Shown: positions 1-64,000 of the stretch, one piece after another
Numbering within the stretch: position 1 is the stretch's first letter
How the letters are laid out: each line of letters opens with the position of its first letter
Origin: Quercus robur
Taxonomy: Eukaryota; Streptophyta; Magnoliopsida; Fagales; Fagaceae
DNA length: 64,000 bases
Assembly (NCBI RefSeq): GCF_932294415.1
Contig: NC_065535.1
Location: 96,178,862-96,242,861, forward strand
Direction: 5' to 3'
Translations under genes and position numbers: made by a program
The notes under the pieces: model-generated
What the model saw: the letters and a program-made list of their open reading frames with translations, nothing else
What the model was told of the DNA's origin: nothing
Databases searched by the model: none

Positions 1-3000
1 GATAAAATCCTTTGAATTTTCTTATCCAAGGCCAGGGAAATATCTTTAGCATGTGTACCAAATGGTTTTTAGTATACATTATGCTTACAATAGTCTCCAT
101 GTGGGACAATTTCTGGATTTATCTTGAGCCTATGTTATATTTTTTATAGAAATACATATACAGGTGCATAACTCCACCTATGTCGGTGCTTTGTGTCATA
201 TATTTTGTTCATTGCCAGTCCTAAGCCCAGAAAAGGAGGGGGGTGGTTGTAGGCTGACAGCTAGCATAAAATTTAGTCACCTTATTATGAATAGAACCCT
301 TACAGACACAAGTTGGGGTATCCTCTACTAGCAGCCAACTCCAAAATTTTGGGACTGTGGATTTATTGTTGTATTTTGTAAAAACTAATTTTTGTATTTT
401 TTTAAAAAAAAGTTGGAGAACTAAAGTGTCCATACTCTTGATCTTAAAATGGTCTTTTTTTTTTTAATTTTATTTTAGATTTTTTTTTTCTGTACCGTGT
501 CATGCACGGTTATTTTATTTCTTTCAGTAACAATGGTGGTGGATTAGAAGTTTCTTCGTATTAACTCTGTAGGTATGCTAGAGCATGCGGTCTTTTACCA
601 ATTGTTGACGAAGACAAGGCCAAAAGTGCACTAGAAAAGGTCTTTAATTACAATGTCTTAAAGTGGAAGAATGGAAGGTGGGGAGCTGTCAATGGGATGT
701 TACCTGATGGGAATGTTGACATGTCATCCATGCAATCAAGAGAAATATGGTCTGGAGTCACATATGCTGTTGCTGCAGCAATGATCCATGAAGATATGAT
801 TGATATGGCATTTCAGACTGCATTTGGAGTCTACGAAGCTGCATGGTCTAAAGAAGGACTTGGGTGAGTTAGCTCTCTGTTTGCCTTTTCTTCTAGAATT
901 AGTTTGTTTTATTAACTCAAGCAGCTCAAGATTAATAACCAAAAGCTATTATGACTGTTTGTCGCATCAAACAGAAGTGAACTTTGCTCATTTCGTTTTC
1001 CTTGTTTTTGATAAGGATGCTTGGTTAATCCTATATTCCTATTACTCCCCCCACCCCCCCCCCCCCCCCTCCTTGCAATATATATATATAATTGTCAATC
1101 TTGTACAAATTTTCGTGCAAATCTATATCATTAACTGTTGGTAGATTCAATAGTTTGCCTAAATCAAATTGATATTTTCTTTGACTTTGCGGCCTGATAA
1201 AATCATATCACTTATGCAACTTTATATAACTATATCTTTATTTACAAGAGCCAAAAGCGTGAGGGCATTTTCATCAAAAAAGAAAGGATGTGGATTTAGC
1301 CTGCTATTTGCTTATTTTCTTGATAATATTTCCTTTGGCTTAGAGTTTCATTTTGAACCATTCGTAGTAATAATTTTAATCCCATTATTCAAAACTATAG
1401 CCCATATGAACTTTTTTACATAAATCGTGCTCTGTGCTGTCACCTTGAGGTCAGGACATCTTATCTGGCAAGAAATAGGCAAAAGTATAGAAGTTAAAAA
1501 GTGAGAGGAAAGAAGAAAAGAAAACCTAAATGGTTGCTTGCAATTCACATCTTTGTTTATTAGTACCATATATATATATATATATATATTTTTTAAAGAT
1601 GTAGGGCACTTGCTCAAACCATTTGATCTTTTCTTGATTCTGAAATACAACACAAAACTGGATATTCATGATGTCATTCAAGACACTTTTTGCCCAGTTT
1701 ATTCTTGGAAGAATTTTTTAGTTAAACTGTTGGTTAATTCATTTAGGTGATACCTAAATTTCCTTCTTATAGATTATTAACAAGTTACCATTTTGTGCAC
1801 AGTTATTCTTTTCAAACTCCGGAAGCTTGGAACAACAAGGACCAATACAGATCTATATGTTACATGCGCCCTTTGGCCATATGGGCCATGCAGTGGGCAC
1901 TAACGAGACCAAACCTTCTTGACGCAGAGGTGAGACAAGAAGTGAAGGAAGATTCTATGTTTGTGCACCGTTGTGGGTTCTCAAAAGTTGCTTGCCTTTT
2001 AAAGTTGCCTGAAGAGGGAAAGTCTAGAAGTCTTTTACAGGCTTTATATGAGTTCGCCTTGACTAAGGTTGGGATTTAAGTCAGGTTTCCACAACTATCC
2101 AGAGGCCTGTAAATCAGTCCATTTGATTGTTGTATATACTATATAGCACCTTGAATCTAAGTTGAGACAGCTATTTGATGTACTAGCAATGGGCCCACGC
2201 ATATGTGTAGATAATTCTGTAAGCTGCTATGTGAGAAGATTATATAAAATATATATTCAAAATATTTTAAGTAATAACATGAAGTAGTGTTGTGATAATA
2301 TGATGAGATTTATTTTAAATTAATGATGTAATACAAAATTAAGGGGGATGGAGAATTTGTATAGAGTAAATGTCATATTAATTAGAAATTAGTTATTATG
2401 TGGTGTAACTAATAATTAAGTTGATTGTTTTTTTAATCATAGTTTTTGTTTCTTCAATGCATTGGAGTTAGTATTATTATTATTATTATTTTTTTTTTTT
2501 GTAATATCATTGTTAATTTTTTTGTATGATGTCACGTTTATGTTATTGAAGAATGATAGTGATATGTTAAACACTTAGTGAAAATAGTAATATTCTGTTA
2601 AAAGAATTTTATTTATAATCCACAATATGTAAAGAGTGGTGAGGTGGAAGCCTAAACAAGAGAGTTTCAAGGAATGTGCTACTTGAAAGAATCTCATGGT
2701 CTCTCACATGAGGTCTATGTTTTTATACTTTGATGAGAAAGAAGCCTAAATGAGAGAGTTCCGAAAAATGTGCTACTTGGTAAAACCTCATGCTTTTCCA
2801 CATGAGACTTCTCCTGTTAATATATATTGATTGATTTGTATTATACTACATTCTATTGATTCTCACTGGTTTTATATGTTCAAAAGAGCTAGTCACACAC
2901 TTACACTTACATCAAAAGGACTGGGATTTAAATCAGGTTCCATCACTATTTAGAGGCTTGTAAATTATTCTATTTAAAATCCCACCATTTATAAATTTCC

Positions 3001-3690
3001 TTGTTTGGCTCTGATATTTGATTATGAGAATTGTAAACAAAACCAAAACTAAAACTGAAAAATTACGTTAAGAGCAACCGTAAATATACCCGTCTTCCCG
3101 TTCATGTGAGGCTCTGTCCGTGTTAATCTCTGTGTAATTTCGTCATTGTTCTACTCACTGCAATCCCACCTCACTTACTTACTCATGCATATATGTTAGT
3201 CTTTTCCACATATGGAACTGCCTCCATGATCCAATTCATAGAGATTATATGACACATATTCACCAATCTATATTCTATATGTTACGGTGGACCTTGCAAG
3301 CATCAAGCAATGCACCTCATATGCCTGTATCAAGCTTGATAGACGTGCCGAATGAACTTCAATGACACATTCATTTTTTTGGCTGGAAGTTATTTTCTAC
3401 AAAACAAAAAGAGGTTTAGGATATCTTTTGATAGGATCAATTAAAATGTGAGACTCACTCCTTTGATTTTTGAGAAATATTACGTCCAAAACATTTTCCC
3501 AATAAATCTTAGGTGGTAAGTCGTTATTGTTTTTTTTTGCTCATCAATTACAGTCAATAACAACTTGTCACTTAAGATTTGTTGTAAAAGGTATTCCGTA
3601 CGTAGCAGTTTTCTTAATTTTATCATTACATGGAATTGGTATGTGAATTGAGAGGTGAAAAGTGGTCTTTGATTGAGCTACATTGTTAGT
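1..3690 (+). repeat. Left arm of tandem segmental duplication (matches 30087-34093)
   Basis: Introns, the last two glucosylceramidase exons, the 3' UTR and about 1.6 kb of downstream flank align collinearly with 30087-34093. Similarity starts at base 1 (so it continues leftward) and stops abruptly after ATTGTTAGT at 3690/34093. The right arm is about 300 bp longer, mainly because of AT-rich and microsatellite indels near 32.4-33.2 kb. The 2080-3690 part contains no gene; it holds AT-rich flank, including a TACTAGCAATGGGCCCACGC segment near 2184 that resembles a worn Helitron 3' end. Confidence 0.92.
573..2079 (+). CDS. Non-lysosomal glucosylceramidase (GBA2-like, GH116), upstream tandem copy, last two exons only
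   Basis: Partial gene: the 5' part lies left of the window. The two coding exons are 573-863 (291 bp) and 1803-2079 (277 bp, stop TAA), with an AG acceptor before each and GT after the first. Lengths and phases equal the last two exons of the complete copy ending at 32121. They encode the C-terminal (alpha/alpha)6 part of a glucosylceramidase acting on glucosylceramide at membranes; blocks such as [10 protein letters not shown] and [18 protein letters not shown] are visible. By my count the copies differ at 8 of 291 and 8 of 277 bases, and 12 of the 16 changes are non-synonymous. Several hit positions that look conserved: IWSG for IWPG, VHRC for VHHY, KVAC for KVAR. Both exons are open, so this part is not a pseudogene by frame, but constraint looks relaxed. 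Whether the 5' exons exist cannot be seen here. Confidence 0.9.
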
Positions 3691-4301
3691 CTTATACATG
3701 ATAATTGTAACTCTTTTACATAATATACAAGCAGAAATGTTAGTTGCAGCCTTATACATGTTCATCGTAAATCTTTTTCCTTAAATAAATAAATTAAGAA
3801 AAAAAAAACACGCTAGTGTACAAGTCCAAATGGTAAAAAAAAAGGTAGAGGAAAATTTTTGAAATAAAAAATTGTGTAAATGTTGTCATAAATTAAACCA
3901 AAATGTGAATAATGAATAAATAATAAGTAAATGATTTTATTAATACAATAATGAATTTATTTTCTTAAAAATTCAAATGAAAACACTAATGAGATGAGGA
4001 AGACAAAAACCAAAATAAAATATTCGTAAACACTTAAAACAATCACTCAAAGGAACATCACATGACAAAGAAATAACAATTTGTTTCTAATTTGTCAATG
4101 AAAATATTTTAGAAATGGTGAATGGAAACCGCACAAAATTAATTTGTGTAGACCATCTTCTTCAATTGCACAAACTATTCCTCACCATCTTGTTGTTTTC
4201 CAAGTAAACTAATACCTAACAACATCACGCAATAAGATATATATATTATAATCTGATTTTTCCCACAAATCAGGTCCATAATAAACATCATTCATTAAAA
4301 G
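3691..4301. other. AT-rich intergenic sequence, no gene seen
   Basis: No coding frame, RNA gene or TIR/LTR structure was recognised. The stretch is AT-rich with short poly-A runs and ends at the AAAAG target duplication of the LTR element. Confidence 0.6.
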
Positions 4302-4619
4302 TGTTAAAATATATATTATTAGCAACGTGATGTGTTATACCATGTTGTGTATGCTAGAGTAGATGTGGAAGGAGAAATATAGAATAGGAACACTGAGAAC
4401 ATGAGTGTTACGTGGTTCAGTCTTGTCGGCCTACATCCACGGAGGAATCTCTTAAGGGCTACATCTTTATTATGTATAAGAGTGTAGTACAATAACCTGT
4501 GTTACAATGAACCCTAACATGAGTATATATAGGCGACTAAACCCTAGACTACTAGTACAAGCAGGACTGGGCTTAGGCCTATTACATTAGGCTAATATGT
4601 CTAATATATATCTCTAACA
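4302..4619 (-). repeat. 3' LTR of the TRIM-like element (minus orientation)
   Basis: Same length as the 5' LTR (318 bp), TG...CA ends, preceded on the minus strand by the polypurine tract. About 96.5 percent identical to its partner by manual count. Confidence 0.9.
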
Positions 4620-5609
4620 CCTTCCCTCAAACTCAAGATGGAAGCTTGATGAAGGCTTGAGGTTGGATAAGCATGAGAAGATCACTTGGAGATGCCTTGA
4701 AGAATGCATTTGAAGAAACCACAATGAAGAATGTGCCAATTGACCAATTTTGGAGCTTCAAATGAAGAAACGGAGGTCAAAATTGGAATCTACGCGAAAA
4801 ATTGAGCAAGATAGACCCTGTCGGAAATTTTGACTTTTGGTCAAAGGTCAACGTAAAAAGTCAAAGTCAACTGGTCCATGGTCATAGTCAATGGATACTG
4901 GTCTGGGTCGGTTCCGGGTTTCCGGGTCGAGTCACGGATGGGGCAGCAGAGCCACTGACGTCATCCTATGACATGTCGCTGACGTGGACTAGGGCTGATG
5001 TGGAGGTGCTTGCATGGCTGTTGACGTGGAGTGATGACGTCATCCAGTGACGTCGGATGACATCAGCAGTAGTTTTCGGCGCGTGTGGCGTGTGCGAGTA
5101 GTCTCCGGCGATTGGAGGAGAGTCCCGAAACTAGGGAGGCGCGTGGTGGCGCATGTGAGCTCGGATGGAGGCCTGAATCTCGGGTTCTGTAGATCGGTGG
5201 ATGTGGAGGCCAACATGGCGGCGTCTGTCACTAAAGATGATCTGCGAGTGAGGATTCCGATGTGGCGCGTGGGAGATATTTCAGAGCTAACTGCGGCGCG
5301 TGGAGGCGCGTGACTAGTTTTCAGTTGACCGGATTTTTGGGTTTTCCTCAAGGGAGGCTGAGGAGCACGTTTGTGTGGTCGGTTTCGACAGGCGAAGGCT
5401 TAATGTGCATAGATTTGAAAAGTAAATCACGGTTTTCTTGGTTGGGGATTTTGACACAGCACAAAGCCATGGCGGCTACAAGATGCCATGGAGTCTAGAT
5501 CCAGCAGATAAACATATGTGACTTCAGATGGTGGTATGCACGTGAGAATCTTCTTTGCTATGTAGAGATGTTTGTTTGATGCCAAGAACGAAGTTTGGCT
5601 TTGATACCA

Positions 5610-5927
5610 TGTTAAAATATATATTATTAGCAACGTGATGTGTTATACCATGTTGTGTATGCTAGAGTAGATGCGGAAGGAGAAATATAGAATAAGAACA
5701 CTGAGAACACGAGTGTTACGTGGTTCAGCCTTGTTGGCCTACATCCACGGAGGAATCTCTTAAGGGCTACATCTTTATTATGTATAAGAGTGTAGTACAA
5801 TAACCTGTGTTACAATGAACCCTAACATGAGTATATATAGGCGACTAAACCCTAGACTACTAGTATAAGTAGGATTAGGCTTAGGCCTATTATATTGGGC
5901 TAATATGTCTAATATATATCTCTAACA
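5610..5927 (-). repeat. 5' LTR of the TRIM-like element (minus orientation)
   Basis: This LTR adjoins the tRNA-Met primer-binding site and so is the 5' LTR. On the minus strand it contains a TATA-like CCTATATATACTC and, downstream, AATAAAG, placed as expected for LTR promoter and polyadenylation signals. It pairs with the LTR at 4302-4619. Confidence 0.9.
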
Positions 5928-6237
5928 AAAAGCATTCAACATTGTAAATAAAATGACAAAACAAATACTTGCATGATGGAACATATAGAATTAAGAAAGG
6001 ATAGGACAATAAGGGTACAAACCTATTGTAGATCTATAACATGCTTGATTTGAGCTCCTTCTACGAGGCAGCTATTAGGTTGTATCATTTCTACCATCAA
6101 AGATTAACCAAGATTTGTGAATATATTTTTATAGACATTATTTTCATTGATTTCATTCTTTGCTTCTAAACATCTAAATTAAAGTGGATTAATATGTATA
6201 GGCAAAGTTTTTTATATTTCATTGATTTCAATGTTTA

Positions 6238-6590
6238 GTGAGCGTTTGGATAGTGCTGAAAAGCACCATCTGTGCGTCTACGTTTTCTTTTTTCTTTTTC
6301 TTTTTTTTTTTTTTAATTTGAGAAGCACATGAACGTGAGAGTGACAGACCTGCCAATGGGTCTCGTGCAGTACTATGCATGGGACCCACTACCTCTTTGA
6401 AAGTGCAAATTTTGCATTGAAATGTGTCACATCAGTGGGTCCTATGCATTGCTTATAGGACCCACAAATCTCTTTTTTCAACAACTTTTTCATTAAAAAT
6501 GGATCTTATGGTACTATTCACACATTTAAAAATTATTTTGCTACAGTGTTTTCAATTTTTAGCAAAATAAGCAATATCCAAACGCACCTG
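6238..6590. mobile_element. MITE of the GTTTGGAT terminal-inverted-repeat family
   Basis: Ends read GCGTTTGGAT (6242) and ATCCAAACGC (to 6585), perfect inverted repeats. The interior has the shared family text: GGGACCCAC-type blocks, AAAATTATTTTGCTACAGTG and TTTTAGCAAAATAAGC. The same family recurs four times at 59.08-59.93 kb. There is no coding frame. The target duplication is not clear; the family looks hAT-like but the superfamily is not proven. Confidence 0.75.
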
Positions 6591-6947
6591 TAGTTATAAA
6601 AATTTAAATTAAAGTAGATAAAAATGTAAAAGCAAAGTTTTATGTATAGTTAAATTAAACAGCCCTAAATAAATGTGGAACATCAATATATTCATATTTT
6701 TAGTAATGCAAAAAAAAAAAAAAAAAAAAATTAGAGTATAAAATAAATAAGAAAATTAATGATTATGTGGCAGATGAGGTGACCTAATTACTACGCTTCC
6801 ATTTTTATATAGTATATAGATATAGATATAAATATGAAAAGGAATATAAGGAATATAACATTTTGTGGCTATCACATTACTCTTTTTTAGAAATGTAAGG
6901 AATATAACTTATTTTCACATCATTTTACCACTTATTGAAAAGAGAAG
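6591..6947. other. AT-rich spacer with a 20-A run
   Basis: There is a run of about 20 A at 6711-6730 and a TATAGATATAGATATA simple repeat near 6818; no gene was recognised. It ends in GAAAAGAGAAG, the left half of the candidate LINE target duplication. Confidence 0.5.
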
Positions 6948-7137
6948 AAAAAAAAAAAATTTCTTTTCCGCTCGCTAGGAGTTTTCCTTCTCACCTAGGG
7001 TGAGCCACCTTTCTTCACCATGACTCTTCCTCGTGGTTTTGTATTTCTTTTTCTCTTTCTTCCCCCCTTTTCTTTCTTTTACACCTCACTGGTCTTTGAA
7101 GGTACTAGACCAAGGGACTGAAATCTCGAGCACTGAG

Positions 7138-8097
7138 ATGGATGCCGAAGTTATTGATCGATTGCATTGGATTAAGTTAATTTCAAAGGAAGGCGAAGTT
7201 ATCTTTGTAAGGCCAGATAGAAGGGATAAAACCCTAGAAGAGTGCTCCCTTAGCCTTCTCGAAAAATTCTTAGCACCTCGTCCATTAAACCTAAGAGCTG
7301 CCAAGAACCTCCTTCGATCAGTTTGGAAGATGGGACCAAACCTCAAGATAATCGAGGTTGGCGACAGTTTGCTTCAGTTTAAGTTTGCATTGGAGAGCCA
7401 GGTATCATGGGTCGTGAATAACGGACCCTGGAGCTTTGATAATAGGGTCCTCGTATTGAAGCGATGGGAACAGGGCATGACGGCACAGTCAGTCACTTTC
7501 ACTGACTTGCCTATTTGGGTACAAATCTGGAGTCTGCCTTTTGATCTCATCAATGCAGAGGCGGGCTTGGAGATTGGAAAAAGTTTTGTTCAAGTTGTCG
7601 AAGTCGACTGTAAGGCACTTACCATAGACTAAACGTGCTTTCTCCGAGTCCGTGTGGTGACTCTGTTGGACAAACCGATTTGTAGAGGCGGCCCGATAGT
7701 TAACCCTGAGGGAGATAAGACCTAGATCGTGTTTCAATATGAGCGGCTGTGTGGTTTGTGTTTCAAGTGTGGTAAAATTGGTCATGAGGCCAAGGAATGC
7801 AACATCCAGGTTACCGATGGGGAAGAACTACCCTATGGGGATTGGTTGAAAGCTGGGTTCCGACAGAGAGCTCCGAGAAGTGGTGGTTCGATAGAAAATC
7901 GGACGGGGAATGACCCAACGGACACACCTTTTGCTCCAACTGGGGAGACCGGTGATGACAGGGTCCTAATAAACAGCCACGAAGCCACTGGGGTTTTGAC
8001 GGACTCCAACCAACACGTAGCGTTAATCGAGGATAATGCTTCTTTTGATATGAATGATATCTCGGCGGATTTTTTGGCCATCACGCGATTTTCGTAG
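7138..8097 (+). pseudogene. LINE ORF1 (DUF4283 + CCHC zinc knuckle), broken
   Basis: Starting at the ATG at 7138, the frame gives a DUF4283-type domain (NNGPWSFDNRVLVLKRW, about residues 98-114) to a stop at 7632. A further stop follows near 7723, and then the knuckle CFKCGKIGHEAKEC is encoded at 7759-7800. A low-complexity, basic C-terminal part continues to about 8529. The protein would coat LINE RNA. At least two in-frame stops or shifts between the DUF4283 region and the knuckle make it non-functional as read. Confidence 0.8.
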
Positions 8098-8597
8098 GAG
8101 AATATGACTGAGCGGGTTTCACGGGATCCCATTCCTACTGTATTGAAAGTTGACGTTACACCAAAGGAAACTAGCTCTACACTAGGGCCCGCAGACACGA
8201 GAAAAGTTATCAGTGAGATGACAGCTACGCATAGTGGCTTATTTAGTGTGCCTGTTTCTTACATGCAACCAGCTATAGACCCCATAAGATTGGATAGGAC
8301 GATGCATGACAAGGGAATTGTGCACCCACTACAAATTCCACGTACACAAGAGGTATCCCATGCAAAAGATAGTAAGAAGGGTAAGGGCAAAAAGCCTCTA
8401 AGGCCCACGACTATTTCCATGCACACTAATGACTTGAACCATGATGTGGTTGGCGTAAAAAGAGGAAGGTTGGAAACTGAATGTAGCACAAAGGTGGTAA
8501 GCACCAAGGAACCTCGAAAACGTACTTAGTCTGAGGGACATGATTTGGACAAAATTGCATCAACGGTGGAGGCTGATGGCCAGTCTCGCCGAGCACA

Positions 8598-11500
8598 ATG
8601 ATCGTGATAAGCTGGAATTGCCGAAGGCTTGGGAACCAACGTACAGTGAATGCCCTTACCTTTTTGGTAAAGGAGAAAGTGCCTAATGTTTTGTTTCTCA
8701 TTGAGACAAAGAAATCTGGTGAGAAGATGAAACACATTCAGGCTGATCTACATTACCCCTCCATGTTGGCAATTTCGAGTGAGGGCCGAAGTGGTGGGCT
8801 AGCAATGCTCTGGACAGCTGAAACGAACTTACATATTCAAACTTACTCCCCTAACCATATTGATGCTCTTATTTTTTATAACAGTAACACACCCTCAAGG
8901 TTGACTGGATTCTATGGTCGACCCGAAGAGCATAAGCGGCACGAGACATGGCAGCTTTTACGCCACCTTTCTTCTAGATTCTCAGTCCTATGGTTATGTG
9001 TGGGGGATTACAATGAAATCTTGGTGTCCGAAGAAAAACAGGGTTGTATCCCAAAGCCCCTACACCTTATGCTGGACTTTCGGGAAGCTTTATTTGACTA
9101 TTCTTTGTCTTAGTTCGCGAGCAAGCTCAAACTAAGGAATGGAAGTTACGCGAAGGGTACCGGTAATTGGGGGTGCCCCTAATCTACTTAGGCTTTTAGG
9201 GGAACATTTACATATGGAGTAATGGACGGGAGAGCAACAACTTTGTTCAAGCACGCTTAGATCAGGCTTGTGCCACGTTGGAATGGAGAGAACAGTTCCC
9301 ACATGCTAAAGTCACGCATCAATACTCTTCTTACTCTGATCATGTCCCACTTATGGTTAGCACTCACAACCCAAGTACGCCTACAAGAAAGAAGAAAATC
9401 CCACATAGGTTTGAGGAAAAATGGGTGACCCACCCAACATGTGAAGACACCATCCGTGAGGCATGGGTAGGGTCAGTATGTGAGGGGAGCCCAATGTTTC
9501 AACTTTTTGAAAAGATTAAGCAGTGTAGACAAGCCCTGGTGCGGTGAAGCCGTATGACTTTTGGGAATGCTAAGGAGAGACTAACATAAGCACAAGCTTC
9601 TAGAAGAACTGGCCAACCAGAATAAGGCAAAGAACAATGAGGCCATTCGGGGTATACGGGTTGATATAAACTCATTACTGTACCATGAGGAGGTGGCGTG
9701 GAGACAATGATCATGGTCCATTTGGCTTCCTATGGGTGATAAGAACATCGAATTCTTTCATTAACGGGCAAGCCAACAAAGATGAAAGAATCACATTGCT
9801 GGGACTTTTAATGCCAACGATGAATAGTGTACCACGGATGATGAAATTGCAGATGCAACGGAGCAGTACTCCAAAGCCTTGTTTACTTCGGCTCAACCAA
9901 CTAACATGGAGGTTGTTTTAGACCCCGTAGACAGGCTAGTAACCCCAGACATGAACCACCAACTCTTACAACCATACACACTAGGGGAAATAAAGCGAGC
10001 TTTGTTCCAAATGCATCCATCCAAGTCGTCGGGCCCTGATGGTATGTCCCCGTTCTTTTTTCAAAAATATTGGCATATTTTAGGGAATGATGTGGTTAGG
10101 GTTGTCCTTTCTGTTTTGAACTCGGCCACCTCCTACACAAGATGAACTATACCCACATTATTCGTATCCCTAAGAAGAAGGAGCCATTGTACATCTCAGA
10201 TTGTCACCCCATCATCTTAGGCAATGTGATATCACAATTATTTTCAAAAGTTTTGGCTAATCGCATCAAATTAATATTGCCTAATATTATCTCTGATGTT
10301 CAAAGTGCCTTTCTTCCTAATCGCTTAATCATTGATAATACCACTGTAGCCTTTGAGTTGTTACACAGGATGAGAAATAAGAGGAAAGGGAAACGAGGTC
10401 AAATGGCGGTGAAGTTGGACATTAGCAAAGCCTATGATCGGGTTGAGTGGCTGTTTTTACGGAATATGATGACTAAATTCGGCTTTGATGATACATGGAT
10501 ACGGCTGGCTATGGAAATGGTTTGCACCACTTCTTACTCGATCCTCATCAATGGAGAGCCTCGTGGTCTGGTCAAACCCACTTGTGGAATCAAGCAAGGC
10601 GATCCCCTCTCACCATATTTGTTCCTTCTATGTGCCGAAGGCTTGTCCGCAATGATTCGTAAGGCTGAAGCAAATCGATCTTTTAAAGGAGTTGTATCTT
10701 GTCAGCATGGAGTGACCATTTCTCTTTTGCTCTTTGCCGATGACAGCCTACTGTTTTGTCAAGCCACGGTTCAAGAGTGCCAAGTGTTGCTCAACATATT
10801 ATCACAATATGAATCAGCCTCTAGACAAGCCATTAACTAGCAGAAAACGTCATTTTTTTTTTCAGTCGTAACACCAGACAAGACACACGAGACTCAATAA
10901 AAAATATGCTTGGAGCCAGAATCATGACTGATTGCGAGAAGTAGTTAGGTTTGCCAATGGTTGGGGGTGGAACTAAGACAACCACCTTCAGGGAAATCCA
11001 AGAACGTGTTACTAAGAGAGTATTAGGGTGGAAGGAGAAATTCATCTCCAAGGATGGTTGTGAGATACTTATGAAGTCGGTTACGCAGTCTATACCGACT
11101 TACGCCATGAGCTTATTTAGGCTTCCAAAAGTAATGTGTGACGCCATCAACTCGACCTTGGCCAGATATTGGTGGGGTAAAAAATGCAATGAGAAAAAGA
11201 TCCATTGGGTGAGTTGGCAGAAGCTGTGTACGGACAAGGATAGAGGTGGTATGGGGTTTCGAGACATCAATGCCTTTAACCTTGCAATGTTGGCAAAGCA
11301 AGAGTGGCGACTGATTCATGGCACTCAATCTCTCTTCTATCGAGTGAACAAAGCCCAGTATTTCACTAGGAGCACGTTCTCAGAGGCCCCACTGGGCCAC
11401 AATCCTTCATTCGTATGGCGAAGTCTTCTGTCTGCTAGGGACGTGATCATTGCTAGTTCGAAATGGAAAATAGGCGATGGTAAGTGTATTGGTGTCATTA

Positions 11501-12250
11501 CGCACAAGTGGTCATCTCATGACCCTATCTTCAACGGTAAACCCGACCCTAAGTTGAAGGTTAGTGACTTAATGGATGCTGACATAAGACAGTGGGATCG
11601 AGGCAAGGTCCATGCACTATTCACAGCTAGAACTCGGAATGAGATTCTAGCATTATCCCTTAATGATACACATGCTAGGGGCTCCCTTATATGGATGGAG
11701 AATAAGTCAAGGACCTTCTCAGTCAAGACTGCTTACCAGGTAGCGCTCCGATTGAAGCAGTAGCAAGTATTGGAGCACTCAAAGGCCCAGACAGACAAGC
11801 CAACCTGGAAGAAACTCTGGACACTAAATGTACCCCCAAAAGTCAGAACCTTCATGTGGAGGGCGTGCTCTAACAATCTACCCACTCGAGACAAATTGCG
11901 CAGAAGAAAGGTTCACGTTATGGAGGTGTGCGGGTTGTGTCAGGCAAAACCTAAGACGACTAGGCATATCCTGTGGGAGTGTCCCCTTGCCAGGAATGTG
12001 TGGGCCTTGGTTAAGGGAAAGATTCAAAAGTGTTCCAATGAGGCTCACAACTTTTTCTTGCTGTTCAATTTCATGGTATAGAGCTTAGACCAACGCGATT
12101 TGGAACTTTGGGCAACAGTGGCGTGGGCTATTTGGAATGCCTGAAAAAAGGTGTGCTTTGAGCAAAAACAAACTCATCAAAGGTATATTTTGAGTGGTGC
12201 AAAGGGTCTGCTGAATGAGTACCAAAATCTGATGGCTTCTCAGATTTAAG
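8598..12250 (+). pseudogene. LINE ORF2 (endonuclease, reverse transcriptase, zf-RVT), broken
   Basis: It begins MIVISWNCRRLGNQ at 8598, the standard APE-type endonuclease start; a GDYNE block follows near 9007 and SDHVP near 9338. Reverse transcriptase lies in 9879-10840, with KLDISKAYDRVEW, the PTCGIKQGDPLSPYL block and catalytic FADD at 10733-10744. The post-RT part is 10951-11763, and the cysteine-rich zf-RVT (KVRTFMWRACSNNLPTR, CGLCQ) is 11770-12081. Stops or frameshifts fall near 9110-9280, 9547-9880, 10140, 10840-10950 and 11763. Its role would be target-primed reverse transcription, but it cannot be made as one protein. Confidence 0.88.
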
Positions 12251-12473
12251 TTTTTATATAGGTGCCTTTTCGTAGCTATGTTGTTATAGTTGTAGACTAT
12301 GGCCGGATTTAATTTTTTATATAGGTGCCTTTTCCTTAGCTACGTGTGTTGTAGCTTTAGCCTATGGCTAGCTTTTTGTAGCTGGCTTTGGACTTTATAA
12401 GTTGTCTACTTTACATGTATTCAGTTTATTGAGTTAAATAAGAATTTCTAACTGGTTATCAAATAATGAAAAA

Positions 12474-13115
12474 GAAAAGAGAAGTTATGATAGGCAATGT
12501 CGTTTTCTTTCCTACTAAAAAATTAATGGTTCATGCCAATAACCAAATAGTTACACACTTATACAAATCTTGTTCTAAGGAATTTTCCCCCTTATGTGGG
12601 TGTCCAGGTTTCTTAGATCACTTGACTAATTCCTTTAGATAGTATAGTCCCTATGTCCCAAATACATTTTGTAATTATAGGGATGAATCCCTTGGGAGTA
12701 ACCCAAGGTGTTGTTTAGCGAGCTCGAAGACATGAATTCAAGACCTTTATAAACCATGTGTCGCTAAAAAAGACATCAAACAATAAAATAGGAAGAACCA
12801 TAAAACTTAACATTTGCATCAAATATGTAGTTATATACCTTGCCTATTTATTTTGTAAAATTATCGACCTAACTTGAAACTTAGTACATACCATATATGT
12901 GCTCTTTGTGGTTGAAAATTTAATACATTTTTTCTTGAGCTGAATTGAAGTAATAATTTCAAAAAACCAGAACTGGATTTGTTCTCATCAGGCTACAGAT
13001 GACAGTTAATTATTAGCCCCCTTTTTTTATAGGTAGAGTGACTATCCTTTTTACATTGACTTTTGACTCATAATGCTATTATTTCTGGAAGTTAACCTAA
13101 AACTTTGGTGACTAG
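12474..13115. other. Intergenic sequence, no gene seen
   Basis: AT-rich, with no coding frame, RNA gene or clear element end. Near 12690-12760 there is GGGAGTAACCCAAGG and a GAATTCAAGACC segment that could be a worn tRNA-derived retroposon, but this is too weak to call. Confidence 0.4.
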
Positions 13116-13560
13116 CACTACAAGAAATCTGCCCTTTTACCTTACTTATTTATTTGTAAAACGTCACAAAAAACCTAAAAATCATTGCCGTAGACACAAA
13201 TGGTCTACAACGACTTTTTTGTGACGTTCGAAAGCCTTGCAAGATAGCCATCACTATAAGTCTGTTGCGACGTTTTTAAAAATGTCGCCATTTATAACTC
13301 TTTAACGGCATTCAAAAAACTTTAGTGACGTTTTTGAAAACATCACTATATAATATAACATTTTTGTTTATAATGTAGGAAAATATATCTAGTGACCTTT
13401 TTAAAACTCCGCAAATAATCAAGATGTTTCAAAAACATCACTATAGGATTTGTCCTCTTGCTTTTTAGCTACGTTTTAAAACATCGCTGTAGGGATTATT
13501 TGCGGCGTTTTAAAAACGTCACTAAAATCTAACTTTAGTTAGATTTTCTGTGTAATTGTG
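13116..13560. mobile_element. CACTA-like non-autonomous element with palindromic GACGTTTT repeats
   Basis: It opens with CACTACAAGAAATC, the usual plant CACTA terminus. The other end, GATTTTCTGTGTAATTGTG, is a worn inverted copy. The interior is built from repeated GACGTTTTT/AAAAACGTC and CACTATA units in both orientations, as in CACTA subterminal regions. There is no coding frame. No 3-bp target duplication could be confirmed, so the right border is uncertain. Confidence 0.5.
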
Positions 13561-15898
13561 AGTTGCTAGGTAGAGTTAACCATTTGCAAGATGAGTGCCA
13601 AAAAAGAATAGAAAGGGAGAAGGGATTGGGGGCAATGAGAGAGATGCAACTCTAATTTTGTTCATAAGCATTGTAAAGCATGGTTAAGAAAATAAAAACT
13701 TAAGGAGAATTACAAACGGGAAACCTCTTCATCCACAATAATGAAGTTCATCCAGTTGCTGAACACAACATTTATAATATTAACTTAACAAAGTTTGGTC
13801 AATCAGATGTCAAGGGGAGAAGTGTTTTTTTTTTCTTCAAGTTTGAGATGAAGTGTCATTTCCCTAAATCTTAAGGGAGAGGAATGTAATTACCTCTTTG
13901 TTTTTTGTTTTTTTTTTTTTATCACACGCTTCTATTTGTTTTGTGTTTTTGTTTTTATTTAGAGTGATGATAACATTTTTTTATCCTAACTTAAAAAAAA
14001 AAAAAAAAAAAAATTTCAGTAAATCCTATTTTCAAAATACACGTTTTCAAAATTCTTATTTCACAAGAAATGTGTACGAAAATGTATAATAAGGAATGCG
14101 TAGCACATGCTTCTATTCTCCTTTGGTTTTTTATATTTTTTTTTTCACATTTTTTCTCTTTTTATCAAATTTCTATACTTACTAAATAATTAAGTAAATG
14201 CTAGGAAAAAAAAAAAAAAAAACCCTCATGTTTGTTGGAATAATTTTAATTCAACAGGATTAAGTGTCCGTTTAGTTTTTTGTAGTTTGTGGTAACTTAT
14301 TTGTTAAATATGAAATACTAAGTATAGTTTTTGATAGTTTTTATGTAAATGTGAGCCTAAAAGATAAAATTTATTTTATTTTTAAAGTTTATGTATTAAT
14401 TTAATATTACTAAATTATGATTTAGCTTTTCTCTACATAAAAAAAAAAAAGGTTCTCTCAAACAAAAATTATGATTTAGCTTGCTTTCTTTCTTTCTTTT
14501 CCTTCTTTTTTTTTTTTAAAAAAAAAAAAAATTAATTTTTAATGTCAAGGCTTTAGCTTGCAGTGAGTAGCACCCATGTGGGCCATGTGGTAGATGATTA
14601 GTTAGTTTGGACTAGGCGTAGACTAGCCTAATACTTATATAAGAAATCAAGTAGTGCGTCATTTTAATGGACCAAGAAGTGAGATTGTTTGGTTAAAGAA
14701 GAGATTGCAAGGCAAAAAGAAGCGCTTATTCACTCTTTTGGTTTGATAGAAGTGAAGTGGACCATATATATGTTTCGACATTAAGATTTTCTTAAATATG
14801 ATTTAAAAAAAAGTATTTTCTAGAAAATTATTTTATTTTACATTATTTTAACTTTCTTTATTTAATTTAGTATGAGATTGAGTTGTTTTCCACAACAATA
14901 AAGGAAGTTAAGAGCTAGTTTTTTAACTCATTTTAAGGGCACAATCAAACATAGGAAAATGAATTAGTTTTCTAGAAAATACTTTTGAAAAAAATAATTT
15001 ATTTTTTAGAAAATGTTAATAACGAAACAAACAAAATAGGGGGGAAAGCATGAGGAGCGCCATATTGATTATTTGGAGCTTTGATGTATTTGGTCATTTT
15101 AAAAGAAAAATGTTAAAGATATTTTGATATTTTAAATAAATATTAACTAATACTAAATTTTGATCTATATTTAAATTGTTTATGATATAGTGTAATCCAA
15201 TCTATTCATTGTAAAAAAAATAAAAATGAATGAATATGATTTAGAAACTATTACAGAATAATTTTATAAACCCTAAAAATCTCACCTAAAACCATCTACT
15301 AAAAATATTTATAATAAAAAAAACTAAAACTGTTTTTAAAATCCTAACAGATGAAAATTAGCCACTTTACCCATGCAACATGCCTTTCACACATGTTGAA
15401 ATATAATAATGTACTCTTTTTCAACCATCAAAATTTGAAGAAACCAAATTTTGTTCTTGTAAATCGTTTGGACAAAGCTTATTTTCACAATAAAAATGAA
15501 TTTTTATTGCATAAATATATTTTTATCCAATAAACAAAATAAACTACAAACTTATCCACAATACACAGGCTTTACACGATTTAGTAACAAAATCTATCAA
15601 GTTTAGAGGGATCGCCCACATCCGATAATACATCCAAGGGAGAAAGCCAGAAAACAATAATAATCAACCTCCTCAGGAGAAAACAAGCACAATAGGTTAG
15701 GACTTAGGATATTTCCTATTCTTCAATTTTTGTTACTACTGTATTATTAATTTGTGTTTGTCTTAACTTGGACAGACTAATTCTAGATTTTCCTATATTT
15801 TATATCGTTGTGTCTTTGGCCTGGAAAATGCTATCCTTTGTCAAAAGGCTAATGGGTTTGCTAATGTCAATAGACTAAGTTAAGGGATTACATAAATT
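13561..15898. other. Long AT-rich intergenic stretch, no gene seen
   Basis: Many poly-A and poly-T runs (for example 13992-14013, 14204-14221, 14508-14531). No conserved protein, RNA gene or bounded element was recognised. Short open frames at 13898-14089 and 15351-15533 lack any family signature and are probably chance. Confidence 0.55.
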
Positions 15899-16450
15899 GG
15901 TAAACTATGTATTTGGTATCCATCCTTTACACTAGATTTCAATTTGATATATAATATTTCAATTATGTCAATTTAGTCCATACCATTATCTCACTACAAA
16001 AAACAAGAGCTATAGTGACGTTTTCAAACGCCACTATAAGTCGTAAAAACGCTGCTATAGGTCCCTTTGGACTATAGTGGTGCCACAAAACACCACTATT
16101 GTACCGTAACCATAGACCTAAACCCTAAGCGGCAATTTTAACGCCACTATTGTATCGTAACTATTGTACTGTAAAATGCCACTATAGGTTCATACCCTAT
16201 AGCAGCAATTTTGGATGGAAATTGCGACGTAACAAATGGCCAAAATTAAAAATTATTTTCCATTGATGTGACAATAAACTACCTTTTTATTTTAGGCATT
16301 TGCTACTACAACAATTTCCATCCAAAGATAATGGTAGTGACTAAATTGACATGGCACTGAAATGTTAGAAGTCAAATTAACACAATTGAAAATTTAGAGA
16401 CCAAATTGAAATATGTTATTAATGATAGAGATCAAATACATAATTTACCC
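15899..16450. mobile_element. Long-TIR foldback element with a nested palindromic core
   Basis: The left arm 15899-15990 (starting GGTAAACTATGTATTTGG) and the right arm 16327-16450 (complement starting GGGTAAATTATGTATTTG) are inverted, diverged copies; both inner ends read CCATTATC. Long TIRs suggest a Mutator-like MITE. The core begins TCACTACAAAAAACAAGAG at 15991 and is filled with CTATAGTGACG and CGCCACTATAAG units, which looks like a second CACTA-like insertion. No coding frame and no clear TSD. Confidence 0.6.
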
Positions 16451-17459
16451 TTAAATAAATTAACACAATCTTTTTAAATAAGTTAAAAAAAGCTTCTGAG
16501 TTTTCTTTGTTTTTGGATAACCATGCACTGCGTATGCACAATACTAGTTTCTTTTGTTCATTATTAGTATATTAATATTATAGATTGAAATTTGGTGTGA
16601 TTTAATATGATAAAATCTATTGTAGTTAAATAAATATATGTACTCCAAAAAATTGTGATCAAAGCAATCCCACCTATTTCAAAAAATAATTAAAAAAAGA
16701 ATTTTTTGATGTCTTGATCTATAAGAAAAAAGTAATTATTATGAAACTGATACCATAGTTAATCCTAATTTTTATATATACACAAAAATTATACTTCTCT
16801 CTCTTTAAGTTTGGGGAAATGATATTCTACCCCAAACTCAAAGGGAAAAATAATTTTCCTTCAATTAACATCTGATTGACCAAACTTTATTAAATTAATA
16901 TTTAAAATGTTGTGTATTAACATGCCCTCTAGCAGAGGGCATGTTTTCAAAATTATCTTACTTCATAATTAAATTCATTGTTTAAAAATTTTAATTATTA
17001 AATTGTATTTAAAAATATTATGTTTGAATTTTACTAAGTATTTTTTTTTTCTTTTTTCAACGGGTTATGGAAAGTTTTGCCATTACAAGTGTTTTGGTAC
17101 TTGATAAATTTTATATTTTTATTCTAAATTTATAAGTTTTTTTTTACTAACTATTGTTAAACTTTTGTACATAAATTTTTATAAAAATTTAGAATAATTC
17201 ATTACTAATATAAACTTGTCATTGTTGATTATCATGCCTTATTGTAGTCAACCTATATTAAAATGACTTTTTGTGTTAAAAAGTTCCATATAAACTAATA
17301 AATTTTTAATGTAGATTTAAGGTTATCCAGATAGTAACCTTCTTGAAATGTTTAATAAGAAAATCCAACATGCGTCTATATATATATTATGTCCAGGCCT
17401 TCCAAAAAGAAAAAAGAAATTAGCAAAGATTTATATTCAATGTATTACCAAGGACTAAA
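16451..17459. other. AT-rich intergenic sequence, no gene seen
   Basis: No coding signal. A short inverted pair, CATGCCCTC / GAGGGCATG, lies at 16921-16942. Confidence 0.5.
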
Positions 17460-18110
17460 AAATAAAAAGTGATGGTGAACCAATAATTGGACCATCTCCG
17501 GTTCGTCCATAGTGTCATCGAAGTCCAAGAAAGTTATCCCAATATAAGAAGGTCGTCCGAGGGTAAGAAGGTCGTTTGAGGGGAAGAATGTCGTCCATCA
17601 TGAAAGCACCTGGACAACCTCTCTACACTTAGAAGTTTTCAGAATGGATTTATGTTCAAAAGCTTATAATTCTAGCCACGTTCTACTATTTTGAAGTATG
17701 AGCAAAACCCTTGTTCATCATTATAACTTTCCACTAAGTTCTTAACTTCTAATGGCAGTTGTAGAAAATAAGATCGAACCTTTTAACTTCTATAGCAGTT
17801 GTGGAAGTTAAGTCTGAACCTTCTAACTTCTATTCACGTCGAGGAAATTACTAAACAAGTAACCACTCCAAAGCTCACTATATAAGGACTCATCCACATC
17901 AAATGAAAATAAGTTTCCACTACTCCTAAAGTTGGAATTCTTGAGTTCTAGAGGAAAAACTAACTTAAGTATCGGAGGGTTCTTGGCCAATTTACCTCGA
18001 TCACCTTTGATCTCGTGTTTCTTTCTTTTCAGGCTTTCCAAGCAACCACTAGCCCATTGAAGCCCGGATCATTCAGCCTACTGATTTTCTGTACATTATC
18101 AAAAAGTATT
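17460..18110 (+). mobile_element. Probable Gypsy-type solo LTR or LTR remnant
   Basis: A compositionally distinct block contains a TATA-like CACTATATAAGGACTC near 17877, then a leader with CTAACTTAAGTATCGGAGGG (about 17960-17980). I associate this text with LTRs of Tat/Ogre-type Ty3-Gypsy elements; that link is from memory, not a search. Repeated AACTTCTA-GCAGTTGT-GAAGTTAAG units occur at 17745-17835. There is no coding frame. Borders and target duplication are unresolved. Confidence 0.45.
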
Positions 18111-19189
18111 ACCAAGGTTTTTAAATCATAATCGATTTAGTAATTAATTATGATTAAAGTATGAATATATATATATATATATATATTATTTTTGTTGAGA
18201 ATCAAAATACGAATAAATATTAAATTTTTATAACATGGTAAAATTAAGTAAAGAAAAAACATTTAAACATCTTTAAAATATATTTTTACAAATTTTTGAT
18301 ATGTCAAAAAGATAATAAGAAAAGTAACATGGTACTAAATAAATTTTATATCATACCCCACGAATCACATCCTTCTTTTCTTTTCTTTTATCCCTCACCC
18401 TTTCGTTTTACTTCAAACATCATAGCGCATGTGGGGCTATGATTACCACAATAATAAACAGATTTGGTTTCTTTTACTTTTGTTTTTGGCAAAAATACTT
18501 TGTGTGTGTGTGTGTGGAGAAAAGACGATAAGCAAAAATACATTTTGATACCTCTTAATTTGTGTTTGCTGTCTAGTCATAAATTCATCAATATCTCTCA
18601 TTGTAATTAGCGAATTAAAAAAAAATTATATGTATTATTTTAAATAAGTCATGTATATTATTAAATAGGCCATTAACTAAAAATACACTTGAATGATTTA
18701 AAAAAAAAAAATAACACTTTAATTTATTGAATTGATCAACGGTAAGTCTGCAGATGATAGTTTCATATAAAAAGTAAGGATAATGCTATATCCATAATAT
18801 TTTCATAATAAATTTTACGTAACAGTTTATTACTAATAGACTAAAAAAAGTAATTTAAATAATATATTCAAATTAAAACTAATAATATCGTGTCATATTT
18901 AGTTTTTTTCCAAAAAAAACTTGTGTACATAATCCTTCTAAAAAAAAAGTAATGAACAAAAAAGTCATCCATTTCAGGGCTTTTTTGTTTTATTTTATTT
19001 ATTTTTAATGAGAATTGAGATGAAAGTCATCCATTTCAGTCAGTAGTGAAATTTGGCGTGTTTCTAATAAAAATCCGGTCATAAAAAAAACGCAAGGAAT
19101 GAGAAGACAGGAAAAAAAAGGTAACCATAAAAATCTGTCAATGTAAAAAAAACGGTCAAAATCTGACTCTTACATAAGATTTTCAGACC
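18111..19189. other. Upstream region of the complete glucosylceramidase gene
   Basis: AT-rich, with a (TA)n run at 18166-18187 and a (GT)n run near 18501. A segment near 18780-18860 (CATAATATTTTCATAATAAATTTTA) resembles the MITE at 53747-53907. No gene was seen. The final 150 bp probably contain the promoter; no canonical TATA box is obvious (TTACATAAG at about 19169 is the nearest). Confidence 0.4.
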
Positions 19190-19292
19190 ACGCAAACGCA
19201 TCTGACTCAGACAAAACAACTATTCGTCGAACTCTTTCTTTCTCTGCACAACCAGTTCTTAGTTTCATCAGTCTGACAATAAAACTTCTCAG
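19190..19292 (+). other. Probable 5' untranslated exon of the glucosylceramidase gene
   Basis: A pyrimidine-rich leader (CTCTTTCTTTCTCTGC) ends in CTTCTCAG followed by a GTTAGAG donor at 19293. The next acceptor in register is TACAG at 20793, six bases before the ATG. The first-exon start is an estimate. Confidence 0.5.
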
Positions 19293-19435
19293 GTTAGAGA
19301 TCGTATGGTTCATCCAATTTGTTTTGCATTTATGATTTATGTGTTGCATTGGACGATGTTAAATCTTTGCTTGTCTTAAGTTTGTTGGATTAATCACTTG
19401 CTTTGACCCACTTCATTTTTCATGGTCTAATTGAA

Positions 19436-20035
19436 AATTGACGTGAAAATTCGACATGCATATATGTATGTATGTGTTAGTGTTTGTGGGTATTTGTGTT
19501 CTGAAAGTCTGCATTTTTGTACATGTGTGTATGGTGATTTGGTGAGTTGTCATGAAGTTTCTGTGATGCAAATTAATCAGATGAATTTTGCTGAGAAATG
19601 GGTTATGGGAAAAATCGACACGCATATATGTTTGTATGTGTTACTGTTTGTGGGTTTTTGTGTGTATGAAAATGTGCATTTTTGTTCAAGTTTGTATGGT
19701 GATTGGTGAGTTGTCATGAAGTTTCTGTGATGCAAAATAATCAGATGAAATTTTGTTTGGAAATGGTTTATGGATAATTTATGAAGTTAATGGGTTATTG
19801 GATAGTATATGATGCTTGTGTGTGTGTGTGTTGGTGATTGGTGAGTTTTGATCTGATGAATTTTGCTGTGAAATGGGTTATGAATAGTATGTGAAGTTAA
19901 TGGGTTATTGGATAATATATGATGGTTTTGTGGGTGTGTGACTGTAGGTGATTGGTGAGTAATGTAGTTGAATTTTCTATGATGCAAAGTAATCAGATGA
20001 ATTTTGCTATGAAATGGGTTATAATTCTTATGAAT
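19436..20035 (+). repeat. Degenerate tandem repeat in intron 1
   Basis: Several copies of a unit of roughly 100-160 bp containing GGTGATTGGTGAGTTGTCATG, GATGCAA-TAATCAGATGAATTTTG and AAATGGGTTATG recur head to tail. They explain the short open frames here, which are not genes. Confidence 0.8.
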
Positions 20036-20040
20036 ATGCA

Positions 20041-20043
20041 GCA

Positions 20044-20095
<52 letters not shown>
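20041..20095 (+). repeat. Compound (GT)n(GA)n microsatellite
   Basis: About 12 GT units followed by about 14 GA units, in intron 1 of the glucosylceramidase gene. Confidence 0.95.
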
Positions 20096-20098
<3 letters not shown>

Positions 20099-20798
20099 GT
20101 ATGAATTTTACAGAAGTTCGAAGTTTTGATGTAGTTGCGATATTATTTTGGTGAATTGAAGGCCTAAAAAAAGTTGTAACCACTACACAAAGCTCCCACT
20201 TTTGTGGGATCTGTGAAAGGTGATTGTAGGTTGCCTTATACTCAACATTAAAAAAAATAAAAAAATAAAAAATCTGTTTTAACACTTACTGTATTGATAT
20301 ATGCATTCATGGGAATGTGTTATTGAGTAACAGAATTGGAATTTATAACCTTTCACTCTCTGTGTAAATATGTTGCTAATGTGATTTCCAGTGCTGCGCA
20401 TTCGGTATACTTAAATAATGTTGAGCATAACTTCAATTGAGCTCTGTTTATGATGGGAAGTGCGCTGTACAAAATCAAACTAGTTCACACGTATTATAAT
20501 GATAGTTTAAAGTTTATAACTAGAGGCCATCCACAACTGTTCTGCCTATGAAATATTGTAGTAATTGATTTGGGAAAGAATATAATGCTATTTGTGGTTT
20601 ATGAGACAATGGAGAAAGGAAAAGAGAATTGGAATTTTGTACATATGGGGTTAGAATGTTTGTAAGATTTCTATGTTTATACCCTTGTCTTCTGACTTCT
20701 TGGTAACCAAATGGGCTTCAAAAGAATGTGAACTATGTGATGAATTGTATAAAATGCAAATGGCCTGATGTGGTTGTTCTTTGTTTAATACAGGAAAA

Positions 20799-32121
<11,323 letters not shown>

Positions 32122-34403
32122 GTCAGGTTTCCACAACTATCCAGAGGCCTGTAAATCATTCTATTTGATTGTTGTATTTACTATATACTATATAGCACCC
32201 TGAATCTTAGTTGAGACATTTGATGTACTATCAATAGGCCCGTGCGATGTGTAGATAATTCTTTAAGCTACTACGTGAGAAGATTATATAAAATATTCAA
32301 AATATTTTAAAGTAATAACATGAAGTAGTGTTGTGATAATATGATGAGGTTTATTTTATTTTATTTTTGAGAAGAAGATGAGGTTTATTTTAAATTAATG
32401 ATGTAATACAAAATTAAGGGGATGGAGAATTTGGACTATAGAGTAAATGTCATATAAATTAGAAATTAGTTATTATGTGGTGTAACCGTGTAACTAATAA
32501 GTTGATTGTTTGTTTAATCATAATTTTTGTTTTTTCAATGCATTGGAGTTCGTATTAATTTTTTGTAATATCATTCTTAAATTTTTTGTATGATGTCACA
32601 TTTATATTATTGAAGTATGATAGTGATAGGTAAAACACTTAGTGAAAATAGTAATATTCTATTAAATGAATTTTATTATAATCCAAAATATGTAAAGAGG
32701 TAAAGAGTGGTGAGGTGGAAAGTTAAATGAAAAATTATTTTAACAAAGTGCCACATGGTAGAATTGTATAATCTTCTATATGAGGTTTTTGCTTTCTTAT
32801 ATAAAATTTAAATATATATATATATATATATATATAAAATACGTGTGTATATAAAATTAGTGCACACTTATAAATAATTAATGTGTATTTACTTATTGAC
32901 ATATTTAATGAATTAAAAATTTGACATAAATGCAAACTTTGATGAGGTGGAAGTCTAAACAAAAGAGTTTCAAGGAATGTGCTTCTTAATAGAGTTTCAT
33001 GGTCTCTCACATAAGGTCTATGCTTTTTTTTTTTTTGGGACAAATAAGGTCTATGTTGTTATACTTTGATGAGACAGAAACTTAAATGAGAGAGTTCCGA
33101 GAAATGTGCTACTTGATAGAACCTCGTGCTTTCTCAATTGAGATCTCTGTTGTTACATGTATGATTTAAAATATATATATATATATATATATTTTTTTTT
33201 TTTTTGATTGATTGATTTGTATTATACTACAACTATGGGATCTATTGATTCTCACTGGTTTTATATATGAAAAAGAGCTAGTCACACACTTAACAGTATA
33301 ACTCAAAAGGACTTGGATTTAAATCAAGTTCCACAACTATGCAGAGGCTTGTAAATTATTCTATTTAAAAATTAAAATCCCATCATTTATAAATTTCCTT
33401 GTTTGGCTCTGATATTTGATGATGGGAATTGTAAACAAAATCAAAACTAAAACTGAAAAATTATGTAAAGAGCAACCGTAAATATACCCGTCTTCCCATT
33501 CATGTGAGGCTTTGTCCATGTTAATCTTTTTGTGTAATTTCATCATTGTTCTACTTACTGCAATCCCACCTCACTCTCTTACTCATGCATATATGTTAGT
33601 CCTCTCCACATATGGAACTGCCACTATGTTCCAATTCAAAGAGATTATATGACACATATTCACCAATCTATATTCTATATGTCACGGTGGACCTTGCGAG
33701 CATCAAGCAATGCACCTGATATGCCTGTTTCAAGCTTGATAGACATGTGCCGAATGATCTTCAATGACACATATTCATTTTTTTTGGCTGGAAGTTATTT
33801 TCTACAAAACAAAAAGAGGTTTAGAATATCTTTTGATAGGATCAATTAAAATGTGAGACTGACTCCTTTAATTTTTAAGAAATGCTATGTTCAAAACATT
33901 TTTTCAACAAATTTTAGATGGTAAATTGTTACTTTTTTTTTTTGCCAATCAATTACAATCAATAACAACTTATCATTTAAAATTTGTTGTAAAAGTATGA
34001 TAACATGGCAGTTTTCTTAATTTTGTCATTACATGAAATTGGTATTTGAATTGAGAGGTGAAAAGTGGTCTTCGATTGAGTTACATTGTTAGTTACCACT
34101 AAATCGCAATCTTATTGAAATTTTCTAACTTTTTTTCTACCAGGAAAAAAAAAAAAAAAATGTAATACTAATAACCAACTCAGGCCCATCTCTTTCGGAA
34201 ATACAAGGACCACCATAACTCTCTCTTTATCTAGAATACCCTTCTTTCCAAAGGCGAAGTACAATATTACCAATCACACATTAAAACAACAGGAATGCCA
34301 CATGGCAGTCACCCATTACACCCTCATTCTTGGCATGTCCAAATAAGGTTCCAAAAGTCTAGGACTAGGATCACCAACCGTTTTTTCTTCCACTAAACTA
34401 CCT

Positions 34404-34412
34404 CTATATAAG
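34404..34412 (+). promoter_or_regulatory. Candidate TATA box of the MAPKKK gene
   Basis: CTATATAAG, about 600 bp upstream of the kinase ATG, in an otherwise non-repetitive flank. It would give a long 5' leader of roughly 570 nt with several upstream ATGs. Confidence 0.45.
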
Positions 34413-35008
34413 CTTAATCCCCACTTCAAAATTATTCTTATCTTTTCCAACAAAAACATTTGTAAACAAACAAAATAACATATACTCCTGCTGGTGAAAG
34501 AAGGGGGTTTACATATATTTATATTTTGCCCTGAGGGCGGTTTTCCGATTAATCGGAAACCGCTCAAAACTTTTGATTTTGTATTTTTATGTTTAAAATT
34601 GCAGCAGGGAACAAAGTAAGATTTCAAATCTTAGTGAATTTTGTGTGTGTTGAAGTCATAGAACTTGTATTTTTCTATTTGCTTTATCATAGTGAAAAGC
34701 ATAACTTTGATATATAAGCTTTTTTGTCTTTTGCTTTTGTTTAAATTGTCCTTGTTGTCACATTTCATTCTGGGTATTGGATAAAAAGTTTGATCAACCT
34801 GTTTCTTTCTGCTTGTCGTTTTTTGAATCCTCTGAAGATAATTTCTTCACATTTCTTTGTATTTAATTTTAAAGGGGGAAACTTTTTCAAATCTGTATGC
34901 ATTTTGAAGGAAAAAGAGATTCCTGTTTTGAGTTGGGTTTTGGCGCCCAATTCAAGAGACACCACAATTTTCCACATCACATTTCCCAAGAGGGAAATAG
35001 CAGAAAAA

Positions 35009-36100
35009 ATGGCCAGAGATTGCCAATGTCAATGTGCCACTCTTCAGCCTGATGAATGGGTGAAGGGCAAGTTGGTTGGATCAGGATCTTTTGGCACTGT
35101 CCATTTGGCCATGAACAAAGCCACTGGAGGACTATTTGTTGTGAAGTCCGCGCAGTCTGGGGCAGGACTTAAGGCCCTAGAGAATGAAGCTAAAATCCTC
35201 CAGAGTTTGAATTCACAGTATGTTGTCCATTGTATAGGGAGGGATATGTTGAGTGGATCAAATGGTGGACACAAACTCAATGTCTTCATGGAGTACATGG
35301 CAGGGGGTAGTTTGTCGGATGTGGCAGAAAAATTTGGAGGGGTGCTAGAAGAGGAGGTGATTCGATTGTATACGAGAGAGATTCTTCATGGACTTAAGTA
35401 TCTTCATGAGAATGGGATTGTGCATTGTGATATAAAGTGCAAGAATGTACTTTTAGGCTCATCAGGGAATGTCAAATTGGCTGATTTTGGTTGTGCAAAG
35501 AGAAATAAGGAAATCAAGGCTATTGAGGGTATATCAGGTTTATGGAATTATATTGGTGGGACACCATTGTGGATGGCTCCTGAAGTTTTGAGAAATGAAG
35601 GGCTGGACTTTGCTTCTGATATTTGGTCATTGGGATGCACGGTTATTGAAATGGCAACTGGCAGGCCTCCTTGGAGTGAAGATATTTCAAATCCAAAAGC
35701 TGCAGTTTTGAAGATTGCATGTAGCAATGAGAGGCCTCAGTTCCCAACTCAGCTCTCAGAGGATGGTGAGGATTTTTTGGCCAAGTGCTTGGAGAGAGAC
35801 CCCCAAAAAAGGTGGACATCTGAGGAATTGCTTAACCATCCCTTTGTTTCTGGGAATTCAACGAGGATGCACACAAGAAAGGAACATATATGCTCACCAG
35901 CAAGTATCTTGGACTTTGGAAATTATGATTCAGATGATTCGGATGTTTCGGAGAGTTCTAATTTAGATGAGTTCCCCAGCAAAAACCCATTTTCAAGGTG
36001 TTGTAGTGAAATAAACGAAACAACAAGAGGAGAGCAGGCAGAGAGTGACTTGGCTTCATCAGAGATTTGGGTTACTGTCAGGTCTGGTGGAAGCTTGTAA
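35009..36100 (+). CDS. MAPKKK17/18-like protein kinase (MEKK class), single exon, 363 aa
   Basis: A complete serine/threonine kinase domain: glycine loop GSGSFG (about residues 24-29), catalytic lysine in FVVKS (Lys46), HCDIKCKN (Asp141), DFG (159-161), GTPLWMAPE and the DIWSLGCTVIEMATG block. A short acidic tail follows, ending EIWVTVRSGGSL. The HCDIK variant and the tail WVTVR match the plant MAPKKK17-21 clade, which signals upstream of group C MAPKs in abscisic acid and stress responses; those genes are also usually intronless. The frame is open upstream to an ATG at 34790 (436 aa), but the kinase begins right after 35009 and the extra 73 residues look like translated leader, so I chose 35009. 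It converges with the uL18 gene. Confidence 0.93.
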   Translation: MARDCQCQCATLQPDEWVKGKLVGSGSFGTVHLAMNKATGGLFVVKSAQSGAGLKALENEAKILQSLNSQYVVHCIGRDMLSGSNGGHKLNVFMEYMAGGSLSDVAEKFGGVLEEEVIRLYTREILHGLKYLHENGIVHCDIKCKNVLLGSSGNVKLADFGCAKRNKEIKAIEGISGLWNYIGGTPLWMAPEVLRNEGLDFASDIWSLGCTVIEMATGRPPWSEDISNPKAAVLKIACSNERPQFPTQLSEDGEDFLAKCLERDPQKRWTSEELLNHPFVSGNSTRMHTRKEHICSPASILDFGNYDSDDSDVSESSNLDEFPSKNPFSRCCSEINETTRGEQAESDLASSEIWVTVRSGGSL

Positions 36101-36589
36101 AATAGATGCCACATTTGGATCAAATGTAGATTTAGAGACAGTGCAAGTGTAGACAGAAAAGTTTGAATGTACATAAGAGAGATATATTTGAATGTACAGC
36201 TTACTAGTAGAAAGAGAGGTTGTCAATTTTGTGTGTTTTCTGCTTTCTTATTTTTCTTTTCTTTAGAGAACCTTGTTTTCTAAGATCAAATATTTAAGTT
36301 TTAACCAACTTCCATGAAAATCAGGCTCGGACTTCGCGCACTGTGCAAGTAACTACATTGGTTTAGATGATCTAGACACTGTACTTAAAAGAGTTTTGTC
36401 ATCTCCTTCATGACCTTTCTAATCTTTTTAACTCCCCATTTTTTTTTTTTTTTGTAGAAATTCATTTCGTTCTCCAACCTCATACTTTCTTTTAGAGTGG
36501 GTATCACGATTTCAGGTGACTCGGTAATTTTAATAGCAACAGAACTTATTTCGATATGCATTAAGAGCAGTATGGGACATGTTCATAAA
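36101..36589. other. 3' flank of the MAPKKK gene
   Basis: Probable 3' UTR in the first 150-200 bp, then T-rich intergenic sequence. No other feature was recognised. Confidence 0.4.
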
Positions 36590-37020
36590 TTATTGGTTAG
36601 AATATGGAAAATAAACTTTGGCTAACAATTAGTTAAGAGGAGGTAAGTGTAGGTAATTACCAAAATTTGAGGGAGAAACTAGAGAGTTTTAAAACTGAAA
36701 GGATCAAAGTGTTGGGTTGCACTCAATCTCAATGAAGTTCTTTAATTTTCTCTTTAATTTTTTTGGATAGAAATCATGATCTAAATTTATAGTAGCTACT
36801 AGCTGCATAGTGATTTTTTTTTTTCTTTTGCTAATTTATTTTATTGCACCAAGGTCTAGAGTCAAGACACCTGTGGTATGTGTGTAAAGTTTCAAGCATT
36901 AAAGCCCGGTGACATCTGCCATAAAAAGTAGTTGATAGGGACCAAACGATCATATTAGGCCATTACTCCTCGAGTATATGCACTAGATGTGGGAATGCAA
37001 ACAAGATAGAATTCTGCTGA
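36590..37020 (+). repeat. Dispersed repeat, diverged copy of 56262-56717
   Basis: Shared ordered blocks include ACAATTAGTTAAGAGGAGG, GCATAGTGA, CTGGTATGTGT/GTGGTATGTGT, AGTGACATC/GGTGACATC and ACAAGATAGAATTCTG/CCAAGATAGAATTCTG. Class unknown. Both copies lie a few hundred bases beyond the 3' end of a minus-strand gene. Confidence 0.6.
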
Positions 37021-37241
37021 GTGAGAGAGAGAGAATTGGATCTCACAAATAAACAACCAGAGCTTATGCATTCATCATTACCCTGACACTCCAAACCCAA
37101 GAGAAAGAAAACCAAGCCACTCCACAATTCTTTGATTCGCAGAATAAGAAATAATGCCTTCATAACTCATAAACTAGAATTACATACACCATTTTTCCAA
37201 GGATCCATATGAAAGTTATTTAACATACAAAAACACTGAAT

Positions 37242-38746
37242 TTAGTCTAGATATACTTTTACATCAATCCCATTATCAATAAGGGATTGAACCACTGCTC
37301 TGATCTTCCCTTCAAACTTGTCCCTATCCCTCGGAGTATAGGAAGCAGTGTAGACATCAGCCTCTCTTGCCCTGTCAGCTAATATCCGACCAATGGCCAA
37401 ACATGCAGGTATATCTGATCGGGACTTGAGTGCAGCTTTAATGTCCTTAGAGTTCGTACCAGCAACTGCAACCTGCTTGCTTGTCACCCTGTGGGTGAGT
37501 GAGGCTGACACAAAGCGTTTTGAGATGAACACATCAAGTGTAAATGGCTCCATGTACGCTACAGTGCGTTGTTTGAATGATACATGCTTGTTTGGATTTT
37601 TTGACTTCTTCTCCTTCTGGTAAGTGTATGGCCGGCTATTATCATCATCTAGGAAATCCTCTACCCCAAAAAAGCTTCTTGGTGCACAATGAACCTGTAA
37701 AAGTGCAATATTAGAGAAATGTTTGTTTCTCAATTGCCAATTTTTGGAAAAATCTTCAAATGATGCCAATATGAGCAACTTAGCAATTGTGATTTCCAAA
37801 ACCATTATTCATCATTTTAGCCAATGGAGGGAAACATATTGAGAATTTAATATCTCATAAAATTAGGAGCTAGGATACAAGTAACGTAACCCTACAAGTC
37901 CCAAGTAGACCTAAAAGTGTGTATATGACTACTGTCAACCACACTTCTTTAATTTAATAACTCCAATAATGCAACATACAAAGACCTGATATGTTTTGCT
38001 CTATTCTAGGCTCCATTTGTGCAGCTATTTAGATAATTTATTGATGAGGTGTCTGATACAGTGCCTATTTCTCTCTTATTTATGAATGCCTTCTATTCCT
38101 TTCTTAGTTTGCTTAATGGTGGACTTTGAGGGCATGACTTTATCCCTTGAGAAAAGAAATAAAATCAAGCATTAACAAATTAGTAGGGGCAACTGCAGGC
38201 ATAACTAAATAGGAATTCACTGTATATTTAAGCTCATAATGCATAGAATTGTTTAAGCTCAAACAATTATATTAAATTTTAAGTATCTGAAAAAGTTTCG
38301 ACATTGCAGTTCCTGAACTTCATTGGATATCAATTGACTCATGCTAATGCATTATAAGTGCCCCTAACACTTCAACCATTTGTTATTCCACCTAGCCACA
38401 AGTAGTGCCAGTCCACAACACAAATAAGAACAACTGTTTGACTACGCTAAGTAGAGACATCGGAATAAGCAGTTTTGACTATCAATCTATATATTACTTT
38501 TCTTTCAACTTTTAGCCAGTTTTAGCGCATGCAATGTTGACAACAGGCAGTAATCAACAAAAGGAAACATTTTGAGAAACTTTTTTTTTGAATACATGTA
38601 AAGTAGATACCTGTCCATTATGAACATCGCTCGTGAGAACATACAAGTAAGGCCTAAATTTGTCTCCTCCATACGCATTAACCCCTCTGTTACACACCTT
38701 CCCAAGCACATGCTTCAACATGTTTTCAAACACCCAATACCCTTTT
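37242..38746 (-). CDS. uL18-family ribosomal protein (Ribosomal_L18p/L5e), two exons visible
   Basis: Last exon 37694-37242 (acceptor TTTTACAG, stop at 37242); previous exon 38746-38611 (acceptor GTTTTTTAG, donor GTATCTAC). Joined, they read ...TSDVHNGQ-VHCAPRSFFGVEDF..., and the fold ends with the uL18 core: SKQVAVAGTNSKDIKAAL, ACLAIGRILADRARE and YDRDKFEGK-type text (here PRDRDKFEGKIRAVVQSL). The protein would bind 5S rRNA on a large ribosomal subunit. Members of this plant family are thought to be mainly organellar; the location cannot be read here. Translation may start at the ATG at 38721 (187 aa), but the T-rich acceptor just upstream suggests a further 5' exon, possibly encoding a targeting peptide, which I did not find. 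It is convergent with the MAPKKK gene. Confidence 0.85.
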
Positions 38747-39552
38747 CTAAAAAACACAAATTATTTCAGTACCAATGCAATCCTCCTGAAAAATAAAAAA
38801 CAATAGAATATCACCAAAAAATTACAATTGCCAAAAGCTTCACAATATACCCAGAAATTGTAAATTAATGTTAGAATCCAAAACTAATAACATTTATCGA
38901 ATACCTAACATTGGAAAGGGTATGAGGAAATGAAAGATAATCAGTCAATAATTTTTATACAAAGAGAAATGCAAAAGATTGAGAGTCAAGCATTTTGTCA
39001 AACACCTAACGTGCAGTATGAAAAAACAGATGCATTGATATAAAATTTTGGGAGTTATGGGAAAAGGGTACATTTGTAATCAAAGGGACTTGCTATAAGC
39101 GTTGAATTAAAGATGGGTGTAGAAGGAAAGCTCGAAACAGTGGGAGAGAGACTATCCCTGGACACAAAGTAAACGGGATTGTGTTCCACACTGAGACAAA
39201 AGACATGAAAGTGACCGAAATCAAAAAGGAGAAGTTCATACACGGGCTTTGGTTTCGTGTGGGCTGGTCCAGCTTGAACATCAAGGTGTGGTGCACCTTA
39301 TTATCATTACACACGCAGGCCGCGAGAAAAATATACATATGGTCATCCCTACAGATTATTTGGAAATATATGTAATTTTAAAAATATTTTATTAATATAA
39401 TCGAAATTATCTTTATATATCAGCGAATCACTTGAAAGTTGAAACTATCTTAATAAGAAAATATATTCTATTAACAGTCTAAGATATATATATATATATA
39501 TATATACACACCGTGGAGTTTTCCTTATAATATGGTTTCATGACTTTCATCT
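38747..39552. other. Upstream region of the uL18 gene
   Basis: The first 5' exon or promoter of the minus-strand uL18 gene is expected here. On the minus strand, 39243-39055 is open but has no recognised family. A (TA)n run lies at 39485-39506. Confidence 0.4.
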
Positions 39553-39562
39553 ATAATAATTG

Positions 39563-39984
39563 GGACAAAATAGGCTTTTGCCCTTTTTGGGCAAATTAAT
39601 TAGCTTTATACCCCTTTCCCAAACTAAGTAGGGAAATGCACATCTTTTAAAACTCGATTTATGATAAATCGAGTTAGAAAAAAAAAAAATTCTAAAGCCC
39701 TATAGTGACGTTTTTTAACTCGACTTTAATGAAATCGAGTTATAGGCAATTTTTTTACCTATAACTTGATTTCATTGAGATTGAGTTAAAAAACGTCATT
39801 ATAAGTCTTAAAAAACCTCACTATAGGCTCATTAAAACGCCACTATAGGGTTTCAGATTTTTTTTTTTCTAACTCGATTTATCATAAATCGAGTTTTAAA
39901 AGAGGGGCATTTCCTTACTTAGTTTGGGAAAGGGGTTATAAAGTTAATTAATTTGCCCGAAAAGGGCAAAAACCCATTTTGTCC
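39563..39984. mobile_element. MULE-type MITE with long TIRs and perfect 10-bp TSD
   Basis: ATAATAATTG flanks both ends (39553-39562 and 39985-39994). The termini GGACAAAATAGGCTTTTGCC and its inverted partner begin TIRs of about 140 bp, containing CTTTCCCAAACTAAG and AACTCGATTTAT-GATAAATCGAGTT, itself a palindrome. The 422-bp element has no coding frame. A 9-11 bp target duplication with long TIRs is the Mutator-like pattern. The centre holds CTATAGTGACGTTTT and CGCCACTATAGGG units shared with elements at 13.3 and 16.0 kb. Confidence 0.92.
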
Positions 39985-40108
39985 ATAATAATTGACCATA
40001 TTAATAATCTATACATTCCGACATGCAACACATGTTGAATCACTTTGGGAGGAAACTTTGCACATTGTTCCACTATTATTAATAACTAACTAGTTGCACA
40101 CCCGTGGG

Positions 40109-40180
40109 TTCAGTTAGCTCAATTGGTAAAATATCTGATAGTTGTATGATAAAGAGCTATCATCAGGAGCGGATCATTTT
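40109..40180 (+). repeat. tRNA-derived (SINE-like) fragment
   Basis: GTTAGCTCAATTGGTAAAAT fits an A-box and D-arm, followed by an anticodon-like stem GATAGTTGTATGATAAAGAGCTATC. There is no complete acceptor stem, so it is not a functional tRNA. It sits beside the Helitron B 3' end and may explain the lost hairpin. Confidence 0.45.
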
Positions 40181-40640
40181 GTAATATGATATAATCCATA
40201 ATTTATTCTCTTTAAAATTTATCGAAGATAATTTATTCTCCTAAAAAATTGAACTATTTCTAAAAGTATTTTCCAAATCTCTATCTCTACAAATATATCA
40301 TTTTATCATTTTGGATTTTTTTTTTGATTCGATATTTATAACCCAATAATCGAGGGACATGCCAATAAAATGTTAGATTTCCATTTTTTCTTTACGTGAT
40401 GAGATTGTATTATATTTTAATTCTTTTGATTTTCCAGGTGCATTCTTTGTACTAGCTGCATGCATCCTTAATTCCTAAAAGTGATGTCTAGTTAAATGCC
40501 AACAGAAAAGGATAAGACCAAAAAAAATAAAAATAAAGGTTTAACAGGTTAGAATCATTATGTACAAAAACTTATTTACAATAAGGTAAATAAATAAAAT
40601 ACGTTTTAAACAAACCTTACTTCAGTAAAATGATCAAATT

Positions 40641-41630
40641 TGTTAGGACATATGATTGTTAAGGACATATTTTGTGTAATTGGCTAATCTTTTGACAAAA
40701 CGCATTTTATTTGTATTTGGGTAGATCTAAGATGTGTTTAATACTTCAAGAAACATGTTATTCAAGTCTAGTATTAAAGCCATGAAGATTGGACCAAAAA
40801 ACAAGTGAAGAAAAGCTATTCATTAAAACTAGACAGATAGCTCGATACCTACAAACAGATAGCTTGACAGTTGCTCGACAGATAGCTATCTATCGAGATT
40901 TAATGAATGAAGCTTGTCAGATTCTCGATCGATCAAGGTATCTATCAAGGTTACGGGAATTCAAATTTCCAAATCTGATTTTCAGCCTAAGCTTATGTAC
41001 TTGTGTAGGGTTTCCTTTCTCATAACCCTAGACCTATATAAGGCTTATTTTAGAGGCTGTTACATATGAGAATACAAGGAGAACATATGCAAAAGGTGAC
41101 CGATGCCTTATTCTCTCTAAAAGAAGCTACTGCGTCTTTGCGCCTTAGGGTTTTGTAACCAAGTGCTTCTTGATCTTCATTGTTGATGAAGTGAAGAACT
41201 TTGCAGCCAACATTCTTTTTCCTCAAGTTGGTGAGTGAGTCACGTACTAGGATTCGTGCAACAAAAAGGGTGGTGTTCATATATTGAAGAGTTTAGAGGT
41301 TCTGAAGCGGTAGAAGGTTTCTGCTGTAACTTCATCTATGGGGATTGTAGAGTTTAGGGACAAAAGTTTTGTACTAGATCTGAAACTTCTCTTTACTATA
41401 GTGAATTGCTTTTCGGGAAGGTTTCCCCCCAGGTTTTTTACTGTGAAACTAGTTTGTTTCATTGGTTTTCCTAGGTCATCATATCTTGTCTTATTTATTT
41501 TTCCGCTGCATGATTTTGACATGATATTGATGTTTGTTTATTTTAACAAGTTTTATTCATAATAAATCTAATTAACAACTTGGGTTTAAAACTTGTTAAT
41601 TCTATCAACCAGGGTCTAAATTTCCCAACA
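40641..41630 (+). mobile_element. Solo LTR (Copia-like), 990 bp, TSD AAATT
   Basis: It starts TGTTAGGACATATG and ends TTTCCCAACA, with 5-bp duplications AAATT at 40636-40640 and 41631-41635. Inside is a TATA-like CCTATATAAGG near 41032 and a CTCGATCGATC/TATCTATCGAG palindromic region at 40830-40950. No internal domain or second LTR is present, so it is a product of LTR-LTR recombination. Assignment to Copia is by general appearance only. It is nested in Helitron B. Confidence 0.88.
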
Positions 41631-42192
41631 AAATTTAATAGACCCTCACTTATACCAATTTCCATCAAAGACCAAATTGTAAGATAGTAATGTGCCATTG
41701 ATTCCACCCATGTCCACCGCCAATGTCCACTACATATATTCATCAATGTGTCCATATACAAATCACTCACTTGTCATTACATTCATTTTATCAATGTTCT
41801 GAATTTCCATAGAAAATCAAAATAGTGGGTATACAAATTATAACTAAGTGAGTCACTTGTATCTGCCATGATATTGTGGTTTGGTGGCAAACTTGCTAAA
41901 CTTGGCCAGTTGCTTTTGCCTTGGAGATGATGGCTATTAGCATTCTAGGTAGTGAACTTTAAATGGCTATGGGAAATTATCAGATTGTATCAGTTGCTAT
42001 GCCCCATCAATGCTTAGATGGTAGAAAATGTCACATAAGCATTTAAATATATATATATATATATATAACTATATATATATATTTTTATATATATATATAT
42101 ATATTTATATATTTTATGTACCAATTGTTTTTCCTTTCTTTATTTTTCCTTTTTATTTTCTTACATTTTCTTTAATCAAACGGAATTTCATT

Positions 42193-43244
42193 TTACTTTC
42201 TCACAATGTTCTTCCCAAACCCAGAATATGCAGTTACTTGAGGAGTTTTTGAAAAGTACATATATAGAATGAGATCACCAGCACTCATTATTTTATCTCT
42301 AAAAGCATCATTCAGCTCGTTAGCAAGTAAATATCTAAGTACAAGTACTATATGTGCACCAAATTGAATCATTTGAGAATCTCCATGAGGCCTTGATAGA
42401 AACCACAATACCCATCGACCAACCAAATTATTCTAAACAGGCAGATTGCTCTACAGATATTTCCAAGCTCAATACCTATAACAAAATAGGACCCTGAATC
42501 AAACAACAAAATCACTACACCTACAAAGAAATATATAGCAAAAGAACCCCAAAATTGAAACCCATTTCTAGTCCATGTACCCATTTTGCAAATCTTGCCC
42601 AAAACAAAACCCATTTCACATATTGGTGGAGGTAGTAGATGGTCATTTATTCACCACAGACAGTAAAGTTCATTCGAATCAAAGTTGAGATACTAGAATC
42701 ATTGATAAAAATTTTTATTTTTTATTTGTTTCTCTAAGTCAATTCTTAGATAAAAGAAAATAAAAACCAAAATGAAAACATCACATTGAAGTTAATTATT
42801 AATTAGAAAAACATAATAGCAAATATATTGAGAGTAACATTCCTGCAGTCTCAAGAAAGGCAACTATAAAGCAATTTATAATAAACATGATCAAATGCCC
42901 AACTAAAATCAATTTTGAAAAAGAAAAAAATATATTTGAATAGTTTTGAGACCATAAAAATTCAAACTCATTCATCATAAAACCCCAAATTTGAATTACA
43001 TTTTTTTCCCTAGTTATGAGATGGAAATAAACAAATAAAAATAAGAATAATACAAATAACAAAACTCAGTTTGAGTTCATACCCTTTGGACATGAGCTAC
43101 TAATGTTCACCTCTCACGTACCTCAGTTTTGTTCACAAGCTCTAGAGTCACTCTCTGTCTTTTGCACTCATTTGATTGGGTTTTGGCAGATGGACTTAAG
43201 CCATGACCAAAAGAACGGGAAAAACACTTAAGAAAATATCTCAT
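42193..43244 (-). pseudogene. Host-gene-like fragments inside Helitron B, unidentified
   Basis: On the minus strand, 43244-43122 reads as a 41-codon first exon starting MRYFLKCFSRSFGHG and ending LVNKTE, followed by a GTACGTGAG donor. Further on, 42426-42193 is open and reads WFLSRPHGDSQMIQFGAHIV then LVLRYLLANELNDAF, ILYMYFSKTPQVTAYSGFGK; it looks like real protein rather than AT-rich noise. I do not recognise the family. The composition contrasts with the AT-rich Helitron body, as expected for gene capture. Joining of the two pieces is not demonstrated. Confidence 0.5.
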
Positions 43245-43490
43245 TGTAGGGCATACCGATTAATTTGTGGAGCGAGAACAATTGAAAATTTATAAAGAAA
43301 AAAAAAAGAAAAAAAGAAAAAGAGGTGAGGAGGTGAGGCGGTTGCAATCTACCACTAACTATCAAAATTCCATATAATAACAGTATTTGAAGAGTCTGGG
43401 CTAATGGAGAGACATGTGCTGATGTGGCTTAATTAGAATGTAACAACAATAAATGCTGCGTTTTAGCTTTTAGATATATATAGATATAGA

Positions 43491-44088
43491 CTAGTCGCAG
43501 ACCCACGCGATGCGTGGGAAACTAGGAATAGATAATTATATTTTAGTTATTATATAATATATAATTTGTTCTCTAAATTTTGTGGAAAATAATTTGTTCT
43601 CCCAAAAAATTAAACAATTTCTAAAATTATTTTTCATTTATCTATCTCAAAAAATATATCATCATTTTATTATTTGGATTTGTTTTTATTGATATTATTC
43701 ATTTTTTAAGCAATCCATATTTGATAAATTATGTTATTATGCGTTATATTTTCCTAATTTGTTTTCCTGTACTACTAAACAGTTTGAGTTTCAAATATAT
43801 TATTCAAAATTTTCATTCTCTTAAAAAGAAATTATTATATTTATAATTTTTCTTATCGTAGGAGTAGCTTCGAACTATTGATTGGGTTTTGTTTATTAAT
43901 ATAGATACATGAGATTGAAACCATATATTTCTTAGACATTCCTAAAATACCATATTATAAATTTAATATTTAATATTTAAAATAATATGCAGGAAAAAAG
44001 TAGACTTTATGTCTAAAATTGAACACTTCACCTATTGAAATGAAAGAAAATAATTTGTATAACAACATAAAGAGAACGTGATCTAACG

Positions 44089-44125
<37 letters not shown>

Positions 44126-44666
44126 AAAAACTACATACACTTTCATTTATTAAGATTTAATTTCCTTTAAATAAAGCTTCATATATCATTTTTGTCACTA
44201 CACTCCTGTTGAGATTTCTCATCCGCCACATCATTAGCTACATTATTATTCTTTTTATTATTTATTTTTTACTTTTAATTTTTTGAAAATATTAAATATA
44301 TAAATACATTGGCTTTACAAATTCATCTCAGGCAATTTTAACTTTACATATTCATATACTTTAATTTTAATGTTATAACTAAATAATAAATCAATGAAAA
44401 ATTAAAACAAACATTTGATAGACACATTCAAATTCATAGCCAAGATTGTTTTTTTGATATAAATTCAAAATCTCACTTCCAAAATAACTAAGTATTATGT
44501 CCCAAAAAAAAAAAAAAATCAAACAAAAGTGATAAGAGGGAGAGAGAAGACTTGTGATGGAAAACTTAAAAAACCAAACATGCTACTAAATCATATTAAC
44601 CCAAAATAGTATTATAAAATAAATACAATGATTCATCAACCTAAAGTAAAGTTGTAAAAAGAATAC

Positions 44667-44747
<81 letters not shown>

Positions 44748-45484
44748 ATCACCTTTTTCAAGAGATAAATAGAAAATAAAATGAGAAGACGAAGTATCAA
44801 AATAAAAAATATATTCACAAGTCAAACACCAAATTATCCAAGCCATGCTATATAATATAATAACATTATATTCTTGTAAACTATCTTTATATGTAATAGA
44901 ATAACATTTAACTGTCATAGAAAAGAAAAAAGATAATAACTTAAAAATACAAAACCAAATTGCATCAACCCAAAATAAAATTCTAAAGAACACATAAATT
45001 CATCAATCTAAAGTAAAGATGCAAAAAATAAAAAATTCACTAATGGGAGAGAGAATGACATATTTATAGTAATAGAATGAGAATAAGAAGAGCCAAAATA
45101 AAAGAAAGAGGAAGGGATAGATGAAGAGTGACATGAAGGTTGAGAGTAGTGGAGAGATAAAAAGGTAAAAGAGAAATTATGGTTGGAAGTAGTGGAGAGA
45201 AATGAGAAATAGTAGTGGGTTAATCCCATATTGGAAAATAAATGTGAGTTAAAGAGATTTAAAACTTGTGCTGTGTATCCAAGAGTTAGGCCTTTTTGGA
45301 TATACACCATTATTAGTTTCTTTAAGACCTTCTCTCCTCTCCCCGTGTGTGTGTGTATGTTAAAATACTTAATATTCTAAAAAAAAGAAAAAAATAAAAA
45401 AGGTAATTGACATGGTCGCTGATGTGGCTCAACAGGAGCGTTATAACAATAAATACTACGTTTTAGTTTTTAGATATATATAGA
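43491..45484 (-). mobile_element. Helitron A (non-autonomous), intact ends
   Basis: On the minus strand it begins TCTATATATATC at 45484, preceded by A, and ends with hairpin CCCACGCATCGCGTGGG, then TCTGCGACTAG at 43491, followed by T. These are textbook Helitron features: TC start, CTRR end, a 16-20 bp hairpin about 10 bp before the end, A^T insertion, no TIR, no TSD. No RepHel frame occurs; the interior is AT-rich with a (GA)n microsatellite and no recognised captured gene. It abuts Helitron B without a spacer. Confidence 0.88.
44672..44743 (+). repeat. (TA)n(GA)n microsatellite
   Basis: About 9 TA units, then about 28 GA units, inside Helitron A. Confidence 0.97.
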
Positions 45485-45842
45485 TTGACTCCAAGATTTC
45501 TTATGAACATCAGAACATGGACATCTCAGGTAATTCAATCTTGTGGCTTTTCATTAACATTTGCGGCATGCTTAATACATGCAAGTCAGATGAGATGTGG
45601 TGTTTCTTATGACCAGCAAGTAACTTGTAAGAACCTAACCTTTGAAGCAAGCACAAACAATATGTAGGATGGAGAATGTACCTTTTATTATATTAAATTA
45701 AAGTGCACAATTATAATATATAATGTAAATAATTAAAAATTTTATTTTGAATTTCTTAAAACTTTTTGTATAGAATTTTAGGTGGAATAATATTTTATAT
45801 TTCTTAAAACTTAGTATTAGAGTTTTATCTCAAATAAACTAT

Positions 45843-45954
45843 TTTAACAATTGATAAGCTACTTGATATAGTAATATAGGATAGGCCTTTTTTTGGAGTT
45901 TAACAATTGATAAGCTACTTGATATAGTAATATAGGATAGGCCTTTTTTTGGAG
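45843..45954 (+). repeat. Exact 56-bp tandem duplication
   Basis: The unit starting TTTAACAATTGATAAGCTAC occurs at 45843-45898 and again immediately at 45899-45954 with no mismatch seen. A second, imperfect direct repeat (ATTATCCAACGTG-AACACAATAC) follows at 45976-46056. Otherwise 45485-46091 is AT-rich with no gene. Confidence 0.9.
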
Positions 45955-46060
45955 TTTGTAATATAGTTTTATATAAAATAAACTATTTCAATAATTATCC
46001 AACGTGTAACACAATACATAATAAAAATCCATTATCCAACGTGAAACACAATACCTTAAG

Positions 46061-46088
46061 TTGTATCAAAAAAAAAAAAAAAAAAAAA
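46061..46088 (+). mobile_element. Minimal retroposon: 7 bp plus poly-A, with 13-bp TSD
   Basis: TTGTATC followed by about 21 A is flanked by ACAATACCTTAAG at 46048-46060 and 46089-46101. A perfect 13-bp duplication around a tail-only insert is the mark of an extremely 5'-truncated LINE- or SINE-type insertion. Confidence 0.7.
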
Positions 46089-46137
46089 ACAATACCTTAA
46101 GTCATTTTTTTTTTTTTGGTCAATGGGGAATACTGCA

Positions 46138-49100
46138 TTAACTAGCCATAAAAGGCGAAGTGTTGGCTACAAGCCTTAAGGAGTACAGTCCAAGAGCATC
46201 AGAATTTAAAATAATACAAAGATCTTCCCAAATAGGAGTGTCCAAAACAACAAAATTCCCATCAAGGTTGCAGCCACCTTTAGCAAGAAAATCCGCACAT
46301 CTATTCGCTTCCCGAAAGACATGGTTGACCCTGACTTGCTGGAACTGGCGAAGGAGGTATCTGCAATCATTAAGCAGAGAAGAAAAAGAGTTATTGTAAG
46401 GTCTGGAAGAGTGAAGCAAGTTGACCACAATTTGAGCATCCAACTCCACAAGAAGCTTAGAGATGCCAAGTTGGGAAGCAAGCAGCAACCCATCCTTCAA
46501 CGCCCAAAATTATGCTATGATACTAGAAGCAAAACCGATATGCCTCATGTACCCTTTAACCCATTTCCCTTGATAATCTCGTATTAGACCTCCCCCACCC
46601 GCTTTACCCGGGTTTCCAAGTGCAGCCCCATCAGAATTTAGCTTAAACCAGCCAATAGGTGGACTGAACCAGCGCACTTGAACAACAATATTATGTTTGG
46701 ACTTTTGAGTTTTGCTTATACAGTAAAAATATTCTCTCACAGCCTGGATACAAGACAAATAAAGCTTTGGGTTGGCTGGATAGTTATCAAAAACAACCCT
46801 ATTTCTATGTTTCCATAACCACCAAGCCGCAAAAGGAAAGATGAAGCACCAAGGAAGACCTTTAGCTTGAATGTTTCTGCTACACAAGCAGTTAATTCTA
46901 AGCCAAACCAGCAATTCAAGACTAAGAAAATCAGTAAGAACTTGAGGCACTCCAATGGATAACCAAAATTTCCTCGCAAATGGGCAGTCTCTAAGTGTAT
47001 GTATGATCGATTCCTCTTGCACATTGCATAAGGGGCAGAGAGCAGAGCAATCAATTCCCCTATGTTTAATCACTTGCCTAGTAGGTATGCTAGCATGGTT
47101 GCACAACCACAGAAAATGCCTTATTTTTGGCAAAGTATCCACACCCCAAACCCAGCAGCCAGAAAAAGATAGAGGTTTAGGTTGATCTGAAATAGTTAAA
47201 CGGTAGGCTGAGTCCATACTGAATTCTCCATCAGCTGAAAATTTCCACATTAAAGTATCCTCCCTCTCACCAAAAGATTGAATAGGAATGGCTTGAATTC
47301 TATCAATGACCACCTTAGGAAGAGCAAAAGAAATTTTTCCAAAGTTCCAATGCCCATTTTGGTGAATATCCGAAATAGTAAGAGACTCCTCATGTTGGGG
47401 AAGAGGGCCCTCAATTAATTCTCTCATAGTATTACCCTTCACCCAATTACTTTCCCAAAAACTCAATTTTGACTTGTTTCCCACATTCCAGCAAATACCT
47501 TGCTTAAATATAGGAAACCCCACTTTGATTGCAGCCCAATTAGAAGAGCAAGGAAGCTTCTCTGGATTTAAAGAGTCCCGACGATGCTGGGAGCAATATT
47601 TACTTAATAAGACTTTTGCCCACAAGGAATCTTGGTCGTGATAGAGTCTCCAATTGAGCTTGGCTAGTAAGGCAATGTTTTTGGCCCTTGCTGCCTGGAT
47701 GCCGAGCCCCCCCTCGTCCTTGGGCCTAATTATTTTGCTCCACCCAACAAGGTGGAGCTTTCTCTTCTCTGTAGATGAACCCCACAAGAAATCTCTATTG
47801 ACTTTATCAAGCTTTTCACAAACATGACTCGGCAAAGCAGCCCCCTGCATAACATAATTTGGGATTGCAGCTATAATAGATTTGACAAGAACCATTCTTC
47901 CAGCGAAGGATAGGAATTTAGATTTCCACCCCGAAAGCTTAGAGATAACCCTTTCCACAACAAAATTGTATCTATTCCGGGTTGCACCTTTGTGATTTAG
48001 GGGGAAGCCTAAGTATTTTCCAATATTTGAGGTTTCAACAATATCAAGAACACCACAGATATCCTCTCTAATGTTTGGGGAGACATTAGGTGAGAAATAA
48101 ATGCGGGATTTTTCAGCACTAACCAGCTGCCCAGATTCCTTGCAAAAAATATTCAGCACCTTCTTAATGGATTCAGCACCTTCCTTATCAACTTTGGCAA
48201 ATAGCATAAGGTCGTCTGCAAAGAAAAGGTGTGAAACACCCACATTTTGCCTAGAAGCTTTCAGTGGTGTCCAATTTTTCAACCTACAACTTTCATTGAT
48301 GAGAAATCCAAGATACTCCATGCAAAGGATGAACAAATATGGAGAAAGGGGATCACCTTGACGTATCCCTCTAGTGGGCTTGAAGGTGCTTGATTTACCT
48401 CCATTAATGAGAATAGAGATGGTCGTGATTGATACACAACTCATAATCAACTTAATCAACTCATGAGGAAAACAAAAGGCTTGGAGGATTTTTCAGATGA
48501 ATGACCACTCAAGACGGTCATAAGCCTTCACAAGATCCACCTTAATGGCCATGAAGCCCACTCTACCTTCTTTTTATCTAAAGAGTGAATAAGTTCTTGT
48601 GCAACAACAACATTGTCCAAACCCCTTCTTCCTGGAACAAAGGCAATCTGATTTGGCGAAATAAGTTTATCCAAAAAGGGTCTAATGCGGCCAACAATGA
48701 TTTTTGTAACCACCTTATAGATGGTGTTGCATAGACTAATCGGTCTAAAATTACCCAAACTTTCCAGGCTGGTGCACTTAGGGATAAGTGAAATCAAGGT
48801 TTCATTAAGAAAATTAGGAATCACCCTTGAATCAAAAATATTTGAAACTTCCATACATACAGAATTTTTAACATCATTCCAAAAATATTGGAAAAACCCC
48901 GCATGTAATCCGTCTGGTCCAGGAGCTTTAAATGGCTTTAAGGCCCAAAGGCCATGTCTAATTTCATCCTCCAAAACAGGGCTAGCCAATATGGATCTCT
49001 CTTCCTTAGAAAGGAAGCTGCAACTAGAAAATAGGGCAACTGGATCAGCGGGGGAGAATAAAAGCTCCGTTTGGAAAATCTCTTTAAAGCCCGAAAGGAT

Positions 49101-50278
49101 GTACTATTTAACTTCCTCTTCGTTAGTAATCCATTCCCCAACAGAATTTTTTAACATTCTAACCTTGTTCCTATGCCTCCTGACGAGCGTGGAGACATGA
49201 AAAAATGAAGTATTGGAATCACCATATGCAGCCCAATTAAGACGAGATTTTAAGGCCCAGTATTCCTCCTCTTGCTGTATTATTAAGTTATACTCATCGA
49301 TGAGACTCTTTTCTAACTGAATCAAGAAATGACTAGGGCCATTGGAAAGGGCTTTTTGGGCCCCATTTATCCTGGCTAAAACCCTTTTCTTCCGGGCAAA
49401 GATATTCCCAAAAACCGATCTGTTCCACTGTTTAGCATTAACCGCAAACTCTTAATAGCTGTATGAAGGTCAAGCCCAGGCTCCCAAGTTTTCCTAACCA
49501 CATTTGGGAAATCTGGATGGTGCATCCACATGGTGTGAAACCTAAAAGGTTTATCAGTTGCCGTGGGAGGAGGTCTAGATAACTCTAGTAGAACAGGGCA
49601 GTGATCGGAAAATACCCTAGGCAAATGGGTCACCGAGGCTTCGGGATATAGAGTTCTCCAAGCAGGGTTCGCAAAGCATCTATCAATGCGCTCTAAAATA
49701 AGATCAGAAATTTGCCGACGATTAGACCAAGTGAACTTTGGTCCAGAAAAACTAAGGTCCAGGAAGTTACAATCATCCAGACAGGATTTAAATTCTAATG
49801 CTTTATTAAGATTGATTTGCCTACCCCCTAGTTTATCATTTCTGCACAGAATTTCATTAAAGTCACCAAGAAGTAACCAGGGAAGATTATGTAAGAGAGC
49901 AACTTGGGACAAATTAGCCCATAATATTTTTCTTTCAGCAAGGCGAGGACTCGCATAAACAGAAGAAATAAGCCAAGTAAAGTCAGAATTGCATACCTTA
50001 ATAGTAGCATGGATCTCTTGTTTTGTGGCAGCCAGGACAAACACCTCTACCTCCTCTTTTTTCCAGAGTAGCCAAAGTCCTCCCGCATATCCAATGGTTT
50101 CAGTGACAAAGAATCCATCGAAAGGAAGACCCTCAATAATCTTGGTAGCCCTATCGCCACCCACTCTTGTTTCAGTGATAATCATTATGGCCGGAAAGTG
50201 GTTGACTGCCATTTCAAAAACCCTTCTCGTGAAGTCCCCGTTCAGGGCACCCCTACAATTCCACAAAAGGATATTCAT
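46138..50278 (-). pseudogene. LINE ORF2 (endonuclease, RT, zf-RVT, RNase H), several breaks
   Basis: Starts MNILLWNCRGALNGDF at 50278 (APE endonuclease; LLGDFNEI and FSDHCPVL follow), overlapping the end of ORF1. The RT begins in 49325-48528 (LKPFKAPGPDGLHAGFFQYF, ISLCNTIYKVVTKI) and continues in 48459-46510, with RGIRQGDPLSPYLF and catalytic FADD at 48222-48211. zf-RVT-type LPKIRHFLWLCNHASIPTR precedes RNase H (FKLNSDGAALGNPGKAGGGG; then LVELDAQIVVNLL). Frame changes occur near 49376-49325, 49140, 48960 and 48560, with a stop near 48482, and a TAA at about 46510 splits RNase H where GAA (AEFWAL) is usual. It is therefore inactive as read. Confidence 0.9.
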
Positions 50279-50312
50279 TTTGGAGCAGTTAATATTCGGC
50301 ACTTCCATAGAA

Positions 50313-52373
50313 TTAGTCCCCATCATTGCTGATGCAATCATGCTCCATCCCAGTCTCCTTAGGAGATCCTTGGACGCTGCCCAATCCGGCTTCCACACCA
50401 CCAGATAGTTTAATATCCCTTGAATTTCTTCTTTGCAACATACCAGAAGATCGCATCTCTTGACTGGGTTGAGAATTTGGAACAACTTCAACGTAGGCAT
50501 ATTCCCCAGATGCATTGCGACCGATCCCCTGAAATCTATCACTTTCCTCTCTTGGACAAGCCAGCCCGATTCGTCCAAGTGGGGCAATACTAATGGCCGC
50601 CTTAGCATGTTCAACTCCTGCACTTCCTTTTCTGAGATCAACGGCGTGTCGGTTAGGAACTTCCACCATTGATTTGGGGTTCTGTCCTAAGCAGGATGAT
50701 CCAGGGGAAGACTCCCTGTTCTTACACTGGTCGGGGTGATTAGGAAGATGTGCCTCCAAGCTGCCGCTAGGTCCTCTTCGAACCAACCCATTGATTCCAT
50801 TGGGGCTGCACGGATTTGAGCAATTAGCTCCTCTGGGATGGCTATCATCTTGTTCCTGTACCAGATTGCCTACCCCATCGTGGGAAGTGGAAGGAAGGTT
50901 GGGTAGGGAAAAGCCATGGCTACTCGGACCGGATGCAAGAGCAGATGGTTTAAGGCAAGAATCAGGTTCGGGGTTGGCTCTCTTTAAGGTTTTGGAGCTA
51001 CTGGTGCTTGGATTCCTCTTCTCACGGCCTGCTTTAGAGAGCTTTGCTTTCTTATTCCTAAGATTAGCTGTTTGGGAAGAAGGAGTACCCAGATCGTGGT
51101 TGAAAGGCTTTTGACAAGCCACCTGTTTATCATATTGGCAATCTCCATGTAAAACTTGCGTGCGAATCTCGCTAAACTTGCTTGATGTGAGCGCTGCCTC
51201 AGAGCTATCAGAAGCACCAACGGCTCTCTTCACGTGTCCAGACTTAAATTGAAAGGTCAATTCAGAATTGGGAGATGGCATAGGGTTTGATTTTACCTCT
51301 TTGCCCTTACTTTCCTTGGGAGCGGCACTTGGTTGCTGGTGGGGTGACTTGGTCCCACGGTTCCGTCCCATTCTAACAGAATTTTTTCTTCTAGTAACTA
51401 TCATCCAATCACCAAAGTTGGAATCGGATTGGACACTTTGTTCAGTATGACCATCTTGTTCATTTTGCTGCACCTTTTGCCTCTCTGAAGGACCTTCCTC
51501 CCTATTCTTCTCCATTGGTCTTACACGGTATCCATAGCATTCTTGTTTGTGCCCAAGCCTCCCACAACAAAAACACAAAGCTGAGATACCCTCATACATC
51601 ACCTTTCACCTTAGACGTCCCATTCTGACCAGATTGACTAATGGTTTGGAAAGATCAATTTGGACACACAGACGAGCAAAACTTGCTCTTGAACCCGACG
51701 CGGTGTAGGAGTCAATCCGCAAAACAGGTCCAATGGCTGAGCCGATCTCTATAAGCACCATAGGGTCGTAAAATTCAATAAGGAGCTCTAGAAATCTGAT
51801 CCAAAGAGCCACTGAAGAGAATGAAGCTTTAGAAGCTTTAAAATATGGTTCCCATGGTTTTATTGCTAGAAAGTGCTCCCCAACAAACCAGGGGCCACCT
51901 TGAAGCACCTTGTCATAGTCAGACTTATCACTAAACTTGATTAGAAAAAAATCCTTTCCAAGATCAACACAAACCATCTTTGCAACAGGCTTCCATAAGG
52001 TATTGATTTTGAAAGTGAGGTAACTATATCCCACAGTTTTGCCATACACTTTCACTATCAATGCCTTAGTCCAAGGAGCTCTAATCCTAGCCTTAGTTTC
52101 TTTAGAAAGTTTCACATCCACCATACCTTCCACTAGATCATCCAGTTCAGTATCTGATTCAGCCTCTTCCTTAGCCTCTTCCTCTTTGTCAAACCGAAAA
52201 GCTTGTGCATAGGCACCAGGAATGTCTCCCACCAGCCTATCTTTGTAGCTGACCTGGGACTGATTTGGCTCTACAACTTTCTCTTTGTCTTTCCTTACAC
52301 TCTTCTCAAGCTCTGCATCTTCCTCACTAGAACGTTGGTTAGCTTGCTGAAACTCAGGCTCCATTACTCTCAA
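50313..52373 (-). pseudogene. LINE ORF1 (DUF4283 + CCHC), one in-frame stop
   Basis: From the ATG at 52373 the frame encodes an acidic N-terminus, then DUF4283 (LQGGPWFVGEHFLAIKPWEP near residues 159-176). A single TGA lies at 51608-51606 between RLR and KVMYEG. The same frame continues into the knuckle CFCCGRLGHKQEC and a long basic, Ser/Pro-rich tail to 50313. CGA-to-TGA deamination would explain the stop. Without it the protein would be about 686 aa. It binds LINE RNA in related elements. Confidence 0.88.
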
Positions 52374-52539
52374 TGTGTCACTATATTTTTATTACTTGAA
52401 TTATCCTTTAGGGTTAGAATAATTTTTCTCCATACCTTCAGTCATTTGGAACAACTATGACTTATCCAACTTTTATTTATTATATAATGTATAGTGTATA
52501 AAAATGACAATAGAAGTCTATGACAATTGACAAACCAAG

Positions 52540-53034
52540 ACCCTCAATGGAGTTTCAAAGAACAAAAAGCATTCCAAGATTTTCCCCAACTGCTCCACCA
52601 TATCTTTGAGTCAAGGTGCAGTGCTGAGTTGTTCGCTATGCAAATTTGGACGATTTTGTACTGAAGGAACAAAGTTAGAACAGCCCCGCCTGGCTTTCCT
52701 CTAAATCTCATAGTGCAGCGAGCGTTTGAAGCTCTGATGGAGTATCGGTCTGAACAGCCAAAGGAAACAGTGGCAGCACCTACGGTCAGAGCACGTGTAA
52801 GGTGGTCACCACCTCCTTTGGACTGATACAAAGCTAACTTCGATGCGGCAATTTTCCAGGATGTTGGTAGAGCAGGTCTTGGGGTGATAATCCGTGACAG
52901 CCAAGGTCTAGCAATGGCTTCTTTAACTCAGAATGTTCAGCTTGCTAGTTCTGTGGTGGAGATGGAAGCTTTAGCAGCCACACGGGTAATAGAACTTGCT
53001 GCAGAACTTGGTTTTGACGGGATCATTTTCGATT
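52540..53034 (+). pseudogene. 5'-truncated LINE, part 1: RNase H N-terminal half
   Basis: Reads LFAMQIWTILY, then WSPPPLD, YKANFDAAIFQDVGRAG, LGVIIRDSQGLAMAS and VVEMEALAATRVIELAAE: the RVT_3-type RNase H of an L1-type ORF2. A stop interrupts PLD-YK near 52828. It is cut at 53034 by the hAT-type element and resumes at 55559. Only the last part of the LINE is present, as usual for 5' truncation. Confidence 0.82.
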
Positions 53035-53746
53035 CAGTGGCAGAGCCAGGATTTTGTGTGTGGGGGACTAGAAAATGAAATTATTAATTTTTTTTCCTCA
53101 AAAGTCTTTGTTGGAGTTTAAGTACTTTATAAGTTTATATAAATCAATATTATTTGTGTATGGTTATATACATATATGATATATTAGGTGATTTATATTT
53201 TATATTATAGAACATATACAATTAAACAAAACAAAAAAGGATCTTCTTAAAAAAAAATAATAAATAAGAAATTGAAGAGGAGTCACATCACCCAAATGGA
53301 GAGTAGATAAAATAGTGTTTATTGTGTACCTTTTGAAGTGTCTAATTTTTCACCACACATGTGGAGGGCATCCTCTTAGCGTTGGAGAGTAAAAAGCCCA
53401 AGGCTTTGGCAATCAGTTCTGAATAAAACAACAAAAAGCTAATAAGAGAGAGTGAGAGAGAAAGCCAGAACGGAGAGGAACTGAAAAGATTTTAAAGACC
53501 CACCTATTAGCCCAAATGCAAAAAAACTGGTGTTGTTTTCTGAAGTCGATGGAGACAAGCGCACGGAACACAGCCTCCTTCGACCTTAATTTCAAAGTAA
53601 GCCAAGTAAACTTTTTGTGAATGAGGAAGAGCAAAAATTGAAACCCCTTTTTGTCTCCTTTATTTTATGAGATAATTGTAAAAATAAATACGTGCTTTTA
53701 TTGTATAGATATCCTGATAATAATTACGGTATTTGTGTTTTTAAAG

Positions 53747-53907
53747 TGTTATGTTCACAATATTTTCACAATAAATTTGTCATTTTAGATTTAAGTGCCA
53801 GGTAAAAAAGTAATATAAGTGGTGGTTTAAAAACAATAATAACTCATCACTTAGATTTATTGTGAAAAATATTTAGATTTATTGTGAAAAATATTGTGGA
53901 CATATTA
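53747..53907. mobile_element. Small MITE with ATGTTCACAATATTTTCACAATAAAT ends (abridged)
   Basis: Left TGTTCACAATATTTTCACA and right (complement) TGTCCACAATATTTTTCAC are terminal inverted repeats of about 28 bp around 100 bp of sequence. The sequences near 3490, 18790 and 33890 look related. The right end abuts the TC start of Helitron C. Confidence 0.6.
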
Positions 53908-55328
53908 TCTATATATATATATATATAAAACCGAAGCTTTTAAAGCTTCCATAATTTTCTACGTCAGCACAATATTTAAATTAAATTTAAATTAAATTAA
54001 ATTTTCCACCTCATCACTGTTTTCCTTTTCCAATGCAAATTAGACTTCTAGCCAAATAAGGACACTCTCCCACCACCTCTATTCTCTCCTATTTAAGAAT
54101 TGCTTGCGTAGAAAACCTAAGCCCCAAAAACTTATTTTTGCTGCAACACAATTTTCTCCTTAAAACTTATTTTTCTTCAAGATTTTTTTTGAGGGTGGCT
54201 CATGCTTCACAATTCATATATTCCACTTATGTATTGGACTCCTCTCCTTCTTCGGTCAATGCATCAAGGTTAGGGTTATTTGATTTGTTCAATAAAAATT
54301 ATAGATTTGTTGCTTTTTCTTATAAGTTTGTCAATTGTTGTTTTGTTTATTTAATTGCTGGGCCTGAATCTTTTAATTAAATCTTCAAATTTATATTGAA
54401 CAAATCAAATAACCCTAACCTTGATGCATTGACCGAATAAGGAGAGGAGTCCAATACATAAGTGGAAAAGCTATAATCATGGATTCCCGTCTTTCTATTG
54501 TATTTCTCTATTGCGTAATTTTATATATATATATATATATTGTTTTATTTCAATACTTTTGAAGCTTTGAATCTTCTGATTTTTTTTTAAAAAAAAATTT
54601 GTGGCCTTTTGGAAGTTTTAACATCATAACTTTTGGGTTTTATTTTTTCTATTATCAGAAATTATCTAGAAGATTTCAATGAATATCCATGGATTATTCT
54701 TTTTGAGGGTAACTCATCTTTATCTTATATTTCTATTCCTAACTTTTTTTTCCTATATTTTTTCTTTAATTGTCCGTGTTTACGTCTTTTTTGTTTTTCT
54801 TATTTTTTCTTTAATTGTCCGTGTTTATGTCTCTTTTTGTGTGAGTATGTGTCATCGTATCTGGGTACTTAGGCAAAATCTATAAAGACTAAAGATGCTT
54901 TTTTTTTTGGTAATGAATCCTGTGTTCTTCATGACTTTAGTGAGTCATATTCTTAATGATCGAAATGGTTTTGTTTGACGTGGATTTTGTTCATATTGGT
55001 TTCAAAGTTTATTTCTTGGCTTATATTATAGATTGTAATATATTTATTCATCAAACTGTTTAGTTGAGTTTGTTTTCGAAATTGTTTTCAGTGTTGGACA
55101 TTTTCTTGAAGCATGTTGGTATCATATATTAAAATACTGTTAAGTTGATAATAATAATAATAATAATATAGTTTAATAAATGTCTGAAACGTATAGCTGT
55201 TAACAAATGTTTTCGTTATATGATTTTATTTTACAAATTCAATTTTGGTGTTGTAGTAAAATAAACAAAGATTAAATTATATATTGTACTCAATACATTT
55301 CCCGTGCATCGCACGGGTTAGCGACTAG
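53908..55328 (+). mobile_element. Helitron C (non-autonomous), intact ends, nested in the hAT-type element
   Basis: Starts A^TCTATATATATATATATA, then AAAACCGAAGC, a well-known plant Helitron 5' pattern; ends with hairpin CCCGTGCATCGCACGGG, then TTAGCGACTAG at 55328, followed by T. No RepHel frame. It contains a 74-bp inverted repeat (54221-54467) and a 40-bp tandem duplication near 54750-54835 (TTTTCTTTAATTGTCCGTGT). Its orientation and 5' sequence differ from Helitrons A and B, so it is a different family. Confidence 0.85.
54221..54467. repeat. 74-bp near-perfect inverted repeat (hairpin) inside Helitron C
   Basis: Left arm 54221-54294 (TTCCACTTATGTATTGGACT...) and right arm 54394-54467 are reverse complements with one mismatch in 74 and a 99-nt loop. 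A transcript would fold into a long stem. Confidence 0.93.
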
Positions 55329-55383
55329 TTACTATTATTTTTAAAGAAAATTTAAAAAGGAAAATAATTTTAATAGCAAGATT

Positions 55384-55403
55384 GGGGGGGGGGGGGGGGG
55401 GGC
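55384..55403 (+). repeat. Poly-G tract
   Basis: Run of about 18 G, lying between the Helitron C 3' end and the hAT-type right end. Confidence 0.9.
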
Positions 55404-55558
55404 GGGAGCTTATATTGGGAGATTGGTTTCATAGATTTTTTTTTTTTTGAGAAACTTCATAGATTTCGGGATCTCATTTATATAAATGATTTTTTTTTTT
55501 AAAAAAAAAATTTGGGGGGACCATGGCCCCCTTCGGCCCCAACATGTCTTTGCCACTG

Positions 55559-55860
55559 GGCGACTCCACCACAGTCATGAGAGCCCTCACGGATCAAGTG
55601 TCAAACTATGCTCCTTTCGGCTTGCTAATAAAAGAGGCACAGGATCTTGCAGAAAGACTTAAATCATTTAAAATTTCAGCATGTTGGTAGAGAAGGAAAT
55701 TAGTGTAGCTCATGACTTTGCTAGGCATGCACGTTATGTCACAAGTTTTTCTGTTTGGATGAAGGATGTTCAATCCCATTGTTTTGAAATGTATCAGGCA
55801 GATTTGCCTTCTTCTTAATAAAAATCAGTCTTGTTTCTCAAAAAAAAAAAAAAAAAAAAA
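55559..55860 (+). pseudogene. 5'-truncated LINE, part 2: RNase H C-terminal half and poly-A tail
   Basis: Continues GDSTTVMRALTDQVSNYAP, FGLLIKEAQDLAERLKSFKI, then in a shifted frame VAHDFARHARYV, ending with AATAAAAATC and a 20-A tail at 55840-55860. Together with 52540-53034 it forms one LINE 3' end split by 2.5 kb. Confidence 0.82.
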
Positions 55861-56261
55861 GTAAAATTAGCTTTTCTCAAATTTGCATTGAATCCCTTTA
55901 CAAGCTAATGGATGTAAACAAATAACGCGCCCTTCCACTAAAATGTGGTGGAATGCCTATATGCCTAATCTATGCAATGTAAGTGCTCTATTTAGCATAT
56001 AGGGTGCCCTTGCATAACTTCTTGAAGGTAAGAAAATTATTTAAAAAGAACATTATATCGGTCTTTCCTTCTCAAATGTTCAAAATGGCCTCTTATGCCT
56101 CTATTTTGGAGTTTATACACTAAAAGGGAAAGCAGTGATTGTCAGGTATAATGTGGCCCCATAGAGTCAAATATGCATTCAACAAGTACTACAAATTGTT
56201 TTCAGGAACTGATCTCAAATAGTTCAAAAAAAGGATCAAAAATGTAAAATTAGCTAATGGC
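55861..56261. other. Intergenic sequence, no gene seen
   Basis: No coding signal or bounded repeat was recognised. Confidence 0.4.
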
Positions 56262-56717
56262 AAATAAACTTTTTCTAACAGTAACAATTAGTTAAGAGGA
56301 GGGAAGTTTAACTAAGCATGAGAACTTGAAGGAGAAGTTAGGGGGGTTTGAAATAATAAGCATCAAAGTGTGTTTCACTAATTATGATTTGTGTTAGAAA
56401 GACTACGCATATACTAAACGTGATGATTTTAATTTCCTTTACTTTTTGTTTAAAATAATGATTTGAGGTGAACTCAAGGATGATATCCGCATAGTGACTA
56501 TTCCAACTACAAGGTCAAGGTACCTATGTTACTGGTATGTGTATTCCGTTACAAATCTCAAGGCCTAGTGACATCCAAGAAACTAGGAGCAAAGTGGACC
56601 TGGTTGATAAGAAAATTTTTTGGTGAAACTAACATACCAGTAACATAGGTCATTACTTTGTACGTACAATAGTTTTGGGCCTTTTGGCTATGCAACCAAG
56701 ATAGAATTCTGGCTCCA
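56262..56717 (+). repeat. Dispersed repeat, diverged copy of 36590-37020, containing a small inverted repeat
   Basis: Ordered blocks match 36590-37020. It also has a 19-bp perfect inverted repeat, ACCTATGTTACTGGTATGT at 56522-56540 and its complement at 56632-56650, with a 91-nt loop. It lies about 390 bp beyond the stop codon of the resistance gene. Confidence 0.6.
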
Positions 56718-57104
56718 AAAAAAAAAAAAAAACTCACAATCACAGATAGAATACCAACACAAATGGCCTACATTAGTAGAGCTTTACAGTCTGTACTTTG
56801 TGGGATTCCAGGAAATATTTTCACACATTCAGGAACTTGGATTTCATTAGCATTTTGTTTAGAGTATCAGAAGCCTAAACACACCACATTTTTCACAAAT
56901 AACATGAGAAAGATACATCGGGCTAGAGGAACTTTATTCAATGTAGTGTCTGACCGCCAAAGCAGCTGCAAGAGTATACACACAGCAAACAGAAAGTGGT
57001 CCAAGGATGCCTCAGCTAACAATTATACAGTCATTGACAATGAACCAATGAGCTTCCATAAGAAAATGCACAGACTAATTTTGATTAGGGAACATTAAAA
57101 GTGC

Positions 57105-58939
57105 TCAGAAATCCCTTGCTTCAATTGGAACAAAAATTTCATCCAAATAACCTGGACGACCATTGCTCCACTCTAATGCTTCCCACCAACGCCTCTCACC
57201 CTTTATCTTTTTCAAATCTTGACTAGATACTTCATCAATTAATGGATTCTTAAGATTTGGGCAATTATAAAAACTCAACCATTCTAACTTTGGTGCAATG
57301 TGTAAACCATTAGAGATGCTAACTAATCCAGGCACACAATGAAGTGAAATCTTCTTCAAATTTGGGAGAAAATAAGAGGTACCATGCTCAGCAGAGATTT
57401 CGCAGCTTACAATGCTTTTGATGGAGTGGCAGTATTCCACTTTAAGCTCTCCTAAATTGCATAGGTTATCAAGCAACCCTTGCGTGAAAATAGTGGTCAA
57501 TTGGGGACATGTGCTCAATGTCAAGGACTTAAGAAGAAATAAAGAATTTTGCTGTACTGGCCCCTCCCATATGCTCCTTAAACTCTTCATATAATATATA
57601 TACAGGTGTTCAAGTGATCCAAGAACAATTCTTTCATCATCATATGATTCAGATACTATTTCACTTATACCATCTTCCCCATAAGCATCTGCAGCATCTA
57701 TAATCACTTGAAGCTCATTACATTCCCCCACGACACAGCATTTTAGTTGCTTCATATTTCTAGTTTCAAAATCAGATAGCTTCTTAATAGTCGCATGCCT
57801 GTCCAAGAAAAATGCGGTCACATGTTGGAGTACATTCTTAATATCCCTATGGACACCCACACCGTTTATGTATTTCAAGCATCGCTCCCATCGTTCCAGC
57901 TCAAACTCAGCATCAGGAGGGACTCGAGACAAAATGCGCTTGACATGGTGACCGACAGTAAATCTGAAATTAGAAAGTGATGGGCTATTCCACTGGAAGT
58001 GACTCAAAAGTTCCACCCTTGGAAAATAGAATTTAAGATTTTCCAACCTCTTTAAGGTACATACTTCATTAACAATATCTTCCACACATGCATCCCACCG
58101 CTTGTCATCTGGATTTACATCAATATTCAGCTCCTCTAACTGAGACAATGCAGAAATTACCCCACAAGGAACCACAGCATTTGATTGCATGGTTCTCCTA
58201 CCATTACTCGTATATCCATAAAATGAAACTTCCAAGCATGTCAAATTAGTTAAATTCTTAATCTCCTTAGGTAAATCCAGAATATTTGCCCCTTCAAGAT
58301 CAAGAACCTCAAGTTGCTTGAGATCTCCAACTTTTGGCGACAAAATCATGAGACGATGACAATCATTTAGAAACAATCTTTTGAGGCTTACCAATCTGAT
58401 AAGAGAATCAGGCAAAGACTTGATACCAGTCCTGGATAAGTTCAGGATTTGAAGGGCTGGCATGAAATTAAAAAATGGCTGAGGAATCATTCTTAATTTG
58501 TAGTTTCTTGGAAGGAACAGAGCTGACAGATTGGGGCACCTTGGATTCTCAGGTAAATCAGACAACTCATTGTCCATCAAGTAAATCTCTTTGGCGTTCT
58601 TCCAATCCTCATCCTTTGGTGGCTTAGTTAATCCTAAACCACCCTGCATGAGAAATAATCCATGTTGCTCACTTGCTTCTGGTTCCATCTGACTAGATTT
58701 AAGGATCTTAATTGCTTCACCATCAAACCCCACTCCTTGAGGTTTTAGAGTACTTGATGCTTGCAGTTGCATTTCCTCAACCTGTATACCCTCTGGTTGT
58801 CTTAATTGTGAAGAAGCTTTATTCCCAATTTCTTCAATTTCAAATTTCTTTTGTCCACTTGAATTAGTCATCTTAACTTCTTTAACATCAATCACCATAT
58901 CATGAGGCTCTGACGCTACTTCATCTTCAGTTTTTTTTT
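57105..58939 (-). CDS. At4g27190-like CNL disease-resistance protein, C-terminal LRR exon (partial gene)
   Basis: Terminal exon of about 611 codons: acceptor TTTTTTTGCAG at 58940, stop TGA at 57107-57105. A charged, low-complexity N-terminal part (about 110 residues, KKTEDEVASEPHD...) precedes the LRRs, which begin NAKEIYLMDNELSDLPE and PNLSALFLPRNYKLRMIP, followed by LQILNLSRTGIKSLPDSL and LEVLDLEGANILDLPKEI. Later repeats have the cysteine-rich form (LKSLTLSTCPQLTTI, LEWLSFYNCPNLKN), ending WWEALEWSNG. This matches plant NLR receptors, whose LRRs mediate effector sensing. No CC or NB-ARC sequence occurs between 58940 and 64000 on this strand, so upstream exons lie beyond the window across a TE-filled intron, or the gene is truncated. 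There is no internal stop. Confidence 0.88.
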
Positions 58940-59079
58940 CTGCAAAAAAAAGCTTCCAAGTAAACTTATATTTTCTGTTTAGAAATGACCCAAAAAATAG
59001 GTAAAAAAAAATATTCAAATGATCTATATTGAATAAAGTACATGTGAGTATCATCCAGTATTCCTAAACTAATTGATTA

Positions 59080-59309
59080 AGACTCTGTTTGGATACCGTT
59101 TAGTGTTAGTTTGGATACAAACACGATTGCGTTTGCATCTGCGACTGTGTTTTTGTGTGGGTCTTGTGCCCTGTTCACGGGACCCACAAGTACTTTTTTC
59201 AACAACTTTTTCTTTAAAACTGAGTCTCACGGCATTATTTACATATTTAAAAATTATTTTGTTACAGTGTTTTCAGTTTTCAGTAATAAGCGGTATCCAA
59301 ATAGACTCT
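59080..59309. mobile_element. GTTTGGATACC-family MITE, unit 1 (inverted relative to units 2-4)
   Basis: Ends GTTTGGATACCG and CGGTATCCAAAT with AGACTCT on both sides (59080-59086 and 59303-59309), a probable 7-8 bp target duplication as in hAT MITEs. The interior, TTATTTTGTTACAGTGTTTT, is the complement of the other units. It contains a GGGACCCACAAG block. Confidence 0.75.
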
Positions 59310-59930
59310 TATTGCTGAAAACTAAAAACTAAAAAAACTGTAGCAAAATAATTTTTAAATGTGTGAATAGTACCGTGGGACCTAGTTTTAAATAAAAATT
59401 TGCTGAATTCCGTACTTGTGGGTCCTGTGAACAGTGCATAGGACCCACCATTTTTCAGCAAAACATAGGAACACACGGAATACGTGTGTTCCAAACGCAC
59501 ACTAAGGGTCTGTTTGGATACCGCTTATTGCTGAAAACTAAAAATACTGTAGCAAAATAATTTTTAAATGTGTAAATAGTACCGTGGGACCCAGTTTTAA
59601 ATAAAAATTTGCTGAATTTCGTACTTGTGGGTCCCGTGAACAGTGCACGGGACCCACCATTTTTCAGCAAAACGCAGGAACGCACGGAATACGTGTGTTC
59701 AAAACGCACACTAAGGGTCTATTTGGATACCGCTTATTACTGAAAACTAAAAACACTATAGCAAAATAATTTTTAAATATGTAAATAATATCGTGGAACC
59801 TAGTTTTATAGTTGTTTTTTTTTTTTTTTTTTAATAAAAGTAGTTTGTGGGTCCTGTGAACAGTGCATGGGACCCACAAAAAAAAAGCATAGCTAGGAAG
59901 CAAAACACATTTCCCAAACGAAGACTAAGT
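59310..59930. repeat. GTTTGGATACC-family MITE, units 2-4 in direct array
   Basis: Three units of about 200 bp in one orientation start near 59310 (5' end missing), 59508 and 59714. Each has GCTGAAAACTAAAAA, TAGCAAAATAATTTTTAAAT, a GTGGGTCCCGTG-AACAGTG-CACGGGACCCAC type hairpin and a CAAAACGCACACTAAG-type right end. Short open frames here are repeat-derived. Confidence 0.75.
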
Positions 59931-61330
59931 TTTTTGTCCATTTTAAAATTATAAAGAAATATGGTAATAGAATTCAAAGATTTTTTTTTCAAAGAAAAGG
60001 ACCAATCACCAAAGGACACATAAAATTTTATTTTTCAAAGAAAATAAACTCAATGCAGAGAAAAATACCAAGTGATGAGAACCAACATGCTTAGTAGTTA
60101 ATTTTTCATAAAGCCAGTTCCAACCCCAAAAATAGGATAACTAAGGTCAATGTTTGGATTGTGCACAGGTCGTTTCTAAGAGGGAGGGGAGAATATAGTT
60201 AATTGAACCAACCTTAGCAGGTTGGAAAAAATCCCAACCCGCCACCGAACCACCAGCTGGTTGTCATAATAACAAAAAATAAATAATTTTTAAAGAACAA
60301 TTTTAACATTCTCTCATAAACAAGTGTTGGAAATGGTCTCAAAATTTTATTTTGGCTTGGTTACCTATTTGAGTTTTCTTGGTTTGTAAGAAAAGTTTTT
60401 ATTCCTAGTCAAAAAAGTAATTGGTATTGCTTGTCAAAGAAGTAATGTTGTATTTTTTGCAAATTCATTTTGAAACTTTATATATAGACCGTATTTCATT
60501 TTTTTTTGAAAATGCTTTCATTGAAAATATTTTTTTTTGTTTTCCATTCCCAACCCATTGACCCACTCCCATCCCCTACAATGACCAACCCATCAACCCA
60601 ACGCACCCCGCTGTTGTTGCCACCCAAAACAATCCATCTCTCTCTTTTTGGTGCAACCATGGAAGATGGATATTTTACAAATTCACCTATTGGCTATTCA
60701 AGAATTATTTTATGGGTTTCACGTGTGGGTCCAATTGAAGTAAAAGTCATGTGGTTTTAAACGTTTGAGTCTTTTAGGGTTAAAATAGTTTTTTTATTTG
60801 GATCTTTATTTCATTAGCTATGGTCAATTTTTTAGTTAGAAACAAATCTATAATTTCTGCAATTCTTGCAAATGAAGGGTATTTTGGCAAATTTAGTTGA
60901 GTCTAGAATCTTCTAGGAGATCTTAAGTATCTTAGATTTATTTTCTTTGGGTCTAAAGTAGGGCTGTAAATGAATCAAGCTATTCATGAAGAACTTGAGC
61001 CTGGCTCATGAAAAAGCTTGTTTATATTTGTTTGCTTAGCAAGTAAGCCAAGCTCAACTTCAAGTTTAGGCTCTAAACATAAGGCCCGATTTAATTATAA
61101 ATAATCATTATATTTTTATAAATAATCATTATAAATAATTATACTTGTCTAAAAATATAGACATATAGAATTGAGATTGAAATATCTAAGTGTGTAAATA
61201 GGTTCATATGATATAAAATAGTTATTTGTAGTGCATTGATAATATTAACAAACCATTAGTAATAAAAATTTATAGATTTGTGATGGGATAAAAAATTTTA
61301 ATTATGGTTTTACCATATATGGGAAAAGAA
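59931..61330. other. Intergenic or intronic sequence with repeat debris
   Basis: A segment starting AGGGCTGTAAATGAATCAAG at 60961 resembles a common plant TE-derived repeat. The open frame at 60506-60760 has no family signature. No exon of the resistance gene was recognised here. Confidence 0.4.
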
Positions 61331-61640
61331 TAAATTAATCAAGCAATGACCTTATAGTTATAGGTTCAATTACCAATTGGGCTTGTTTATAACCATAGGC
61401 CCAAGTTAGTATTTTATTAGGTTTTAGTTTACTAATTAAAATGTAGTCCTAATAGGAGTCCTAATGCTATTAGTACAAGAAATTGCCTTTATATATATTT
61501 GTGCTCATTGTATTTAAAAGAGATGGAATTGATTAATAAAATTATTGAATGTTTTGAGCATAGAGGCACAACAGCCTATTTGGTTTCTTTCTCCCTTCTT
61601 CTTCCTCCTCCTCCTCTTATGGTATAGTTCACGGATACTG
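61331..61640 (+). mobile_element. Possible LTR remnant
   Basis: A leader-like stretch with TTTATATATATTTGTGCTC, AATAAAATTATTG, a TTTCTCCCTTCTTCTTCC tract and TTATGGTATAGTTCACGG, the last weakly like a primer-binding site. No partner LTR or TSD found. Confidence 0.3.
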
Positions 61641-62089
61641 TTCATATAGCCTCTAAACACCATAAAAACTACCCATTTCCTTCTTACTTACAACACCAAG
61701 TCAAGCCCTTTCTTTTACCTATCAAAACCCTAAATCCTCAGATACTTTCTTCTTCCAAATGGCCATCAAATAACTCATCAAGCCACCTTTTAATTCCTAA
61801 CACAACCCCATAACCCTTTCTGCAACAACTCTAGATCCTATTTCCATAAATCCTCCTTAATCTTAACCCACCCCAACCACATGTAGACAAATTCCCCTAT
61901 TTGTCCTACGTCACTCTCTCAAACTCTCAATTTAATTCCCTATTTTGTGACATTTTTGAGAATTTTTTCATGGCATATGTATTGGCATAATTTAAGTGAA
62001 TTATGTGTAATTATGATTATTTATGTGAATTTTATCAATGTAGCTGTGGGCAAAATTTGTGATATTCAATTGGATGCTTGAGTTGTAGT

Positions 62090-64000
62090 CAGGGGCGGAG
62101 GGAGGGGGGGGCGAGGGGGGGCACCTGCCCCCCCTGAACTTTCAAATTTTTTTAACAAATATGGCCTGAAATACCATCTTTGCCCCCCCTACACAAAAGA
62201 CAAAAAAAAAAAAAAAAAATCTCAGTTAAGTAAATTCACATTACCTTTCCACAGCTTTCCTAGTAGCAGTTGACTTCTACTCCTAATGGTGGTACAATTC
62301 TATATATAAAATTAATGGACCCCACTTACTAAACTTGATAGACTAGACCAAGTTGCCAGCAGAATTTTTTTTATGCTTTACCAAGCCGCCTGTAGAGATC
62401 TATTATGAAATGAATTCACCTTATTCAATAAAACTGTGGGTCCCACTTGGTATTGATTAAAAAAGAAAAAATAACAACTTTGCTACCCCTACACAGAATA
62501 GGAATCAGAACTAGCATAGAACTCTTAAAAAAAAAAAAAAAAGTATATATAATGCAAATGGAGCACGGCCTCCCATCAAAAAGAAAAAAATTTCTTTTCA
62601 AATCAGTCTCTTTCTTTGGATCTCAGAGTTTTTGTGCAGTTTTTAAAAGCATTCAAGTTGGGTTTTTAAGTCACACATTCAAATATTCATAGGTATGTAT
62701 ATTCTTAATACTTTTGCTTTAATTTATTTGTTTATTTAATTTTTTAAAGAATTAAATTATATGTTTAAACTGTTTATATTTAGATGAATTGATTTGACTA
62801 TTTTTAACCATAAATTTATAATTCAAATTATATATTTAAACTATTTGTATTTATAATGATCTCTTAATTTGATTATTCTTAATCATAAATTGTAATTTTT
62901 TTTTCTTTATTTTAATGATATGACATATATATTTGTAGTTAATTGAGATTATGGAGAATCCTGATCATAATAATGAGTCCGGATCAAATCCTAAACGAAC
63001 TCGTATCGAAGTGGATGTTGCAAATCTTCCCATGGATCCTGGTTTAAGAATAAAAATTTCTAACTATCATCCTAATGAAAGAGATCAAATTAGAAGGCAT
63101 TATCTACAAAATAAAGCTTGTCAACCAGTTAACCATGATTTTCCACAAAGTCAATTTGGCAAAACAAAGCGTCGATTTAATCCAGTGTGGTTCAAAGAAT
63201 TTGAAGGTTGGTTGGAATATAGCATTACCAAAGATGCTGCATATTGTCTATATTGTTATCTATTTCGACCTGATACTGGTGATCAAGGAGGGGGAGACTC
63301 ATTTGTTACTGAAGGATTTAGAAATTGGAAAAAAAAGGAGAAATTACAGAATCACGTTGGGGATCACAACAGTGCACATAATATAGCTCAAAGAAAATGT
63401 GAAGCTTTGTTAAACCAGAGACAAAGTATTCAAACAGTTATAAACAAGCAATCAGATGTTGAGAAAAGGGAATATCGGACTCGTTTGAATGCATCAGTGG
63501 ATTGTATTTGTTTTCTACAACGACAAGGATTAGCATTTCGTGGCCATGATGAATCTAAAGACTCCAATAATCAAGGAAATTTTCTTGAATTATTACGGTT
63601 TCTTGCAAATCACAATGAAGAGATTGATAAGGCAGTTCTTGAAAACGCTCCTGAAAATCATCAAATGACCTCTCCTGATATCCAAAAAGAAATAGCAAAT
63701 GCTGCAGCTGTTGAGACAATAAATGCTATTATTAAAGATATTGGAGACTCATTATTTGCTATTATAGTTGATGAATCACGTGATATGTCTACTAAAGAAC
63801 AAATGGCAATTGCTTTGCGCTATGTGGACAAATTGGGACATGTGAATGAGCGCTTTTTAGGCATTACACATGTTAATAATACATCAGCAGTGACACTAAA
63901 GAGTGCAATTGAGGAAGTATTTAATAAACATAGCTTAAGCATTAGTAGATTGCGGGGACAAGGCTATGACGGGGCAAGCAACATGCGAGGTGAGTTAAAT
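62090..64000 (+). mobile_element. hAT-type transposon, 5' part (runs off the window)
   Basis: It begins CAGGGGCGGAGGGAGG at 62090, followed by GC-rich GGGGGGGC/GCCCCCCC subterminal text, the same terminus family as the element at 53035-55558. A leader of about 860 bp precedes the transposase frame. The 3' end and TSD partner are outside. Confidence 0.8.
62951..64000 (+). CDS. hAT-family transposase (TTF-type zinc finger, DUF4371), N-terminal 350 codons, open
   Basis: ATG at 62951 opens a frame without stops for 350 codons to the window edge. After a short acidic/basic start (MENPDHNNESGSNPKRTRIE) comes a TTF-type zinc finger (VWFKEFEGWLEYS, AAYCLYCYLF, LQNHVGDHNSAHN). The DUF4371/hAT catalytic region follows, with LFAIIVDESRDMSTKEQMAI carrying the first conserved Asp and RLRGQGYDGASNMRG the second region. 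Relatives are about 750-800 aa and end with a hAT dimerisation domain, which would be outside. The intact frame suggests recent activity or domestication; the hAT-like terminus upstream favours an active-type element. Confidence 0.88.
   Translation, partial: MENPDHNNESGSNPKRTRIEVDVANLPMDPGLRIKISNYHPNERDQIRRHYLQNKACQPVNHDFPQSQFGKTKRRFNPVWFKEFEGWLEYSITKDAAYCLYCYLFRPDTGDQGGGDSFVTEGFRNWKKKEKLQNHVGDHNSAHNIAQRKCEALLNQRQSIQTVINKQSDVEKREYRTRLNASVDCICFLQRQGLAFRGHDESKDSNNQGNFLELLRFLANHNEEIDKAVLENAPENHQMTSPDIQKEIANAAAVETINAIIKDIGDSLFAIIVDESRDMSTKEQMAIALRYVDKLGHVNERFLGITHVNNTSAVTLKSAIEEVFNKHSLSISRLRGQGYDGASNMRGELN

Follow-up and report, generated by a model that had tools for sequence, protein, structure and literature searches.

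How does the 3' end of one Helitron come to stand directly against the 5' end of another? The question is raised by a locus in a window of 64,000 nucleotides of the Quercus robur genome (contig NC_065535.1, positions 96,178,862 to 96,242,861 of the forward strand; the positions given below are those of the window). On the minus strand, an element that runs from a TC at 45484 to a CTAG at 43491 (Helitron A, 1994 bp) is followed, immediately 3' of its CTAG, by TCTATATCTATATATATCTAAAAGC, the start of a second element that runs from 43490 to 40090 (Helitron B, 3401 bp, its start possibly at 43484). A sequence-only reading had described two Helitrons joined head to tail with base precision, and had offered two origins for them: either A had gone into the A^T that borders B on its 5' side, or the pair was a read-through tandem product of rolling-circle replication. 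The arrangement itself is confirmed, both in the sequence and by the termini of family copies: these are two head-to-tail Helitrons. The outer flanks are likewise as described, with an A at 45485, 5' of Helitron A, and a T at 40089, 3' of the CAACTAG of Helitron B, and on these flanks the structure has the form of a canonical Helitron insertion at A^T without a target-site duplication. No open reading frame longer than 135 aa is present within either element. The principal features are as follows (a slash marks a joint).

43491 to 45484, minus strand: Helitron A, non-autonomous, from 5' TC to 3' CTAG, delimited by family termini and by one colinear full-length relative, L003.
40090 to 43490, minus strand: Helitron B, non-autonomous, delimited by family termini, with paired ends at 18 other loci.
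43490 to 43491, minus strand: the A/B border, CTAG/TC, read in the sequence and supported by A 3' family copies and by its recurrence in the genome.

We searched the same genome with the ends of each element, beginning with those of Helitron A, whose features are listed here.

45418 to 45484, minus strand: the first 67 bp of A, which match the 5' end of B at 84% identity, from the A-B alignment and A 5' family matches.
45205 to 45390, minus strand: part of A with a match to a dispersed repeat, which elsewhere forms tandem arrays with a period of about 176 bp.
43502 to 43518, minus strand: 3' hairpin of A, CCCACGC-ATC-GCGTGGG, scored against shuffled sequences.

With the 3' end of A as the query, scoring covered 40 of 1888 first-look candidates, 39 of which are places outside the window. 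Matches at 28 of these 39 places end at query positions 208-227 (the CTAG ends at 210), 10 end early, at 172-176, and 1 extends to 283, into a different Helitron 5' end. The other 38 A 3' ends do not run on into B, and for this reason we reject a single long Helitron to which 43.49 kb would be internal, a finding that would have told against the sequence-only reading. Seven A-type 3' ends that were fetched finish in CTAG (5), TTAG (1) or CTAA (1), and all seven are followed by T. With the 5' end of A as the query (40 of 987 candidates scored, 39 of them outside the window), 37 of the 39 matches start at query positions 33-39, where 37 corresponds to 45484, and the other two start at 27 and 43. 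Helitron A accordingly begins with TC after a host A and ends with CTAG before T. It is also the only one of the two elements with the hairpin expected 10-15 bp before a Helitron 3' end: a perfect 7-bp stem with a 3-nt loop lies 11 nt from the terminus, and its score was equalled by 2 of 300 shuffles. Among the 39 x 39 scored places, none had A-type 5' and 3' ends in canonical order within 8 kb, so the span of A rests mainly on L003, a colinear relative that carries both ends. The inner part of A was dropped as a family probe because 45205-45390 is a dispersed repeat.

The ends of Helitron B required closer reading, and three features bear on them.

43485 to 43490, minus strand: an additional TCTATA hexamer, with which B may open or which may be a 6-bp spacer, both start forms being present in the family.
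40104 to 40172, plus strand: a dispersed short repeat fragment, 69 bp, in place of the left half of B's 3' hairpin, recognized from genome matches.
40090 to 40103, minus strand: the last 14 bases of B, GGGTGTGCAACTAG, identical at 12 of 14 positions to the intact family end.

A 5' end could be recognized in 25 fetched relatives of B; of these, 7 begin with one hexamer (A/TCTATATATATC type) and 5 with two (A/TCTATATC type); the remaining 13 are degenerate, expanded or otherwise different. Two relatives, L012 and L014, share an upstream flank and differ by one hexamer. The number of hexamers can therefore change after insertion, and this difference suggests slippage. The start of B is uncertain by one TCTATA: with two hexamers B begins at 43490, and the spacer-free CTAG/TC joint that had been claimed stands as described; with one hexamer B begins at 43484, and 6 bp separate the two elements. 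A separate idea, that the extra hexamers are footprints of earlier nested insertions, was unsupported in both readable cases, B and L010 (a copy with the two-hexamer form), the 3' flanks of which differ from TATATCTAAAA.

At the other end of B, 40 of 647 candidates were scored, 39 of them outside the window, and at none of these 39 places did the B-type match continue past query position 248, which corresponds to 40173. Nine B-type copies that were fetched show that the family continues through a hairpin to CTAG (6), TTAG, CTAT or CTAA (1 each), with T next in all nine. In B this hairpin, intact by reading in the relatives, is broken by the inserted repeat fragment, which we take to resemble a tRNA-derived SINE. 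Of 39 other matches to the fragment, 27 start at 40103-40104, and 2 start at query positions 59 and 63 and so reach beyond 40090, which leaves some doubt over 40090 as the true terminus. Judged by its ends, B has a 5' TC after A and a 3' CTAG/T, the latter being less certain. The CTAG at 40090, the end originally assigned to B, is likely to be its terminus on the strength of the family-like last 14 bases, and is less certain than the other three termini. At 18 loci outside the window, a B-type 5' end is followed within 8 kb, in the proper order and strand, by a B-type 3' end. These loci, together with L003 as a relative of A, establish A and B as separate elements.

The two elements resemble each other less than had been supposed. 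Homologous ends of 200-300 bp had been claimed; the likeness in fact extends over 67 bp at the 5' end (84% identity) and, near the 3' end, over 155 bp (81%), and the interiors beyond both ends share short low-complexity matches only. Moreover, the 3' core of A shares 94-96% identity with those of seven A-type copies and 73% with that of B, which itself shares 89-93% with nine B-type copies, and the branch that separates A-type from B-type 3' cores has a split support of 1.000. Membership of one family, in the sense that a tandem rolling-circle product needs, did not survive this comparison. Judged from these alignments, A and B belong to two subfamilies and are not units of one rolling-circle concatemer.

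The pair is best explained, we consider with considerable confidence, if B is the older element and A later went into the A^T at its 5' border; this is the first of the two origins that had been offered, the canonical flanks favour it, and the assignment of A and B to separate subfamilies fits it. B would first have inserted at a host A^T, which would have given it the 5' border A/TC. Later A, a member of the other subfamily, would have inserted into the same A^T, keeping the host A on its 5' side and gaining the first T of B on its 3' side. The product would be A/TC...A...CTAG/TC...B...CTAG/T, without a target-site duplication. The insertion would presumably have been performed by a RepHel transposase supplied in trans. 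If B starts with one hexamer, the target of A would instead have been an A^T that lies six bases upstream of B, and the mechanism would be the same. The pair indeed consists of two different Helitrons joined flush, each of which is found alone elsewhere, as consecutive insertions would leave them. What favours this origin is that one canonical step accounts for the joint, for the outer flanks and for the lack of a duplication. The Helraiser transposon is described as inserting at AT and as favouring AT-rich surroundings, above all on the side that faces the 3' end of the element (PMC4778049), and the TA-rich 5' end of B fits such a target. We infer the order of the two insertions; divergence from the group consensus (4 of 164 sites in A, 5 of 169 in B) does not date it.

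The reverse order, with A already in place and B arriving later in the G^T that borders A on its 3' side, would yield an identical final sequence. It has parallels in two papers: Du et al. 2008 did not exclude this order in maize, where some lines carry the upstream element only (PMC2267711), and Helraiser uses non-AT targets at low frequency (PMC4778049). This order nevertheless requires a non-canonical, non-AT target, whereas the family copies that were read have A and T flanks, and we consider it improbable. A smaller chance attaches to formation of the pair elsewhere and its movement to this locus as one composite Helitron. Passage through the internal CTAG is conceivable in principle, since Helitrons are described as able to bypass their own 3' end (PMC4778049), but a second A-B unit, proposed as something to look for at other loci, was not seen among the 39 other A 3' ends scored (40 of 1888 candidates). 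The one of these 39 that enters a 5' end departs downstream from B after about 60 bp, and two junctions with A-like upstream ends (L105 and L106, 78-79%) have downstream parts that are only 51-52% like B. Least probable of all is a read-through or concatemeric product of one Helitron: head-to-tail CTAG/TC joints do form in Helraiser circles (PMC4778049, PMC5876387) and tandem arrays are reported from bats (Pritham and Feschotte 2007, as cited in PMC2267711), but A and B differ in length (1994 vs 3401 bp), interior and subfamily, and membership of separate subfamilies, with 3' cores only 73% alike where copies of one unit would be expected, makes such an origin very unlikely.

Joints of this kind recur in the genome. 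A second A-type 3' end lies flush with a Helitron 5' end at C37:6428250. At C1:8.04 Mb, 186 bp lie between an A-type 3' end and the nearby 5' end. The pattern GGGTNTGCGACTAG followed within 0-30 bases by TATCTAAAA has 4 matches in the genome, and ACTAG followed within 0-20 bases by TATATCTAAAAGCTRAA has 18; the reversed controls gave 0 in both cases. Family support for all four termini, together with these recurring flush 3'-to-5' junctions, makes the A/B junction more than a chance juxtaposition.

The 5'-end motif has 298 copies in the genome, of which 114 are preceded by an intact TCTATA and 18 have ACTAG at most 20 bp upstream. These 18 junctions read CTAG/TATATC in 11 cases, CTAG/TC in 5 (including the window), and CTAG/TTTG and CTAG/AACA in one case each. 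In 11 of the 298 copies, then, ACTAG abuts the motif at one and the same position, 6 bp inside the canonical TC start, and at least 8 different upstream sequences precede these joints. From base composition about 6.5 ACTAG would be expected over all 21 offsets and 0.31 at any one; the 11 at one offset are therefore the significant part, and single cases elsewhere need evidence of their own. By an estimate based on the AT frequency of the window, about 0.2 such junctions are expected per 100,000 random insertions, and 11 would need about 5.7 million Helitrons. No copy among the 298 has its joint at any of the three neighbouring A^T steps in this TA run. A pattern for these neighbouring steps gave 24 matches (control: 1 forward, 0 reverse), all at the six-base offset: the 11 already described, nine of a related end with TATTAC, TATTACTAAAAG, and a further four, perhaps due to chance.

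The upstream sides of 14 junctions (the 11 together with L036, L091 and L092) sort into nine groups when cut at 76%, which leaves a single amplified composite unsupported as their source; the family of the element upstream of L036 extends past the 1237 bases examined. For six of the 11 (L093, L094, L098, L099, L102 and L107) the upstream end is at least 85% alike with that of another examined junction, and two more (L100 and L109) have a significant upstream hairpin; L095, L097 and L104 have neither. Two results count against a wider pattern: of 22 upstream ends that were tested, only 6 had a hairpin matched by 15 or fewer of 300 shuffles, and no clear Helitron 3' end was seen at L096. The single upstream 5' motif that could be located sits within a long TA run and shows no TCTATA/TC, and this case is uninformative as to the far side of the junctions.

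The simplest reading of the 11 junctions is a position-specific hotspot. They raise the possibility, which we put forward tentatively, that the left end of a Helitron serves as a landing site for elements of many families, with the A^T that lies six bases in, TCTATA^TATATCTAAAAG, as their target, and that outer-border insertions such as that of A into B are a rarer outcome of the same attraction. A transposase bound to the left end, or an easily melted TA run, might perhaps direct the nick in the target. In full-text literature that leaves out most subscription papers, itself available in part, we found no report of a fixed six-base offset. Helitrons are said to insert preferentially near other Helitrons (Yang and Bennetzen 2009, as cited in PMC12477314); if the recurrent junctions are insertions, they would help to explain this preference and would reveal where Helitron transposases cut their targets. 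In this respect the recurrent junctions are of more interest than the A-B pair itself. The pair offers a clear example of end-to-end joining of Helitrons without concatemeric replication, in which the subfamily membership of each unit is a simple test that separates insertion from a concatemeric origin.

The A-B arrangement is not new in kind and is already described in maize, where the CTAG of a first Helitron is joined directly to the TC of a second. Du et al. 2008 found the maize elements to differ in sequence and concluded that they had inserted consecutively, leaving the order open (PMC2267711). The oak pair is like the maize pair in its joint of CTAG to TC, in its two unlike elements and in the preference for consecutive insertion. 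In maize the elements contain gene fragments, and inbred lines served to test them (same source); for the oak pair one genome was examined and gene content was judged by open reading frames, and the start of its B is ambiguous by 6 bp. In the bat Myotis lucifugus, tandem Helitrons (Pritham and Feschotte 2007, as cited in that source) have perfect head-to-tail junctions, as A and B do, but are read as tandem repeats of one element, whereas A and B represent two subfamilies. Finally, the circles formed by Helraiser, as described in PMC4778049 and PMC5876387, contain the same precise CTAG/TC joint; there it is extrachromosomal and unites both ends of one element, whereas in the A-B pair it is chromosomal and unites two.

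Pattern matching within the Quercus robur genome located TATATCTAAAAG directly after Helitron 3' ends (ACTAG), such that the joint lies six bases inward from the canonical TC start of a Helitron 5' end. The sequences upstream of these joints are many and differ among loci. Examples are found at the following junction loci:

L036:1223-1240, joint of ACTAG with TATATCTAAAAG
L091-L095, L097-L100, L102, L104, L107 and L109, further joints of the same kind

By the same approach, and in the same genome, nine places were matched in which ACTAG lies flush against TATTACTAAAAGCTRAA, a 5' end of related sequence, with the joint again six bases in. Besides the A-B junction of the window, a second 3' end of the A type abuts a Helitron 5' end without a gap at L111 (C37:6428250-6428390).

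Two duplicated B-type copies on C4 (L012 and L014, at 85.31 and 85.37 Mb) differ by one TCTATA hexamer despite sharing a common flank, which points to slippage as a process that may alter hexamer number at the B-type 5' end.

Within B, the left half of the 3' hairpin is replaced by a SINE-like fragment (40104-40172), at which no duplication is visible. Part of A (45205-45390) is similar to a dispersed repeat, copies of which stand in short tandem arrays at other loci, including one at L052 with a period of 176 and 3.7 copies. Just upstream of A lie two identical copies of a 56-bp tandem repeat (45843-45954), and just past the 3' end of B lies an inverted repeat (39610-39936) whose 79-nt arms are 96% complementary and spaced 169 nt apart. 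Elsewhere in the window lie the following stretches and matches:

7033-11763, plus strand, non-LTR retrotransposon-like stretch (DUF4283 and reverse transcriptase matches)
28897-29898, glycosyl hydrolase 116 match
34790-36100, protein kinase match
37242-37805, ribosomal L18-like match
46510-52373, minus strand, non-LTR retrotransposon-like stretch (DUF4283, reverse transcriptase and endonuclease matches)
57105-59054, RPS2-like leucine-rich repeat match
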